Origin: Sedimentibacter sp. zth1
GTDB lineage: Bacteria; Bacillota; Clostridia; Tissierellales; Sedimentibacteraceae
Length of the DNA stretch: 64,000 nt
Assembly: GCF_017352195.1 (NCBI RefSeq)
Contig: NZ_CP071445.1
Span: 1,054,001 to 1,118,000 of the forward strand
Reading direction: 5' to 3'
The position numbers and the translations under genes are program-made. The notes beneath the pieces were generated by a model. The model was not told the DNA's origin. It made no database searches and saw nothing but the letters and a program-made list of their open reading frames with translations. Positions 1 to 64,000 of this stretch are shown in pieces (the first letter of the stretch is position 1; each line of letters opens with the position of its first letter).

Positions 1-514
1 CCAAAACATTGGATTCTTTTGAAAATTTATTAAATTCATTAATTTTCTCATCAATACCATTTACACCTGCTGCACGCATATTATGTTTTAGTAAATTCAT
101 TTTATAATCAAATTCCTTTTTAGAAGTTCTTTGATTTGATTTACCATTAAGAATCATTGCCTCAGTAAGTTGTTTACCAATTTTCATAATAGGATTTAAG
201 CTTGATAATGGATCTTGAAAAATCATAGATAATCTACTACCACGGTAATCATGATATTCTTCTTCAGTTATCTTAAGTAAGTCTTTACCGTCATAGATAA
301 TTTCTCCACTTTCAACAATACTGTTTGGAGCTAATATACCCATAATTGATTTTGCAGTAACAGATTTACCAGAACCTGACTCACCAACTACTGCTAAAGT
401 TTCGCCCTTATTTAATTCCAGATTTATATCTCTAACAGCCTTTACAGTTCCATTAGTAGTTCTAAATGAAACCCTAAGGTCTTTAATTTCTATTTTTTTC
501 TCTTTATTTTCCAT
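1..514 (-). CDS. oppD: Oligopeptide ABC transporter ATP-binding protein, N-terminal part (cut by window edge)
   Basis: This would be the ATPase that powers the oligopeptide importer encoded next to it. About 171 codons are visible and the C-terminus lies outside the window. A Walker A motif GESGSGKS is visible about 45 residues in, followed by the Q-loop region (IFQDPLSSLNPI) seen in Dpp/OppD-type ATPases. The ATG at 514 lies 2 nt after the oppC stop, and its Shine-Dalgarno GGAG sits inside the end of oppC, so translation is probably coupled. The signature motif and Walker B are beyond the edge. OppF may follow outside the window. Confidence 0.9.
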   Translation of the reverse strand, partial: MENKEKKIEIKDLRVSFRTTNGTVKAVRDINLELNKGETLAVVGESGSGKSVTAKSIMGILAPNSIVESGEIIYDGKDLLKITEEEYHDYRGSRLSMIFQDPLSSLNPIMKIGKQLTEAMILNGKSNQRTSKKEFDYKMNLLKHNMRAAGVNGIDEKINEFNKFSKESNVL

Positions 515-516
515 AT

Positions 517-1989
517 CTACTCCTCCGAACCTCTTAATGATGGATTAAATGCATCTCTTAGCCCATTTCCAAACAAGTTAAACGAAATCATTAACAATGA
601 AATAAAAGCTGCTGGGAAAAACAATTCGTGAGGGAATGAAGACAATGATGCCTTCGCATTATTTAGCAATGTACCAACACTAGTCATACCTGAAGTCTGC
701 AAATCAACAATACCTAAATATGACAACGTAGACTCACCAAATATTACACCAGGTATAAGTAATATAGTAGATGTAATAAATGTTCCCAAAGAGTTCGGTA
801 ATATATGTTTAAATATTAATCTGTTATCTTTTGCACCAAGTGTTCTAGCTGCTAAAACATATTCTTGTCCTTTAAAACGATAGAATTGTGTTCTCATTCT
901 GTAAGCAGGTCCAATCCAACCTGTCAAAATAAACGCAAACATAAGTGAAACTAATGGACCAACTTTCTTAGCAAAATAAATTTGGAATAATGAAACAGAA
1001 ATAATCATTGGTATATTCATAATTATTTCAGAAAAACGTTCCATAATTAAGTCTACATAGCCACCATAATATCCTTCAATTGAACCATAAACTGCACCAA
1101 TACAAATATTAATAAATGAAACAAAAATACCTAACAAAAATGAAACTCTAGCTCCACCTGCTAAACGAACCATTATATCTTTTCCAAAATTATCACATCC
1201 AAAAATAAAGCTTGGATGGTGTCCATTTACATATTTATAATATTCATAGTATAAAACACGTACTTGGTACTGTGAGCCACCCATTTTTGATTTATAATAA
1301 CTATATCCATCAGGGCTTGTCTCATCCTTTTTGAATATATTTATAAAATCACCATTTTCATCATATTCGGCTATACCCTTCATATTATGTTTGTACCAAT
1401 AGTTTGCATCTCTTAGAAAACCTGGATTTGCTACTTTTTTAGTATCAATCATTGGAAACATAATTTTTACATCGTTATCTTCCTGATATTGTACTAAACT
1501 ATCAAATTCAGTTTTTGTAAGTCCAACATAAACGTATCCTACTTTTTTATAACTATCAACTTTCATATCGTAAAACTTAGCATTACTATTATTATTACCA
1601 GGAGCATCATATTGCTTTTTCAACTCAACAATAGCTCCTGGAATACCTTTCAAATAATCATAACCCTGTTGGTTTTGAGTGATAGAACTAACACCATCCC
1701 ATATACCAATTTTAGATAATAACTCACTTTTAGGTAAAACATGTGAGTAATATCCATCAATATATTCAGCATCATATTTAGAGAATATAGGAACAAAAAT
1801 AGCAAAAGCTAGTAATAATGTTATAATACAAGCAGCAACAACTGATCCCTTATTCTTTCTAAAACGAATCCATGCATCTTTAAAATAACCAATTGGTTTA
1901 GTATCAAATTTCAAATCATGCAAACTAGAATCTTGTTGTACCAACACAAATTTTTCTGCTGGGATATCTTTAATTTCGTTAATATTCAT
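517..1989 (-). CDS. oppC: Oligopeptide ABC transporter permease OppC with a large extracytoplasmic insertion
   Basis: Membrane permease of a peptide importer. The start at 1989 (MNINEIKD) is chosen because AGGAGGA lies directly upstream; a longer in-frame extension has no ribosome site. The 490-residue protein is much longer than the usual 300 or so. One membrane segment near residues 37-57 is followed by roughly 200 mostly hydrophilic residues rich in Tyr, Asn and Asp. The standard OppC core then begins at FGCDNFGKD and ends with several membrane helices and the EAA-type loop (RTLGAKDNRLIFKHILPN). The gene overlaps the end of oppB by 11 nt. The inserted domain is the odd feature; it may contact the unusually large OppA. 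Confidence 0.9.
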   Translation of the reverse strand: MNINEIKDIPAEKFVLVQQDSSLHDLKFDTKPIGYFKDAWIRFRKNKGSVVAACIITLLLAFAIFVPIFSKYDAEYIDGYYSHVLPKSELLSKIGIWDGVSSITQNQQGYDYLKGIPGAIVELKKQYDAPGNNNSNAKFYDMKVDSYKKVGYVYVGLTKTEFDSLVQYQEDNDVKIMFPMIDTKKVANPGFLRDANYWYKHNMKGIAEYDENGDFINIFKKDETSPDGYSYYKSKMGGSQYQVRVLYYEYYKYVNGHHPSFIFGCDNFGKDIMVRLAGGARVSFLLGIFVSFINICIGAVYGSIEGYYGGYVDLIMERFSEIIMNIPMIISVSLFQIYFAKKVGPLVSLMFAFILTGWIGPAYRMRTQFYRFKGQEYVLAARTLGAKDNRLIFKHILPNSLGTFITSTILLIPGVIFGESTLSYLGIVDLQTSGMTSVGTLLNNAKASLSSFPHELFFPAAFISLLMISFNLFGNGLRDAFNPSLRGSEE

Positions 1990-2947
1990 TTGTTTTTCCT
2001 CCTCCCATTCTAATACGTGGGTCAACAAAACCATAACTTATGTCAATAAATATATTACTAATCAAGCCAACTGCTAAATAAAATATACTAATTGTTATAA
2101 ATAAACTATAGTCTTTTAGAAGTACCGAATTAACAAAAATATTTCCTACTCCTGGTATACCAAATATCTGCTCAAAAATGATGGAACCAAAAAGTATTCC
2201 TATAAATTCAGTTAAAATCATTGGTAAAATTGGAACTAAAGAATTTCTCAAGGCATGTCTAGTAGTAGCTTGTCTCTTTGTTAAACCTTTAGTACGTGCC
2301 AATAACATATAATCACTTGTTAAAGTTTCTGTCAATTCTGCTCTAGTAAAACGCATAAAACCTGCAATAATACCTGCTCCCAAAGACATTATTGGTAATA
2401 TCATAGACTTAAACATTGCCCCACTGAACCAATCTGTTCCTGACTTTAATACTATAGGTAAAATCCCTGCTTTAAAACCTAAATAGTATTGAAATATAAA
2501 AGCATAAACGTACGATGGTACAGATATAAATAACATAATAATTACAGAAATAACATTGTCTTGCCATTTATTTTTCTTAAGAGCTGCATAAACACCAAAT
2601 GCTATTCCTAAAGGTACTGCAAATAAAATTGTATAAACATTAAGTAAAACTGTAATTGGTAGCCTTTTAGCTATATATTCAGTACAAGGCTGTAAATATG
2701 TTCCAACAGTTGTACAGAATCCAAAATCAAATTTTGTAAAAACGTTTTTCAAAAAAATACCGTACTGTGTCATTACGGGTTTATTATATCCCCATGCTTC
2801 TCTCATTGCTCTTGTCGCTGCTGCAAAATCACCAGGACCTTCAGCAACTTGGTTTGGAAGCATACGAACTAAAACAAATTCTATTGTCATTATAATCATA
2901 AAGGTTATAATCATCAAACCAATTCTTTTTAATATATATTTAGCCAT
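1979..2947 (-). CDS. oppB: Oligopeptide ABC transporter permease OppB
   Basis: First permease of the peptide importer, 322 residues, the usual family size. It starts with a positively charged segment and a membrane helix, has about six helices, and carries the conserved coupling loop ARTKGLTKRQATTRHALRN near residues 215-235. It ends in the VDPRIRMG tail typical of OppB. The ATG at 2947 follows AGGAGTG with normal spacing; an upstream in-frame GTG is part of that ribosome site. It follows oppA across a strong hairpin, so its transcript level is probably lower than that of oppA. Confidence 0.93.
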   Translation of the reverse strand: MAKYILKRIGLMIITFMIIMTIEFVLVRMLPNQVAEGPGDFAAATRAMREAWGYNKPVMTQYGIFLKNVFTKFDFGFCTTVGTYLQPCTEYIAKRLPITVLLNVYTILFAVPLGIAFGVYAALKKNKWQDNVISVIIMLFISVPSYVYAFIFQYYLGFKAGILPIVLKSGTDWFSGAMFKSMILPIMSLGAGIIAGFMRFTRAELTETLTSDYMLLARTKGLTKRQATTRHALRNSLVPILPMILTEFIGILFGSIIFEQIFGIPGVGNIFVNSVLLKDYSLFITISIFYLAVGLISNIFIDISYGFVDPRIRMGGGKTNEY

Positions 2948-2972
2948 TCTTTTCACTCCTAAACTTTTAAAT

Positions 2973-3013
2973 AAATCTTATTAGGGTGTATAAAATACAC
3001 CCTAATAAGATTT
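2973..3013 (-). terminator. Perfect 18-bp hairpin between oppA and oppB
   Basis: Arms at 2973-2990 and 2996-3013 are perfectly complementary with a 5-nt loop. On the minus strand it lies 19 nt after the oppA stop and is followed by an AT-rich stretch rather than a clean U-run. It could act as a leaky terminator or as a stem that protects the oppA message, letting the binding protein be made in excess over the permeases. Confidence 0.7.
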
Positions 3014-3031
3014 TAACTAAAACTACTAAAA

Positions 3032-5386
3032 CTAGTATTGAAGCTGATTATTGTTTTCTTTACAATAAGCATCCCATTCTTTATCAGTGTAATTATAAGA
3101 TATTCCTCTTATTCCACCAAATGCAACTAAGTTTACATAATTATATGTAGCATAGTTGATTTTTTGTGATCTCATTGTAGTAGTTGTTCTATAGTAAAGT
3201 GGAGGACAGTTATAAGTTTCAAGTAATCCTAATTCCATTTTAGCTAATATTTCTAATCTTGTATCCATATCCGCTTGTAAATATTCGCCTTCATTTAAAG
3301 CTTTAAACCAATCAAAAAATGTCTTAGTTACTTCTTCACCATTAACATTGATTGTTAAAGTTTCTTTTTCTGGTTTAAATCCATATTCAAATAATTTATC
3401 TCCTACGCAGTAACATTCCATCATGTTGAATGGATTCATTGGGTTACCACCCCAAGTAGAGAATATCATTTCAAACATACCAGTTTGAGCATGATCATAG
3501 TAATCTTGGTCTGGAGTAGTCACTAATGATACTCTGTTTTCAAGTGGAGTATCAACTGTCGCTGCATCTATACAATTTTGTAAGAATATAACCATTTTTG
3601 TAAGAGCTTCATCAGTGTTATATACTAAGAACTCTAATTCAACCTTATCAGTTTCTTTGATATCTCCAGCTGCTAAAGCATCATTGTACGCGCTTGTAAA
3701 TAATTCTGCAGCTTTGTCTTTATCGTATCCAGTAATATCATCAACATTATCTACACCATAAAGTGTACATAAAGTTTCTTGTGCTTGTGTTGATGAACGA
3801 TATGGAATACCTGCGTCTGGATCATAAATATACATTGCATTAATTATACCAAATCCAGGAGAGTGAGTTGCAGTACATTGAGATGCAAATCCTTCTCTAT
3901 CAAAACATAATGACATTGCATGTCTAAAGTCTATATAAGACTGAATTGATTTATTAATTCCTTCAGTTTCACGAGATTTAAGAGCTGCTTTACTACTGTT
4001 CATAGTAACTTTAGAAGTATAAGTTTGTGGTGTGTAAACTACATAATCACTAGTTCTATACTTGTCCATATCTGTTGAAACTAAATCAACTACATCTACT
4101 CTACCTTGTAAGAATAATTGTAATTGTGTAGCTTGTTCAACAACGATTTGACAAACTATATCAGTTGTTTGATATTGTCCTTCGTGTTTACCATCATTGT
4201 AACCATACCAATTATCATTTTTTGTCATTTTAATAACTTTACCGTCTTGGAACTCAGTTAATTTGTAAGGACCATAAGACATATATTTATCTACTGATGT
4301 ACCATAAGAAGTTTTTATGATATCTCCAGTTTCTTTTTTGTTTTCTTCATATAATTCTTCATATACTAGAGGAATTGAAGATTCAGCATATTTGAAATAG
4401 AAAGGAGTTGCAGGTCTTCCTAATACTACAGTAAGTTCATATTCACCAGTTTTTATATAACCTACGTTATCCCAAGAAAATTCTGGGCTCATTCCATCAT
4501 ATGTGAAACAAAATTCTTTGTATGCTTCAGGATTATCATCACCAAAAGCTAATGCTACTACTAACAAGTCAGCTTTTGCTTCATCTGTTAAATCATAATA
4601 TGCTTCTTTTGAATATTTTTCATAAATATCATTACCATCAGCATCTGTAAAGCAATCTACATTTGCTGAATAGTAGTCTTTAGCTGAATCACCAAAGAAT
4701 ACAACTGAGTTAACAAATGAAAATTTCATATCGCTATCTGCAACATCTCTATATCCTTCACCATCATATATGTCAGTATATATAGCAGATTGTTGTTTGT
4801 AATATTTTTCAGCGTTTGCTACAGCTATATTACCAGCATATTCATCATTAGCTCTATAGTTTTTCATTTGGTAGCTTAGTATTTGCTGCATAGAATAAAT
4901 GTATGTATCAGCATTAATTTTAGTTCCATTTTCCCAACAAGCTTCTTGATTTAATGGTACTTTATATGCATATCCTTCAGTTGCATCTGCAGGAACTCCA
5001 AATCTTTCATCCCCAGCATATTCTGAAGTTACATCAACTGGTTCTGCAGCTGCCATTTCTGGAACTATAACATAAGATTCTTTGTCTTCTGCTAATGCAA
5101 AATCATATAATCCCATTGTAGTATAATCCATGATATAACTATCATCATGTGTTTCCCATTCGTGTGGATTCCAAGTATCAGGTGAACCTGCTACTACTTC
5201 ATTAAAAGTATATGTAGCTTCTGTATCTGTTACTTGTTTATTATCACTATTATCTGCTGGTTGTGAATTATCTTTAGGGTCTGTGTTATCGTCTTTACCA
5301 CAAGCTACAGATGAAATCATTAAGCTGAATACTAATATCAGCCCAAGTGTTGCTCTCAACACTTTTGAAAATTTAGTGTTTTTCAT
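3032..5386 (-). CDS. oppA: Oligopeptide-binding lipoprotein OppA-like (SBP_bac_5 family)
   Basis: Extracellular peptide-binding lipoprotein that delivers substrate to OppBC. A lipoprotein signal covers residues 1-29, with a lipobox SSVAC and Cys29 as the lipid site, followed by a charged, Asn/Asp-rich linker to about residue 55. The rest is a family-5 solute-binding fold (for example YGPYKLTEF and FRHAMSLCFDREGF). At 784 residues it is far longer than the roughly 540 of OppA or DppA, so it has extra internal segments. The ATG at 5386 has GGAGG upstream. It is the first gene of the operon, behind a strong promoter at 5490-5518. Confidence 0.9.
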   Translation of the reverse strand: MKNTKFSKVLRATLGLILVFSLMISSVACGKDDNTDPKDNSQPADNSDNKQVTDTEATYTFNEVVAGSPDTWNPHEWETHDDSYIMDYTTMGLYDFALAEDKESYVIVPEMAAAEPVDVTSEYAGDERFGVPADATEGYAYKVPLNQEACWENGTKINADTYIYSMQQILSYQMKNYRANDEYAGNIAVANAEKYYKQQSAIYTDIYDGEGYRDVADSDMKFSFVNSVVFFGDSAKDYYSANVDCFTDADGNDIYEKYSKEAYYDLTDEAKADLLVVALAFGDDNPEAYKEFCFTYDGMSPEFSWDNVGYIKTGEYELTVVLGRPATPFYFKYAESSIPLVYEELYEENKKETGDIIKTSYGTSVDKYMSYGPYKLTEFQDGKVIKMTKNDNWYGYNDGKHEGQYQTTDIVCQIVVEQATQLQLFLQGRVDVVDLVSTDMDKYRTSDYVVYTPQTYTSKVTMNSSKAALKSRETEGINKSIQSYIDFRHAMSLCFDREGFASQCTATHSPGFGIINAMYIYDPDAGIPYRSSTQAQETLCTLYGVDNVDDITGYDKDKAAELFTSAYNDALAAGDIKETDKVELEFLVYNTDEALTKMVIFLQNCIDAATVDTPLENRVSLVTTPDQDYYDHAQTGMFEMIFSTWGGNPMNPFNMMECYCVGDKLFEYGFKPEKETLTINVNGEEVTKTFFDWFKALNEGEYLQADMDTRLEILAKMELGLLETYNCPPLYYRTTTTMRSQKINYATYNYVNLVAFGGIRGISYNYTDKEWDAYCKENNNQLQY

Positions 5387-5489
5387 TTTTAACCTCCAAG
5401 TTTTTATTAACGCTTTATTAACTAAAGCAATTATATTTAGGTAAACTATATTACATTTTTAATAATATAATTAACTCAACCTACTATAT

Positions 5490-5518
5490 AATATAAGGCT
5501 TTTTTTTCTATTTGTCAA
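5490..5518 (-). promoter_or_regulatory. Sigma-A promoter of the opp operon
   Basis: On the minus strand, a perfect -35 TTGACA (5513-5518) is separated by 17 nt from a -10 TATATT (5490-5495). The predicted leader to oppA is about 97 nt and holds a small stem (GCTTTA/TAAAGC) but nothing I recognise as a riboswitch. The rest of the gap from 5387 to 5738 holds only the thiN terminator. Confidence 0.8.
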
Positions 5519-5693
5519 CACTAAATCGTTTTCTGTTTTAATAAAACTACTATTAGTAAGTTTTTTTAAAAACTAGCAATTTTTTTATATTCATGTTTAT
5601 ATTCAATTTTAAACATATTATTTCATAATTTTAGAAATTATTTTAACTTAAAATTCGTCAATTTATAACTATTTGTTACAAATTTTTTAAAAT

Positions 5694-5727
5694 AAAAAAA
5701 GCAAATTAATAATCAATTTGCTTTTTT
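5694..5727 (-). terminator. Rho-independent terminator after thiN
   Basis: The stem AAAAAAGCAAATT / AATTTGCTTTTTT has a 7-nt loop. Read on the minus strand it lies 12 nt after thiN and ends in a run of seven U. It closes the 14-kb operon that begins at yicC and separates it from the opp promoter. Confidence 0.85.
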
Positions 5728-5738
5728 ATTTTAATATA

Positions 5739-6368
5739 TTAATCATTAGAAATTATCAACAAACCTATCCCGTGACTTATTTTTATTTCAGCAGTTTCAC
5801 TTACTATTTCATTGCTAATACAAAGTGTTGAACCCCTATTCACTGTTCTATCTAGTAAAGGATATTTAAACCCTTCCAAACTATCAATTTGTATATAATC
5901 TGTTAATGGTATAATAGATACAAAGCAATTTTTACAAATATTAATAGTTTTATTTTGTACTAAAGGTTGTATATAATTATTATTATCAATTAGTCTAATT
6001 GATATTGTTTCTTTAATATACTTTTCAATTAATAAAACATTTGCCATTGTATGATCAAGTCTAGTACCAGTAGCACACACTAAGAGTATTTCTTTAAATC
6101 CAAATTCTATTGCTTTTTCAATTGCTAATTCTGTATCTGTATAATCTTTCTCAGGTTTATATTTAACGGTTTCTACATTATTGTATTTATGTAAAATATC
6201 CTTATTTACAGAATCAAAGTCACCAACTATTAGATTTGGTATAATATTTAAATTGTCAATATAATTTAACCCACCATCAGCACATATAATAAAATCTTTT
6301 TTATCATATATTTTGTTAAATAGTTCTTTCTTTAAGTAAGTTCCGTTTGCTATAATAATTGCTTTCAT
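5739..6368 (-). CDS. thiN: Thiamine pyrophosphokinase
   Basis: Transfers pyrophosphate from ATP to thiamine, giving thiamine diphosphate in the cytoplasm. The 209-residue length fits the family. Diagnostic motifs are CADGG near 29-33, GDFDSV at 49-54, KDYTDTE at 74-80 and GTRLDH at 101-106. It is the last gene of the yicC-to-thiN operon, 4 nt after rpe. I see no TPP riboswitch near it, so it seems to be expressed with the housekeeping operon rather than by thiamine level. Confidence 0.94.
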   Translation of the reverse strand: MKAIIIANGTYLKKELFNKIYDKKDFIICADGGLNYIDNLNIIPNLIVGDFDSVNKDILHKYNNVETVKYKPEKDYTDTELAIEKAIEFGFKEILLVCATGTRLDHTMANVLLIEKYIKETISIRLIDNNNYIQPLVQNKTINICKNCFVSIIPLTDYIQIDSLEGFKYPLLDRTVNRGSTLCISNEIVSETAEIKISHGIGLLIISND

Positions 6369-6372
6369 TATA

Positions 6373-7035
6373 TTATTGTCCTTGCATAATTTTTATAAAT
6401 TCTTTTGTTCTTAATTCAACATTTTCAGCTCCATAAATGGCTGAACCTGCAACTATCACATTAGCTCCCCATGAAAGCACATCTTCTAAATTATTTAAAT
6501 TTACACCGCCATCAATTTCTATATCTTTACTAATATTTTTTTTATACATTAGTTCCTTTAAATCCGTAAATTTATTTTTTACATTACCAATCAAACTTTG
6601 ACCACCAAATCCAGGATTTACTGACATTAAAAGCACCAAATCAATATCTTCGATTATGTCGCTTAACGTACTAACTGGTGTAGCCGGATTTAGGGCAATA
6701 CCAGCTTTAAGTCCAAAGGATTTTATCTTTTGAATTGTTCTATGTAAATGAATGCAAGACTCTTGATGTACAGTAATTAAGTCAGCACCTGCTGATTCAA
6801 AATCCTCAAGCAAATTATCTGGGTTATTAATCATTAAATGAACATCAAAAAACATATCTGTTGTTTTTCTAATTGATTTAATAAGTGGTGGTCCAAAAGT
6901 AATATTTGGTACAAATAAACCGTCCATTACATCAATATGTAAATATTTTGCGCCACCATTTTCAACTTTTTTAATTTCATCTGATAAGCAAGAAAAATCT
7001 GCTGACAAAATCGAAGGTGATAAAATGTTTTCCAT
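6373..7035 (-). CDS. rpe: Ribulose-phosphate 3-epimerase
   Basis: Interconverts ribulose 5-phosphate and xylulose 5-phosphate in the pentose phosphate pathway. The 220-residue TIM barrel shows the family motifs LSPSILSADF at 5-14, HIDVMDG at 33-39, DVHLM near 64-68, MSVNPGFGGQ near 136-145 and EIDGG near 172. These include the metal-binding His and Asp residues. The start has AAGGAG 10 nt upstream. It lies between rsgA and thiN, the same order as in Bacillus. Confidence 0.95.
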   Translation of the reverse strand: MENILSPSILSADFSCLSDEIKKVENGGAKYLHIDVMDGLFVPNITFGPPLIKSIRKTTDMFFDVHLMINNPDNLLEDFESAGADLITVHQESCIHLHRTIQKIKSFGLKAGIALNPATPVSTLSDIIEDIDLVLLMSVNPGFGGQSLIGNVKNKFTDLKELMYKKNISKDIEIDGGVNLNNLEDVLSWGANVIVAGSAIYGAENVELRTKEFIKIMQGQ

Positions 7036-7060
7036 ACTAATTTCTCCTTAAGATTATAAT

Positions 7061-7939
7061 TTAATAATGTTTAAAGCTTTTTATTTCCTCATATAGCTTT
7101 AAATAATTTGTATATCTAACTTCACTAATTTTTTTATCTTCTACTGCTTTTTTTACCATGCAGCCTGGTTCTTTATTATGAACACAATCACTAAATTTAC
7201 ACTCACCACTAATTTTTTCAATATCAGGATAAAATCTAGTTAAATCTGTAGCATCCACTTCATTAATATCAAAAGAACTAAATCCAGGTGTATCTACTAC
7301 AAAACCTCCAAAACTTAGTTTATACATTTCAGCATGTCTCGTAGTATGTTTACCTCTTTTAAGCTTTTCACTTATATCACCAGTTTTTAATTCGAAATTA
7401 TCATCAATTACATTCATTAGGGATGATTTACCTACACCCGATGGACCCGAAAATAAGGTTATTTTATCTTTTAAGATATTTTCAAAGTTTTCAAGTAATT
7501 CAGGCTTATACTTAGATGTAAATATAATTTGATAATCAGTACTTTTATATATATCAATAATTTTTTCAAAATACTCGTCATCTACCAAATCAGCTTTATT
7601 AAAACAAATTATTGGATTTAGTTTATTAACCTCAGCAGCGATAATCAACTTATCTAGAAGTAAAAAGCTAGGCTCCGGATTTTTAACAGCAAACACTATA
7701 ATTATTTGGTCAACGTTTGAAACAGCAGGTCTTTTCATTTCATTTTTTCTTTCGTTTATTTCTTCTACATAACCATAATTTTTATTTTCTTCCGTTAATC
7801 TTATCAAAACATTGTCTCCGACTAATGGTTTGATATTTTGATTTCTAAATAAACCTCTTGCTCTACACTCTATTAATCCATTTTCTGTATCAACATAGTA
7901 ATTTCCGCCTACACCTCTAATGATTCTTCCTTGCAACAT
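7061..7939 (-). CDS. rsgA: Small ribosomal subunit biogenesis GTPase RsgA
   Basis: Circularly permuted GTPase that checks late assembly of the 30S subunit. From the N-terminus: an OB-fold domain to about residue 65, the G4 motif NKAD at 114-117, Walker A GPSGVGKSS at 165-173, G3 DTPGF at 216-220, and a zinc site (Cys247, Cys252, His254, Cys260). Length about 292 residues. The ATG at 7939 is used here; the TTG one codon upstream (7942) is nearer the AGGAG site, so either is possible. It follows prkC, and its Bacillus homologue is a PrkC substrate. Confidence 0.94.
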   Translation of the reverse strand: MLQGRIIRGVGGNYYVDTENGLIECRARGLFRNQNIKPLVGDNVLIRLTEENKNYGYVEEINERKNEMKRPAVSNVDQIIIVFAVKNPEPSFLLLDKLIIAAEVNKLNPIICFNKADLVDDEYFEKIIDIYKSTDYQIIFTSKYKPELLENFENILKDKITLFSGPSGVGKSSLMNVIDDNFELKTGDISEKLKRGKHTTRHAEMYKLSFGGFVVDTPGFSSFDINEVDATDLTRFYPDIEKISGECKFSDCVHNKEPGCMVKKAVEDKKISEVRYTNYLKLYEEIKSFKHY

Positions 7940-7957
7940 CAATAATTATTCTCCTAT

Positions 7958-10198
7958 TTAATTAAATATAACTTCTATATAATCTTCCCCATTTTCTGAA
8001 TATAATATATTTCCATCAACATATATTTGGAAATTTTCAGTACCCTTTCCGACTACTGTTAGTAGATAACTACCATCTTTTGTACTTACCTCTTCATTAA
8101 ATACCTCTTCATTACCAAAAATAGTTTCTTTATACACAAGCAATGTAACAGTTTCTTTATCTTTAGGCAATGGAACATTTATTTGCGATTGTGTTTCTAC
8201 AACAGGTTCTTCAGGATTAGATGGATTTTCTCCACCTTCACCTCCATCTTCACCTTCACTTCCAGCATTATCTTCATCTTCCTCTTCCTCTGGTTTAGGT
8301 GTTTCTGCTTTTCCTAAACTTACAACTAAATTAATAGATGTTTGTTCTTCTACTTCCTTTGCTGCTGGATAAGACTGATTTATAACAATATTAGCTTCGT
8401 ACTCATTACTATTTTCATAAGTAACTTCGCCTACACTTAAATTATTTGCAATAATTGTACTTTTAGCGCTTTCAACATTAATTCCAAGGACACTTGGTAC
8501 TATAGAATAAACAGTTTCAGGTCCTTTGCTTAACACAAAATCAACTTTGCTACCAGCCTCAACTTTTTCATTTGCTATTGGATATTGACTAATTATTTTC
8601 CCTGCTGGAACTGTATCACTATAATCGCTTGTTATATTTCCTTTTTCAAGATCAAAATCAACAATAATTGTAGTAGCCTCTATAGAGTATTTACCTAGTA
8701 TATTAGGTACCTCTACTTCCTTAATTCCTTTACTAATTGAAACTTCAACAGGGAAATTTTTCTTTACCTTACTTCCTTTTTGTTCACTCTGATCATAGAT
8801 TTCCCCCTCATCATATTCAGAATTGAATTCTCTTTCCTGAACACTAAAAAGCAAACCTGCTTTTGTAGCCATGTCTCTAGCTTCTTCTTCACTAACACCT
8901 ACAAAATTAGGTACAGTTACCTCTGGTACAATTATCAAAGCTTTAATTACAAAAAACCCTATAACTGAAACAACTGCAATTGCTAAAAGTATAGCAGCAA
9001 GAGTTGTTTTAAAATTGTCTACTTTACTAAGTGGTTCTTCAGATTTTCTACCTTTTGATTTTTTGTTTTTTGATTTCTTAGTTTTTTGCTTATTTTTATC
9101 TTTTATATTAATTTTTTCTTTATTTCCATCATTATCAATATCTTTTTCTATTATAATTTTGGTTTTATTATTGTCATTATCAAAAAAATTGTTAAAAGCT
9201 TCTTGTTTACTATCTATTGAACCATTTTTTTCAGAATTCTGATTTCCGTTTTCATTATCTTCAGACATCTCTTCATTATGATTTAGTATTTTCGAATGTA
9301 ATTTAGGCAATATAATCGTAGGAGAATCTAATTCATCTAAATATTTATTATTTACAGTACCAATTTCTTCTATCTTGTTGCTATGTATTAAATATAATAC
9401 TTGTAATAATTCACTTGCATTTTGATATCTATAGCTTTGATGTTTTTGTAAACACTTTAATATAATTTGCTCAAATTCTTCAGAAATTTTGATACCTTTA
9501 AGCTTCTTCGATGGTGGTACTACTTCTTCCTGAATATGTTTCATTGCAACAGATATATGATTATCTGCATCAAATGGTACGACTCCAGTTATCATCTCAT
9601 ACATTACAACCCCTAGTGAATAAATATCAGATTTTTCATCTACATATCCACCTCTGGCTTGCTCTGGTGAAAAATAATGCACTGAGCCAATTACATTAGA
9701 TGTATTGTTAATAGTAGAGGTTGTAGCTGCTCTTGCTATACCAAAATCAGCAACTTTGGCAATACCCTCTTCTGTAATTAATATATTGTGTGGTTTAATA
9801 TCTCTATGAATAATGTTATTTGCATGTGCATGTTTTAACGCTTCTGTAATTTGTTTGCTTATTTTGATTGTTTCTGTTTCAGATAAATGTCCTTTTCTAT
9901 TGATTAAATCTTTTAGCGTTTCACCTTTAATATACTCCATAACAATATAATATATATTATCTTCAATACCCGTATCATATATATTTACAATGTTAGAATG
10001 ATTTAAGCTAGCTGCAGATAACGATTCTTGTTTAAATTTTTCAACAAAACTAGAATCTGATATTAACTCGCTTCTTAATATCTTGATTGCTACATATCTA
10101 TTTAGAACTCTACATTTAGCTTTGTAAACAACAGACATACCTCCGCCGCCTATTTTTTCTATTATTTCATATCTATTTCCTAAAACTCTACCTATCAT
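7958..10198 (-). CDS. prkC: PASTA-domain Ser/Thr protein kinase
   Basis: Membrane kinase that senses cell-wall material outside and phosphorylates proteins inside. Kinase domain 1-270: glycine loop GGGGMSVVY at 17-25, Lys39, HRDIKPHN at 131-138, DFG at 151-153. A Lys/Asn-rich juxtamembrane stretch (about 305-390) leads to a membrane helix near 399-420, three PASTA repeats (about 427-632), an acidic Glu/Gly linker (about 634-675) and a C-terminal domain I do not recognise. The ATG at 10198 lies inside the 3' end of stp with AGGGGTG upstream. Kinase and phosphatase are thus translationally coupled. Confidence 0.95.
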   Translation of the reverse strand: MIGRVLGNRYEIIEKIGGGGMSVVYKAKCRVLNRYVAIKILRSELISDSSFVEKFKQESLSAASLNHSNIVNIYDTGIEDNIYYIVMEYIKGETLKDLINRKGHLSETETIKISKQITEALKHAHANNIIHRDIKPHNILITEEGIAKVADFGIARAATTSTINNTSNVIGSVHYFSPEQARGGYVDEKSDIYSLGVVMYEMITGVVPFDADNHISVAMKHIQEEVVPPSKKLKGIKISEEFEQIILKCLQKHQSYRYQNASELLQVLYLIHSNKIEEIGTVNNKYLDELDSPTIILPKLHSKILNHNEEMSEDNENGNQNSEKNGSIDSKQEAFNNFFDNDNNKTKIIIEKDIDNDGNKEKINIKDKNKQKTKKSKNKKSKGRKSEEPLSKVDNFKTTLAAILLAIAVVSVIGFFVIKALIIVPEVTVPNFVGVSEEEARDMATKAGLLFSVQEREFNSEYDEGEIYDQSEQKGSKVKKNFPVEVSISKGIKEVEVPNILGKYSIEATTIIVDFDLEKGNITSDYSDTVPAGKIISQYPIANEKVEAGSKVDFVLSKGPETVYSIVPSVLGINVESAKSTIIANNLSVGEVTYENSNEYEANIVINQSYPAAKEVEEQTSINLVVSLGKAETPKPEEEEDEDNAGSEGEDGGEGGENPSNPEEPVVETQSQINVPLPKDKETVTLLVYKETIFGNEEVFNEEVSTKDGSYLLTVVGKGTENFQIYVDGNILYSENGEDYIEVIFN

Positions 10199-10937
10199 CA
10201 GTTTCACCCCTATCAGAAGTATTTATTATTATAACAGTTATATTATCTGTACCACCATTTTCATTAGCTAAAGAAATAAGTTTATCAACGCAATTTGCAC
10301 CAAACTTATTAATATACTCAAATATATCATTATCATTAATGTGGGTAGTTAAGCCATCTGAGCAAAGTAATAATGTATCCTCATCGTCAATCTCAATCTC
10401 GAATATATCAACATCTACCTCATCTTGACTACCTATAGCTCTTGTTATTATGTTTCTTTCAGAATGATGCTTAGCTTCCAAGTCTGTTATTTCACCTTTT
10501 TTTACCAATTCCTGCACATAAGTATGGTCATCAGTTATTTGAGATATTCTTTCCTTGTTAATTAAGTATGTTCTGCTATCACCAACGTTACCTATGTAAG
10601 CTATCTTTTCCGATTTATCGATTACTGCCATTGTAACAGTAGTTCCCATACCATTGTAGTCTTCTTTTATAATAGACTGCTCATAAACAGTTTTATTTGC
10701 TAAGCTAGCGGCCTCCATAATAAATTTAGGAGGTTTAAAACTACCTTTTTGAATTCTTGACACAAAATAGTTTTTTATTGTTTCTACAGTTAAATTACTA
10801 GCTATTTCGCCTGCTTTATGCCCGCCCATACCATCAGCAACTACACATAAATAATAATTCCCATATTCGTATACAATTAAATTGTCTTCATTGTTGTTTC
10901 TTACCTTACCACTATTAGTTCCATAATATGCATTCAC
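10188..10937 (-). CDS. stp: PP2C-family Ser/Thr protein phosphatase, partner of PrkC
   Basis: Metal-dependent phosphatase that reverses PrkC phosphorylation. Motifs are NNEDN near 15-19, VADGMGGH at 33-40, GNVGDSR near 114, LCSDGLT near 187 and GGTDNIT near 230. These include the Asp residues that bind the two metal ions. The start is probably the GTG at 10937, 8 nt after GAGG; a GTG three codons upstream overlaps the ribosome site. It overlaps prkC by 11 nt, and the pair sits after rlmN as in most Firmicutes. Confidence 0.94.
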   Translation of the reverse strand: MNAYYGTNSGKVRNNNEDNLIVYEYGNYYLCVVADGMGGHKAGEIASNLTVETIKNYFVSRIQKGSFKPPKFIMEAASLANKTVYEQSIIKEDYNGMGTTVTMAVIDKSEKIAYIGNVGDSRTYLINKERISQITDDHTYVQELVKKGEITDLEAKHHSERNIITRAIGSQDEVDVDIFEIEIDDEDTLLLCSDGLTTHINDNDIFEYINKFGANCVDKLISLANENGGTDNITVIIINTSDRGETDDR

Positions 10938-10947
10938 ATTAATCACC

Positions 10948-11976
10948 TCATTTTGTAAGAAAATTATTTCTTAATTGCCCACATGCAGCATTGATATCAC
11001 TTCCAAGTTCTCTTCTTACTGTAGCTGTTAACCCATTTTGTGTTATTATTTGTTTAAACTTATTGATATTGCTTTCTGTAGATGAGCTTATATCACTTTC
11101 CTTAATTGAATTATAAGGAATTAAATTTATATTACAAAGCATACCATCCAAATAATTGCAAAGATTCATAGCATCTTGATAGTTATCATTGAAACCATCT
11201 ATTAATATATATTCGAACGTTATCCTTTTATTTGTTTTTTTAATATAATAGTTACACGCATCTTTAAGCTCTGATAAATTATATTTTCTAGCAATCGGCA
11301 ATACTTGTTCTCTTTTTTCTTGATTAGCTACATGTAAGGATATAGCTAATGTAATCTGTAAATCTAAATCTGCTAACTCATATATTTTAGGTACAACTCC
11401 ACAGGTAGACATAGTTATTTTCCTTAAGCTAATATTTTGACCCATTTCATCATTTATTATCTTAAAGAAATCTAGTATGTTATTGTAATTTTCAAGTGGC
11501 TCACCTGTTCCCATAATAACTATATTACTTATTCTTTCACCTGTATCTTTTTGAACTAGATATATTTGATTTAGCATTTCCGATACATTTAAGTTTCTAA
11601 TAAATCCTTTTTTAGTAGATGCACAAAAAACACATCCCATTTTACACCCTACTTGAGAAGAAATACACAATGTATTACCATATTTGTATTTCAAAAAAAC
11701 AGTTTCTATTATATTTTCATCTTCTAATACCATCAAATATTTTTTAGTTTCATCAAGCTTAGAATCATATCTTTCCAAAATGTTAATTTTAGTGAATTGA
11801 AAATGCTCTTTATATAACTCTTTACTTTTATTTGATATATTTTTCATTTCATCAAAACTAGTAACATTTTTTTTATGAACCCATTCATATATCTGCTTAG
11901 CTCTAAAAGCTGGTTCTTTTAATTCTATTATTTTTTCTTGCAATTTATCTAATATCAAATTATCTACTTTTATCAT
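10948..11976 (-). CDS. rlmN: 23S rRNA (adenine2503-C2)-methyltransferase RlmN
   Basis: Radical-SAM enzyme that methylates A2503 of 23S rRNA and A37 of some tRNAs. The 342-residue length is typical. The cluster-binding motif is CKMGCVFC (Cys111, Cys115, Cys118), followed by GTGEPL. The C-terminal Cys332 in NAACGQLR matches the conserved cysteine that resolves the methylated intermediate. It lies between rsmB and stp, the conserved order of this operon. Confidence 0.95.
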   Translation of the reverse strand: MIKVDNLILDKLQEKIIELKEPAFRAKQIYEWVHKKNVTSFDEMKNISNKSKELYKEHFQFTKINILERYDSKLDETKKYLMVLEDENIIETVFLKYKYGNTLCISSQVGCKMGCVFCASTKKGFIRNLNVSEMLNQIYLVQKDTGERISNIVIMGTGEPLENYNNILDFFKIINDEMGQNISLRKITMSTCGVVPKIYELADLDLQITLAISLHVANQEKREQVLPIARKYNLSELKDACNYYIKKTNKRITFEYILIDGFNDNYQDAMNLCNYLDGMLCNINLIPYNSIKESDISSSTESNINKFKQIITQNGLTATVRRELGSDINAACGQLRNNFLTK

Positions 11977-12004
11977 AAAATTTTCCTTCGTTTTTTACAA
12001 TTAA

Positions 12005-13345
12005 TTATATCATAGTTTTTCTTAATTTAGCAACAAAAAAACCATCCATCGCGTGAACATGCGGAAAAATCTCTATATATCCATCTTTAGATGTTTCAAA
12101 AAAACTCTTTGTTTCTTTTTCTATGTTTACTAACTCAAAATTTTTATTATACTTCATAAATTTTTTAATAACATTTATATTTTCATCTTTTGAAGTAGTA
12201 CATGTTGAATATATTAATTCACCACCTACTTTAAGATATCTTGATACATTTGTGAGTATCTTATATTGTAAGTCAAATAAATTTTGACTATCTATTTCAA
12301 CTCGATTATACTTTATTTCAGGTTTTCTTCTAATGATTCCTAATCCTGAACATGGTACATCAGCTATGCAATAATCGAATTTTTCTATCAGCTCTTCGTT
12401 AAATAAAATCGCATCCTTTAAAACAACCTTAATATTTTTTAAATCAAGTCTTTTAACATCATTATTTATTAGCTTTATTTTGTGTTCAAATAAATCTCTT
12501 GATAAAACCTTGCCCGTATTTTCAAGTCTCTCCGCAACATCCATAGTTTTGCCACCTGGAGCTGCACAAACATCTATAATTAAAGAATTTCGCTTAGGAT
12601 TTAGTATTTGACCTACAAGCATTGAACTCTCACTTTGAATAGAAAATAAACCACTTTTAAATTCAGGTAGCTTATCTATACTATATACATTTTTTAATAT
12701 TAATCCTTTGTCTGCTATTTTACACTCTTCAACATCTATACCCTTTTCTATAAGTAATGTTTTTAATTCTTCCTTAGTTATTTTGTTCGTATTAACTCTA
12801 ATATTTAGCAAAGCTTGTTCATTATTTTTTATAAGTATATCTTCAATATTATCTTTTCCAAATTGTTTAATCCATAGATTAATTATCCATACTGGAAATG
12901 AATATTTTATAGATAGTTTATCTACAAAGTTCAATTTCTCAATTTCTTGGTGAACAAACTGCTTATTTCTTAATATATTTCTTAATACTGCATTGACAAA
13001 TTTAGATGTTTTTAAATCTAAATTTGATTTAATATAATCAACGCTTTCATTTACTACTATGTTTTCTCTAGTATTATCTAAAAAATAAAATTGATACACA
13101 GCCAATCTTATTGCCATTAATACATCTGTTTGCATTTTTTTTGTTTTCATCTTAGAAAATTTATTTATGGTAAAATCCAAAAAATAAATATTTTCGGTTA
13201 CTCCCAAAATAACTTTCCTATATAAATTTTGCTGTCTTTCATCTAAAAGCTTAAAATCATTATTTATTACTATATTAGAATAAGAGTTATTAGCATGAAT
13301 CTTTTTTAAAGACTCTATAGCAACAACTCTAAAATTATTATTCAA
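12005..13345 (-). CDS. rsmB: 16S rRNA (cytosine967-C5)-methyltransferase RsmB
   Basis: Methylates C967 of 16S rRNA using S-adenosylmethionine. An N-terminal NusB-like RNA-binding domain (about 1-140) precedes a Rossmann methyltransferase. This has DVCAAPGGKT near 258, ADVPCSGLG near 326 and YSTCT near 377, which hold the two cysteines of the family. Length 446 fits. The start is a TTG at 13345 with GAGGTGA spaced normally upstream and no better alternative nearby. It sits between a metallopeptidase gene and rlmN. Confidence 0.94.
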   Translation of the reverse strand: MNNNFRVVAIESLKKIHANNSYSNIVINNDFKLLDERQQNLYRKVILGVTENIYFLDFTINKFSKMKTKKMQTDVLMAIRLAVYQFYFLDNTRENIVVNESVDYIKSNLDLKTSKFVNAVLRNILRNKQFVHQEIEKLNFVDKLSIKYSFPVWIINLWIKQFGKDNIEDILIKNNEQALLNIRVNTNKITKEELKTLLIEKGIDVEECKIADKGLILKNVYSIDKLPEFKSGLFSIQSESSMLVGQILNPKRNSLIIDVCAAPGGKTMDVAERLENTGKVLSRDLFEHKIKLINNDVKRLDLKNIKVVLKDAILFNEELIEKFDYCIADVPCSGLGIIRRKPEIKYNRVEIDSQNLFDLQYKILTNVSRYLKVGGELIYSTCTTSKDENINVIKKFMKYNKNFELVNIEKETKSFFETSKDGYIEIFPHVHAMDGFFVAKLRKTMI

Positions 13346-13360
13346 TAAATCACCTCAAAA

Positions 13361-14053
13361 TTAGTCTCTGTCTCTAAATCTGCCTGATATAGCAAGTAAT
13401 CTTAACAACTGTAAAACTGACATTAAGGTTGCTGCTACATATGTTAATGCTGCTGCATTCAATACTTTTTTTACAGATGTCTTTTCATAATCATAAATTA
13501 TACCATTGTCTACAAGCTGATAGACTGCTCTGTTACTTGCATCGAATTCAACTGGTAATGTAATAATTTGAAAAAGTACAATTGCAGAAAATAAATATAT
13601 ACCAAAGTCTACAAAAGTTTTATTGCCAAGTAAAATACCTAAAAAAAGCAAAAGAAATGAAAATTTAGAACTAAAACTTGCAACTGGCACAAGTATATTT
13701 CTGATTTTCAATGGAGCATATCCTTTATCATGCTGAATTGCATGACCAACCTCATGTGCTGCCACTCCTAAAGCAGCTACACTATTTCCATAATATATAC
13801 CATCTGATAACCTTAGAACTTTCTTTCTAGGATCATAATGGTCAGTTAATCTGCCTTTAACCATTTCAATTGTGACATTATTCAGTCCATTATTATTTAA
13901 AAGTTTCTGTGCTGATTCGTATCCTGTCATACCTTTTGCAGATTTGACATTTTGAAATCTACTGTAAGTACTTTGAATTTTTGTCTGAGCATACATAGAA
14001 AATATGATAGCTGGCAAAATAATAATATAAGTTGGATCAAAAAAGAAATGCAT
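13361..14053 (-). CDS. Membrane zinc metallopeptidase (YugP-like, Zn_peptidase_2 family)
   Basis: Predicted integral membrane zinc peptidase of unknown substrate. The 230-residue protein starts with a membrane helix, carries the zinc motif HEVGHAIQH near residues 98-106, and has two or three more membrane helices in the second half (for example near 115-160 and 200-220). It matches the YugP type. Unlike in Bacillus it lies inside the def-fmt-rsmB operon, between fmt and rsmB; I believe this position is common in Clostridia. The ATG has TAGGAGTG upstream. Its role in the operon is unknown. Confidence 0.85.
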   Translation of the reverse strand: MHFFFDPTYIIILPAIIFSMYAQTKIQSTYSRFQNVKSAKGMTGYESAQKLLNNNGLNNVTIEMVKGRLTDHYDPRKKVLRLSDGIYYGNSVAALGVAAHEVGHAIQHDKGYAPLKIRNILVPVASFSSKFSFLLLFLGILLGNKTFVDFGIYLFSAIVLFQIITLPVEFDASNRAVYQLVDNGIIYDYEKTSVKKVLNAAALTYVAATLMSVLQLLRLLAISGRFRDRD

Positions 14054-14063
14054 GTTATCACTC

Positions 14064-14990
14064 CTACAGTTTAATTAATACCTCAAATTTATTCCCTCTA
14101 AGAAAGTCTTGAACTTTCATTTTGTTTTTTCCAGGAATTTGCAATTCTTTAATAACAATTAAATAATCTGATGTCGCAACATATATACCAGTTTTATCTA
14201 CACGCTCTACAGTTCCAGGCTCATGTGTAGACTTTTCATTGGTAATTATTGTAGTGTAAACCTTTATGTTCTTATCATCATATATAAAATATGCTATTTG
14301 GTCGGGATTTAACCCTCTTACCATATTATGAACATTTTGAGCTTTTTCATTCCAATTTATAAGTGCAGTGCTTTTATTTATCATTGGCGCATAAGTTGAT
14401 AAACTTGTATCCTGTTTTACAGGTATAATAGTTTTATTCTTTATTTGCTCTAATGTTTTCATCAATAAATCAGAGCCTATCAAACTCAACTTATCGTGAA
14501 GATCACCAGCTGTCATATTTTCTGTTATTTCTAACTCTTCCTTTAACAGCATATCTCCGGTATCAAGTCCAACATCCATCATCATCGTTGTTACACCAGT
14601 TTTTTTATGACCATTAATTATTGACCAATTAATTGGGGCAGCGCCTCTTAATATTGGTAGTAAAGAAGCATGAACGTTAATACATCCAAGTCTTGGAATA
14701 TCTAAAACTTTTTTACTTAATATTTGACCATATGCAATAACAATTATCAAATCAGGATTTAATGCTGATATTTTTTCTATAGCTTCTTCATTTTTAACTT
14801 TGTCTGGTTGATAAACTTCTAATCCTAATTCTTCCGCCTTTACTTTAACCTCTGACTTTTTAATTTTTTTTCCTCTTCCAAAGGGTTTGTCAGGTTGAGT
14901 AACAACAAGTTTAATATTGTATCCTTCCGATACAAGTCTCTCAAGTGACGGTACCGCAAACCCAGGTGTTCCCATAAAAACTATATTCAT
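14064..14990 (-). CDS. fmt: Methionyl-tRNA formyltransferase
   Basis: Formylates initiator Met-tRNA using 10-formyl-tetrahydrofolate. The N-terminal Rossmann domain shows FMGTPGFAVPSL at 5-16, the active-site region NVHASLLPILRGAAPI near 106-121, and GLDTGDM near 143. The C-terminal tRNA-binding domain follows from about residue 205. Length 308. It starts directly after the def stop with no gap, so formylation and deformylation enzymes are made from coupled genes. Confidence 0.95.
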   Translation of the reverse strand: MNIVFMGTPGFAVPSLERLVSEGYNIKLVVTQPDKPFGRGKKIKKSEVKVKAEELGLEVYQPDKVKNEEAIEKISALNPDLIIVIAYGQILSKKVLDIPRLGCINVHASLLPILRGAAPINWSIINGHKKTGVTTMMMDVGLDTGDMLLKEELEITENMTAGDLHDKLSLIGSDLLMKTLEQIKNKTIIPVKQDTSLSTYAPMINKSTALINWNEKAQNVHNMVRGLNPDQIAYFIYDDKNIKVYTTIITNEKSTHEPGTVERVDKTGIYVATSDYLIVIKELQIPGKNKMKVQDFLRGNKFEVLIKL

Positions 14991-15437
14991 TTATTCACCT
15001 ACTATTTTATCTATAAAAAGTATTCCTTCTAAGTGATCTAATTCATGACAAATACAAATAGCCAATAAGCCTTCTGCTTTCAACTCGTTTTTTTTGCCAT
15101 TTTCGTCTGTATATTCAACAGTTACATTAGTTGGTCTTTTAACTTTTCCTCTTTTATTTGGTACACTCAAGCAACCTTCTTCACCAATTACTTCACCACT
15201 TTTTTGTGTGACTACTGGATTTATCATTTTGTATACATTTCCATCATCAACGTCTATCACAACTAGTCGTTTAAGTATTCCTATTTGTGGACCTGCAAGC
15301 CCAACACCATCAGAATAGTACATTGTATCCAACATATCATCTAAAATAGTTAAAACTCTATCGTCTATCTTTTCTACCTTTCTTGATTTTTTCCTTAAAA
15401 TGTCGTCTCCTTCGATTCTCACATTTCTTAAAGCCAT
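14991..15437 (-). CDS. def: Peptide deformylase
   Basis: Removes the formyl group from new proteins. The three family motifs are intact: GVGLAGPQIG at 44-53, EGCLS at 87-91 and HELDH at 131-135, giving the Cys and two His metal ligands and the catalytic Glu. Using the ATG at 15437, with GGGAGG 11 nt upstream, the protein has 148 residues, the usual size. An in-frame extension further upstream would overlap priA and lacks a ribosome site. Confidence 0.95.
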   Translation of the reverse strand: MALRNVRIEGDDILRKKSRKVEKIDDRVLTILDDMLDTMYYSDGVGLAGPQIGILKRLVVIDVDDGNVYKMINPVVTQKSGEVIGEEGCLSVPNKRGKVKRPTNVTVEYTDENGKKNELKAEGLLAICICHELDHLEGILFIDKIVGE

Positions 15438-15459
15438 TTTTAAAATATCCTCCCTAATT

Positions 15460-17688
15460 TTAAACACTTTCAGTGTCAATATTTATACTTAATTTTATAT
15501 TTTTTATATCTTTTTCCATATATACTTCTCTAATAATACTTTTTAATTTAGATGCATTATTTAAAGATACTTTCATATATAAATTTATTCTGTATTCATT
15601 ATTTACTTTATATATAGCATTAGGAGTAGGATTATATAATAGTACTCCTTTACCCTTAATTAATTCTTGAATTTTTGATTTTAATAGGTTATATTTTTCC
15701 ATTGAAACACTTTTTAACAAGCTTTCATCTTTAGAAATAGTGCAAACATTTATGATATTCACAAACGGTGGATATGCAAACTCTTTTCTTAATAAAAATT
15801 CATCTTCTATAAATTCTTCAAAATTATTATCTTTTGCAGCATTTATAATGCAATTGTCAGGCTCGTACGTCTGAATATAAACATATCCTTTTTTTTCGCC
15901 TCTACCAGCTCTTCCACTTACCTGTGTTAATAACTGAAATGTCTTTTCTCCTGAGTTATAAAAAGGTAAATTTAAAAGCGAATCAGCACTTAATACTCCA
16001 ACTGTCGTAACATCCGGAAAATCTAATCCTTTTGCAAGCATTTGCGTTCCAATTAATATATCTATTTTATGAGTTTTAAAATCATTATATATTTCATTGA
16101 AGCTATTCTTAGATGTCATAGTATCCATATCCATCCTAGCTACAACACTATCCTTAAATAACCCCTTTACTAATTCCTCTGCCTGTTGTGTGCCGAACCC
16201 AAACTGTTCAATTCTATTACTACCACATTCTGGACATTTGTCAAATACTGATTTAGTATTGCCACAATAATGGCATTTTAATTTATTTAAGCTACTGTGA
16301 TAAGTCATTGATACATCACAATTATCACATTTAGTAACATACCCACATTTTTTACATGCTATAAAGTTTGAATAACCTCTTCTATTAATAAATAAAATTA
16401 CTTGCTCCTTATTTTTAAGAGAATATCTAATTCTTTTAAACAATTCTACACTCAAAATAGTATCATTACCATTTTCTATTTCTTTTTTCATATCAATAAT
16501 TTTTATTTTAGGTAAATTTGCTTTTTTAGCTCTTTTTTTTATTTCTAAAAGTCTAACATGTTTATTTTTAACCATATTAAATGTTCTCAATGAAGGTGTT
16601 GCGGAACCTAGTATAACTTTAGCATTTTCAATAAATCCACGTTTTATTGCAGTTTCTATAGTGTCATACTTAGGTGATGTAGATGATTTATAGCTTTCTT
16701 CGTGTTCCTCATCAACTATTATACAACCTAAATTTTTAACAGGTGCAAACAATGCTGACCTAGCTCCAACAATGACATCTACCTCATTATTTAATACTTT
16801 GTTCCACTCAATATATTTTTGCTTTGCTGTTAATTTACTATGGAAAACAGCCACTCTACTTCCAAAACCGTTTCTAAGCCTACCAATTGTTTGACTTGTC
16901 AAGGATATTTCTGGAACTAATAAAATTGATTGCTTTCCTAGTTTCCTATAATATTCAATAACATTAATATATACTTCAGTTTTTCCGCTACCAGTAATTC
17001 CATGCAACAAATAAATTTTATCCTTTGAATTAATTATTTCATCATAACAGTATTTTTGTTCTTCATTTAATTTATTTATAAATTTGTCGTATAATTTTTC
17101 CTCATTTATATAAAGTTTTTCCTCAATAGAAATAATATCTTTGCTAAATAAAGTATTGATTGTAGCAATGCTTATATCGTTGCCAGAAGTAAACTCCTTT
17201 AATAAAACCTTATCATAATTTTTTAGCAATTGAATAGCTTTACGCTGCTTCGGTGCATTTTTTACTTGATATTGTTCAATCGGTTTTTCTTTGTCAATTA
17301 GATAAATTAATTTTTCATACTTTATGCTTGTATTTTTATTATGCTCATATTTTATTTGTGATGGTACCATAAGTCTTACAACATCAGAATATTTACATAT
17401 ATATCTCTCTCGCATCCAAACTGCTAATTTTATAAGTTCAGGTTTTATAATTACTTCTTCATCTATTACACCTAAAATCGGTTTTATTTTATTAACTGGA
17501 ACACTTGTTTTATCAGAGATTTTTACAACAAGAGCATCTATTGTCTCTTTTTTTCTAGAGAAGGTAACTTTAACTCTTTTACCTATCATTATTGTTTTGC
17601 AAAAGCATTCTGGAACTCCATATGTATATATTAAATCTGTACTTTTTGAGTTATAATTAATAACAACATGAACAAATTTTGGATACAA
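15460..17688 (-). CDS. priA: Primosomal protein N' (replication restart helicase PriA)
   Basis: DNA helicase that reloads the replication machinery at stalled forks. N-terminal DNA-binding domain, then helicase domain with Walker A GITGSGKT at 230-237 and DEEH at 326-329. A cysteine-rich zinc region near 448-500 has four CxxC pairs, and the C-terminal helicase domain contains QVSGRAGRG. The start is inferred to be the TTG at 17688. It has AAGGATG upstream and gives MYPKFVHVVINYNSK, matching the usual PriA N-terminus. Earlier in-frame codons would run through the hairpin after rpoZ. coaBC, normally just upstream, is absent. Confidence 0.93.
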   Translation of the reverse strand: MYPKFVHVVINYNSKSTDLIYTYGVPECFCKTIMIGKRVKVTFSRKKETIDALVVKISDKTSVPVNKIKPILGVIDEEVIIKPELIKLAVWMRERYICKYSDVVRLMVPSQIKYEHNKNTSIKYEKLIYLIDKEKPIEQYQVKNAPKQRKAIQLLKNYDKVLLKEFTSGNDISIATINTLFSKDIISIEEKLYINEEKLYDKFINKLNEEQKYCYDEIINSKDKIYLLHGITGSGKTEVYINVIEYYRKLGKQSILLVPEISLTSQTIGRLRNGFGSRVAVFHSKLTAKQKYIEWNKVLNNEVDVIVGARSALFAPVKNLGCIIVDEEHEESYKSSTSPKYDTIETAIKRGFIENAKVILGSATPSLRTFNMVKNKHVRLLEIKKRAKKANLPKIKIIDMKKEIENGNDTILSVELFKRIRYSLKNKEQVILFINRRGYSNFIACKKCGYVTKCDNCDVSMTYHSSLNKLKCHYCGNTKSVFDKCPECGSNRIEQFGFGTQQAEELVKGLFKDSVVARMDMDTMTSKNSFNEIYNDFKTHKIDILIGTQMLAKGLDFPDVTTVGVLSADSLLNLPFYNSGEKTFQLLTQVSGRAGRGEKKGYVYIQTYEPDNCIINAAKDNNFEEFIEDEFLLRKEFAYPPFVNIINVCTISKDESLLKSVSMEKYNLLKSKIQELIKGKGVLLYNPTPNAIYKVNNEYRINLYMKVSLNNASKLKSIIREVYMEKDIKNIKLSINIDTESV

Positions 17689-17715
17689 TTTAATCACATC
17701 CTTATAATAGAAATA

Positions 17716-17742
17716 GGAACACAAATTAATAATCCGTGTTCC
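17716..17742 (-). other. Hairpin between rpoZ and priA
   Basis: A 7-bp stem GGAACAC / GTGTTCC with a 13-nt loop lies in the 70-nt gap between rpoZ and the inferred priA start. It lacks a U-run, so it is at most a weak attenuator or an RNA-processing site. It occupies the place where coaBC sits in Bacillus. Confidence 0.4.
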
Positions 17743-17758
17743 CATCCAATAATCTTTT

Positions 17759-17959
17759 TTATTCCTCGTCTGGATATATTGGCTTAATTTTATCCTCACT
17801 AAACTCTTCAATTGCAATAGAAACTGGTTTTATTGTTTTAGTATAAACCCTTGGATTATCACCCTCAATAATTTGTCTAGCTCTTTTTGAAACTATAGTT
17901 ACTAATGAATATTTACTATTCACCATACCATATAATTCATCTAACGATACTTTGTGCAT
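17759..17959 (-). CDS. rpoZ: RNA polymerase omega subunit
   Basis: Small RNA polymerase subunit that stabilises beta-prime. The 66 residues include the family core SKYSLVTIVSKRARQI near 16-31 and a short acidic tail. The ATG overlaps the last 19 nt of gmk and has GGAGG upstream, so translation is coupled to gmk. The gmk-rpoZ order is strongly conserved. Confidence 0.92.
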   Translation of the reverse strand: MHKVSLDELYGMVNSKYSLVTIVSKRARQIIEGDNPRVYTKTIKPVSIAIEEFSEDKIKPIYPDEE

Positions 17960-18567
17960 GTTTGTTCCTCCTTAATTTGTTCAACTAAATCTATATTCCT
18001 ATGTGACTTCATTTTTTCAACGTCAATTATTTTTCTTACTTTATCCGTTGCCTCCAGCAAATCATCATTTAATACAACATAATCATATTCAACTGCAAAT
18101 TCTAGTTCTTCCTTAGTGCATTTCAATCTATTGGATATTACTTTTTCACTATCAGTTCCTCTACTAACAATTCTTTTTTGCAATTCTTGTAAAGATGGTG
18201 GAAGTATAAATATAAATACCCCATCATCATGAGATTTTCTTACTTTAAGCGCTCCTTGAATATCTATTTCTAATATTACACTAATTCCTGCGTTTAATTT
18301 ATTCATGATGTTACTTTTAGGAGTGCCGTAATAGTTTCCATATACAAAAGCATGCTCCAAAAAATCATTATTATTTATTCTTTCTTTAAAATCTTCTTCA
18401 TTTATAAAATAATAATTTACTCCATCTATTTCACCTATTCTAGGTTTTCTAGTAGTAGCAGATACTGACACTTCTAAATCTGTTGAATTTTCAATTACTT
18501 TTTTGCAAATAGTGCCTTTTCCAGTTCCAGAAGGACCTGAAATTACAATTAATAAACCTTTTTCCAT
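17941..18567 (-). CDS. gmk: Guanylate kinase
   Basis: Phosphorylates GMP to GDP. The 208-residue protein has a P-loop SGPSGTGKGT at 10-19, the GMP-binding SATTRKPR segment near 36-43 and the YYFI/DFLEHAFVYGNYYGTP region of the lid. It lies between remA and rpoZ as in Bacillus. All catalytic residues I can recognise are present. Confidence 0.95.
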   Translation of the reverse strand: MEKGLLIVISGPSGTGKGTICKKVIENSTDLEVSVSATTRKPRIGEIDGVNYYFINEEDFKERINNNDFLEHAFVYGNYYGTPKSNIMNKLNAGISVILEIDIQGALKVRKSHDDGVFIFILPPSLQELQKRIVSRGTDSEKVISNRLKCTKEELEFAVEYDYVVLNDDLLEATDKVRKIIDVEKMKSHRNIDLVEQIKEEQTCTKYR

Positions 18568-18588
18568 TTTAAATCCTCATTAAAATAA

Positions 18589-18837
18589 TTATTTATTTGT
18601 TACTTCAAATCTTTGAGCCATAGTCTCTGGTTGTACAGCTGATAATATAATATAATCACAATCAGTTATAATAACTGCTCTAGTTTTTCTACCATATGTT
18701 GCATCTACAAGTTTACCATTTTCCTTAGCATCTTGTATAAATCTCTTAATAGGTGCAGAATCAGGACTAACAACAGCCAATATTCTATTTGATAAAGCAA
18801 CATTTCCAAATCCAATATTAATTATGTTATTTGACAT
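18589..18837 (-). CDS. remA: RemA-like DNA-binding regulator (DUF370)
   Basis: Homologue of RemA (YlzA), a small ring-forming DNA-binding protein that activates matrix and osmolyte genes in Bacillus. The 82 residues carry the family's conserved core: INIGFGN near 6-12, [15 protein letters not shown] near 18-32, and [12 protein letters not shown] near 45-56. It lies between yicC and gmk, the invariant place for this family. Its targets in this organism cannot be told from the window. Confidence 0.9.
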
Positions 18838-18846
18838 ATCTATCTC

Positions 18847-19734
18847 CTACTCAATATTTTGCACTTGTTCTCTAATTTTTTCCAAAACATTTTTCACTTC
18901 TATAACATTTTTTGTTATATCAAGATTACCAATTTTAGAACCTATGGTATTTATTTCTCTATTTGCCTCTTGTAATATAAAATCTAATTTTCTACCTACC
19001 GCTCCTCCACTAGCTATAGTGCTTTCAAGCTGAGATATATGAGATTCTAATCTTATTATTTCTTCATTTATATCACTTTTGTCTGAATAAAATACTATTT
19101 CATTGTATAATCTATTTTCATCTAATTCATACTTTGTACCAAGCAGTTCGTTAATCCTAGCTTCAAGTTTAACTTTGTAATCATCTACCAAAGTAGTTGA
19201 ATACTTTTGTATTTCAGCAGTTAATTTTTTTATGCTTTCAACGCCATTTAGAACATCAACTCTAAGCTGTTTTCCTTCATTTTCTCTCATTGCTAACAAT
19301 TTTTCTATAGCATTGTATATAGATTTTTCAACACAAATTTTTAATTCATTTTCGTCATCCGAATTTTCTTTAGCTACTAAAACATCTTGAAATTTTATTA
19401 TAGTATCCAATCTAACTTCATCATCAAGATTTAAATTACCTTTAATTTCGTCTATTGCAGCTTTATATTGGTTAGCTAAAGCTAAATTTGGTGCTATTAC
19501 AGTTGCTGACTCAGAAATATATTCAATATTTAAGAATATATCTACTCTTCCTCTTAAAATACTATTTTTAATAATTTTTCTTATATTATCTTCAAGAAAT
19601 CTTAAATGTCTAGGTGCTTTAATATTTATATCACTGTATCTATTGTTGATTGTTTTTATCTCAGCAATGATATTTCTTATCCCATCATTATACTCGCCTT
19701 TTCCATAGCCAGTCATGCTTCTTATATTTTCCAT
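18847..19734 (-). CDS. yicC: YicC/YloC-type endoribonuclease
   Basis: Member of the YicC family, recently recognised as endoribonucleases; older annotations say stress-induced protein. The 295 residues start with the hallmark RSMTGYGKGE at 5-14. They end with the conserved DUF1732 domain (GRKLDFILQEANREINTIGSK near 245-265), and the middle is helical and charged. It is the first gene of the long minus-strand operon, with AGGAGA upstream of the ATG and a promoter at 19804-19831. Confidence 0.9.
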   Translation of the reverse strand: MENIRSMTGYGKGEYNDGIRNIIAEIKTINNRYSDINIKAPRHLRFLEDNIRKIIKNSILRGRVDIFLNIEYISESATVIAPNLALANQYKAAIDEIKGNLNLDDEVRLDTIIKFQDVLVAKENSDDENELKICVEKSIYNAIEKLLAMRENEGKQLRVDVLNGVESIKKLTAEIQKYSTTLVDDYKVKLEARINELLGTKYELDENRLYNEIVFYSDKSDINEEIIRLESHISQLESTIASGGAVGRKLDFILQEANREINTIGSKIGNLDITKNVIEVKNVLEKIREQVQNIE

Positions 19735-19803
19735 CTTAGTCTCTCCTGCAATATAGTTAGTTAAAAATTTAAAACTAAACTAAACTTAATACTTATCTAA
19801 TTA

Positions 19804-19831
19804 ATTATACCACTTTTTCTGAAATAGTAAA
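19804..19831 (-). promoter_or_regulatory. Promoter of the yicC-to-thiN operon
   Basis: On the minus strand, -35 TTTACT (19826-19831), 16-nt spacer, and a perfect -10 TATAAT (19804-19809) preceded by TGG, which is an extended -10. It gives a leader of about 65 nt to yicC. The same GGTATAAT arrangement recurs upstream of the DUF512 gene and of tig. Confidence 0.7.
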
Positions 19832-19841
19832 TATTTTTTTG

Positions 19842-19870
19842 TTTATATTTTTATTTGTTTAGTGTACAAT
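19842..19870 (+). promoter_or_regulatory. Probable rqcH promoter
   Basis: Plus-strand TTTATA (19842-19847), 17-nt spacer and TACAAT (19865-19870). The -35 is weak. It is back to back with the yicC promoter, about 30 nt from the start of rqcH. Confidence 0.45.
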
Positions 19871-19902
19871 ATATATATTAATGTAAAAGGTAGGGAAAAA
19901 AC

Positions 19903-21663
19903 ATGGCATTAGACGGTATAGTTGTAAACAGTATTAAACATGAACTTGAAACTAAGCTTGTTGGCGGAAGAATTGATAAAGTATATCAACCTGAAAAGGA
20001 TGAAATCGTTATAAATATAAGAAACCTAAAAAATTATAAATTACTTTTAACATCAAACAGTAGTAGTCCTAGAATTCATCTAACTACTATTGCTCGTAAG
20101 AATCCAGAGCAGGCACCAATGTTTTGTATGCTTTTAAGAAAACATCTGTATGGAGCAAAAATACTTCAAATAAATCAGCTTCAACTTGATAGAGTTATAG
20201 AAATAGTATTTGAATGTAAAGATGAATTGAGAACACCAGTAAAAAAATCTTTAGTTATTGAAATTATGGGAAAACACAGCAATATCATTTTCTTTAATTA
20301 CGAAACCAAGGTTATAATTGATTCTATAAAGCGTGTATCTGAAAACATGAGTAGTATAAGACAAGTATACCCTGGGATTGAATATAAGCTTCCTCCATCA
20401 CAATCAAAACTAAATCCTCTTGAAATTACAAAAAATGATTTTATTGAGTCTATACATAATACTAATGATGGAATGTTAATTTACAAATTTTTTTATAAAA
20501 CATTTACAGGGTTTAGCCCCCTTATAAGCAAAGAAATATGTTTTGAAGCAAATGTCAACGAAAATCTAGTTATTGGCGAATTAAATGATATAGACAAGGA
20601 AAAATTAAGTAATATTTTTCTTTACATAACAGAAAAAATCAAAGAAAACAAATTTTCACCCTCTATATATGTTAATGAAACGGAAAAAATATATGACTTT
20701 CATAGTATAAAAATACAATGTTTTGAAGATATAAATACTCAAGATTTTGATTCTATAAGTGAATTATTGGATGTATACTATTACGAATTAGACAATAAAA
20801 ACAGAATTAATCAAAAGGTTTCTAATTTATTAAAAAGTATACGTACGAAACTTGAAAGAGACAAAAAAAAGCTTGAGAAGCAAAGAAATGAGTTACTGAG
20901 TGCTGAAAATAGAGAAAAATATAAAATATATGGTGATTTAATTATTTCAAACCTCCATGTACCATTTGAAAATCACAAACTTACAGTTGTTAATTATTAT
21001 GATGAGGAACAAAAGAAAATTACGATACCTCTTGACCCAAAATTAAATAATTTAAAACTCAATTCACAAAAGTACTATAAAAGATATAACAAGTTAAAAT
21101 CAGCTGAAGAAGAACTGATTAAACTAATAGAATCTACATCAAATGATATTAAATATTTAGAAAATATACTTTTCAGTATAGAGGCATGCAAAACCACTGA
21201 TGATTTAGATCAAATTTATGAAGAATTATCAAAAGAAGGTTTTATAAAAAAATACAAAGCTCCAAAAGGCTCCAACAAAATTAAAAATGAAATATTAATG
21301 TATATTTCATCATTTGGTCATGAAATACTTGTTGGTAAAAATAATATTCAAAATGATATAATCACATTTAAACATGCTAAAAAGGAAGACTATTGGTTCC
21401 ATGCGAAAGGAATTCCAGGTTCGCATGTTGTAATTAAAACAAACGGTGATGAGCTTGATGATATAGAGTATGTGGAAGCTGCAAAACTAGCTGCATTTTA
21501 TAGTAAAGGGAAAAATAACAGTTTAGTTGAAGTTGATTATACAAAAAAACAAAATATTAGAAAACCACCAAGTGCAAAACTTGGATTTGTAATTTATGAT
21601 ACAAATTATTCAATGAATGTTGATACTGATATTTCTAATATTAAGGTTAAAATTAGAAGTTGA
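19903..21663 (+). CDS. rqcH: Ribosome quality control protein RqcH (NFACT family)
   Basis: Binds stalled 50S-peptidyl-tRNA complexes and adds C-terminal alanine tails that mark the nascent chain for degradation. The older name is fibronectin-binding protein. The N-terminal NFACT domain includes Asp96-Arg97 (LDRVIEI), the pair required for tRNA binding. A long coiled coil spans about 280-430. The NFACT-R domain near 445-560 contains YWFHAKGIPGSHVVIK. The 586-residue length fits. It lies divergent from yicC, close to the same neighbour as in Bacillus, and it pairs functionally with the clp/lon genes further along. Confidence 0.94.
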   Translation: MALDGIVVNSIKHELETKLVGGRIDKVYQPEKDEIVINIRNLKNYKLLLTSNSSSPRIHLTTIARKNPEQAPMFCMLLRKHLYGAKILQINQLQLDRVIEIVFECKDELRTPVKKSLVIEIMGKHSNIIFFNYETKVIIDSIKRVSENMSSIRQVYPGIEYKLPPSQSKLNPLEITKNDFIESIHNTNDGMLIYKFFYKTFTGFSPLISKEICFEANVNENLVIGELNDIDKEKLSNIFLYITEKIKENKFSPSIYVNETEKIYDFHSIKIQCFEDINTQDFDSISELLDVYYYELDNKNRINQKVSNLLKSIRTKLERDKKKLEKQRNELLSAENREKYKIYGDLIISNLHVPFENHKLTVVNYYDEEQKKITIPLDPKLNNLKLNSQKYYKRYNKLKSAEEELIKLIESTSNDIKYLENILFSIEACKTTDDLDQIYEELSKEGFIKKYKAPKGSNKIKNEILMYISSFGHEILVGKNNIQNDIITFKHAKKEDYWFHAKGIPGSHVVIKTNGDELDDIEYVEAAKLAAFYSKGKNNSLVEVDYTKKQNIRKPPSAKLGFVIYDTNYSMNVDTDISNIKVKIRS

Positions 21664-21673
21664 AATTAAAAAC

Positions 21674-21712
21674 AAACCAGCAATAGATTTACTTCTCTAA
21701 AGCTGGTTTTTT
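21674..21712 (+). terminator. Terminator after rqcH
   Basis: The stem AAACCAGC (21674-21681) / GCTGGTTT (21702-21709) is followed by a U-run on the plus strand, 11 nt after the rqcH stop. It also lies just beyond the end of the convergent anti-sigma gene and may serve both. Confidence 0.85.
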
Positions 21713-21722
21713 CTATTACAAT

Positions 21723-22562
21723 TTAATTGTTTTCTAATTCAAATTCAAGCCTTCCAGCGGCTCCAGCAGCTATAGTATATTTATCAAACACTATAACTAT
21801 ATTTTTATTTTCGTTAATATAAAAATTCGTATTATCATTTATTAAATCTTCAATATTTACATCATCAAAAAGCAATTGTTTTACACTCTCATCGGCATTT
21901 TCTAATTTTTCTTTAACTTGTCTGGCTACAATATTTTTATAATTTGTACCAAAAAAATCTTTAAGCATCAAATCTCTTCCACTTTCTAAATCAATATTGT
22001 AATAATAAAATTGTTGATAAGCACTTGCAAGTGTTTCATATTTATTTATAACAAATGATACTATATTTTCGTCAAGCCTCTTAATGTCATAATCAACAGT
22101 TATTTCTATAGGCGAAAAATCCTCTTTCTTTCCTCCTGTGGCGATAAATGCATCGTAATACTCTAATGCTCTTATTTTAGACTCTTCAACCTCTTCATTA
22201 ATAATTTTAGAGATTTCATAATTTACACGTTTTTCAAGCTCTGAATTATTTGTGTTTGAGATATTAGGGATTTTTACATTTACTATTTTTTTATCATCGT
22301 GTTCCTCGTACTCTCTAAATGTAAACACCTTACAAATCTTATTCAAAATTGGTACATTTGTCATAGTCTGTGCAAATGCATAGCTAGTATTTATTAATGT
22401 AACAAATACTAAAAAGCATGCAACTACTGATGTAATAACCTTATACACACCTTTGTGTCCTCTTTTTTTAGCAAGACCAATTTTAATGGCTTCCTCTACA
22501 GTTTTATTTAAATCAGTCGGTATAGGTGTATTGTCATGTATTAATTTTAAATCATTTTTCAT
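21723..22562 (-). CDS. RsiV-like anti-sigma factor (DUF3298 sensor domain)
   Basis: Predicted membrane anti-sigma factor holding the neighbouring ECF sigma inactive. The cytoplasmic N-terminus (1-40) precedes a single membrane helix near 43-62 ending in Ala-Phe-Ala (62-64), which looks like a signal peptidase site. The outside part has a DUF4163-like region near 90-160 and a DUF3298 domain ending FDKYTIAAGAAGRLEFELE. In Bacillus RsiV this outer part binds lysozyme and cleavage then releases SigV. The domain layout agrees; the ligand here is inference. It is the last gene of the three-gene operon. Confidence 0.85.
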   Translation of the reverse strand: MKNDLKLIHDNTPIPTDLNKTVEEAIKIGLAKKRGHKGVYKVITSVVACFLVFVTLINTSYAFAQTMTNVPILNKICKVFTFREYEEHDDKKIVNVKIPNISNTNNSELEKRVNYEISKIINEEVEESKIRALEYYDAFIATGGKKEDFSPIEITVDYDIKRLDENIVSFVINKYETLASAYQQFYYYNIDLESGRDLMLKDFFGTNYKNIVARQVKEKLENADESVKQLLFDDVNIEDLINDNTNFYINENKNIVIVFDKYTIAAGAAGRLEFELENN

Positions 22563-22590
22563 ATTTTACTCCTTTATTAAAACTAATATA

Positions 22591-23112
22591 TTAAATAGTT
22601 AATTTATCTATGATTACTTTTGCTTCCTCTTTCAAGCTACTTCTTAATATTTCTAATCCTCTATAAAGCCTTGATTTAACTGTATTTACATTAAGCTTTA
22701 ATATGTAAGAAATCTCATCTAATTTCATATCCTCATAATATCTTAAAACTATCACTGTTTTATATTTTTCATTTAAATTATCTATTGCTTCAAAAACTGC
22801 TTTTATTTCTTCTTTGCTTTCAATACTTTCATCATAGCAAGGTATATCAATATATTCATTGATATACATAATTTTTCTGTTTTTTCTTAATGCAGTTAAA
22901 CATTCATTTATAAGTATCCTATAAAACCAAGTCTTCATATATTCGGGCTTTTTTAGCATATAAATCTTTTCTATAGATTTCACTATTGTTTCTTGAACAG
23001 CATCCAAGCTTTCCTGCTCATTTTTCATATATCTAAATGCAAATCGATAAAAAGCATCTTGGTTTTCTCTTATGAAAACAACTAAGTTATTTGTTAAAAC
23101 ATCATTTTTCAC
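22591..23112 (-). CDS. ECF sigma-70 factor, SigV-like
   Basis: Extracytoplasmic-function sigma factor of 173 residues. Region 2 spans about 10-80 (FRYMKNEQESLDAVQETI and MKTWFYRILINECL). Region 4 spans about 110-165, with the helix-turn-helix MKLDEISYILKLNVNTVKSR. Its immediate neighbour is an RsiV-like anti-sigma, so it probably answers to cell-envelope damage such as lysozyme. It lies 20 nt after the SGNH gene in the same operon. The gene resembles the other ECF sigma at 59.8 kb, especially in region 2. Confidence 0.9.
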   Translation of the reverse strand: MKNDVLTNNLVVFIRENQDAFYRFAFRYMKNEQESLDAVQETIVKSIEKIYMLKKPEYMKTWFYRILINECLTALRKNRKIMYINEYIDIPCYDESIESKEEIKAVFEAIDNLNEKYKTVIVLRYYEDMKLDEISYILKLNVNTVKSRLYRGLEILRSSLKEEAKVIIDKLTI

Positions 23113-23132
23113 TTAAACTACCTCATTTAATT

Positions 23133-24074
23133 TTAAAGTGCGTGTACCTTTAAATATTCATACCACTTTTCACAATATTCCTTGTTAAAATGCACTCCAT
23201 CCAAAGACGCTTCCTTGAGTAGGTTTCCGTTATCATCTTCAACAGCTTCTTTTACATTTACATAGTATATATTCTTATCTTCGCACATTTTTTTTAATAA
23301 AGTATTGAATTTATTTATATTTTCATTATTATAAATTTTATCATTTGTCGATTTTTCTTCTGATACAGGTAATATAGACTGAATATATATTTTAGCATCT
23401 TTATTTAATGTAAGAATATGATCAACAATAGCTGAATATTTTTCTATAAACACATCAGTATAAACCCATCCCAACTCATTTATACCAAGCATAATATATA
23501 TCTTATCAAACTTTGAAACATCTAAAGCTTCAATTATAGTCGATTTTTTACCATTTAAATTTATTAATTTTTTTGTAAATACTGTATCAACCATCAATCC
23601 CTTTGAGGTTAATGCCTTTGCATTTGAAAGCTTATTACTTAATATAAATCCTTGTGTCCTCGAATTTCCTATAAAAACAGCGTCATCAAAATACGCATTA
23701 TCAACGATTTCACCTTTTGGTACTGGTTTAGAGTAATCATATTCTAAAGTATTTTCTTTATCTATATTATCTGTTTTATCTGTTTTATCCTTATCTATAC
23801 TATCTGTTTTATCGCTTTCATCTGTTTCACCTGTTTTATTATCACCATTATTTATATTTTTATTTTCATTAGATACATTCTCTTTATCACCTTCATTTTT
23901 ACTGCTGTCTAATATTTTGGAGGTTGTTGAGAAATTATCCTTTTTATCATTTGATTTAGTAAATGCAAATGTATTTAGTACAGTTGCTCCTATCCCTAAA
24001 ATTGTACATATTAAAATTCCTAAAATAATTTTTTTTCTTGTTTTATTTTTTTTCTTATAAACTGAATATCTCAA
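23133..24074 (-). CDS. Membrane-anchored SGNH-type hydrolase or acetyltransferase
   Basis: Extracytoplasmic enzyme of the SGNH/GDSL class. A membrane helix near 15-37 is followed by a low-complexity linker rich in Asp, Lys, Asn and Thr (about 40-112), then the catalytic domain. Likely catalytic residues are Ser138 in GNSRTQG, Asn199 in LGINELG and Asp292/His295 in DGVHF. The usual GDS is GNS here. It begins the SigV-like operon. In Bacillus sigV-rsiV are followed by oatA, which ends in an SGNH domain; here only that domain type is present. O-acetylation or de-acetylation of a wall polymer is therefore a fair guess. Confidence 0.8.
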   Translation of the reverse strand: MRYSVYKKKNKTRKKIILGILICTILGIGATVLNTFAFTKSNDKKDNFSTTSKILDSSKNEGDKENVSNENKNINNGDNKTGETDESDKTDSIDKDKTDKTDNIDKENTLEYDYSKPVPKGEIVDNAYFDDAVFIGNSRTQGFILSNKLSNAKALTSKGLMVDTVFTKKLINLNGKKSTIIEALDVSKFDKIYIMLGINELGWVYTDVFIEKYSAIVDHILTLNKDAKIYIQSILPVSEEKSTNDKIYNNENINKFNTLLKKMCEDKNIYYVNVKEAVEDDNGNLLKEASLDGVHFNKEYCEKWYEYLKVHAL

Positions 24075-24106
24075 AATTATTACCTCACTTTTTTATTCTG
24101 TATTTA

Positions 24107-24136
24107 TTAGACTACTAAGTAGTATAAAAAGTTTCA
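24107..24136 (-). promoter_or_regulatory. ECF-type promoter of the SGNH-sigV-rsiV operon
   Basis: On the minus strand, TGAAAC followed by a T-run (24131-24136), then 17 nt, then AGTCTAA (24107-24113). This is close to the ECF pattern TGAAAC-N16/17-CGTC used by SigV, SigX and SigW, and suggests autoregulation. No sigma-A promoter is obvious in the same gap. Confidence 0.6.
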
Positions 24137-24174
24137 AAAGAATAGAGATTATTTATCTCTATTTCAGTTTGTCG

Positions 24175-24206
24175 AAAAAGGTCTGCTTCAAAAGCAGACC
24201 TTTTTT
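24175..24206. terminator. Strong bidirectional hairpin terminator
   Basis: The 12-bp stem AAAAAGGTCTGC / GCAGACCTTTTT has a 7-nt loop, with a T-run on the plus strand and an A-run on the left giving a U-run on the minus strand. On the minus strand it insulates the ECF operon from transcription coming from bioB. Confidence 0.8.
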
Positions 24207-24222
24207 GATTTCAATAAATAAA

Positions 24223-24318
24223 GCTAGCCTATGAAGCGAAAAGAAAACTACATTAATTTTGTAATCACATTGCGTGTAGGAAATTGTAACTTCATACACT
24301 TCATAATGGTCAAATGCG
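24223..24318 (-). repeat. Copy of dispersed noncoding repeat (minus orientation)
   Basis: Read on the minus strand it begins CGCATTTGAC, has TTACAATT 19 nt later, then CTACACGCAATGTG, then GTTTTCTTTTCGC, and ends in GGCTAGC. The same order of blocks is found in the three copies at 26.76-27.21 kb. It fills most of the 320-nt gap after bioB. A 66-codon open frame across it runs through the terminator and shows no gene-like features. From 24319 to 24529 I see nothing else. Confidence 0.65.
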
Positions 24319-24529
24319 CAGAATGGGGTACGGGTCAGTCTACCTTGACCAAAAGGCATTACGTTTAACTTCGTACAATTTCAGCTACACTACATGAATG
24401 TTACAAAATTAAATCCGTTTTCTTTTCTAATAGCTATACTGAAAGCATTGGAAAATCAGCAAAAGCCGGTAGCTAATTCAATTAATATATAGTAAAATAT
24501 AACAGGATGATAAAATTGAAGTATTGTCA

Positions 24530-25501
24530 TTATTCATTAACCTCAACTATTTTATAACCTAGTTCTTTAATTAATTCTTTGTCTGTATCAATACTTATAC
24601 CCGTTGTAGTTAACATATCTCCAGTAATTGCAGCATTAGCACCTGATAAAAAGCAACTTCTACCTTTATCCTCTAAAAGTCCTCTTCCACCTGCAAGTCT
24701 AATGTATGAATCAGGATTAATAAATCTTACAATTGCGACTATTTGACACATTTCATCATTAGTTAATTTTTCTAAATGCCCAAAAGGTGTACCTGGTATA
24801 GGATTTAACATATTTACAGGCGTAGACTTAACACCTAAATCTCTAATCTTCATATACATGTCTACTCTGTCTTCCATAGTTTCACCCATGCCTACTATTC
24901 CACCACTGCAAACCTTAATACCTGCTCTTTGTGCTGCCTTAATTGATTCTATTTTATCTTCAAAAGTATGAGTAGTACAAACATCTCCAAATTTATTATT
25001 TGATACTTCAAGATTATTGTGAATTTTGCTAACTCCAGCAGCTTTCAACTTCTTAAACTGTTCTTCATTTAATAGTCCATGTGATGCACAAACACTAATT
25101 CCTACATCTTTTTTTATTTGCTTAACACTTTCACAAACTTTTTCTATATCACAATCTGACAGTCTTCTTCCAGAAGTAACAAGACTATAACGCTGTACAC
25201 CTTTATCGTAGTTGTATTTAGCTTCTTCAACAATTTTATCACTACCAAGCAACTCATATTCCTCTACATCTGCACTATAAAATGACGATTGAGCACAGAA
25301 TTTACAATTTTCTGAGCATCTACCACTTTTAGCGTTTATAATTGTACACATATCAAAATTATTATGTAAAAAGTGTTTTCTAATTTCATTTGCAGCATCA
25401 CAAACTTCTTGTATATCATACTTAGCGAGCTCTAATGCTTCTTCTTTACTTATAAGATTTCCTTCTAATACTTCATTTTTAAGTTTTTGTACAAAATTCA
25501 T
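24530..25501 (-). CDS. bioB: Biotin synthase
   Basis: Radical-SAM enzyme inserting sulfur into dethiobiotin. The SAM cluster motif is CSENCKFC (Cys62, Cys66, Cys69) and the C-terminal RLAGGRG holds the Arg ligand of the second cluster. Length 323 fits. No other biotin synthesis gene is adjacent, so the cell may take up or make dethiobiotin elsewhere. The promoter region carries a clear BirA operator (25608-25639), so expression should fall when biotin is plentiful. Confidence 0.95.
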   Translation of the reverse strand: MNFVQKLKNEVLEGNLISKEEALELAKYDIQEVCDAANEIRKHFLHNNFDMCTIINAKSGRCSENCKFCAQSSFYSADVEEYELLGSDKIVEEAKYNYDKGVQRYSLVTSGRRLSDCDIEKVCESVKQIKKDVGISVCASHGLLNEEQFKKLKAAGVSKIHNNLEVSNNKFGDVCTTHTFEDKIESIKAAQRAGIKVCSGGIVGMGETMEDRVDMYMKIRDLGVKSTPVNMLNPIPGTPFGHLEKLTNDEMCQIVAIVRFINPDSYIRLAGGRGLLEDKGRSCFLSGANAAITGDMLTTTGISIDTDKELIKELGYKIVEVNE

Positions 25502-25585
25502 TATGCTATTCTCCTAACTACTTTTATTAATCTTTTTCCTAAAAATGCTCCAAGATTGTAATCAAAATATTATATTACAAGTGAT

Positions 25586-25614
25586 AATATAACATAATAT
25601 CACTTTTTTGTAAA
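25586..25614 (-). promoter_or_regulatory. bioB promoter
   Basis: Minus-strand -35 TTTACA (25609-25614), 17-nt spacer and -10 TATATT (25586-25591), about 80 nt before the bioB start. The -35 box is part of one arm of the BirA operator. A partial palindrome AAGTGATA/TATCACTT (25579-25605) covers the spacer and -10 region. Confidence 0.75.
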
Positions 25615-25639
25615 CTTATTATTTGCATGTAGTTTACAA
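25608..25639. promoter_or_regulatory. BirA operator (biotin repressor site)
   Basis: A perfect inverted repeat TTGTAAACT-N14-AGTTTACAA (arms 25608-25616 and 25631-25639). It matches the known BirA site pattern of 9-nt arms containing TGTAAAC and GTTTACA with a 14-15 nt spacer. It overlaps the bioB -35 box, so bound BirA would block RNA polymerase. Confidence 0.88.
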
Positions 25640-25653
25640 TATAATTAGCAAAT

Positions 25654-25685
25654 AAAAAAACATATTATTTAAACTATGTTTTTTT
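25654..25685 (-). terminator. Terminator after the DUF6054 gene
   Basis: The stem AAAAAAACATA / TATGTTTTTTT has a 10-nt loop, 17 nt after the DUF6054 stop on the minus strand. It keeps upstream transcription out of the bioB promoter. Confidence 0.75.
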
Positions 25686-25701
25686 ATATAATTCATTGAT
25701 A

Positions 25702-26040
25702 TTAGCCATTGTAATTTTCAATTATTTCTTTTAGTTTATCTAGAAATGACTCTTCTCCCAATGTATTAATTTTAAATAATACAGCTTGACTTCCACCAGA
25801 TGTAATTGCTGAAATAAATAAATCCTCGTCTTTGCCAACTAATGTAACATTCAGGCTGACTCTATTACCACCAAAACAGCTATATCGTTCATAAACTCTA
25901 ATAGCACAACTTACTCCATCTTTTTCAAAATTGCTTCCATCCTCATAGCTTGCTGAAATACTTCCATGTAATATCCCTTCTTCAATAATACTTAATAATT
26001 CATTGAAATTTCCTTTTAAATTACGTTCATATTTAGCCAT
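25702..26040 (-). CDS. DUF6054 family protein
   Basis: Small soluble protein of 112 residues with no known function. It has no signal peptide or membrane helix. I recognise the family from segments such as GSISASYEDGS near 26-36, VYERYSCFGGNRVSLN near 49-64 and ITSGGSQAVLFKINT near 79-93. The ATG has GGAGGGAA upstream. It stands alone between two terminators, so its neighbours give no hint of its role. Confidence 0.75.
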   Translation of the reverse strand: MAKYERNLKGNFNELLSIIEEGILHGSISASYEDGSNFEKDGVSCAIRVYERYSCFGGNRVSLNVTLVGKDEDLFISAITSGGSQAVLFKINTLGEESFLDKLKEIIENYNG

Positions 26041-26207
26041 ATTTTTCCCTCCAAATTATATCTCGTATAGCCTACGCTGCATTGATTATATTAATTTATT
26101 CCATGCACAAGCTACGTATCAATGTAGTCTGTAAATTAATTACTTAATAATATTGGTTATTACGTATTCAAAAAAAGATGCGTCTTAACCATACAGTTTT
26201 ATTGTTA

Positions 26208-26633
26208 TTATAATTTCCATATCATTGAATATTCTGTTTCCTTAGTATCATCATTTTCTTTTTCTCTTTCTATTTTAAATCCATGATTCTTATAAAACTC
26301 TATCGCTTTCAAATTTTTTGCATAAACATCTAATTTTAAGATTGGATAATGTAACTTGCATTTTTCAATCAATTTACTCCCTATTCCATTAGATTGATAT
26401 TGCTTTGAAACAAAAAGTCCTGCAATATAAGATTTATCCACAATACCTATAAATCCCTTTATTTCACCATCATCTTCATAAGTAAGAACGTTAGATTGTG
26501 GCAAAACTTTGTTTACAAAATCATAGTTTTCTATCCAATAACTTTCAGAAATAAAATAATGAGCTTTAATATTTGTTTCAAGCCAAATTTTCATTACATT
26601 ATCTATTTTAGACATTTCTAATTCTTTTATCAT
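26208..26633 (-). CDS. GNAT family N-acetyltransferase
   Basis: Predicted acetyl-CoA dependent N-acetyltransferase, 141 residues, substrate unknown. The acetyl-CoA loop is seen as VSKQYQSNGIGSKLIEKC near 75-92, followed by the usual C-terminal strand and NLKAIEFYKNHGFK near 108-121. It resembles YjaB/YiiD-like small acetyltransferases. It stands alone upstream of a long noncoding stretch. Confidence 0.85.
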   Translation of the reverse strand: MIKELEMSKIDNVMKIWLETNIKAHYFISESYWIENYDFVNKVLPQSNVLTYEDDGEIKGFIGIVDKSYIAGLFVSKQYQSNGIGSKLIEKCKLHYPILKLDVYAKNLKAIEFYKNHGFKIEREKENDDTKETEYSMIWKL

Positions 26634-26760
26634 TATTTACACTCCTTATTTGTGAAATATTACAATTTCAACTTAGCACAATTATACAATTGCATACTTT
26701 ATATCATTTATTATATCACAAATAATTTTTTTCCACTTAAATAATTTATACTGTAACCTT

Positions 26761-26884
26761 AAAAACTTTTCTCACGCATTTTGACTTTTGCGAATGAAAC
26801 TGCAATTACAATTCTCTATGCAGAACATAGCTGAGCAAAGAAAATTATTCTTCCTTTTTTAAGGACATCGTAGGGTAACTAGCA
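26761..26884 (+). repeat. Dispersed noncoding repeat, copy 1
   Basis: This copy and the one at 27092-27208 are direct repeats with a period of 331 nt. Blocks in order are CGCATTTTGACTTTTGCGAA, ACTGCAATTACAATTCTC, TATGC-AGAACATAGCTGAG, AAAATTATTCTTC, TTTTTT and ACTAGC. No coding frame is conserved. The gap 26634-27402 (769 nt) contains no gene that I can support. Confidence 0.75.
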
Positions 26885-26998
26885 AGTAAATGCTCACAAA
26901 GGCTAGCCATAACAAGACCTCAGAGACTAGCTACAAAATACCCTCAAGGACTAACAGCAACACAATTAAATTGACAAACGCAAGACTAGCCAAATAGC

Positions 26999-27088
26999 AA
27001 AAAAGAATAATTTCACTGTCGAAGCATTGTGAAGCATAGATAGAATTGTACAAAGTGGAGTGAGCGTTCTAAGTCAATTCAGACTAGC
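26999..27088 (-). repeat. Dispersed noncoding repeat, inverted copy
   Basis: Read on the minus strand: TTGACTTAGAACGC, then TACAATTCTATCTATGC, then GAAATTATTCTTTTTT, and GGCTAGTC. It is a more diverged copy of the same unit, facing copy 1, so 26780-27082 could fold into a long imperfect hairpin. Confidence 0.6.
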
Positions 27089-27091
27089 TAT

Positions 27092-27208
27092 AAAAACTTA
27101 TCCCGCGCATTTGACTTTTGCGAACAGAACTGCAATTACAATTCTCTATGCGTAACATAGCTGAGTAAAGAAAATTATTCTTCATTTTTTATGATCAAGC
27201 AAACTAGC
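27092..27208 (+). repeat. Dispersed noncoding repeat, copy 2
   Basis: Close to copy 1: CGCATTTGACTTTTGCGAAC, ACTGCAATTACAATTCTC, then the small palindrome CTATGCGTAACATAG, AAAATTATTCTTC, TTTTTT and AACTAGC. The flanking stretches after both copies are also related (for example CACAATTAAATTGACAAACG near 26960 and CACTATTAAATCGACCAACA near 27309), so the duplicated unit is about 250 nt or more. Confidence 0.75.
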
Positions 27209-27350
27209 AACAACACAAGCTACAGAGACAGACTATAATAAACAATAAAGACTGTCTAGTCATGATCACTAAGAATAACCATAATAAGACTACAAAGACT
27301 AGCTGTAACACTATTAAATCGACCAACACAAGACGAGCTCAATAGCAAAC

Positions 27351-27388
27351 AAAAAATCTCCAAAATTCCTTAATAGAATCTTGGAGAT
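27351..27388 (-). terminator. Terminator after pyrR
   Basis: The stem ATCTCCAA-AATTC / GAATC-TTGGAGAT, with one mismatch, is followed on the minus strand by a six-U run. It lies 15 nt after the pyrR stop and ends the operon that begins with the HlyD-like gene. Confidence 0.85.
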
Positions 27389-27402
27389 ACCACTTACCAT
27401 TC

Positions 27403-27933
27403 TTATTCACCAATAACTACCTTGTCGCAGTCATCCATATCTTTAAGACAAACCTTAACTCTTTCAGTGTGACTTGTAGGTACATTTTTGCCTATGAAAT
27501 CAGCCCTGATGGGAAGTTCTCTGTGTCCTCTGTCTATCAAAACAGCTAACTCGACATTATTCGGTCTTCCTTTGTCAACGATAGCATCCAATGCAGCTCT
27601 TACAGTTCTTCCTGTATAAAGAACATCATCCACTAAAATTACTGACTTATCCTTTATATCAAATGAAAATTGTTCAACTGATGCAGGTGCTTCAAAATCC
27701 TTCTCATAATCATCTCTATAATAAGTTATATCCAGTGGAAATGCTGGAACATCAACTCCCTCAATAGCGTTAATTTGTTCTTGAATTCTTAAAGCTAAAG
27801 GCCATCCTCTTGTTTTAATTCCTATAAGAACTAAATTTTCGGCACCCTTGTTTTTTTCAATAATTTCATGAGTTAATCTAATTATCGCTCTTTTAATAGC
27901 CTTATCATCCATAATTAAAGCTTTTACTTTCAT
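27403..27933 (-). CDS. pyrR: Pyrimidine operon attenuator / uracil phosphoribosyltransferase
   Basis: RNA-binding regulator of pyrimidine genes that also has weak uracil phosphoribosyltransferase activity. The 176-residue protein has the PRPP loop VILVDDVLYTGRTVRAALD near 96-114 and the YRDDYEKDF region near 71-79. It ends a cell-division/lipoprotein operon, directly after the rluD-type gene as in Bacillus. The pyr biosynthetic genes themselves are not in the window, and no PyrR-binding leader is seen here. Confidence 0.94.
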   Translation of the reverse strand: MKVKALIMDDKAIKRAIIRLTHEIIEKNKGAENLVLIGIKTRGWPLALRIQEQINAIEGVDVPAFPLDITYYRDDYEKDFEAPASVEQFSFDIKDKSVILVDDVLYTGRTVRAALDAIVDKGRPNNVELAVLIDRGHRELPIRADFIGKNVPTSHTERVKVCLKDMDDCDKVVIGE

Positions 27934-27934
27934 T

Positions 27935-28849
27935 TTATCTCTCCGATTTATCTAATTTTTCTAATACTCTTTTAAAATAGATAGGTAACTCTGATTCAAA
28001 CTCTAAGTACTCTTTTGTTTTTGGGTGAACAAAACCAATTGATTTAGAATGTAAAAGTTGTCCATTAAGCCCAAACTTTTTATCCACTTTCCCGTAAACA
28101 TCATCCCCTACAATTGGATGACCAATATATTTCATGTGTACACGAATTTGATGTGTTCTACCTGTTTCTAATTTAAGCTTTATAAGAGTATACTTCTTAT
28201 ATCTTTTTATCACTTCATAATTAGTAATAGCTTCCTTGCTATTTTTTTTAGTAACGCATCTTTTTTTTCTATCTTTTTCACTTCTGCCAAGTGGCGCATC
28301 TATAACACCCTTGTCATTCTTAACAACACCTTCAACAAGTGCATGATATATTCTATTTATTGAATGTTCCTTTAAACAATCAGACAAATAAATATGAGAA
28401 TAATCATTTTTAGCTATAATCAACAATCCTGACGTATTTTTATCCAATCTATGAACTATTCCTGGTCTAATCACTCCATTGATAGACGATAATTCATCAA
28501 CTTTACTCATAAGAGCATTAACTAAAGTACCACTATAATGTCCGACTGCTGGATGTACAACCATTCCTTGAGGTTTGTTGATAACTGCAACATCATTATC
28601 CTCATAAACTATATCCAAATCTATATCTTCTGCAACAACATCTAAAACTTTAGGTTCAGGAATATTTATTATAATTTCATCATTAATTTTAACTTTGTAA
28701 TTTTTGTTTACTGCCTTTGAATTTACTGTTATATTTTCTTCATTAATTAATTTCTGTATAGCACTTCTAGATAAATTCTCTAATTTACTAGATATATACG
28801 TATCAATTCTAATATTATTTTCTTCTACAATTAGGTTTACTTTATCCAT
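27935..28849 (-). CDS. RluA/RluD family rRNA pseudouridine synthase
   Basis: Pseudouridine synthase for large-subunit rRNA, YlyB-like by position. An N-terminal S4 domain (about 12-65) is followed by the catalytic domain with HRLDKNTSGLL at 133-143, where Asp136 is the nucleophile. ATG 28849 is chosen; a TTG six codons upstream is the alternative. It overlaps the end of lspA by 8 nt, so translation is coupled. The lspA-rluD-pyrR order is the Bacillus order. Confidence 0.92.
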   Translation of the reverse strand: MDKVNLIVEENNIRIDTYISSKLENLSRSAIQKLINEENITVNSKAVNKNYKVKINDEIIINIPEPKVLDVVAEDIDLDIVYEDNDVAVINKPQGMVVHPAVGHYSGTLVNALMSKVDELSSINGVIRPGIVHRLDKNTSGLLIIAKNDYSHIYLSDCLKEHSINRIYHALVEGVVKNDKGVIDAPLGRSEKDRKKRCVTKKNSKEAITNYEVIKRYKKYTLIKLKLETGRTHQIRVHMKYIGHPIVGDDVYGKVDKKFGLNGQLLHSKSIGFVHPKTKEYLEFESELPIYFKRVLEKLDKSER

Positions 28850-29318
28850 CAATTTTGCTCTTTTCAAACTTATTAAATATAATCAACAATAGCAAAAGAA
28901 TTGTACCTACTACAACACAGCAATCTGCCACATTGAACACTGGAAAATCATAAAACGAACCAAATTTAAAATCAATGAAGTCTACAACATATCCAAGTCT
29001 AAATCTATCAATAAAATTACCTATTGCACCACTAAGTATCAAAACTAATGCATATCGCGAACATTTTGTAATTTTTTTATTAAACAATATAACAGCTACA
29101 ATAAAGCCTATAAGTAAAACCGTAGAAATAATAAAAAAAATTCTTTGATCTTGCAATATTCCAAAAGCTGCTCCTCTATTCTCTACATACTTAAATGATA
29201 AAAAACTTCCTAACACACTTATTGATGCAAAATCTTTAAGCGCTTTTACTGCCCAAAGCTTAGTTATTTGATCAATTACTAACGAAGCTAAAATAATCAC
29301 TCCATAAATATAATGCAT
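28842..29318 (-). CDS. lspA: Lipoprotein signal peptidase (signal peptidase II)
   Basis: Membrane aspartic protease that removes lipoprotein signal peptides, such as that of OppA in this window. The 158 residues form four membrane helices. NRGAAFG is at 47-53, and the catalytic Asp pair is Asp104 in NFIDR and Asp132 in FNVADC. It lies between mtnN and the rluD-type gene; in Bacillus ileS would be upstream. Confidence 0.95.
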   Translation of the reverse strand: MHYIYGVIILASLVIDQITKLWAVKALKDFASISVLGSFLSFKYVENRGAAFGILQDQRIFFIISTVLLIGFIVAVILFNKKITKCSRYALVLILSGAIGNFIDRFRLGYVVDFIDFKFGSFYDFPVFNVADCCVVVGTILLLLLIIFNKFEKSKIDG

Positions 29319-29321
29319 ATT

Positions 29322-30017
29322 TTACAACTCCTCGATTAATGCGCTCGATATTTTAAAGCATTTTTCTAATGCTATTTTTTCAAATTCATTATATACCATT
29401 GTCGCTCTATCATCAGAAGTATCAGATATACATCTAATAGCCATAAAAGGTACCTTGTTTAAAAAGCAAACGTGAGCTATAGATGCACTTTCCATATCTG
29501 TACACATTGCATCAAAATTCTCTTTAATCCACTGTTTCTTAATATTAGTAGAAACAAATTCATCTCCTGAAACTATTCTTCCCACATAGTATGTCATATT
29601 ATTATTTTCTGCTATTTTTGTTATTTTATCTAATATTTCTTTATTAGCTTTGAATATATAGTTTTCACCCATTCTAGGTATCTCTCCTAGTTTATATCCA
29701 AATCCTACTGCATTAACATCATGCTGCAATAAGTCAGTTGAAAAAACAACGTCAGCAATATTTAACTTTTCTGAAATAGCTCCCGCTATACCTGTGTTTA
29801 CAACACAATCAACCTTAAATCTATCAATAAGAAGTTGTGTACAAATTGCTGAGTTAACCTTTCCTATACCTGAAACAACTACTACTATTTTTTTATCATT
29901 ATGATTTATAATATTAAACTCAAAGTCTAAATGATTAACCTTCTCACTAGTTCCGTAATACTTAATTAAAGCAGCAACCTCTTCTTGCATTGCCCCTATT
30001 ATTCCAATATTTTTCAT
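29322..30017 (-). CDS. mtnN: 5'-methylthioadenosine/S-adenosylhomocysteine nucleosidase
   Basis: Splits methylthioadenosine and S-adenosylhomocysteine, clearing by-products of the SAM enzymes encoded nearby. Motifs are IGIIGAMQEEV at 4-14, VVSGIGKVNSA near 49-59, GIAGAIS near 77, and MESASIAHVC followed by IRCISDTSDD near 193-202, with the catalytic Asp. Length 231. Its place between ylmH and lspA is unusual, because divIVA and ileS occupy that interval in Bacillus. Confidence 0.94.
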   Translation of the reverse strand: MKNIGIIGAMQEEVAALIKYYGTSEKVNHLDFEFNIINHNDKKIVVVVSGIGKVNSAICTQLLIDRFKVDCVVNTGIAGAISEKLNIADVVFSTDLLQHDVNAVGFGYKLGEIPRMGENYIFKANKEILDKITKIAENNNMTYYVGRIVSGDEFVSTNIKKQWIKENFDAMCTDMESASIAHVCFLNKVPFMAIRCISDTSDDRATMVYNEFEKIALEKCFKISSALIEEL

Positions 30018-30027
30018 TATTCCTCCA

Positions 30028-30825
30028 TTATTTTCTAATATAATGCTTTATGTCAAGCTTTATTTTGCCGCTTTTTGTACTTCCAATTTCTTTTTCAATC
30101 ATAAATCTACCAAATCTTCTAATAGAAATCAAATCCTTTTCACTTACTATAAATGTTGGTTTTTTAACAACTTCAAAGTTAATTTTTACATTTCCAGAAC
30201 TAATTAAATCATTACATATATCTCTTGATTTATTAATTAGTGACTTTACTACATTATCAAGCCTCAGTGAGGTTACATTTATAATTATATTTTCATGATC
30301 TGACTCTTTATAGCTAATATCCTCTAATTCAATTTGTTTAATATCAATCTTATTATTTCCTACTTTATCTAGGTTATATATTATAACATCACTGATATCA
30401 CTATTACAAATAATATCAGCAAATTCATCATGTACATAAATATCTCCAATTTTACTTCTGTCTATACCCAAGCTCATCAAAGACCCTAAATAATTATTGT
30501 GATCAAGGTCTTTAAATTTAGATTTATTGTAAAGTCTATATGCTGTAAAATATTCCTTTGCATCAACATCATCTTCGCTAATATAATCAGGAAATAAAAT
30601 TAAACTTTTCCTTTCGCTATGTTCATACGTCGGGAAAAGTTTATAACTAATATCTTCATTATTTATTAAGGGTAAACAATAATTCAAAACATTATCATTT
30701 ATAAAGTCTGAAGCGTAGTTAACATAGTTCTTGCTAACCAATTTAGCTTTGTCTACCACTTTTCTTACTAATAGCCTTGTTTCCTCGTCTTGAATATAAT
30801 CATAATATTTATTAAAATCTTTCAT
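30028..30825 (-). CDS. ylmH: YlmH-like S4-domain RNA-binding protein
   Basis: RNA-binding protein of the YlmH family, linked in Bacillus to ribosome quality control alongside RqcH. The 265 residues have an N-terminal YlmH domain with YEHSERKSLILFPDY near 87-101. A C-terminal S4 domain from about 185 includes LRLDNVVKSLINKSR and ISSGNVKINFEVV. It follows yggT in the conserved sepF-ylmG-ylmH order. Confidence 0.9.
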   Translation of the reverse strand: MKDFNKYYDYIQDEETRLLVRKVVDKAKLVSKNYVNYASDFINDNVLNYCLPLINNEDISYKLFPTYEHSERKSLILFPDYISEDDVDAKEYFTAYRLYNKSKFKDLDHNNYLGSLMSLGIDRSKIGDIYVHDEFADIICNSDISDVIIYNLDKVGNNKIDIKQIELEDISYKESDHENIIINVTSLRLDNVVKSLINKSRDICNDLISSGNVKINFEVVKKPTFIVSEKDLISIRRFGRFMIEKEIGSTKSGKIKLDIKHYIRK

Positions 30826-30839
30826 AATATAAACCTAAC

Positions 30840-31109
30840 TTAAAATATCGTCAATACGATACTTAATATAACTCTTAATAATAGAAATGCAAGTATTGGT
30901 GAAAAATCAAGCATTCCATTTCCTAATCCCAATCTACTTAATAAAGCCTTACATGGCAGCAGAACTGGATCAGTAATTTGATATATTATATCAGAGAATT
31001 TGCTAAATCTCAAACTAGGAATATACGAAATAAGTATCCTAACTAGTATTGCAAATTCAATAATTTCAATTAAAATGACTAAACCTTGTTTAATTGTGTA
31101 ACTTATCAT
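30840..31109 (-). CDS. YggT family membrane protein (YlmG)
   Basis: Small membrane protein of 89 residues with two hydrophobic segments near 8-28 and 67-88. Between them is the YggT hallmark FSDIIYQITDPVLLPCKALL near 37-56. It lies between sepF and ylmH. A role in membrane or division-site organisation is suggested by the neighbourhood, but the molecular function is unknown. Confidence 0.88.
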   Translation of the reverse strand: MISYTIKQGLVILIEIIEFAILVRILISYIPSLRFSKFSDIIYQITDPVLLPCKALLSRLGLGNGMLDFSPILAFLLLRVILSIVLTIF

Positions 31110-31132
31110 TAATTTCCTCTTTACTTTTTTTA

Positions 31133-31582
31133 CTATTTATAGTTAAAATTTCTCTCAAATCTATCTTTTTCCATTCTCCCGTCAATTTGAACATTGATAG
31201 GTGCTATAACAAATATACCTTTTGACACTTTCTGTATACTTGCTTCTAATGCATAAACTGCACCCTTTATAAATTCAAATATTTGTCTTTGGTCTTCTAG
31301 TTCAAGATTTTCGATATTTAAAACTACTGCTTTTCTGTTTTTTAACTCATCTACAGCTCTTGTACAATCTTCATATTTTTCTGGTTCGCAAATAAATAAT
31401 TTCATATCTGAATTAGAATGTACTTTAATTACATTGCCTTTTTTTGAATATGAATTGATATTTGGGTTTACTGGTTTTACTTCAGTCTTTGCGTCATTTT
31501 CATATTCATCTTCGTAACCATCTTCATCTTCTTCCATATCAGTTAATCCAATAAAGTCTTTCATTTTATTCATAAAACTCAT
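31133..31582 (-). CDS. sepF: Cell division protein SepF
   Basis: FtsZ-ring associated protein that anchors FtsZ to the membrane. The 149 residues have an N-terminal amphipathic stretch (MNKMKDFIGL), an acidic linker, and a C-terminal SepF domain (about 65-149) with RKAVVLNIENLE and QRIFEFIKGAVYAL-like segments. It lies between yggS and yggT as in Bacillus, although divIVA is missing from the block. Confidence 0.92.
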   Translation of the reverse strand: MSFMNKMKDFIGLTDMEEDEDGYEDEYENDAKTEVKPVNPNINSYSKKGNVIKVHSNSDMKLFICEPEKYEDCTRAVDELKNRKAVVLNIENLELEDQRQIFEFIKGAVYALEASIQKVSKGIFVIAPINVQIDGRMEKDRFERNFNYK

Positions 31583-31605
31583 TTATATCTCCTCCATGGT
31601 TTTTA

Positions 31606-32301
31606 TCATTTATATACTCTACTGCCAAAAATAGCAGTTCCTATTCTAATTATATTAGCACCTTCCTCGATGGCTATTTCAAAATCATTAGTCATACCCA
31701 TTGATAAATACTTCATTTCTACATTTTTATAGCTATGAGTTGATACTTTATCAAATAAGCATTTCATTTCTTTAAATACCCATCTAACATCTTCTTTGTT
31801 TTCACTAAATGGTGCAACTGTCATCAATCCAACCACTTTAATATTTTCTAAATTTTCTATTGAAATCAAGAAATCAAACAAATCTTCTTTTTTTAGCCCA
31901 AACTTACTATCCTCTTCACCAATATTCATTTCAATAAGTACTTCTGAAATCAAGTCATGTTGCTCAGATCTCTTATTAATTTCTTCAGCTAAAGATTTAC
32001 TTTCAACTGAATGTATCAATTTAACTTTTCCAACAATATACTTAACCTTATTAGTTTGCAAATGACCTATAATGTGCCAATTTATATTGGAATTTGTAAT
32101 TTGCTCATTTTTATTCCTAAATTCCTGAACTCTGTTTTCGCCTAAGTTTAATAGCCCAGCATCTACAGCTTGTAGAGCCTTTTCAAAATCAACTGTTTTT
32201 GTTACTGCTATAACAGTTATATCATCTAAAGTTTTATTAACCTTATTTGCAGCAAGTTCGACCTTTGCCAATACTTCTTTTACATTCTTTTGTATACCCA
32301 T
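31606..32301 (-). CDS. YggS family PLP homeostasis protein (YlmE)
   Basis: Pyridoxal-phosphate-binding protein that controls free PLP level; it has no known enzymatic activity. The PLP lysine is near residue 35 in VIAVTKTV. GENRVQEF and WHIIGHLQTNKVKY follow, and the phosphate-binding SMGMTNDFEIAI is near 195-206. The ATG at 32301 has GGAGATG upstream; an in-frame GTG two codons earlier overlaps that site. It is upstream of sepF as in Bacillus ylmE. Confidence 0.92.
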   Translation of the reverse strand: MGIQKNVKEVLAKVELAANKVNKTLDDITVIAVTKTVDFEKALQAVDAGLLNLGENRVQEFRNKNEQITNSNINWHIIGHLQTNKVKYIVGKVKLIHSVESKSLAEEINKRSEQHDLISEVLIEMNIGEEDSKFGLKKEDLFDFLISIENLENIKVVGLMTVAPFSENKEDVRWVFKEMKCLFDKVSTHSYKNVEMKYLSMGMTNDFEIAIEEGANIIRIGTAIFGSRVYK

Positions 32302-32312
32302 GATCACATCTC

Positions 32313-33449
32313 CTAATCAACGATTTCTCCTTCATATACCTTATCAACATCTAATACTACTTTATCAAATGTTTTTACAGTATTATAATAGGTATCTTCG
32401 ATTTTTATTATGCCTCTTTTGCCATTAGAAATAATTTTCCCCTGTGAAACAATATAGTATTTATCGTCAGAACTTAATATTTCAACTGGTAAAAATTTAA
32501 TTATGTTACTTATGTCCTTAATATATACACCAGTTAGTCCATCTCTTTCAACTACAGCTTCCTTTTGTATTATTATACCTTCATGCACATTAGTAATTAA
32601 ATCTATATCTACAATTCTTTTATTGTAGATTTCGTAAAAAAAATCATTAAAGCTAATTACTAAAACAGAATTTTCACCATCAGTATTTATATTATTTATC
32701 CATCCGTAAATTTTTTCATTATCATTATTAAATCTTACGCTAGCATATGAGTTTTCCTTAAACAGCTTTGCTTCTTCATTGCTAACAACGCATACAACAT
32801 AATAATAAAAATTATTAATTACCTTTACTAAATTATCACCACTATTAATATTTCTAATATGAAATGTATTCATTTCATCTGTAGTTAAATTTAATAATCT
32901 TTCAGGCATTATATCATCAACACTATTAAACTTCATAATATCCTCTAGCCCATCAAAGCAGTATGTGACAAAACCAGATTTTGGTGAATAAAAAGGAATT
33001 TTATTAGAATCTTTAGCTTTAACCAATTGAGCTCTTAAATTATTCAACTCAGTTTGGTTGTATGTAGAATATTTACTACCACTTCCACTGCCAATAGTAA
33101 TTACTGATTTACCTCTATTTGCGATATTCTTAATCTCTTCATCAATTAACTTTATTTCATCATCAATCTGTTGTGAACTGTTAGCCGTTATAATGTCTGC
33201 AATATATAATCCTTTATATACTTTATCACCTTCATTATAATAATACTTTGATTCTCCAGAACATTTAGCTTTTAAAACTACCTCATCTTTTATAATAACA
33301 CCTGAAGTTTTAATTACATCTTCTAATTTCCCTTGTTCTACTACTTTAATATCTATTATACTATTATACTTTTGAAATGCATATAATAGCAAGAAAACTA
33401 TAGAAAATATTATAATACTATTTCTAAAAAATTTTTTCTTCCTTGACAT
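32313..33449 (-). CDS. HlyD-like membrane-anchored protein
   Basis: Membrane fusion-type protein of 378 residues. A positively charged N-terminus and one membrane helix (about 8-25) are followed by an extracytoplasmic barrel-sandwich region (VVEQGKLEDVIKTSGVI near 35-51). A helical Lys/Glu-rich segment and a second beta domain follow. No transporter gene is beside it. Its place upstream of yggS and sepF suggests a role at the envelope, perhaps in division. The ATG at 33449 is chosen over upstream in-frame GTG codons; the ribosome site is weak. It is the first gene of the operon. Confidence 0.78.
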   Translation of the reverse strand: MSRKKKFFRNSIIIFSIVFLLLYAFQKYNSIIDIKVVEQGKLEDVIKTSGVIIKDEVVLKAKCSGESKYYYNEGDKVYKGLYIADIITANSSQQIDDEIKLIDEEIKNIANRGKSVITIGSGSGSKYSTYNQTELNNLRAQLVKAKDSNKIPFYSPKSGFVTYCFDGLEDIMKFNSVDDIMPERLLNLTTDEMNTFHIRNINSGDNLVKVINNFYYYVVCVVSNEEAKLFKENSYASVRFNNDNEKIYGWINNINTDGENSVLVISFNDFFYEIYNKRIVDIDLITNVHEGIIIQKEAVVERDGLTGVYIKDISNIIKFLPVEILSSDDKYYIVSQGKIISNGKRGIIKIEDTYYNTVKTFDKVVLDVDKVYEGEIVD

Positions 33450-33479
33450 TTTAAACACCACAAGTTTATTTTTTATTTG

Positions 33480-33509
33480 ATTATATCATATTTATGGACA
33501 ATTATGCAA
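33480..33509 (-). promoter_or_regulatory. Promoter of the HlyD-yggS-sepF-...-pyrR operon
   Basis: Minus-strand TTGCAT (33504-33509), 18-nt spacer and a perfect TATAAT (33480-33485), about 31 nt before the first gene of the operon. Confidence 0.65.
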
Positions 33510-33580
33510 CATTTATATTATATGATTTTTACATATATGATGTAATATTAACTTAAATTTAGATTAATCAAATATTATAT

Positions 33581-33629
33581 AAAAAAATACAGAAATATGC
33601 ATGTATTATGCATATTTCTGTATTTTTTT
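33581..33629. terminator. 22-bp perfect hairpin after spoIVA
   Basis: Arms 33581-33602 and 33608-33629 are perfectly complementary with a 5-nt loop and have A7/T7 ends, so the structure terminates in both directions. It starts 5 nt after the spoIVA stop and separates this sporulation gene from the HlyD operon promoter. Confidence 0.9.
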
Positions 33630-33633
33630 CTTA

Positions 33634-35112
33634 TTAAATGATAATAAATATTATGCTTCCACTTCCGTCGTTCACTATTTTTTCAATAGTTCTTTTGATT
33701 TTCCTTCTTGCATTTTCAGGCATAGCAGTCAGTTTTCCCTCTAACTGTTCCTCAACAAGGTCATACAATGTTTTACCAAATATTTCAGCTTTCCATATAT
33801 TGTTAGGATTATCACTTGAACTATCACAAATATAGTTTATGAAATCCTCGCTCTGGTTTTTGCTTCCAATTATAGGAGATATCTCACTAGACAAATTAGC
33901 ATTAATGATATGAAGCGAAGGTGCATTTGCTTTTATTTTTATACCATACCTGCCTCCTTCTTTGAACAATTGTGGCTTCTCAATAATCATATCATCAATA
34001 TTAGGTGTTACATATCCATATCCTTTAGTTCTTGCTTCATTTAAAGCATCAGCAACTCTTTCATACTCTTTTTTAGACTTAGATAGCTCTTCAATCAATT
34101 TTAATATTTGATGCTCACCTTCAATTTCACATCCAGTAATATCACTTATAACCTTATAATACTGAGCATTGTCAACATCAATCTTAACATTAATACTTCC
34201 GTCTCCTAGCTCAATATCTTTAACAAAATATTCCTGAATAAAATCGTTGCCAGATGAAAAAATACTGTCCGCATCAAAATCACTAATTTTATAACAATTT
34301 TCTAAATCGTCTTTCAAAGAATTTATAAAGCTATTCTTCAAAGGATGTTCAATACTTAAACCATCAAACCATCTTGGTAAATCAATATTTATCTCTCTTA
34401 TAGGAAATTCATACAAAACCTTGTTGATTAAATTATCAACATCACTTGTTTGCAAATTCAAGCAATCAATTACTTGCACTGGCGCATTGTACTTTTCCTT
34501 TAGCTGTTTAGCTAATTCTACAGTATTTTCATTATGTGGATTAGTTGAGTTTAAAATAATTACAAATGGCTTATCAATTTCTTTAAGTTCTTTAACTACT
34601 CTTTCTTCTGCCATTATATAATTATCTCTGTTTATTTCTGTTATACTTCCATCTGTTGTAACTAATATTCCAATTGTCGAATGTTCATTAATTACCTTTT
34701 TTGTTCCTATTTCTGCAGCTTCTGTAAATGGGATTTGTTGATCACTCCATGGAGTACTTACAAACCTAGGTTGCTCATTTTCAATGTGTCCTAATGCTCC
34801 AGGAATCATATAGCCTACGCAGTCAATTAATCTCAAATATGTATTTACGTTATCATTTAACGCAACCCTAACTGCACTACTTGGAACAAATTTGGGTTCA
34901 GTTGTTGTAATAGTCTTACCTGTACCACTTTGAGGCATTTCATCTCTAGCTCTTTCACGAACATATTCATCCTCAATGTTTGGTATCATCATTATCTCTG
35001 AAAATTTTCTTATAAAAGTTGATTTTCCTGTTCTTACCGGGCCGACAACACCCATATAAATTTCACCTTTGGTTCTCTTAGCAATATCTTGATATATATC
35101 TATATTTGTAAT
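33634..35112 (-). CDS. spoIVA: Stage IV sporulation protein A (spore coat scaffold ATPase), ATT start inferred
   Basis: Coat morphogenetic ATPase that polymerises on the forespore surface. It has a Walker A GPVRTGKS at 24-31 and the conserved C-terminal amphipathic tail (KIVNDGSGSIIFIII). No ATG, GTG or TTG lies at the expected start. The ATT at 35110-35112 is 5 nt after AGGGGGGG and aligns with the usual SpoIVA N-terminus (ITNIDIYQDIAKRT). It gives 492 residues, the length I recall for Bacillus SpoIVA. An in-frame TTG at 35139 has no ribosome site and would fall at or upstream of the predicted transcription start. The start is inference; the identity is firm. Confidence 0.93.
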   Translation of the reverse strand: MTNIDIYQDIAKRTKGEIYMGVVGPVRTGKSTFIRKFSEIMMIPNIEDEYVRERARDEMPQSGTGKTITTTEPKFVPSSAVRVALNDNVNTYLRLIDCVGYMIPGALGHIENEQPRFVSTPWSDQQIPFTEAAEIGTKKVINEHSTIGILVTTDGSITEINRDNYIMAEERVVKELKEIDKPFVIILNSTNPHNENTVELAKQLKEKYNAPVQVIDCLNLQTSDVDNLINKVLYEFPIREINIDLPRWFDGLSIEHPLKNSFINSLKDDLENCYKISDFDADSIFSSGNDFIQEYFVKDIELGDGSINVKIDVDNAQYYKVISDITGCEIEGEHQILKLIEELSKSKKEYERVADALNEARTKGYGYVTPNIDDMIIEKPQLFKEGGRYGIKIKANAPSLHIINANLSSEISPIIGSKNQSEDFINYICDSSSDNPNNIWKAEIFGKTLYDLVEEQLEGKLTAMPENARRKIKRTIEKIVNDGSGSIIFIII

Positions 35113-35142
35113 AGTAACCCCCCCTAAAATAATATACAATTA

Positions 35143-35170
35143 ACTATATGCGTAGGATTTAATTTTATGA
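35143..35170 (-). promoter_or_regulatory. Sigma-E-like promoter of spoIVA
   Basis: Minus-strand TCATAAA (35164-35170), 13-nt spacer and CATATAGT (35143-35150), resembling the sigma-E pattern KMATATT / CATACAMT. Transcription would begin near 35136, about 25 nt before the inferred ATT start. Bacillus spoIVA is likewise a sigma-E gene. Confidence 0.6.
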
Positions 35171-35226
35171 CGTATTATCTTATTCGTATTTACCTTTCTA
35201 TTACATTTTATTGCTACTATCAAAAT

Positions 35227-36216
35227 TTATTCATCTTTTTTATCTCTTAGCATTAATTTTATAACTGTTTTCTTTACATCTTCATTACATTCAAGTATCG
35301 AATGCATAGCTTCTACTATAGGCATACTAATACTGTTTTGCTTAGCTAATTCATAAGCTGCATATGTTGTAGTTATACCTTCTACAACCATTCCTACCTT
35401 TTTTATGGCTTCACTCTTTGTATAGCCTTGCCCTATCAAATATCCTGCATTTCTATTTCTACTATGCTTACTAGTACATGTAGCAATTAAATCTCCTATA
35501 CCTGATAAACCACCAAATGTTGCTATATCAGCTCCTAGACTTTCTCCTAACCTAGTTATTTCTACAATACCTCTTGTCATAAGTGCAGCTTTTGCATTGT
35601 CACCATACCCAACACCATCTGAAATACCTGCACCTAATGCTATTATATTTTTAAGTGCTCCACCTAATTCAACGCCACGAACATCTTTGTTAGTATATAC
35701 TCTTAAATAAGTAGTCATAAATAAATCTTGTACAATCTTTGCAACCTCTAAATCATCGCAAGCAACTGTAATTGCAGTAGGCAACATCAATACAACCTCC
35801 TCAGCATGAGATGGTCCTGATAAAGCACAGTATTTTATATCTTTACACTCACTAGCCATAATTTCTGAAATTAAACAATGTGTATTCAGTTCTATACCTT
35901 TAGCTGAGTTTATAACTATTTTATTTGCCATATACTCTTTTGGTATTTTTTTTAATACTTCTCTAATCTTTTGAGTAGGTATAGCGTTCAAAATTATTTC
36001 ACTATTTTTTATGACATCATCCAAATCATTTGAAAAATACAAATCATTAGGCAAAATTACATTAGGAAGATATTTCTTATTTATTTTAGTCTTTCTAACG
36101 TCCTCACATTGAGCCTTATCTCTTAACCAGACTTTAACTTCATGTCCATTTTCACACAATACTTTTGCAAGTGCTGTTCCCCAGCTACCTCCACCTACCA
36201 CACCAATTTTTTTCAT
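35227..36216 (-). CDS. gpsA: NAD(P)-dependent glycerol-3-phosphate dehydrogenase
   Basis: Reduces dihydroxyacetone phosphate to sn-glycerol 3-phosphate, the backbone for membrane lipids. Dinucleotide motif GVVGGGSWGTALA at 5-17, SAKGIE near 103, GPSHAEEV near 132, the catalytic-lysine segment GVELGGALKNIIALGAG near 180-196, and NRNAGYLIGQG near 255. Length 329. It lies after plsY, which uses its product, so the two make a small phospholipid-precursor module. Confidence 0.95.
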   Translation of the reverse strand: MKKIGVVGGGSWGTALAKVLCENGHEVKVWLRDKAQCEDVRKTKINKKYLPNVILPNDLYFSNDLDDVIKNSEIILNAIPTQKIREVLKKIPKEYMANKIVINSAKGIELNTHCLISEIMASECKDIKYCALSGPSHAEEVVLMLPTAITVACDDLEVAKIVQDLFMTTYLRVYTNKDVRGVELGGALKNIIALGAGISDGVGYGDNAKAALMTRGIVEITRLGESLGADIATFGGLSGIGDLIATCTSKHSRNRNAGYLIGQGYTKSEAIKKVGMVVEGITTTYAAYELAKQNSISMPIVEAMHSILECNEDVKKTVIKLMLRDKKDE

Positions 36217-36244
36217 AATATTATCCTTTCTACATATTAAAATA

Positions 36245-36275
36245 AATCAGTTTACAAAGTATATGCAAACTGATT
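36245..36275 (-). terminator. Weak hairpin between plsY and gpsA
   Basis: The 9-bp stem AATCAGTTT / AAACTGATT has a 13-nt loop, followed on the minus strand by TATTTT. It may be a partial terminator or attenuator that lowers gpsA relative to plsY. Confidence 0.45.
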
Positions 36276-36283
36276 ATTGTTAA

Positions 36284-36865
36284 TTATAATTTTCTTTCTT
36301 CTTTTTTTATCAGTCTCTTAATATTACCCCTATGTTTAAATAAACACATTAGAGTGTATGTAATAACAAATAAAAATAATTTAACATCAAATGGTCTAAC
36401 AAATAATAAAACAGCCAATGGTGTAAGAATTACGCCAATCAACGAACCCAAAGACACTATTCTTGTAAAGTAAGCAATTGAAATACCTATAATGAAACAT
36501 ATCAAAGTTATAAACGGCAAAGCAACAAACATTGTACCAATAGTTGTTGCTACACCTTTTCCACCTTTAAATTTCATAAATACAGGCCAGTTATGCCCTA
36601 CTATTACCATAATAGAAGCAATATAAAGTCCATCGACGCCCGCAACACTTTTCCCAATAAGTGCTGCACATACTCCTTTTAACATATCACCTATAAAAGT
36701 TAATATACCAAACTTCGCTCCAAATGCTCTAATAGCATTTGTTGCACCAGCATTTCCGCTTCCATAATCTCTTACATCCTTTTTAAAGAATATTTTACCT
36801 ATTATTAGCGAAAAAGATATATTTCCCAATAAATATGCTAATAGAGATACAAGAAATAATTTCAA
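36284..36865 (-). CDS. plsY: Acyl-phosphate glycerol-3-phosphate acyltransferase
   Basis: Membrane enzyme that transfers the acyl group of acyl-phosphate to glycerol 3-phosphate, the first step of phosphatidic acid synthesis. The 193 residues form about five membrane helices. The three family motifs are visible: DVRDYGSGNAGATNAIRAFG near 30-49, GHNWPVFMKFKGGKGVAT near 89-106, and the later FKHRGNI-type segment. The start is a TTG at 36865 with GAGGTGA upstream. It lies between der and gpsA. Confidence 0.93.
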   Translation of the reverse strand: MKLFLVSLLAYLLGNISFSLIIGKIFFKKDVRDYGSGNAGATNAIRAFGAKFGILTFIGDMLKGVCAALIGKSVAGVDGLYIASIMVIVGHNWPVFMKFKGGKGVATTIGTMFVALPFITLICFIIGISIAYFTRIVSLGSLIGVILTPLAVLLFVRPFDVKLFLFVITYTLMCLFKHRGNIKRLIKKEERKL

Positions 36866-36867
36866 AG

Positions 36868-38184
36868 TTATTCACCTCTATTTTTAAAATCTATTACTAT
36901 AGGATTACCATTGTAAACAAAATTTTCTCTAATTTTATTTTCTATATATCTAACATAACTAAAGTGTACAATTGAGCTATCATTACAAAATACAACAAAT
37001 CTTGGTGGTGCTACACTAACTTGAGTCGCATAAAGTATTTTAAGCCTTTTACCTTTAACTGTACGCGGTTGATTCATAAGAACAGCTTCAGTTATTATAT
37101 CGTTTAAAACACCTGTAGTAACTCTAAGATTTCTATAATTCATTACTTCTTCTATTGTTTCCATAACCTTATTTGTTCTTTGTCCTGTAAGTGCAGATAT
37201 AGTCAATATTGGAGCATAGCTTAAGTAAGCCAATTTATTTCTAACCTCTTCAATATATTTTTTGAATGACTTAACTTCCTTGTCAATCAAATCCCACTTA
37301 TTTACAACTATTATCATTCCTTTACCATTTTCATGTGCATAACCAGCTATTCTTGCATCTTGCTCTGTTACACCATCAACAGCATCAATCATCAATAGAC
37401 AAACATCCGCTCTTTCAACGGAAGTATAAGATCTAACAACACTATACTTCTCAATATTTTCAGATATTTTACTTTTTTTTCTAATACCTGCAGTATCTAT
37501 CAATGTATATTTTTTGCCATTCTTTTCAAATTCCGTATCAATAGCATCTCTAGTAGTTCCAGGAACGTTACTAACAATAACTCTATCTGAACCAACTAGT
37601 CTATTTATAAGTGAAGACTTTCCTGCATTAGGCTTTCCTATAACAGCTATTTTTGTTACATTTTCTTCTTCTGCAGTATCACTATCATCGCTAAATTTAG
37701 ATATAACTATATCTAATAAATCTCCTAGTCCAAGTGCTTCAGCACTTGAAATTGCAATTGGATCACCTAAGCCTAAATTATAAAACTCATACATATTTTC
37801 TTCATCAACAAATTTATCTATTTTATTACAAATCAAAATTATTTCTTTATTTGATTTTCTTAACATTTGTGCTACTTCTTTGTCAGAAGCCGTAAGACCT
37901 TCCTTACCATCAACCATAAACAATATTACATCTGCCATGTCTATTGCTATTTCAGCTTGCTTACGCATCTGTACAAATATCGTATCTGTTGTATTTGGTT
38001 CTATACCGCCTGTATCTATCAAAGTAAAATAATTATCTAGCCATTCACATTCGGCATAAATTCTATCTCTTGTTACACCTGGCGTATCTTCAGTTATAGC
38101 TATTCTTTTTCCAGCTAATCTGTTAAAAAGTGTAGACTTTCCAACATTTGGTCTACCTACTATTGTTACTATTGGTCTTCCCAT
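36868..38184 (-). CDS. der: Ribosome biogenesis GTPase Der (EngA)
   Basis: Tandem-GTPase protein needed for 50S subunit assembly. The first G domain has GRPNVGKST at 10-18 and the second GKPNAGKSS near 183; each is followed by its DTGGI/DTAGI and NKxD motifs. A C-terminal KH-like domain ends the protein. ATG 38184 gives 438 residues, the family length, with AAGGAGG upstream; the adjacent ATG at 38187 is too close to that site. It overlaps the end of the DUF512 gene. Confidence 0.95.
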
Positions 38185-39502
38185 CATTTTCCTCCTTGTC
38201 ATGCTTTATTAGTAAATCAACAAATTTGTTGCCATTTACATCACAAATATATACATTAACATTTAATTTATTTTCTAAATCCTTGATTTCCACATCATCA
38301 AGAAAGATATCTCCTTCATGTTCAACCATTACTCTAGGAATGATTAAATTTTTACATTTTTTTCCTTTGAGTTGATTGATTATATCTTTACCAGTAACAA
38401 GTCCTGCTACTGTGATATACTGTCCAAAACATTCATTATTTATTTTTTCAACACTTATATTAATTCCTGTTTTTTTAGATATTCTTTGACTTAAGTCGCA
38501 CATTAAGCCGTATGCAGCTACTCCAGTAACAATTGTAAATTCATTAGTACCTTTTGACATGTATTTAGAATGTCTTAAACTGCTTTCAATTTCTTTTTCA
38601 AACAATCTATAAATCCCTATACCGTTCTCTATCTGATCAAATTCTTCATAATTTTCATATCGTGGGAAATCACCTTCACCAAGCACATAAAATTCGTCTG
38701 CAATAAATACAAACCTAGTACCAACCTGTTTATAAAGTTTATTTTGCAAAGTCTCAATTTGATCAATTAGCTCCAATGAACTACTCTTTTCAAATCTTTC
38801 AAGTTTATATAACTTATCCCTGTAATTTGTTAATCCAACAGGAACAACTGCAGCACTTCTGACGTTTGGATAAAGTGTAACTAAATCATTTATTGTTTTG
38901 TTTAATACTTCTTTGTCATTGATGCCCTTGCATAAAACTATTTGACAGTCAACTGTAATTCCACCATCTGTCAATTTTTTAAGATATATCATTACATCTT
39001 TACTTTTATTGTTACCTAGCATTTCATTTCTCAAAGAAAGATCAGTAGCGTGTACTGAAACTTTTATTGGGCTTATTTTATATTTTATAATTCTATTTAT
39101 TTCTTCATCCGATAGGTTTGTTAATGTAATAAAATTACCATATAAAAAAGATAACCTTGTATCATCATCCTTTACATACAATGTTTTTCTCATACCTCTT
39201 GGCATTTGGTCTACAAAACAAAATATACAATGATTTGAACATACTTTAATATTATCCATCAATGGATTTTGAAATATTATGCCTAAATCTTCATCATAAT
39301 CCTTTTCTATTTCAAGCTCCCAAATTTCATCGTTTGGTTTTTTTATTTCTAAAACAATTTCGTCATCTGAAATTTGATACTTATAATCTATATAGTCCTT
39401 TATTTTTTCACCGTTAACGCTAAGCAATTCATCTCCTGCTTCTATTTCAAGCTCTTCGGCAATGCTGTTTTTTAATACTTTTACTATTTTATTTATTATC
39501 AT
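38153..39502 (-). CDS. DUF512 radical-SAM-like protein with N-terminal PDZ-like domain
   Basis: Putative radical-SAM protein of unknown reaction. A PDZ-like domain covers about 1-70 ([17 protein letters not shown] near 18-34). A cysteine motif CSNHCIFC follows (Cys88, Cys92, Cys95), then the strongly conserved [20 protein letters not shown] region near 103-122, and a C-terminal DUF512 domain. The ATG at 39502 has GGAGAATAAT upstream. It lies directly before der, the usual place in Clostridia, which hints at a link with ribosome or RNA maturation. Confidence 0.88.
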
Positions 39503-39529
39503 ATTATTCTCCGACACTTTATCTAGTAG

Positions 39530-39558
39530 ATTATACCACACAGATGTTCATATCTCAA
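39530..39558 (-). promoter_or_regulatory. Promoter of the DUF512-der-plsY-gpsA operon
   Basis: Minus-strand TTGAGA (39553-39558), 17-nt spacer and a perfect TATAAT (39530-39535) preceded by TGG (extended -10). It is about 28 nt from the first start codon. Confidence 0.8.
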
Positions 39559-39646
39559 TTATTATTTTAATTTGATTTTACTATTTATATTATTTGTGAT
39601 ATTATTTGTATATATACATATACTTATTTATAAATTGGAGGTTGAA

Positions 39647-41341
39647 ATGAAGTTTAATGAGTACAAATATCAAAGACCAAATATTGATGAAGTAAAATCT
39701 AACTTTGAAATCTTAATTAAAGAATTTAATGCTGCTAGTTCTGCTCAACAACAAGAAAATTTAATTGAAAAAATAATTAAGATACAAAACGATGTAGAAA
39801 CAATGTTTTCCATTGCTATGGTAAGACATTCTATAAATGTTGCTGATGAATTCTACGACAAAGAAAATGATTATATTGATGAAGCCAACCCAGTATTTCA
39901 AGGAATTACTGTAGAATACTATAAAGCATTAATAAATTCAAAATTCAGATCAAAACTTGAAAACAAATTTGGTAAACAGCTATTTACGCTTGCTGAAATG
40001 AATATAAAAACATTTTCTGATGAAGTTTTACCTGATTTACAAGAAGAGAACAAGCTTTCTAGTCAATATGACAAGCTAATTGCTTCTGCAAAATTAAATT
40101 TCAAAGGTGAAATAAGGAACTTATCACAAATGGGTCCATTTATGCAAAGCAAAGATAGACAAATTAGAAAAGAAGCGAATGCTAAATATTATTCATTCTT
40201 TTCAGAAAATGAAGCTAAATTTGATGAAATATACGATAAGTTAGTAAAAGTAAGAACAACTATTGCTAAAAAATTAGGCTTTAAAAATTTTGTAGAACTT
40301 GGATATTTAAGAATGGATCGTTCAGAATATGGTCCTAAAGATGTTAAATGCTATAGAGACCAAGTTAAGAAATATGTAGTACCTGTAACAGAAGAATTGA
40401 AAAGAAGACAAGCCAACAGACTAGGTATTAAAGACTTTAAATTCTACGATGCTCCAATATCATCGAATAAAGGTAATGCAATGCCTAAAGGTGATAAAGA
40501 CTGGATGGTTGATAAAGCTAAGAAAATGTATTGTGAGCTTTCACCAGAAACTAATGAATTCTTTAAATTTATGACTGATAGTGAACTTTTAGACTTGGAG
40601 ACTAAGAAAAACAAGCAATCTGGTGGTTATTGTACAGGTTTTCCTAATTTTAAAGCACCTTTTATATTTTCAAATTTTAATGGGACTTCAGCAGATGTTA
40701 ATGTTTTGACTCATGAAGCAGGTCATGCTTTTCAGGCATATGAAAGTAGAGATATCGAAATACCTGAATATGGTTCACCTACATTAGAAGCATGTGAAAT
40801 TCATTCTATGAGTATGGAATTTATCACTTGGCCATGGATGAACCTATTTTTTGAAGAACAAGCTGATAAATATAAATTTGAACATTTAGCAGATAGCTTA
40901 GTATTTATTCCTTATGGAGTTACAGTTGATGAATTCCAACATTTTGTATATGAAAATCCTGAGGCAACTCCTACTGAAAGAAAAGCTAAGTGGAGAGAAA
41001 TCGAAAAAGCTTATCTTCCAAGCTTAGATTATGACAACAATGATTTTCTTGAAAGAGGTGGAAGATGGTTTAAACAAGGTCATATATTCCAAGTTCCTTT
41101 CTATTATATAGATTATACTCTTGCTCAGGTTTGTGCATTTCAATATTGGATTAAATTTAATGAAAACAGAGAAACAGCATGGCAAGATTATTTAAGACTT
41201 TGCAAAGCCGGTGGAAGTAAACCTTTTCTACAGTTACTTAATGTAGGAAATTTAGAAAGTCCTTTTAAAAATGGAACATTAGAAAAAATTGTACCACATA
41301 TCAAACAGTGGTTGGATAGTGTAGATGATTCAATAATATAA
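39647..41341 (+). CDS. M3 family oligoendopeptidase (PepF-like)
   Basis: Cytoplasmic zinc metallopeptidase that cuts short peptides, a likely partner of the opp importer in peptide use. The zinc motif HEAGH is at 356-360, with the third ligand Glu in the conserved LEACEIHSMSMEF segment near 380-392. ATG 39647 has TTGGAGG upstream and gives 564 residues, as expected for the M3 oligoendopeptidase group. An in-frame hydrophobic extension upstream is probably not translated. It stands alone and ends in a shared terminator. Confidence 0.92.
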   Translation: MKFNEYKYQRPNIDEVKSNFEILIKEFNAASSAQQQENLIEKIIKIQNDVETMFSIAMVRHSINVADEFYDKENDYIDEANPVFQGITVEYYKALINSKFRSKLENKFGKQLFTLAEMNIKTFSDEVLPDLQEENKLSSQYDKLIASAKLNFKGEIRNLSQMGPFMQSKDRQIRKEANAKYYSFFSENEAKFDEIYDKLVKVRTTIAKKLGFKNFVELGYLRMDRSEYGPKDVKCYRDQVKKYVVPVTEELKRRQANRLGIKDFKFYDAPISSNKGNAMPKGDKDWMVDKAKKMYCELSPETNEFFKFMTDSELLDLETKKNKQSGGYCTGFPNFKAPFIFSNFNGTSADVNVLTHEAGHAFQAYESRDIEIPEYGSPTLEACEIHSMSMEFITWPWMNLFFEEQADKYKFEHLADSLVFIPYGVTVDEFQHFVYENPEATPTERKAKWREIEKAYLPSLDYDNNDFLERGGRWFKQGHIFQVPFYYIDYTLAQVCAFQYWIKFNENRETAWQDYLRLCKAGGSKPFLQLLNVGNLESPFKNGTLEKIVPHIKQWLDSVDDSII

Positions 41342-41350
41342 TAAAAAATT

Positions 41351-41384
41351 AAGCCATATATTTTAGCAATAATATATGGCTTTT
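41351..41384. terminator. Shared terminator between convergent genes
   Basis: The 12-bp stem AAGCCATATATT / AATATATGGCTT has an 8-nt loop, with T-rich tails on both strands. It lies 10 nt after the M3 peptidase and 8 nt beyond the end of the convergent MFS gene. Confidence 0.8.
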
Positions 41385-41391
41385 ATATTAA

Positions 41392-42657
41392 TTAAATAAT
41401 TTCTTTAATCTCACTAGATGTATTTTCTGATGGTGATTCACCACTTTCAATTAATATTTGCTGTAATTGCTTATTTTTAACTAAAAAAAGCAGTGGTATA
41501 ATAGTAATTAAAAATCCTATAGATGCTAACATTGATATTGAAAATATCTCAGCTAAAATGCCATACATAACTGTTGAAAGTGCCATTCCACCCATACTAC
41601 TTGCAGTTAAAAATCCCAAAATTGCTGCTCTTTTATCATTTGGAATTAATAGCATAAAACTTGCATTTAGTAACATGTTTGCTAATGTGTTTAAGAAAAT
41701 ACCAATTAGAAAAATCACTGCTAAAGCTATAAAACTATGCAATGTAAATCCAATTGCAAATAGAATAGATGATATAATAAATCCCAAATATAAGTATGTA
41801 GGTCTTTTTTTGCTTGGTATTTTATATATTGAAACAAATAATGCTCCAAGTAGTCCTCCAATAGATATAATTGACATTAATAACCCATACTGTTCTAATG
41901 AGAAACCTTTTTCAGTAGTAACAAGCAATATTAGTCCAAAAATACCTCCTGCAAAAAAATTGATAAATATTGCCAAACAAAATAGTGCATTAAGACCTTT
42001 AATTGATAGCATTGATTTAAATCCTATTTTCAAATCTTGTAGGATAATTTTAAAATTAATTTTAGTTCCTTGTTTCGGAGTTTTAGGAACACAAACAAAA
42101 TATTCAGATAATGCACTTATTAAAAAAGATATACCATTGAATACAATAAGTTGACCTATACCTACATAAACTAGTAAATATCCACTTATTCCTTTACTAA
42201 TTAAATCAACAACATTCAAAGCACTTGAAACAATTGAATTTGCTTGAACAAAATCTTTTCTTGGAACTATATCAACCAATATAGTAGTAGCTGCTGGTCT
42301 AAATAAAACATTTGATAAAGATATTATTACTGTCATAACAACTAAAAAACCTATATTAAGTCTATCATTTAAACACAAAATACCTAATATAATCATAATA
42401 ACACCACGCAAAAAATCCATACCAACAACAACTATTTTTCTATTAATTCTATCTACTAAAGCTCCTGAAATTGGACTTAAAAACATTGTTACAAATAGCC
42501 CAATAGAAGTAAAAATACCCATCATTGACTCTGAACCCGTGCTATGATAAACAAAGTAACCTATAGCAATGCTATATAATATATCTCCAAACGCTGAAAT
42601 AAAATTTCCTTGTAACATCAAAACAAAATTCTTATTCATTAATTTTTTTGGTTCCAT
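41392..42657 (-). CDS. MFS transporter, DHA3-like drug or macrolide efflux type
   Basis: Secondary transporter of 421 residues with about 12 predicted membrane helices. The loop GALVDRINRKIVVV near 59-72 is the MFS motif A, and the N-terminal region (LMLQGNFISAFGDILYSIAIGYFVY) is typical of the DHA3 group that exports macrolides and other amphiphiles. The substrate cannot be predicted. The ATG has AATGGAGGAATGA upstream. It is divergent from the DUF4364 regulator gene, which may control it. Confidence 0.85.
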   Translation of the reverse strand: MEPKKLMNKNFVLMLQGNFISAFGDILYSIAIGYFVYHSTGSESMMGIFTSIGLFVTMFLSPISGALVDRINRKIVVVGMDFLRGVIMIILGILCLNDRLNIGFLVVMTVIISLSNVLFRPAATTILVDIVPRKDFVQANSIVSSALNVVDLISKGISGYLLVYVGIGQLIVFNGISFLISALSEYFVCVPKTPKQGTKINFKIILQDLKIGFKSMLSIKGLNALFCLAIFINFFAGGIFGLILLVTTEKGFSLEQYGLLMSIISIGGLLGALFVSIYKIPSKKRPTYLYLGFIISSILFAIGFTLHSFIALAVIFLIGIFLNTLANMLLNASFMLLIPNDKRAAILGFLTASSMGGMALSTVMYGILAEIFSISMLASIGFLITIIPLLFLVKNKQLQQILIESGESPSENTSSEIKEII

Positions 42658-42693
42658 TCATTCCTCCATTAAATTTAGTTGAGAATATTTTAC

Positions 42694-42722
42694 ATTGTAT
42701 CACATTTTTCTATTTATGTAAA
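42694..42722 (-). promoter_or_regulatory. Promoter of the MFS transporter gene
   Basis: Minus-strand TTTACA (42717-42722), 17-nt spacer and TACAAT (42694-42699), about 30 nt from the ATG. Confidence 0.65.
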
Positions 42723-42771
42723 TTAATATATTATAATTATAATTATGGGTATTTGGTTAGAAAAATTTCTC

Positions 42772-42801
42772 TTGTTTACATTTACATATGTTTGTTATAA
42801 T
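42772..42801 (+). promoter_or_regulatory. Promoter of the DUF4364 gene
   Basis: Plus-strand TTGTTT (42772-42777), 18-nt spacer and a perfect TATAAT (42796-42801) preceded by TGT, an extended -10. It is about 30 nt from the start codon and divergent from the MFS promoter. Confidence 0.7.
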
Positions 42802-42832
42802 ATATAAGAAGTGAGATTTATGGAGGAATAAA

Positions 42833-43375
42833 ATGGAACAAGGAAATAAATTAGCGTTATCTAAACTTAAGTTATTATATATATTTAATTACTTTAGCGT
42901 ACCATTGACAAATACTGAAGTAACGAATTTTGTATTAGAAAATAATTTTATGGATTATTTTTTATTACAACAAATTTTTACAAATCTATATGAATCTAAA
43001 TTTATTGAATTATACATTAAAAACGGACATGAGTATTATTATTTAACCGATGAAGGAATTAATGCAATAAATATGTTTGAAAATATTTTACCTAATTATT
43101 TTATAGAGGAAGTAAAAAGTAAATTTGATAAGGCACAAAAAAACCTGAAAAAGAAAAGTGAACTATTCGGTCACTACTATAAAAAAAGCGAATCTGAATA
43201 TATAGTTTCTTTTCAAGTTCTTGAAAATCGTACTGCTATATTTAATTTAAGTATGAACGTTCCCACAGAGGATTTAGCAAAATCCATATGCCAAAAATGG
43301 AATTTAGACTCTGATAATATATTTAGGAACATATTAAAAATACTTACATCAGATTTACCAAAAGAAGATAATTAA
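42833..43375 (+). CDS. DUF4364 family winged-helix protein
   Basis: Predicted DNA-binding protein of 180 residues. The N-terminal half (about 8-85) has the layout of a PadR/MarR-like winged helix: KLKLLYIFNYFSVPLTNTEV, then FLLQQIFTNLYESKFIEL, then HEYYYLTDEGINAINMFE. The C-terminal part is less familiar. No membrane segment. The ATG has TGGAGGA upstream. It may regulate the divergent MFS gene, but this is only positional. Its stop overlaps that of the convergent propeller gene. Confidence 0.8.
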   Translation: MEQGNKLALSKLKLLYIFNYFSVPLTNTEVTNFVLENNFMDYFLLQQIFTNLYESKFIELYIKNGHEYYYLTDEGINAINMFENILPNYFIEEVKSKFDKAQKNLKKKSELFGHYYKKSESEYIVSFQVLENRTAIFNLSMNVPTEDLAKSICQKWNLDSDNIFRNILKILTSDLPKEDN

Positions 43376-44265
43376 ACAATTTTTATATACAATGGTTGAA
43401 AATCAAAATATATAGTATTTATTTTTTCATAAGTTATCTTATCAATTAGTGTTACACTGCTTTTATTTGAATTTGCAATATATATATACTTATTATCAAC
43501 AGATACATCTTCTAAGTACCCCTTTAGATGTATCTGTTTTATTATTTCCCCTGTATTTATATCAATAATGTATAAACGTCCTTTTTCTATTGATAAAACC
43601 ATTAATCTATTATTATCCTTATCTATAATAAAATTATTAGTTATTTCCTCAATAAAGAATGTCTTATCTGTAACACCTGTCTCTAAGTTAATTATATTTA
43701 TTTCAGATTGCATATTTTCATTAACTAAATATGATAATACATACAATCTATTTTCATCTATAATTAAATGCATAGGTTTACCATTTATATAGTAATATTT
43801 TTTATTATAGTTAGTAATATCGTACTCTAAGATACAGTTTTCCTCATAGCACGACACGTATATTTTATTATCATTATTTGAAATAATATCATGTGGTTTC
43901 ATACAGACTTTTATTATTCCTGTTTGTGTACAACTATCAGCATCAACTATTGATACACTATCTGATTCGAAATTAGTGATATATATATTATCTAAATATT
44001 TGCATAAGTGTCTTGGATCCTTACCAGTACAACACTCACAATAACTATTTGTATACAAATTACATCTTATCATAACACTATTAAATGAATCTAGAATATA
44101 CAATATATTATTTGATATTATACAACTATGAAGCATTATTGAGCTGCTTTTTAATATTTGAAATTTTTTATCTACTTTAATATTACCCTTATTATTAACT
44201 TTAATTTCTACTATGTTAATTACGTTATTTTCACTACCAATTATAATAAGATTTTTATTATTCAT
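43372..44265 (-). CDS. YncE-like beta-propeller protein
   Basis: Protein of 297 residues built from repeated 40-residue beta units such as IYITNFESDSVSIVDADS, KIYVSCYEENCILEYDI and YIYIANSNKSSVTLIDKI. This matches the seven-bladed YncE/surface-layer propeller type. There is no signal peptide, so it is probably cytoplasmic or in the developing spore. A Cys-rich loop CECCTGKDPRHLC is notable. ATG 44265 has AGGAGTG upstream and replaces a longer in-frame extension. The gene shares the four bases TTAA at its end with the convergent DUF4364 gene. Confidence 0.75.
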   Translation of the reverse strand: MNNKNLIIIGSENNVINIVEIKVNNKGNIKVDKKFQILKSSSIMLHSCIISNNILYILDSFNSVMIRCNLYTNSYCECCTGKDPRHLCKYLDNIYITNFESDSVSIVDADSCTQTGIIKVCMKPHDIISNNDNKIYVSCYEENCILEYDITNYNKKYYYINGKPMHLIIDENRLYVLSYLVNENMQSEINIINLETGVTDKTFFIEEITNNFIIDKDNNRLMVLSIEKGRLYIIDINTGEIIKQIHLKGYLEDVSVDNKYIYIANSNKSSVTLIDKITYEKINTIYFDFQPLYIKIV

Positions 44266-44360
44266 ATATACACTCCTACTAGTATACCTATAACTATAAA
44301 TCACACAAAGTATTCATCATTAATCCCTTGTGTGAATTATAGTTAAATATAAATCATTTA

Positions 44361-45419
44361 CTACTTAACAGGTGTAACCTCAGCTGGCAAACATATCTTT
44401 AAACCTACTTCTGAAAAATCTGCGGGTGTTAAGTTAGGGTTATATGTTAACAAATCATCTGTAGAAACCTTTGCCTTTTCTGATATTATTATTAAATTGT
44501 CCCCTTCTTCAATTATATATGTTCTTTCTGATGGACAATCTTCGTATGCCATAAATGGTGGTATGCATAATTCCATACCAACTGTTATGTTATATGGATT
44601 TAAATTTTCATTTGTTGCTTTTAAATTTACTAATGAAATATTAAATTTTGTAAGTATTGTTGTTAAAGTATCTCCTTCTTCAACTGTGTATATCTTTCCA
44701 TAAGTGCATTTTGATTCTGGTATAGGAATACAAATTACTTGCCCTGTTTGCAAATTATATGGATTTACATTTTTGTTAGCATTAAGCATTTCAAATAATG
44801 TTATATTATATTTTTTAGCTAAATTGTAAAATGTATCTCCATTTTTAATAGTATATTTCATATTTCCATTACAATTAATTTCTCCATTATTAGGTGATAC
44901 AGGTTTTTGTACTGGAGGTACTATTGGTGTTTCTAGCTTTTGAACAGGAGGTGCTATTGGTGTTGTTGGCTTATCTGAATCAGGGCTCATTTTTGTTGGT
45001 GATATGACTGGTTTTTTAGGTACATTAAAATATGGATATTTTGTTTTTTGTGGTTTAATTGATTTTTTAAGCATACAATCCTCTGGGTACATTGGTTTTG
45101 CTGGCATTATTGGTTTCTTAGGCATACAATCCTCTGGATATATAGGCTTTGTTGGCATTATTGGTTTTTCTGGCATACAATCCTCTGGATACATAGGCTT
45201 TGTTGGTGCTATTTCCTTTTCAGGTACAGGTTTTTCCGTAGGAACGCACATTGCTCCCCCTGGTTTTAATAGCTTCGTATTTAATTCTGGATTTAACTCT
45301 AGTAAAACTTCAATAGATGTTTTGTTTTTTGAAGCAATTCTAAATAAAGTATCTCCAGGTTTGACTATATAAGTAATAGCGTTTTTAGGACATCTTCTAA
45401 TTGTTTTATTGTTGCTCAT
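44361..45419 (-). CDS. Multi-LysM protein with proline/cysteine repeats, possible spore coat protein
   Basis: Protein of 352 residues with four LysM domains: one at about 10-57 and three at about 190-345. Each LysM ends in a Cys-containing xxCxP segment (AMCVP, VICIP, ELCIP, KICLP). Between them is a proline-rich region with three near-identical 17-residue repeats (MYPEDCMPEKPIMPTKP type) and a decayed fourth. There is no signal peptide. LysM proteins without one in spore formers are often coat or cortex proteins like SafA, so a spore role with disulfide cross-linking is plausible but unproven. Confidence 0.78.
   Translation of the reverse strand: MSNNKTIRRCPKNAITYIVKPGDTLFRIASKNKTSIEVLLELNPELNTKLLKPGGAMCVPTEKPVPEKEIAPTKPMYPEDCMPEKPIMPTKPIYPEDCMPKKPIMPAKPMYPEDCMLKKSIKPQKTKYPYFNVPKKPVISPTKMSPDSDKPTTPIAPPVQKLETPIVPPVQKPVSPNNGEINCNGNMKYTIKNGDTFYNLAKKYNITLFEMLNANKNVNPYNLQTGQVICIPIPESKCTYGKIYTVEEGDTLTTILTKFNISLVNLKATNENLNPYNITVGMELCIPPFMAYEDCPSERTYIIEEGDNLIIISEKAKVSTDDLLTYNPNLTPADFSEVGLKICLPAEVTPVK
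45070..45222 (-). repeat. Three 51-bp tandem repeats inside the LysM gene
   Basis: Units at 45070-45120, 45121-45171 and 45172-45222 encode the 17-residue proline repeat with one Cys each. They differ at a few bases. A diverged fourth unit lies at 45019-45069. Copy number could vary between strains by slippage. Confidence 0.9.
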
Positions 45420-45486
45420 ATTTAAACTATCACCTCTAATTAAATTTATTATTTATTCTATTCATAATATACTAAAGGGTGATAAA

Positions 45487-45516
45487 ATAAAAAACAACTT
45501 AGTTTCCTAAATTGTT
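45487..45516 (-). terminator. Terminator at the end of rnhA
   Basis: The stem AACAA-TTAG / CTAA-TTGTT with one mismatch overlaps the rnhA stop codon, and on the minus strand is followed by a U-rich run. It separates rnhA from the LysM gene. Confidence 0.7.
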
Positions 45517-45967
45517 ATTTTACTTCATCAGCACCTCTTCTTGCAAGTTCATCAGCCATTTCATTATAAGTGTCACCAGCATGACCTTTTACCTTAATTA
45601 TATTAAAAATTTTCAATGACTCTATCTGTAACAATAATTTTTCCCACAACTGTTTGTTTTCAACAGGTGTTTTTTTTGATGTTTTCCACCCGTTTTTTCT
45701 CCAATTTACATACCATTTATTGTTTATACAATTAACTATGTACGCAGAATCTGAATACACCTCAACTGGTATATCCTTTCTTTTAAGCATTTCCAATGCC
45801 TTTATTATAGCTGTTAGCTCCATCACATTATTTGTTGTATTTATTTCTCCTCCATAAACCTTTTTAACATTGTCTTTATAAATTAGTACAGCTCCATATC
45901 CGCCGAAGTTCTTTTCAGACTGATTATTAGAACAAGCACCATCTGAGTATATTATTATTTTATCCAT
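45515..45967 (-). CDS. rnhA: Ribonuclease HI
   Basis: Degrades the RNA strand of RNA-DNA hybrids. The 150 residues carry all catalytic acids: Asp in IIYSDGACSNN near 5-15, Glu in TTNNVMELTAI near 46-56, Asp in YSDSAYI near 71-77, and the C-terminal KVKGHAGDTYNEMADELA near 126-143 with the flexible His and last Asp. The ATG has AGGAGTTGAA upstream. It lies downstream of the small Gly/Cys protein, separated by a hairpin. Confidence 0.94.
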   Translation of the reverse strand: MDKIIIYSDGACSNNQSEKNFGGYGAVLIYKDNVKKVYGGEINTTNNVMELTAIIKALEMLKRKDIPVEVYSDSAYIVNCINNKWYVNWRKNGWKTSKKTPVENKQLWEKLLLQIESLKIFNIIKVKGHAGDTYNEMADELARRGADEVK

Positions 45968-45982
45968 TTCAACTCCTAAATA

Positions 45983-46009
45983 AATTGCTGCCTAAAATCG
46001 GCAGCAATT
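45983..46009 (-). terminator. Hairpin between the small Gly/Cys protein gene and rnhA
   Basis: The 10-bp stem AATTGCTGCC / GGCAGCAATT has a 7-nt loop, 12 nt after the small gene and just before the rnhA ribosome site. The following bases on the minus strand are TATTTA, so termination would be partial. Confidence 0.6.
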
Positions 46010-46020
46010 CTTTATTATTT

Positions 46021-46197
46021 TTAATTTTCGCAACATCCGCCAAAGAAATTTCCAAGTCCTCCACTGCAACAACAAAAAATAACTATAAGTACAATTATGA
46101 TACCCCATCCTCCAAAGCCACCAGAGAATAGTCCTCCAAATGGTCCACAGCCTCCGCCGCATCCACCATTGTAGCAATTACTATTAATATCTGACAT
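46021..46197 (-). CDS. Small Gly/Cys-rich membrane protein (YjcZ-like sporulation peptide?)
   Basis: Short gene encoding about 58 residues. The first half is Gly/Cys-rich (NCYNGGCGGGCGPFGG). One hydrophobic stretch GIIIVLIVIFCCC follows, then GGLGNFFGGCCEN at the end. It has an excellent ribosome site AAGAGGTGAT; the ATG at 46197 is preferred over the one at 46200. The composition and single helix recall small YjcZ/CotG-like spore peptides, but I cannot assign a family with certainty. The many Cys suggest cross-linking or metal binding. Confidence 0.75.
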   Translation of the reverse strand: MSDINSNCYNGGCGGGCGPFGGLFSGGFGGWGIIIVLIVIFCCCSGGLGNFFGGCCEN

Positions 46198-46304
46198 CAT
46201 ATCACCTCTTTATATTTCTTATATCAATATATGAATACGAAATATAATTGTGCTAGTACTGTTAAAGTTTTTTTGTTAGTCACATTTTATTAATTTTTAT
46301 TGGT

Positions 46305-47465
46305 TTATTTTATTTCTACAGTTTTCATTACCGTATCCATTAAACTATCAATATCAAGATTTTTCTCTTCCTCTATTATTGCTTCTAATTTTGGTTTTGT
46401 TACAGGATGTTTAGGAGCAAATATTTGACAACAATCTTCATAAGGAAGAATTGAAGTTTCAAAAGTACCAATATGCTTTGATATTTCTACAATTTCTGTT
46501 TTATCCATACCAATGACCGGCTTAACAATTGGAACATCAACAGCATTTTCTATAACACACATTGACTCAATTGTCTGGCTAGCTACCTGTCCTAAACTTT
46601 CTCCAGTTATAAGTATACTAATATCATTTTGTCTTGCTATTTTTTCAGCAAATCTCATCATAAATCTTCTTGCCAATATTGTAGTATCTCTTTCATCACA
46701 ATTTTCCTTTATTGCTTTATGAACTTCTACCATGTTAGCACTATGAAGTCTTATTTTACCGCAATATTGCTCTAATAATTCTGCTAATTTTTTCACCTTC
46801 TCATTTGCTCTTTCACTAGAGAAAGGATATGTGTGAAAATATAAAGCTTCAATTTTCACACCTCTTTTTGCCATCATATAAGCAGCTACCGGGCTATCTA
46901 TACCACCCGATAAAAGCAATAAACCTTTACCATTAGTTCCAATAGGTAATCCACCAGCAGTTTTAATTCTTTCAGAATATATATAACATTCTGTTTTAAT
47001 ATCAACATATACAAATATATCTGGATTATGAACGTCTACAGTTACCTGACTAAAGTTATCAAGAATTACGCCACCTAATCTTCTGTTTATTTCTAATGAT
47101 TTTAAAGGGAATTCCTTATCTGTTCTATTAGTTTGAATTTTAAAAGTCTTAATATTATTATTTTTCAAAAGATAATCAAAGAGTTTTACTATTTTTTCTT
47201 CTATACTATCAATATTCTTTTCAACCTTTATACAAGGACTTAATAATACAATACCAAAAACTTTTTTAACTTTCTCAACCATTGGATCAAAGTCCTCAGG
47301 GCTAGCTGGTTCTAAATATACCTTACCTTGGTCTTTATAAATTTTAACATTTTTAAACTCACTTACATTCTGTTTTATCCTATCTACAAGCATTTTTTCA
47401 AAATATCCTCTATTCTTTCCCTTAAGAGCTATTTCTCCCATACTTACAGCAATTAAATTGTACAT
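46305..47465 (-). CDS. thiI: tRNA 4-thiouridine synthase / sulfurtransferase ThiI
   Basis: Adenylates tRNA U8 and transfers sulfur to make 4-thiouridine; also linked to thiazole synthesis. An N-terminal ferredoxin-like/THUMP domain (about 1-165) precedes the PP-loop LLLLSGGIDSPVAAYM near 182-197, and YEDCCQIF near 342-349 has the conserved Cys. At 386 residues it lacks the C-terminal rhodanese domain of E. coli ThiI, as in most Firmicutes. It therefore depends on the cysteine desulfurase encoded 19 nt upstream. Confidence 0.94.
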   Translation of the reverse strand: MYNLIAVSMGEIALKGKNRGYFEKMLVDRIKQNVSEFKNVKIYKDQGKVYLEPASPEDFDPMVEKVKKVFGIVLLSPCIKVEKNIDSIEEKIVKLFDYLLKNNNIKTFKIQTNRTDKEFPLKSLEINRRLGGVILDNFSQVTVDVHNPDIFVYVDIKTECYIYSERIKTAGGLPIGTNGKGLLLLSGGIDSPVAAYMMAKRGVKIEALYFHTYPFSSERANEKVKKLAELLEQYCGKIRLHSANMVEVHKAIKENCDERDTTILARRFMMRFAEKIARQNDISILITGESLGQVASQTIESMCVIENAVDVPIVKPVIGMDKTEIVEISKHIGTFETSILPYEDCCQIFAPKHPVTKPKLEAIIEEEKNLDIDSLMDTVMKTVEIK

Positions 47466-47484
47466 ATATAAATTCCTTTCAAAA

Positions 47485-48639
47485 TTATTTCATTATTTTT
47501 CTAATATCTTCTACACTATCTTTAATTTTTTCAACTGCATAAACAACCTCATACAATGAATTAAAGTATCCAAAGCTAAATCTAATTGTTCCATCAATAA
47601 ATTTATCACTTAAGCAAATTGCTTTTAATGTAGCACTTACTGTATTGTGATTAGTAGAACAAGCAGAACCTGTTGAAACAAATATATTGTAATTTTCTAA
47701 ATAGTGTAGTAACACCTCAGCCTTAATACAATTAAAAGATACACTCAGTATATGTGGTGCACAGTTTTTATCCAAAGTACTATTTATTTTTATATCATCA
47801 ATATTTTCTAAAAGTTTTTTAGCAAATTCATCTCTAATTTTTCTTATTTTATCATTAATACCATTGAAATCATCATATATTAGCTCGCAAGCCTTGCCAA
47901 ATCCTACAATTGCAGGTGTGTTTTCTGTTCCTGGTCTAATATCCTTCTCTTGTCCTCCACCGAACATTAGAGCATCAATATTCGATTTTTCTTTAATATA
48001 TAATCCTCCTACTCCCTTAGGTCCATGTATTTTATGGCTACTAAAAGACATAGAATCAATACCTAATTTTTTTACATCTATTCTTACTTTGCCGAAGGCT
48101 TGTATTGCATCCAAATGTATTTTTACATTTTTGTTTTTCGATTTTGCATATTTAACTATCTCATTTATTGGTTGAATGGTTCCAATTTCATTATTAACAT
48201 ATATTATAGAAATTAGTCCTGTATTTTCATCTATATTCTTTATTAATTCTTCTTTAGTTACAAAACCATATTCATCCGTCTTAAGAAACCTAACCTCAAA
48301 ACCTTTTTTCTCATAATTTTTAAAAACATTGCTAATAGAAGCATGTTCAATACTTGTTGTTACAATATTGGTAGCCTTTTTTGTTAACTTTGATACAAAA
48401 CCATTAATAGCAATATTGTTAGATTCCGTTCCCCCACTTGTAAAAAAGATTTCACTTTCATCTGCATTAATCAATCTAAAAACTGCTTTTCGAGCTACTA
48501 CTAACTTTCTTTCAATATTTAACCCCATTCGATGTAAAGATGAGGGGTTACCATAATCTATATTATAAACATCCAATATTTCATGTAAAACTTCTTCTCT
48601 AACTTTTGTTGTTGCACTATTATCTAAATAGATTTCCAT
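47485..48639 (-). CDS. Cysteine desulfurase (NifS/IscS-like), partner of ThiI
   Basis: PLP enzyme that takes sulfur from cysteine and passes it on as a persulfide. The 384 residues have DNSATT at 6-11, GGTESNN at 69-75, HLDAIQ near 175-180, PLP Lys203 in SSHKIHGPKG, and Cys327 in STGSACST. Because it forms an operon with thiI, it most likely supplies sulfur for tRNA thiolation, like Bacillus NifZ. The promoter at 48676-48704 serves both genes. Confidence 0.93.
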   Translation of the reverse strand: MEIYLDNSATTKVREEVLHEILDVYNIDYGNPSSLHRMGLNIERKLVVARKAVFRLINADESEIFFTSGGTESNNIAINGFVSKLTKKATNIVTTSIEHASISNVFKNYEKKGFEVRFLKTDEYGFVTKEELIKNIDENTGLISIIYVNNEIGTIQPINEIVKYAKSKNKNVKIHLDAIQAFGKVRIDVKKLGIDSMSFSSHKIHGPKGVGGLYIKEKSNIDALMFGGGQEKDIRPGTENTPAIVGFGKACELIYDDFNGINDKIRKIRDEFAKKLLENIDDIKINSTLDKNCAPHILSVSFNCIKAEVLLHYLENYNIFVSTGSACSTNHNTVSATLKAICLSDKFIDGTIRFSFGYFNSLYEVVYAVEKIKDSVEDIRKIMK

Positions 48640-48675
48640 TTTATCCTCTCAAACGCCAGAATTTCACTAAATTTA

Positions 48676-48704
48676 ATTATACACTATAACAAAGTTATTT
48701 ACAA
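48676..48704 (-). promoter_or_regulatory. Promoter of the desulfurase-thiI operon
   Basis: Minus-strand TTGTAA (48699-48704), 17-nt spacer and a perfect TATAAT (48676-48681), about 37 nt before the desulfurase start. Confidence 0.7.
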
Positions 48705-48747
48705 AATTATTTTTCCAAAATAATTTTTAATTATTATAAAAAAACTA

Positions 48748-48776
48748 TTGCAAAGAGTGTCGAAATTTGCTAGAAT
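48748..48776 (+). promoter_or_regulatory. Promoter of the candidate small RNA
   Basis: Plus-strand TTGCAA (48748-48753), 17-nt spacer and TAGAAT (48771-48776), with TGC just before the -10 (extended -10). No protein gene begins downstream on this strand, so the transcript is likely an independent small RNA. Confidence 0.75.
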
Positions 48777-48782
48777 GTACTT

Positions 48783-48876
48783 AGGTTATCCCCCCGATAA
48801 CCTAATATATTCCCAATACCCCTTTTATGCATATTAATGCTTCACAAAAACGGCCCCGAGGTCGTTTTTGTGCTTT
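48783..48876 (+). ncRNA. Candidate C-rich-loop small RNA
   Basis: Predicted transcript of about 94 nt. It starts with a perfect hairpin TTAGGTTATC / GATAACCTAA (48781-48805; the first bases may precede the start) whose loop is five C, or six counting the closing C. A single-stranded AT-rich linker contains TTCCC and ACCCC. It ends with a 13-bp stem CACAAAAACGGCC / GGTCGTTTTTGTG (48843-48872, one G-T pair) followed by CTTTAT. No open frame of note. C-rich loops in Gram-positive small RNAs often bind Shine-Dalgarno sequences. Family unknown to me; the function is inference. Confidence 0.65.
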
Positions 48877-48884
48877 ATAGAACT

Positions 48885-51800
48885 TTATAGTAAACTTTCA
48901 TACTTTATCATCAATTTTTCAACTACCTTATTTTTACTTGAATTAAATATAATATCATCTATTGAATTTATTGGCAGTACATTATTTGATGTACCAGTTA
49001 TAAAAACAGCATCAAAACTATTTAACTCTTGTACAGATATTTTTCTTTTAACTATACCAAAACCTAATTCTTTTGCAATTTCAATCACTTTATCCCTTGT
49101 AACCCCTAGCAATACATCTGAATCTATAGCTGTAATCAGGTTACTATCCTTAACAAAGAAAACATTTGATTTACTTCCCTCGCTTATTGTTTTATCCATA
49201 TTAACAAGTATTGCTTCAAATGCCTTATCCTTTTTTAGCACCTCATCTATTTCTTCCCTATATGTTTTTGTATTTTTTTTAATATTTGGATTTTTTCTTT
49301 CTTTTACTATAGTTACTGTATGTATACCATCTTCATAGTAACTTTTGTCCGGATAAAAGCTTTTTATGAAATACATTAGCAAAATTTGCTTTTCATTAAT
49401 ATCAAAAGTCACCCTAATATTGCAATTTTCAAAATCATTGTTATTTATTAAAAGCTCAATATATTGTTTGAATTGTTCATATTCTATATTATAGGTTATA
49501 TTTGAAAGCTTTATACTATTTATTAATCTACTAAAATGTTCCTTCAAAAATGTTGGTCTTCTATTAATAACTCTAATGACTTCATAAATCCTTGTTGAGT
49601 CGTTTTCTAATATTTCATATGTTTTCGACTTATCTATTATTCTACCATTTAAGACATTCTTCTCTGATACTATGTTTATCATTATATTTTCTCCTTCTTT
49701 CCAAAATTGTTTTAGTGTATTTATTAACTGGATATTATTATATATAACATTATATTCTCTCCAATGGTTTGGAAATAATGATGTGTATGTTCTACTTAAT
49801 AGCCTAGAATCTATCAATAAGGTCATACCTAAATCATCTTCAGTTCTAATAACTCTACCTACTGATTGCAATACTTTATTAAATCCTGGAAATTTATATG
49901 CAAAATCATACCCGCTATCATATTTTTCATTAAAAAAACTTTTTATAATATTTCTTTCGAATGATATTTGTGGAATACCAGTTCCAATAACAATTGTTCC
50001 AATCAATTTATTTAATGGTAAATTTACTCCTTCAGAAAATACTCCTCCAACAACTGTAAACAATATAACGTTATTTTCATTATCAAATTTATTTAATATC
50101 TCATATTGTTCATTTTCCTTAAGTGTTGACATGTTAACAACTAACTCATCATTAAATATACTTTCATAAACTTCCAGTACTTTGCTTAGATAAGAATAAG
50201 ATGGGAAAAAAACTATATAGTTGCCTTTTTTTATACTTACTACAGTATTAATATACTCACATATTTTTTTTATATTTAAATCTCTAATTGAATATTTCAT
50301 AGACAAATTTCCTGTTATCATCAACTTCAGATTATTAATATCAAATGGTGAATTTAAGGATATTAGCTTATCTTCATCTTCATTTCCTCCAAGTATTTTT
50401 CTATAATACTTAAGAGGAGTCAATGTTGCTGAGAAAAAAATTGAAGAATAAGTATTCTTTAATATACTTCTTAAAATTTCAGATGTATTTATTAAAAATA
50501 TTTTAATTTTGAATCCTTTTTCTTTACTAATATAGTAACAATAGTTTTCATCATAAAACTCAGATAATTTAATAAAAAACTTACACTTAAAATATAAATC
50601 CTCAAGTTTTTCATTATTATAACCTTCTTTATCGTTAACCCATTTTTCTAGCTTTGAAACAACCTTCCTACACGCTTTTAAAAAATCATCAGGTTCTGCA
50701 TCTATAATCATATTTTTTTCTTCTGACATCAATTTTTTCAACTTAACAAACTCTGAATTAATATTTCTAATTGCTTTTTTTATATTTTTATCTATAAAAT
50801 CTAAACCTTTAATTTCTTTGTAAATATCATAAATTTCTTCCTTAACTAACTCACAGCTATACATATTTCTTGTTCTATCTTCAAGATTATGTGCCTCATC
50901 TACCAATAAAATATCATTAGAATTATCTAAAAAATCCTCTCTTTGAAATGCAACTCTAGGGTCAAAGTAATAATTATAATCACAAATAACTATATCTGAT
51001 ACATAGCTCAATTCCAAATTTAATTCAAATGGACAAATAGTGTACTTTTTAGCCAATTGCTCTATATATTCTCGATTATATAAGTATTCAGTTTTCAAAG
51101 AATTTATTAGCACTTCGTTTATTTTGTTAAAATATCCCTTTGCATAAGGACAAACTTCTGCATCACATTTAAATGTATCATTACAACATATTTTTTCTTT
51201 TGCTGTTATTATAGTAGCTCTAACTTTAAGTCCATTTTGTTGTAATTTTTTTATGGTTTCTTCAGCTATTTGCTTAGTAGATGATTTAGATGTTAAATAA
51301 TAAATTTTCGAATTACCAACTTTATTTAAAGCTTTAATTGCAGGAAAAAGTACTGATATAGTTTTTCCTATACCTGTAGGCGCTTGAACAAATAACTTCT
51401 TTTTATTTTTAATTGTTTGATATACAGCAATTAACAAATCTCTTTGACCTTCTCTATATTTTCCAAAAGGGAATACTATATTTTCAACTGATATTCTTTT
51501 ATTTATAATGTGCTCTACGTTTAATTTAGCCCAATCAAGATATTTATCAATTAGATTATAGAAAAGACTTTCTAATTGTTTAAATGTGTAATCAGAAGAT
51601 ATAGTTTTAATTTCTTCTGTATCAATATTGCAATATCTTACTTGTACTGTAGCATTTGTAACATTCTCTAAATAGCAATAAAAATATGCATAACATAATG
51701 CCTGTGAAGAATGAGCTAGATTATAATCCTTATCTATTACAGATAAGTCTGTATATGTAGATTTTATTTCATCAATTGTTATCTTATCATCTTCGGCTAT

Positions 51801-52025
51801 AATACCATCTGCTCTACCTTCAATTACAAAATCTATATTACAATACGTAAAACTATGAATAAGATAATATTCTTTATGATAATTCGAATCCATTTGAGAC
51901 TGCAATAGTTTGTGTATTCTAGTACCTTCTAAAGCTCTATCCACACTTGGTTTATTTGTTGTTAAATCACCACTTTTATATACATATGCTACTAATTCTC
52001 TAACTGAAAGCTTTACATTTGCCAT
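48885..52025 (-). CDS. PD-(D/E)XK nuclease / XPD-DinG-like helicase fused in frame to a class IV aminotransferase
   Basis: One frame of 1046 codons holds three domains. Residues 1-175 look like a PD-(D/E)XK nuclease (Asp73 in GRADG, Glu86-Ile-Lys88, QALCY at 108-112). Residues 190-775 are an XPD/DinG-like helicase: Walker A APTGIGKT at 215-222, iron-sulfur cysteines near 280, 287, 292 and 331, DEAH at 376-379. Residues 782-1046 are a complete class IV PLP aminotransferase (EHFSRL, NPNIKKNTK with the likely PLP Lys916, ISEGSKSN, FITGTSNN). A good ribosome site and ATG stand at the junction (49682). The two parts have no known link, so this may be two genes that lost a stop codon. Confidence 0.88.
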   Translation of the reverse strand: MANVKLSVRELVAYVYKSGDLTTNKPSVDRALEGTRIHKLLQSQMDSNYHKEYYLIHSFTYCNIDFVIEGRADGIIAEDDKITIDEIKSTYTDLSVIDKDYNLAHSSQALCYAYFYCYLENVTNATVQVRYCNIDTEEIKTISSDYTFKQLESLFYNLIDKYLDWAKLNVEHIINKRISVENIVFPFGKYREGQRDLLIAVYQTIKNKKKLFVQAPTGIGKTISVLFPAIKALNKVGNSKIYYLTSKSSTKQIAEETIKKLQQNGLKVRATIITAKEKICCNDTFKCDAEVCPYAKGYFNKINEVLINSLKTEYLYNREYIEQLAKKYTICPFELNLELSYVSDIVICDYNYYFDPRVAFQREDFLDNSNDILLVDEAHNLEDRTRNMYSCELVKEEIYDIYKEIKGLDFIDKNIKKAIRNINSEFVKLKKLMSEEKNMIIDAEPDDFLKACRKVVSKLEKWVNDKEGYNNEKLEDLYFKCKFFIKLSEFYDENYCYYISKEKGFKIKIFLINTSEILRSILKNTYSSIFFSATLTPLKYYRKILGGNEDEDKLISLNSPFDINNLKLMITGNLSMKYSIRDLNIKKICEYINTVVSIKKGNYIVFFPSYSYLSKVLEVYESIFNDELVVNMSTLKENEQYEILNKFDNENNVILFTVVGGVFSEGVNLPLNKLIGTIVIGTGIPQISFERNIIKSFFNEKYDSGYDFAYKFPGFNKVLQSVGRVIRTEDDLGMTLLIDSRLLSRTYTSLFPNHWREYNVIYNNIQLINTLKQFWKEGENIMINIVSEKNVLNGRIIDKSKTYEILENDSTRIYEVIRVINRRPTFLKEHFSRLINSIKLSNITYNIEYEQFKQYIELLINNNDFENCNIRVTFDINEKQILLMYFIKSFYPDKSYYEDGIHTVTIVKERKNPNIKKNTKTYREEIDEVLKKDKAFEAILVNMDKTISEGSKSNVFFVKDSNLITAIDSDVLLGVTRDKVIEIAKELGFGIVKRKISVQELNSFDAVFITGTSNNVLPINSIDDIIFNSSKNKVVEKLMIKYESLL
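49680..49700 (-). promoter_or_regulatory. Internal ribosome site and ATG at the helicase-aminotransferase junction
   Basis: On the minus strand, AAAGAAGGAG (49691-49700), 8-nt spacer, then an in-frame ATG (49682-49680) that is codon 782. Starting here gives a 265-residue protein with the length and N-terminus of a free-standing class IV aminotransferase. It could be made alone as well as in the fusion. Confidence 0.75.
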
Positions 52026-52038
52026 ATTATTCTCTCCA

Positions 52039-52067
52039 AATAAAAAACACTATATCTTATAGTGTTT
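52039..52067 (-). terminator. Terminator after the anti-sigma-like ATPase gene
   Basis: The 10-bp stem AAACACTATA / TATAGTGTTT with a 3-nt loop is followed on the minus strand by TTTTATTT. It lies between the ATPase gene and the nuclease-helicase start. Confidence 0.8.
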
Positions 52068-52104
52068 ATTATATCAATATTATTTTATAAATCAATCAAA
52101 TATT

Positions 52105-52488
52105 TTATTTTATATATTTTACGCAAAGGACAATATTATTGTCAATCACACATCTATCCATCAAACCATTAACTAATATTAAGCCTCTGCCATTTTCAGT
52201 AAAATTGGAATCATTTAAATTTTCTTCATAACAAAAGCCATCGCCTTCATCAGTAACACATACTTTTATAAATGTATCTTCTACTACAAGAACAATATCA
52301 ATATTTTTGTTTATATCATATTTATTTCCATGCTGAATACTATTAATAATTAGTTCACTAAGTACTAGTCTAATATTAAATAGCTGTTCATCCTCTAAGT
52401 TGTTTTTGATACTTAACAATATTTCTTTAACAACTTCATTCACAATATTGATATCACTTTTAATACTTTTTCGTATTTTCTGATACAC
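52105..52488 (-). CDS. RsbW/SpoIIAB-like histidine-kinase-type ATPase
   Basis: Small cytoplasmic GHKL ATPase of 127 residues, of the kind that acts as a serine protein kinase or anti-sigma factor. The N box is SELIINSIQHG at 44-54, the G1 box is DEGDGF at 80-85 and the G2 box is NGRGL near 99-103. No sigma factor or anti-anti-sigma gene is next to it, so the partner is unknown. It stands alone between terminator-like sequences. Confidence 0.85.
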   Translation of the reverse strand: MYQKIRKSIKSDINIVNEVVKEILLSIKNNLEDEQLFNIRLVLSELIINSIQHGNKYDINKNIDIVLVVEDTFIKVCVTDEGDGFCYEENLNDSNFTENGRGLILVNGLMDRCVIDNNIVLCVKYIK

Positions 52489-52551
52489 ATCAACACTTCC
52501 TTTCAGTCTGTGTTTATATACCCAACTTTATTAAAAATAATCATATTTATA

Positions 52552-53142
52552 TTAATTAGCAACTATTAAATTTTCGATTAAGTCCCAACATTTATCTACA
52601 TTTAATTTTTGTGAAGCGGAAAATGTTATAATTAAATTTCTGTCTTCTATCTCTAAAGTCTTTTTGATTACTGAAATATATTTTTCTCTTTGACCTCTTG
52701 ATATTTTATCAGCTTTTGTAGCAATAACATATCCAGTATATCCATATGATTTAATCCACTGATACATTTTAATATCATTAATACCTGGAGCATGCCTAAT
52801 ATCAACCAATAAAACAACTTCCTTCAATTGAAATCTATTATTTAAATACAATTCAATCATCTTGCCCCATTTTTCTTTTTCAGTTTTTGAAACTTTTGCA
52901 TACCCATATCCAGGCAAATCCACTAAATTTAACGCATCATTTACATTATAAAAGTTAATTGTTTGCGTCTTGCCAGGTTGACCACTAGTTCTTGCTAAAG
53001 ATTTTCTGTTAACTAATGCATTAATCATCGATGATTTTCCAACATTGGATTTACCTGCAAAAGCTATTTCATCAACAATTGTTTCAGGATATTGATCTAC
53101 CCTAGCTGCTGTTATTAATAATTCACTTTTCTTTATTATCAT
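52552..53142 (-). CDS. engB: Ribosome biogenesis GTP-binding protein EngB (YsxC)
   Basis: GTPase needed for 50S assembly. P-loop GKSNVGKSS at 30-38, QPGKTQTINFY near 58-68, DLPGYGYAK near 77-85, and TKADK near 143. ATG 53142 has GAGGAATATAT upstream and gives 196 residues, the family length. It follows lon directly, the same order as lonA-ysxC in Bacillus. Confidence 0.94.
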   Translation of the reverse strand: MIIKKSELLITAARVDQYPETIVDEIAFAGKSNVGKSSMINALVNRKSLARTSGQPGKTQTINFYNVNDALNLVDLPGYGYAKVSKTEKEKWGKMIELYLNNRFQLKEVVLLVDIRHAPGINDIKMYQWIKSYGYTGYVIATKADKISRGQREKYISVIKKTLEIEDRNLIITFSASQKLNVDKCWDLIENLIVAN

Positions 53143-53180
53143 ATATATTCCTCTTTTTCTTTTAAATAACAAATAAATTG

Positions 53181-55502
53181 TTATTTTACAAATGCACTAT
53201 CTATAACTTCATCTATAGTAGTAGCATACACTATATCTAATGTTTTTATTACTTTAGAATTTATTTTTTCTACATCAGGCTTATTTTTCATAGGAACAAT
53301 AACTTTTTTAATACCAGCTCTTTTAGCTGCTAGTAATTTTTCTTTAAGTCCACCTATTGGAAGAACTCTCCCTCTTATTGTTATTTCACCTGTCATAGCC
53401 ACATCCTTATAAATATATGTGTTTGTTAATGCAGATAAAATTGCTGTAGTTATAGTTATACCAGCTGATGGTCCATCTTTTGGAATTGCTCCTTCCGGAA
53501 CATGTACATGTACGTCGTTTTCCTTTAAAACTTTGCTATCAATTCCGTACTTTTCAGCATTAGCCTTTATATAACTTAAACCTGCAATAGCAGATTCCTT
53601 CATAACATCTCCTAGTTGTCCTGTAAGTTGTAGTTTCCCCTCACCTTTCATAACATTAACTTCTACAAAAAGTGTTTCTCCACCAACGCTTGTCCACGCT
53701 AAACCTGTAACTAATCCTATTTGGTTTTCATCATATGCCTCATCAAATAAATATCTTGGTGCACCCAAATACGATGAAATATTTTTACTGTTAATTACAA
53801 TTGGTTTTTTATGTTTTTCAAGTATTTGAACCGCTGATTTTCTAATAATTTTGCCAATATTTCTTTCAAGTCCTCTTACACCAGATTCTCTAGTATAGTG
53901 ATTTATAATTTCCTTAATAACAACTTTTGAAATGCTTATATCATCAGTTGTAAGTCCATTATTCTTTAATTGCTTTTTGATTAAATACTTTTCTGCAATA
54001 TTAAATTTTTCTTCGTCAGTATATCCAGAAATTTCAATAACTTCCATTCTATCTAATAAAGGACTAGGTATAGTACTAGTTGTATTTGCAGTTGTGATAA
54101 ACATTACCTTAGATAAATCAAAAGAAACATCTAAATAATGGTCAGTAAATGTAGAATTTTGTTCTGGGTCTAAAGCTTCTAAAAGTGCTGAAGCAGGATC
54201 TCCTCTAAAATCACTAGCAAGTTTATCTATTTCATCTAATAAAAATACTGGATTATTAACTTTGCATTTAGAAATTGAATCTATAATTCTGCCAGGTATT
54301 GCTCCAACATATGTTCTTCTATGACCTCTAATTTCAGATTCATCCCTTACACCGCCTAAAGAAATTCTAACAAATTTCTTATCCATCGCCCTAGCGATAG
54401 ATCCTGCTATAGATGTTTTTCCTACACCTGGAGGACCTACTAAACAAATTATTGAACCCTTTTGACTAGGATTTAGTTGTCTAACAGCTAAATGTTCTAA
54501 TATTCTTTCTTTAACTTCTTCAAGTCCAAAATGATCCTTTTTAAGTATTTCTTTTGCTTTCTTTATATCTAAGTTATCCTTGCTTTTTTTATTCCATGGT
54601 AATTCTAGAACGAAATCAAGATAAGTTCTTATTACACCTGCATCTGGAGATGAAGCAGAAATTCTGTCTAACTTATTTATTTCTTTATTAATTTTTTCTT
54701 TTATATCTTTAGGTATTTTTAATTTTTTAATCTTAGTCCTATAATTATCCTCATCTTCATAATCATCATAACCTAATTCTTTCTGTATAGCCTTTATCTG
54801 TTCCTTTAAATAATATTCTCTTTGAAACTCACTAACTTGTTTTCTAACTCTTTCACTTATTTGATCTTCTATTTGTAGCACATTTGTCTCTTTAGCTAAA
54901 ATAGCTGTTAGCTCTTCAAATCTTTCAAATGGATCAAATATCTGCAATAACCTTTGTTTATCCTCAGGTTTTAGACTAATAAAAGATGTTATTGTATCAG
55001 CTAATTTATTTGGATTCTTCATATTTCTAACTGATTCAACTGTTTCTGTTGAAATCTTTCTTTCAACTTCTGCATATAATTCAAATGTTTCTACACATAC
55101 CCTTTTAGTTGCTTCTAATTCTTCATTAATTTGGTCATCATTAATATAACTATATTCGTCAATATTTGCTTCAAAATATGGCTCATCCTGAATTATATCA
55201 ATAATTTTCCCTCTATTAATTCCTTCAGCTAAAACTCTAATGTTCTCTCCTGAAATTTTCAACATTTGCTTTATCTTACAAACAACACCAATATCGTAAA
55301 AGTCGTCCTTTGTGGGTGTATCTAATGTTGCTTCTTTTTGTACAGTTAAAAATACGTTTGAATCCTCTAACATAGCTTCTTCTAACGCATTTACAGACTT
55401 TTCTCGACCCACATCAAAATGAATTAACATGTTAGGGAATATACCTATACCCCTTATAGGTATCAGTGGAAGTTTTTTATTTTCTAAATTATAATTTTCC
55501 AC
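53181..55502 (-). CDS. lon: ATP-dependent protease Lon (LonA type)
   Basis: Cytoplasmic AAA+ protease. An N-terminal substrate domain (about 10-205) and coiled helical linker precede the AAA+ domain with Walker A GPPGVGKT at 356-363 and LLDEIDKL near 418-425. The protease domain has catalytic Ser679 in PKDGPSAG and a Lys about 43 residues later. A GTG start at 55502, 8 nt after GAGG, is inferred, giving 773 residues. It sits between clpX and engB, so it is part of the protein quality-control block. Confidence 0.95.
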   Translation of the reverse strand: MENYNLENKKLPLIPIRGIGIFPNMLIHFDVGREKSVNALEEAMLEDSNVFLTVQKEATLDTPTKDDFYDIGVVCKIKQMLKISGENIRVLAEGINRGKIIDIIQDEPYFEANIDEYSYINDDQINEELEATKRVCVETFELYAEVERKISTETVESVRNMKNPNKLADTITSFISLKPEDKQRLLQIFDPFERFEELTAILAKETNVLQIEDQISERVRKQVSEFQREYYLKEQIKAIQKELGYDDYEDEDNYRTKIKKLKIPKDIKEKINKEINKLDRISASSPDAGVIRTYLDFVLELPWNKKSKDNLDIKKAKEILKKDHFGLEEVKERILEHLAVRQLNPSQKGSIICLVGPPGVGKTSIAGSIARAMDKKFVRISLGGVRDESEIRGHRRTYVGAIPGRIIDSISKCKVNNPVFLLDEIDKLASDFRGDPASALLEALDPEQNSTFTDHYLDVSFDLSKVMFITTANTTSTIPSPLLDRMEVIEISGYTDEEKFNIAEKYLIKKQLKNNGLTTDDISISKVVIKEIINHYTRESGVRGLERNIGKIIRKSAVQILEKHKKPIVINSKNISSYLGAPRYLFDEAYDENQIGLVTGLAWTSVGGETLFVEVNVMKGEGKLQLTGQLGDVMKESAIAGLSYIKANAEKYGIDSKVLKENDVHVHVPEGAIPKDGPSAGITITTAILSALTNTYIYKDVAMTGEITIRGRVLPIGGLKEKLLAAKRAGIKKVIVPMKNKPDVEKINSKVIKTLDIVYATTIDEVIDSAFVK

Positions 55503-55550
55503 ACACTTCACCTCTTTCTAGTAAAATTTTAATCGTAATTATTATAGTGC

Positions 55551-55582
55551 AAAAAACTGCCTTAATAGACAGGCAGTTTTTA
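55551..55582 (-). terminator. Terminator overlapping the clpX stop codon
   Basis: The stem AAAAACTGCC / GGCAGTTTTT with a 10-nt loop gives a U-run on the minus strand. The right arm includes the first bases of the clpX stop, so lon likely has its own transcription start in the 48-nt gap or relies on read-through. Confidence 0.8.
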
Positions 55583-56839
55583 TGATGCATTTTCTTTATT
55601 AAGTGATTTTTGTGAACTCTTCGAGTAAATCAATTCCGGTTCGCAATTTTTTTCTATCGTTTCTTTTGTTATTATGCATTTTTTAACATCATTTCTCGAT
55701 GGAATTTCGTACATGACATCTAGCATAATACTTTCTAATATTCCTCTTAATCCACGAGCACCTGTATTTATTTCTAATGCTTTAGCAGCAATAAGCTCAA
55801 GAGCATCATCTTGAATTTCTAATTCAACATTATCAATTTTAAACAATTGCTTATATTGCTTTAACAAAGCATTTTTTGGTTCTGTTAAGATTTTAATTAA
55901 TGCATCCTTATCTAATTTGTCTAAAGTTACAATAACAGGCATTCTACCAACAAACTCTGGTATTAAACCAAATTTAAGAAGGTCTGCTGGTTGTATACGA
56001 GATAATAACAATTCTGTATCTTTAATATTATTTTGAGATACATCAGAACCAAATCCCATTGTCTTTTTACCTATTCTTCTTTGAATAATCTTATCAATTC
56101 CATCAAATGCTCCACCTAATATAAATAATACATTAGTTGTATCAATTTGAATAAATTCTTGCTGTGGATGCTTTCTACCGCCTTGTGGTGGAACATTAGC
56201 AACAGTTCCTTCTAACATTTTGAGTAACGCTTGTTGAACACCTTCACCACTAACATCTCTAGTGATAGATGGATTTTCAGATTTTTTAGCTACCTTATCT
56301 ATTTCATCAATATAAATTATTCCCTTTTCAGCCTTTTCAATATCATAATCAGCCGCCTGAATAAGTTTTAATAAAATATTTTCAACGTCTTCCCCTACAT
56401 AACCAGCTTCGGTTAATGAAGTTGCATCGGCGATTGCAAAAGGTACATTTAACATTTTAGCTAAAGTTTGAGCTAAATATGTTTTACCACTTCCAGTAGG
56501 TCCCAATAGTAAAATATTACTTTTCTGAAGTTCAACATCATCATCTACTAATTTATTTATTCTTTTATAGTGATTGTATACTGAAACAGTTAAAGCTTTT
56601 TTGGCATTGTCTTGTTTGATAACATATTCATCTAATTTTTCCTTCATTTCTTTAGGCTTAGATAGTTCAACAAACTCTTGCTCTTGAAAACAATCAGCTT
56701 CATCATCAACTATTTCATTGCAAAGTTCTATACATTCATCACATATATAAACATTAGGACCCGCTACTAACCTTCTAACTTGTTCTTGAGTTTTACCACA
56801 AAACGAGCACTTTACTTGCTTATCAATATTTTTGCTCAT
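55580..56839 (-). CDS. clpX: ATP-dependent Clp protease ATP-binding subunit ClpX
   Basis: Unfoldase that feeds proteins to ClpP. An N-terminal zinc domain has Cys11, Cys14, Cys33 and Cys36. The AAA+ domain has Walker A GPTGSGKT near 112-119 and IYIDEIDK near 176-183, and the IGF-type loop that docks on ClpP is visible as LGF-like residues in the [10 protein letters not shown] region. Length 419 is standard. It follows clpP by 14 nt, so the complex is co-produced. Confidence 0.96.
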
Positions 56840-56853
56840 TCAAACACTCCTAA

Positions 56854-57435
56854 TTATTTTTTAATTATTATGTCGTCAATCACTCCATATGCTTTTGCTT
56901 CTTCTGATGATAAGAAATTATCTCTTTCACAATCTTGAGCTAATTTTTCATAAGGTTGACCTGCATTATCTGCCATTATTTTATATAAATTTTGTTTGAT
57001 TCTTAAAATTCTGTCAACATGTATTTTCATATCTGTTGCTTGACCTTGCATTCCTCCAAGAGGTTGGTGAATCATTATTTCTGAGTTTGGTAAAGCAAAT
57101 CTTTTACCCTTCGCTCCTGATGAAAGTAAAAATGAGCCCATACTTGCTGCCATACCTATACAAATTGTAGAAACGTCAGGTTTTACATATTGCATAGTAT
57201 CATAAATTGCCATTCCAGCAGTTATTGATCCTCCAGGACTATTGATATATAATTGAATATCTTTATCTGGGTCTTCTGCTTCCAGAAATATTAACTGCGC
57301 AACAACCAAACCTGCAGTAACATCATTTATTTCATCGCCTAAAATTATTATTCTATCTTTTAACAATCTTGAGAAAATATCGTAAGACCTTTCCCCTTTA
57401 CCTGTTTGCTCTACTACATAAGGTACTAATGCCAT
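56854..57435 (-). CDS. clpP: ATP-dependent Clp protease proteolytic subunit ClpP
   Basis: Serine protease chamber for ClpX. Catalytic Ser98 lies in GMAASMGS and His123 in MIHQPLGG; the Asp of the triad is near 172. The 193 residues are of normal length. It lies between tig and clpX; in Bacillus clpP is elsewhere, whereas the tig-clpP-clpX-lon order occurs in E. coli and in many Clostridia. The start has AAGGAGTAT upstream. Confidence 0.96.
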
Positions 57436-57474
57436 TTTATAATACTCCTTTACTTTATTTTTATTATATAGCTT

Positions 57475-58776
57475 TTATTTAGTTACAAATTTTGCTTCAT
57501 TAACTATCATATCAACTATTTTTCTTTTTTGTATACTTTCTTCAATATATTCTTTGCTTGAACCTAGTACGCTTTCTTTGAAACCTTCAAATTTATCATC
57601 TTCAATTTTATAAGCTTCTGCTAACTTTTTAAGTTCTTCATTTAATTCTTCTTCAGTAACTTCTATATTTTCTTTTTCAATGATAGCATTTAAAACCATA
57701 TCAGTTTTAACATTGAAAACTGCTTGCTCTTTATAATTTTCTTTATATTGCTTAACCAAATTACTTATTATATCTTCAACTTCTTTTCCAGCAAAACCTT
57801 GAGAACGGAATTGTTGTTCATAGTTTTTAGCTTGATATTCAATTTCTCTATCAACTAATACTTCAGGAACTTCAACGTTTGAATCATTTACAACTTTTTC
57901 AACTGCCTTATTGTTGTTATCAGTTATTTCTTTTTCTTTAGCCTCTTTCTCTAAAGATGTTCTAGTGTCAACTTTCAATTCATCTAGTGTATCAAATTCA
58001 CTAACATCTTTAGCAAATTCATCATCTAAATTAGGTAATTCTTTTTCTTTTATTTCATGAATGATTACTTTAAATGTTGCATCTTTTCCAGCTAATTCTT
58101 TTGCATTATATTCTTCTGGGAAAGTTACATTTACTTTTACTTCTTCATCAATTTTCTTACCTATTAGTTGTTCTTCAAATCCAGGTATGAAAGTCTTAGA
58201 ACCAATTACTAATGTTTGATTTTGCGCTGTGCCACCTTCAAATTGAACATCTCCTGTAAATCCTGTATAATCAATCGTTAATGTATCTCCATCTTTAACA
58301 TCTCTATCTTTAACTTCAATCATTCTTGCATTTTTTTCTTGAATACTACTAATTTCTTTTTCAACATCTTCATCAGTTACGTTATATTCAGATTTTTCTA
58401 TTTCAATACCTTTGTATTGTCCTAATTCAACTTCAGGCATAACTTCGATATCAGCAGTAAATATTACATCTTTGCCTTCTTCTATCTCTTTAACGTCTAT
58501 TTGTGGTTTGTTAATTGGATTTAAATCTAATTCTTTTATAACTGTTGGATATTCTTCATATAAAACTATATCCATAGCATCATCATAGAACACATTTTTC
58601 CCATACATTTTTTCTATAATGTGTTTAGGTGCTTTACCTTTTCTAAATCCTTTTATAGCTACTTTATTTCTTAGTTTAAAATATGCTTTATCAATTGCCT
58701 TTCCGAAATTTTCACTAGAAACAGCGAACTCAATTGATACTATATTTTTTTCTTTTTTGATTATTTTTGCGTTCAT
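57475..58776 (-). CDS. tig: Trigger factor
   Basis: Ribosome-bound chaperone and prolyl isomerase. The ribosome-docking loop GFRKGKAP is at 43-50, the FKBP-type isomerase domain at about 150-240 (DGDTLTIDYTGF), and the helical C-terminal arms follow. ATG 58776 has GGAGGATAAA upstream and gives 433 residues. It is the first gene of the tig-clpP-clpX(-lon-engB) group, transcribed from 58854-58881. Confidence 0.95.
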   Translation of the reverse strand: MNAKIIKKEKNIVSIEFAVSSENFGKAIDKAYFKLRNKVAIKGFRKGKAPKHIIEKMYGKNVFYDDAMDIVLYEEYPTVIKELDLNPINKPQIDVKEIEEGKDVIFTADIEVMPEVELGQYKGIEIEKSEYNVTDEDVEKEISSIQEKNARMIEVKDRDVKDGDTLTIDYTGFTGDVQFEGGTAQNQTLVIGSKTFIPGFEEQLIGKKIDEEVKVNVTFPEEYNAKELAGKDATFKVIIHEIKEKELPNLDDEFAKDVSEFDTLDELKVDTRTSLEKEAKEKEITDNNNKAVEKVVNDSNVEVPEVLVDREIEYQAKNYEQQFRSQGFAGKEVEDIISNLVKQYKENYKEQAVFNVKTDMVLNAIIEKENIEVTEEELNEELKKLAEAYKIEDDKFEGFKESVLGSSKEYIEESIQKRKIVDMIVNEAKFVTK

Positions 58777-58853
58777 TTTATCCTCCATATATTTCTTATA
58801 CTATGTATTATTATCATATTGTTGCTTTTCCAAATTAAATAAATAACCATTAC

Positions 58854-58881
58854 ATTATACCATACTTTTTTCTAAAAGCAA
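58854..58881 (-). promoter_or_regulatory. Promoter of tig-clpP-clpX, flanked by an inverted repeat
   Basis: Minus-strand TTGCTT (58876-58881), 16-nt spacer and a perfect TATAAT (58854-58859) preceded by TGG. A 9-nt inverted repeat, GTTGCTTTT at 58821-58829 and AAAAGCAAC at 58874-58882, brackets the promoter. I see no CtsR or CIRCE box. Confidence 0.75.
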
Positions 58882-58889
58882 CTAAATTT

Positions 58890-59459
58890 TTATGCATAAA
58901 AACAGTAATAATCACATACTATCACAGTTTTTAAAGTATTAAGAAATATTTTCTTCTTTCTTTTGATATATTTCATACCACATTTCTGCATTACTCTTCC
59001 CGAAGCTTTATTTTCTACGTCATGATAAGCAAATATTTTTTCCATTCCAACTATATTAACCATATAGTCTAAAACTTTTCTTAATGCCTCTGTAGCTATT
59101 CCTTTATTCCAGTATTTTTTACTTATTGTATATCCAACATTGCAAGTTTTCAAAAAATTATTAATTGAAGAAATAGAAATTGAACCAATTAATTCATCTG
59201 TTTCAGTAACTACTATGCCCCAATGATAATACTCATTAAATTGGTATTTATCAACCCAATCTCTTAGATATTCTCTTGTCTCCGCAACGGTTTTATTTGG
59301 TCTCCACAATGTATATTTGGAAACATCCTCATCTGCTGCCCAATTATTGAACATTTTACCTGCATCGTCTACACTAAATTTTCTTAAGTATAAACGTTCT
59401 GTTTTTAAAACAACAGAACCTAAATGCTTTATTCTATTTTCATAAATAGATAAATTCAT
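58890..59459 (-). CDS. RimJ/RimL-type N-acetyltransferase
   Basis: GNAT family enzyme of 189 residues. LKTERLYLRKFSVDDA near 18-33 is typical of the RimJ/RimL subgroup. The acetyl-CoA loop region is VGYTISKKYWNKGIATEAL near 107-125, followed by YHDVENKASGRVMQKCGMK near 144-162. It may acetylate a ribosomal protein N-terminus or a small molecule; the substrate is unknown. It stands alone upstream of tig. Confidence 0.87.
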   Translation of the reverse strand: MNLSIYENRIKHLGSVVLKTERLYLRKFSVDDAGKMFNNWAADEDVSKYTLWRPNKTVAETREYLRDWVDKYQFNEYYHWGIVVTETDELIGSISISSINNFLKTCNVGYTISKKYWNKGIATEALRKVLDYMVNIVGMEKIFAYHDVENKASGRVMQKCGMKYIKRKKKIFLNTLKTVIVCDYYCFYA

Positions 59460-59812
59460 ATTTCCACCTCAAAGAGTTCAAAACTTTATTATCATCAATT
59501 AATATAATTATATTATATAACAAAATATGAATAATATAAACACTTTAATTTTATTATATAAATAACTTTATATTACCCTGTCTATATTTTATTATACTAC
59601 ATATATAGTTTTATAATAATTTAGAATAGTTTATAATTACGCACTGCTAAACTTAATTTTAAATATTGTTAAAATAATTATATGGTGTTAGTATAATTTT
59701 AATATATAAGTTCGGACACAAAAATTTAAAATTAATTTTTTTATTTTATTAAATAAATAATTAATTTTAATTCATCTAATATATAGAAGTATGTGAGAAA
59801 GGAATTATGTTG
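59460..59812. other. AT-rich intergenic region, little recognisable content
   Basis: About 350 nt between divergent genes. It is extremely AT-rich. A possible plus-strand TTAAAA-N17-TATAAT with the -10 at 59692-59697 could drive the ECF sigma gene, but it is weak. I see no ECF-type TGAAAC/CGTC promoter here, no hairpin and no coding frame. Confidence 0.4.
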
Positions 59813-60298
59813 ATGAATCAAGACGAGTTTCTTAACAGAGTAGGAAATGTAAAAATCAGACTATATAAAATTGCGTACATGTATTTAAATGATGAACAAT
59901 CAGCCTTAGATGCAGTTCAGGAAGCTATATATCTTGCACTTAAATCGCTAAGGAAACTGAAGCAAACTGAATATTTCAAAACATGGATTACAAGAATTTT
60001 AATCAATGAATGTTTAAAAGAATTAAGACATAGAAAAAGAATTCACTTTATTGATGATTTTAAAACGGTATTAAAGGGTAGCTATGACTATAACTATGAT
60101 AATCTTCCACTTAAAGAAGCTATAAAAGCTTTGCCCAACAATTTAAAATCAATTGTTATATTAAAATATTTTTGTGGATATACACTTGAAGAAACTTCAC
60201 AGTTTCTAAATATTCCCTTAGGTACTGTTGCTACAAGGCATCGTAAAAGTCTTGGCATATTAAAGCTTAATCTTAAGGAGGAGGATAATTATGAATAG
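59813..60298 (+). CDS. ECF sigma-70 factor (second copy type)
   Basis: ECF sigma factor of about 161 residues. Region 2 shows YMYLNDEQSALDAVQEAI and FKTWITRILINECLKEL; region 4 shows CGYTLEETSQFLNIPLGTVATR near 122-143. ATG 59813 is 9 nt from AAAGGA and is preferred; an ATG two codons upstream is possible. The C-terminus overlaps the anti-sigma gene by 8 nt. It is clearly related to the SigV-like factor at 22.6 kb but has a different anti-sigma partner, so a different signal is expected. Confidence 0.88.
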   Translation: MNQDEFLNRVGNVKIRLYKIAYMYLNDEQSALDAVQEAIYLALKSLRKLKQTEYFKTWITRILINECLKELRHRKRIHFIDDFKTVLKGSYDYNYDNLPLKEAIKALPNNLKSIVILKYFCGYTLEETSQFLNIPLGTVATRHRKSLGILKLNLKEEDNYE

Positions 60299-61703
60299 AG
60301 AAAATGAATTTACAGAAATTTTAACAGAGCTTGATTCTATACCCAAAGAACTTGATAATATAGAATTAAATACATTAGATAAATACAAAAAAAATAAAAA
60401 TGTAAAGAAAATGACACTAATACCTTTAGGAAGTGTAGCATGTATATTACTAATTTTTACACTGTTAATTAATACATCTATGACAATTGCTTTTGCCATT
60501 TCTGATATAACTGTGTTAAAAGATATTTCAAGATTATTAACATTTTCACCATCAATAAAATCAGCTGTAGAAAATGATTATATACAATATATTAATATAG
60601 GTAAAACACAAAATGACATTACAGTTACAATTGACTATTTAATTGTTGACGAACAACAGCTAAATATATTTTATACAATAACCTCAGATAAGTATAAGGA
60701 ATTTCAGAGTCAAACTGAATTTTCTACATCAGATGCAAATAAAAAACTTAAATTTGGTTTCACAGATATTTCAGAAGCATATTCAGATTACAAAAATACA
60801 GGAAATATAGTATTTGATTTTTCAGAAAATAATAGAGTTAATGAAAATTTAATTTTTAAGTTTACTGTTAAAGAAAGAGAAAACAAAAATTATAATCGTT
60901 ATGATTTTATTGAAAATAACAATTCTTCTGAATCTAATGATATTAAAAATGAAAATATAATTACCGAAATCTCATTACCTTTAAAGTATGATACATCAAA
61001 AATAGCCAAAACCAAAACTATTATGATAAATAAAGAAATAATTATTGAAAATCAAAAGATGACAATTTTGTCTGCTGACATAACACCAACAAAGTTAAAT
61101 ATTAAATTTAGCTGTGATAATGAAAACAGTTCAATAATAAGTGGACTTAAATATTATTTAATAGATAATTGCAATAATAAATATGATAAAATTTCAAATG
61201 GTACAGTCAGTAAATCTGATCTTAATAGAAACCTCGTTGAAATTAGAGCGGAAAGTCCGTATTTCTATAAGTGTGAGCAATTAAAACTTGTAATAACTGA
61301 TGTTTCACTAATTGAAAAAAACAAACAAAAAGTCGAAATAAATCTTAATGACAAAGGCTTTGAAGTAGTTAAAGATTATATAAGATATGAAAACTATGCA
61401 AATGTAGATGGTTACGCGTTTATCACTTTTTCTGCACCAGTAGTAGAAGGTCATTTCGGACAAATTGGAATAGGTTCAGAATTCTATGATAAAAATAATA
61501 ATGAGTGCACTATTATACAAGTAAGCCATGATGGAGGCGGTTATTTTGATTTTAATACAAATGAGAATATAAGAAATAAAGATAGGTTATTTGAAACTGT
61601 TGTGCTTGATAATTTCACGGGTAACACTATATATGTTTATCCAAATTTTACAACAAAAGCGAAATTTTCTAATCCCATATCAATTGATATTATATACAAT
61701 TAG
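60291..61703 (+). CDS. DUF4179-type membrane anti-sigma factor
   Basis: Predicted anti-sigma factor of 470 residues, co-translated with the ECF sigma gene (AAGGAGGAGG upstream, 8-nt overlap). A short cytoplasmic N-terminus (1-40) is followed by a membrane helix near 43-66 ending in Ala-Phe-Ala (67-69). A large extracytoplasmic part begins with a DUF4179-like domain (about 75-185) and continues with beta-rich regions to the end. The sensed signal is unknown. Its membrane segment resembles that of the RsiV-like protein at 22 kb. Confidence 0.82.
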   Translation: MNRENEFTEILTELDSIPKELDNIELNTLDKYKKNKNVKKMTLIPLGSVACILLIFTLLINTSMTIAFAISDITVLKDISRLLTFSPSIKSAVENDYIQYINIGKTQNDITVTIDYLIVDEQQLNIFYTITSDKYKEFQSQTEFSTSDANKKLKFGFTDISEAYSDYKNTGNIVFDFSENNRVNENLIFKFTVKERENKNYNRYDFIENNNSSESNDIKNENIITEISLPLKYDTSKIAKTKTIMINKEIIIENQKMTILSADITPTKLNIKFSCDNENSSIISGLKYYLIDNCNNKYDKISNGTVSKSDLNRNLVEIRAESPYFYKCEQLKLVITDVSLIEKNKQKVEINLNDKGFEVVKDYIRYENYANVDGYAFITFSAPVVEGHFGQIGIGSEFYDKNNNECTIIQVSHDGGGYFDFNTNENIRNKDRLFETVVLDNFTGNTIYVYPNFTTKAKFSNPISIDIIYN

Positions 61704-61782
61704 AAGTAGACACTAATTCAATTTGCAATATTTAAATTAGTAGGATATATCTATGATTGTTTTAAATTAATGTTTTAAATTA

Positions 61783-61855
61783 AAGCACATTAAATATTAA
61801 GTAAATGCTATTATTTTGATTTACAGTATACAATATAAAAATGTTTAATGTGCTT
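61783..61855. terminator. Long-loop inverted repeat after the anti-sigma gene
   Basis: The arms AAGCACATTAAA (61783-61794) and TTTAATGTGCTT (61844-61855) form a perfect 12-bp stem around a 49-nt AT-rich loop. It may terminate the convergent transcripts from both sides, though no clean U-run follows. Confidence 0.45.
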
Positions 61856-61905
61856 CCTTCTAATTATATAATTATTTTTCACATAAATATAAAATACAGT
61901 ACCTA

Positions 61906-62523
61906 CTAAGTTGTAGAAACATTTCTAAAATATTCATCGCAATAATTATACCATTTTTTAAAATAATCATTATGGCAAACAAGTTCTAAATCACCAATAT
62001 TATAAATATTTCTTCTTTTTGCTTCATTAACAAAGTTGTATATATGCTCATCCGAACTATCTTCATATACATATACTTGTTTTATGTTTAATTTTTTGGC
62101 AAGATATAACCTTGTATGGCCATCTAATACAATATTATCACTTTTGCTTTTTAAAATTGGTACAACAAAATTTTCCTCGCTTTTAGCCCAACAAGACACA
62201 TTATATAATTTTTCTTCATCAATGTAAAATTGAGATGGTTGTAACTTATTTATATCGCATTTGTAAACGTTTACATCGTTAAATTGCCTAATCAATCTAT
62301 TGTTTTTACTATAAAACTTACAAATATGTCTCGAATAAAATCTGAATTCCTCTATGATTTTATCTATATAACTATAATCATTATAATAAATTATTGCCGA
62401 ATCCTTTCCTGTAATTAAAAATTCACAAGGATATTTTCTGTCTATTAAATAGGCTCCATGTTGCTTAAGTATTTGTTTATTAAATCTATTATCATCATAT
62501 ACGTCAACTCTTTGTATTTTCAT
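61906..62523 (-). CDS. ParB/Srx-fold protein of unknown function
   Basis: Protein of 205 residues. The central segment IVLDGHTRLYLAKKLNIKQV near 131-150 has the ParB/sulfiredoxin-like motif DGHTR (Asp134, His136, Arg138). This fold is used by CTP-binding ParB proteins, free-serine kinases and some nucleases. The N-terminal 100 residues are not recognised. It has no helix-turn-helix domain like chromosomal ParB, and no parA is near. It stands alone, with TAGGAGGGAA before the ATG. Confidence 0.65.
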   Translation of the reverse strand: MKIQRVDVYDDNRFNKQILKQHGAYLIDRKYPCEFLITGKDSAIIYYNDYSYIDKIIEEFRFYSRHICKFYSKNNRLIRQFNDVNVYKCDINKLQPSQFYIDEEKLYNVSCWAKSEENFVVPILKSKSDNIVLDGHTRLYLAKKLNIKQVYVYEDSSDEHIYNFVNEAKRRNIYNIGDLELVCHNDYFKKWYNYCDEYFRNVSTT

Positions 62524-62710
62524 AGTATTCCCTCCTATATTGATAAGGTATATTTTATATCGTTTGTATCATTTTACCACATTTTAAATTATTATTCAAC
62601 AAAACATACAATACAGTAAATTATTTTTTATAACCTAAGAGGTTAAAATGGAAAAAATAAATTATAACGGTAATATTTAATATTAATAAAATTGTCATGT
62701 AAATTAATCT

Positions 62711-62746
62711 AAAACAGCATATTACTTAAAAATAATATGCTGTTTT
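62711..62746. terminator. Terminator after the HD-domain gene
   Basis: The 14-bp perfect stem AAAACAGCATATTA / TAATATGCTGTTTT has an 8-nt loop, 10 nt beyond the HD gene stop on the minus strand; T-rich on both sides. Confidence 0.8.
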
Positions 62747-62755
62747 TATAATCAT

Positions 62756-63334
62756 TTAATTGTTTATGCTATTATTTATCGTTTCTTCGCAGCTTTTCAT
62801 AGCATCTAATGTATTTTGTAACAGCTTATCTAAATCCCATCCAAGCATTTCTGCTCCTTGTTTTATGACATCTCTAGAACATCCTGCAGCAAATTTTTTA
62901 TCTTTAAACTTTTTCTTTAAGCTTGGCAACTCCATATCCATAACGCTCTTTGAAGGTCTCATTCTTACAGCTGCACCAATAAGTCCTGTAAGCTCATCTG
63001 TCGCAAATAACACTTTTTCCATAATATGTTCAGGCTTTATCTCTGAACATAACCCAAAACCATGACTACATATTGATTTTATAAAATTATCACTTGCATT
63101 TATCTCTTTCAATAATTCTTTTGCCTTTTGACAATGTTCATCAGGGTAACTTTCAAAATCAATATCATGCAATAATCCAACTAAACCCCAATAATTTTTT
63201 TCATCCTTAAATCCAAGCTCATTAGCAAAATAACTCATTACACCTTCGACTGTTAATGCATGTAATATATGAAAATCTTCCTTATTATACTTCCTTAACA
63301 ATTGTAAAGCTTGATCTCTTGTAACTATCTCCAT
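62756..63334 (-). CDS. HD-superfamily hydrolase
   Basis: Metal-dependent phosphohydrolase-like protein of 192 residues. The HD signature is His22/His25 followed by LLHDIDFE with His56-Asp57, and ICSHGFG near 87-93. The later FATDELTGLIGAAVRMRPSK near 110-129 is typical of the small HDIG-like family found widely in anaerobes. The substrate is unknown; a nucleotide or cyclic dinucleotide is possible. The ATG has AAGGAGAAAT upstream. It lies 18 nt after the edge gene and is probably co-transcribed. Confidence 0.82.
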   Translation of the reverse strand: MEIVTRDQALQLLRKYNKEDFHILHALTVEGVMSYFANELGFKDEKNYWGLVGLLHDIDFESYPDEHCQKAKELLKEINASDNFIKSICSHGFGLCSEIKPEHIMEKVLFATDELTGLIGAAVRMRPSKSVMDMELPSLKKKFKDKKFAAGCSRDVIKQGAEMLGWDLDKLLQNTLDAMKSCEETINNSINN

Positions 63335-63352
63335 AAATATTTCTCCTTTGTT

Positions 63353-64000
63353 TTATAATATGACTGTAGTTATAATTGCTAAAATAATACAAAACAAATT
63401 ATCAATTGTTTTCAACGTTCTTAAAACAACAATATTATCACTGTTTTCCATTGCATTAGTTACTTTCTCTTTTATTATTTTGCACTCTTTATTGGGAAAA
63501 TATTGATATATAAGATCTGTTTTATCTAGTAACCTCGCTAGTATAATCATATCATAATCTTTTACCTTTTCTTCAAATACATTTGATTTTATTTTGCTAA
63601 TTATTTCTTCAACTGACGCTTGATTAACTTTAAATTTAGATTTTTCAATACCAAACATTCCTGCTTTTTTATACTCTTGTAATACTCCTTCATTAACTAG
63701 ATCTGAAATTAAATTTTTACTGAAATTATCAAAATACTGTTTTTTAAAGTTCAAAAAAAACATAGAAGTAACTTCAGCAACAGTTTTTTTCTTAGAATCC
63801 AGTAATACTTGATAAATAATACTTAAGTATTTCAAGTTATCTGGTAAAGGTTTAATTATTGAAAAAGCTAAATCACTTTTATCTCCATCACCATTTAAAA
63901 CTTCAATAACTTTATTTTTTTCAAGCTCATATAATCCCAATGACATTAAAGCAACAATGGTAGCCTGATTAAATAATGAATCAGGATTCCTTTCTTTATT
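63353..64000 (-). CDS. Unidentified protein, 5' end beyond window (GPP34/GOLPH3-like?)
   Basis: The frame stays open to the window edge, and the first internal ATG (63946) has no ribosome site, so the gene continues outside. About 215 codons are visible. Segments such as NQATIVALMSLGLYELEKNKVIEV and LVNEGVLQEYKKAG look like the helical GPP34 layout, but I am not certain. A hydrophobic tail of about 18 residues (LFCIILAIITTVIL) ends the protein and could anchor it in the membrane. Confidence 0.55.
   Translation of the reverse strand, partial: NKERNPDSLFNQATIVALMSLGLYELEKNKVIEVLNGDGDKSDLAFSIIKPLPDNLKYLSIIYQVLLDSKKKTVAEVTSMFFLNFKKQYFDNFSKNLISDLVNEGVLQEYKKAGMFGIEKSKFKVNQASVEEIISKIKSNVFEEKVKDYDMIILARLLDKTDLIYQYFPNKECKIIKEKVTNAMENSDNIVVLRTLKTIDNLFCIILAIITTVIL

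Follow-up and report, generated by a model that had tools for sequence, protein, structure and literature searches.

A nuclease-helicase and a class IV transaminase share one open reading frame in Sedimentibacter sp. zth1, with a ribosome site retained at the seam

Introduction

The closest described systems to the locus studied here are of three kinds. EndoDinG proteins, which combine a PD-(D/E)XK nuclease with an XPD-like helicase, have endonuclease and 5'-3' helicase activity, and the text of the review devoted to them contains no mention of an aminotransferase or transaminase (PMC11981726). DtolTA of Desulfobacula toluolica (PDB 9j0u, 9j0v) is the sole monomeric fold-type IV transaminase described within the literature searched, and its N-terminus sits at the face used for dimers in other transaminases (PMC11673721). 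The third kind comprises translationally coupled overlapping gene pairs (PMC10666635, PMC12548453). Here we analysed one frame of Sedimentibacter sp. zth1 within a window of 64,000 nucleotides (contig NZ_CP071445.1, positions 1,054,001 to 1,118,000) and in related genomes. The coordinates of its features within the window are collected in Table 1.

Table 1. Features of the helicase-transaminase locus, in window positions.
Feature	Position	Strand	Details
Fused open reading frame, EndoDinG-type nuclease-helicase + class IV transaminase (predicted)	48885..52025	-	1046 codons, ATG start
Nuclease-helicase part, residues 1-781	49683..52025	-	Nuclease, Walker A, FeS and DEAH residues; PDB match
Class IV transaminase part, residues 782-1046 (M782-L1046), 265 aa	48885..49682	-	Schiff-base lysine K916 (= K135 of free form)
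Seam: Shine-Dalgarno AAAGAAGGAG, 8-nt spacer AAAATATA, in-frame ATG (codon 782, 49682-49680)	49680..49700	-	Sequence, duplex energy
Region ahead of nuclease-helicase start, ribosome site GGAGAG	52026..52041	-	Sequence
Hairpin directly 3' of transaminase stop	48843..48872	.	Likely terminator, operon and convergent small RNA
Candidate C-rich small RNA, convergent with helicase-transaminase operon	48783-48876	+	Promoter 48748-48776

Results

The two parts of the fused frame

The sequence-only reading had described a complete helicase and a complete transaminase in a single frame, and both the list of open reading frames, which has one frame of 1046 codons here, and the Pfam matches bear this out. 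The frame is present as one copy in the genome (a single contig of 3.13 Mb). A scan of genome contigs with the fusion protein found a single distant helicase. In a full-length structural model both halves fold confidently (mean pLDDT 88, pTM 0.70, with the blocks at the seam at 79-80), and a short linker follows the final helicase helix.

The first part fits membership of the EndoDinG subgroup, as judged by its sequence. Pfam identified DEAD_2, HBB and Helicase_C_2 domains, with the best stretches between residues 201 and 757, and a weak PDDEXK_1 match (18.6 bits against a cut-off of 22). The closest solved chain by sequence is PDB 9kqh (E 5.5e-152, over residues 3-756). The N-terminal PD-(D/E)XK site of EndoDinG, with a histidine in helix 2, a glutamate, an aspartate and a glutamate with a lysine, was found as H38, E52, D73, E86 and K88, and its four-cysteine FeS domain within an XPD-like helicase core as C280, C287, C292 and C331; none of these nine residues varies among the 28 helicase rows compared. 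The helicase motifs, too, are invariant in these rows; Walker A includes K221 and the DEAH motif lies at 376-379. Endonuclease and 5'-3' helicase activities are properties predicted for this protein. PADLOC matched residues 176-764 to type IV CRISPR DinG models with 414 bits, a match that we took as shared helicase ancestry rather than a role in type IV CRISPR because the same helicase occurs in most genomes of the order.

The second part matches Pfam Aminotran_4 at residues 813-1022 (E = 9e-41), and DtolTA is the closest of its structurally characterised relatives, both by sequence (131 bits versus 79 for the next) and by structural comparison (Z 32.6, TM 0.90). The PLP-site residues of DtolTA (K137, R53, E170, T198, T234) and those of its O-pocket (Y34, K91, Y106, R144) all have counterparts, K91 being replaced by arginine, and the catalytic residues are invariant across a 41-row transaminase alignment. 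We therefore regard the second part as a predicted DtolTA-like transaminase, with activity and oligomeric state likewise predicted, and its group is probably monomeric by similarity to DtolTA. In the structural alignment residue 1 of the transaminase aligns with residue 2 of DtolTA. A dimeric enzyme would be expected to resist a 780-residue N-terminal partner, whereas a monomer need not. In the model, region 2 begins a helix (H139-151), as opposed to the loop described for DtolTA (PMC11673721).

More familiar assignments of the transaminase were considered and rejected. Scores against the NCBIfam equivalogs for branched-chain and D-amino-acid transaminases were far below the cut-offs (IlvE 101 of 246, PRK06606 104 of 279, D-AAT 75 of 277). 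The score for PabC, the aminodeoxychorismate lyase, was 78 bits against a cut-off of 308, and this role was excluded because no chorismate-binding enzyme, and thus no PabB partner, was found in this genome. True PabC genes in the relatives are distant and adjoin PabB.

Arrangement in relatives

A readable junction between adjacent helicase and transaminase genes was available in 20 of the 27 genomes sampled from the family, which represent three genera. In 18 of those 20 the genes are separate: the helicase stop lies anywhere from 23 nt inside the transaminase gene to 41 nt upstream of its ATG, and that ATG is closely preceded by a ribosome site, often within the helicase gene. Relatives with two genes and a clear stop, set beforehand by the sequence-only reading as one half of its refutation, are thus the prevailing arrangement. 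Most have the helicase and the transaminase in different phases, and in two (G020 and G002) the genes share a phase and only one TGA separates them. The remaining two junctions, in this genome (G000) and in G026, are each one frame. No further helicase-transaminase fusion was present among the matches listed for 249 genomes of the order, and the fused architecture is not conserved across a clade, as the two fused genomes (2 of 20) are not sisters. In the helicase tree, G026 lies amid genomes with separate genes and is 81% identical to G019, whereas G000 branches outside genus g3 altogether; the transaminase tree shows broadly the same picture. Since G000 and G026 are so far apart in the tree, their fusions most likely represent two independent stop losses, although the second weighs less because the G026 assembly is a draft (completeness 87%, contamination 7%).

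The adjacency extends to G045 and G062, members of another family of the order, where the two genes also overlap; beyond these two families the transaminase adjoins unrelated genes. In four genomes (G001, G003, G014 and G028) the transaminase is found at the usual locus, flanked by a small ATPase-like gene and by nifS-thiI, but with no helicase beside it, and therefore the pairing is not obligatory. No helicase match was found in three near-relatives of family f1 (G003, G014 and G004), the last of which also had no transaminase.

These comparisons bear on whether the fusion is the working form of a selected bifunctional enzyme, in which the transaminase is tethered to a DNA-processing machine and the two act together. 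The pair has been fused twice, apparently independently, its adjacency is conserved in two families and the catalytic residues are intact in both halves. We nevertheless consider such an enzyme unlikely, as 18 of the 20 relatives manage without the fusion, no helicase was detected in two genomes (G003 and G014) that keep the transaminase at this locus, and beyond the two families the transaminase keeps different company. In addition, the linkers of the two fusions are unlike in length and sequence, and the ribosome site that both retain would be superfluous to a pure fusion.

Long helicase frames (1230 aa) in family f4 were also examined as possible fusions and rejected. The helicase ends at its own stop in G059 and G108, and in G079 (L074 2277-5975) one stop closes the helicase and an RNA methyltransferase gene in the same frame starts directly after it. 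Frames of 1230 aa like that of G079 occur in several f4 genomes and offer a parallel setting for a future fusion.

Sequencing error as an unlikely source of the fusion

A miscounted A in AAAA, or a similar assembly or sequencing error, could have joined two genes that are in reality separate. The spacer is A-rich, and one wrong base would be enough given that most relatives have the genes in another phase. Frameshifts were sought by comparing 231 proteins of relatives with the window region and with genome samples totalling approximately 800 kb, and none was seen. The comparison covered 115 matched ORFs (41,773 non-redundant residues, ~125 kb of coding sequence), over which the helicase-transaminase frame was the only fused pair, and six in-frame stops were present; it bounds the rate of indels without proving this particular base. 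A survey of ABC domains found about three apparently cut copies among roughly 115 well-matched domains, and at least one of these resembles a pseudogene in having several stops. An indel error is unlikely because the ~125 kb comparison was free of frameshifts, and G026, a separate assembly, is equally fused.

The ribosome site at the seam

A ribosome site, an 8-nt spacer and an in-frame ATG with 265 codons from there to the stop had been reported at the seam, and all were confirmed in the sequence. The duplex energy of the site is -9.3 kcal/mol, which was equalled or bettered at 3 of 261 in-frame internal ATGs in the large frames of the window, the seam ATG included, and which ranks in approximately the strongest tenth of gene starts. 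The combination of site and ATG is beyond chance. Both fused seams, in G000 and in G026, have a site of -9.3 kcal/mol and both retain the ATG. The two other strong internal start-like sites in the window, at 35787 and 45251, lie within ordinary coding sequence.

To judge from these features of the sequence, a free transaminase is probably produced alongside the joined protein. Ribosomes starting at the helicase start (52025) would read into the transaminase and yield the 1046-residue fusion, while the retained ribosome site and ATG (49682) would start a free transaminase of 265 residues. Were the fusion the sole product, the site would be a relic and the free transaminase absent. In-frame internal sites are often silent and GAAGGAGAA doubles as linker coding sequence, but the site is among the strongest of the window, is equal to those in genomes where such a site must work and has been kept in both fusions, making a fusion-only locus quite improbable.

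A candidate small RNA convergent with the operon

Immediately 3' of the transaminase gene, on the opposite strand, lies a candidate small RNA. It has a conserved promoter, in which TTGC is followed by an extended -10, and comprises a GGTTATCCCCCCGATAACC hairpin whose loop is C6-C8, ATATTCCCAATACCCCTTTT as an invariant stretch, and a terminator hairpin in which compensatory changes (covariation) are seen. Its folding z is -7.3, and searching Rfam with E values as high as 1 gave no match. Among 110 genomes sampled from the order, it was found in 16 of the 17 that belong to this family, in 7 of 8 of family f3 and in no others. C-rich single strands of this sort often pair with ribosome sites in Firmicutes. 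One relative (G001) has three copies of the core (L172, L187 and L189), two of them away from the transaminase locus. In another (G009), two cores (L011 4707 and 4934) flank a run of N between the transaminase and nifS, which could reflect either tandem copying or a duplication introduced during assembly.

Discussion

Our analyses make it reasonably probable that an ancestral translationally coupled pair lost its helicase stop, such that the locus now makes a fusion as well as a free transaminase. In the ancestral state an EndoDinG gene would have been tightly packed against, and coupled to, a following DtolTA-like transaminase gene; coupling is suggested by the arrangement of the sequences in the relatives. 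The simplest route to loss of the stop would be a net phase change of 1 nt within the short spacer: because overlapping pairs have no stop before the transaminase ATG, a net indel of 1 nt in the stretch from the last helicase codons to that ATG is enough to join the two genes. Such a phase change is visible when G019 and G026 are compared, and we infer a 1-nt indel as the origin of the fusion from sequence comparison of this sort. The single change that the sequence-only reading gave as an example, TAA to GAA, is not needed, since most relatives are out of phase and the gain or loss of a net 1 nt in the spacer is no less likely.

A C-terminus that was variable beforehand would let the helicase accommodate a tail, and the probable monomeric state of its group would let the transaminase accommodate a partner at its N-terminus; a special joint function appears to be absent. 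Of the three readings originally offered, stop loss, here in a coupled pair, is favoured by the relatives and the dual product is its likely consequence. The combination of a helicase with a PLP enzyme, noted at the outset as unfamiliar, is indeed new to the literature searched. It is very unlikely that two lineages independently fused EndoDinG to a monomeric D-amino-acid-type transaminase for joint work at DNA; if true, this would be the first PLP enzyme built into a DNA-repair helicase.

The locus provides a natural example of a packed gene pair becoming one protein, with overlapping, in-phase with one stop, and fused states all found in one family. It also represents a caution, as an unfamiliar two-domain protein need not imply a functional partnership. 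In addition, the many DtolTA-like members in this bacterial family are suited to testing whether fold-IV transaminases work as monomers.

Compared with the described systems, the helicase part is like EndoDinG in its N-terminal nuclease residues (H, E, D, E-x-K), four FeS cysteines and helicase motifs, and unlike it in that a transaminase continues in the same frame (PMC11981726). The transaminase part has Y34, R53, Y106, K137, R144, E170, T198, R199 and T234 in common with DtolTA, as well as an O-pocket loop of equal length; it differs in its overall sequence (30-34% identity), in the change of K91 to R, in a shorter C-terminal helix and in being encoded as the tail of a helicase. Although this genome is without the stop of translationally coupled overlapping pairs, its relatives resemble such pairs both in their stop-start overlaps of -4 and -1 nt and in having ribosome sites that lie inside the upstream gene (PMC10666635, PMC12548453).
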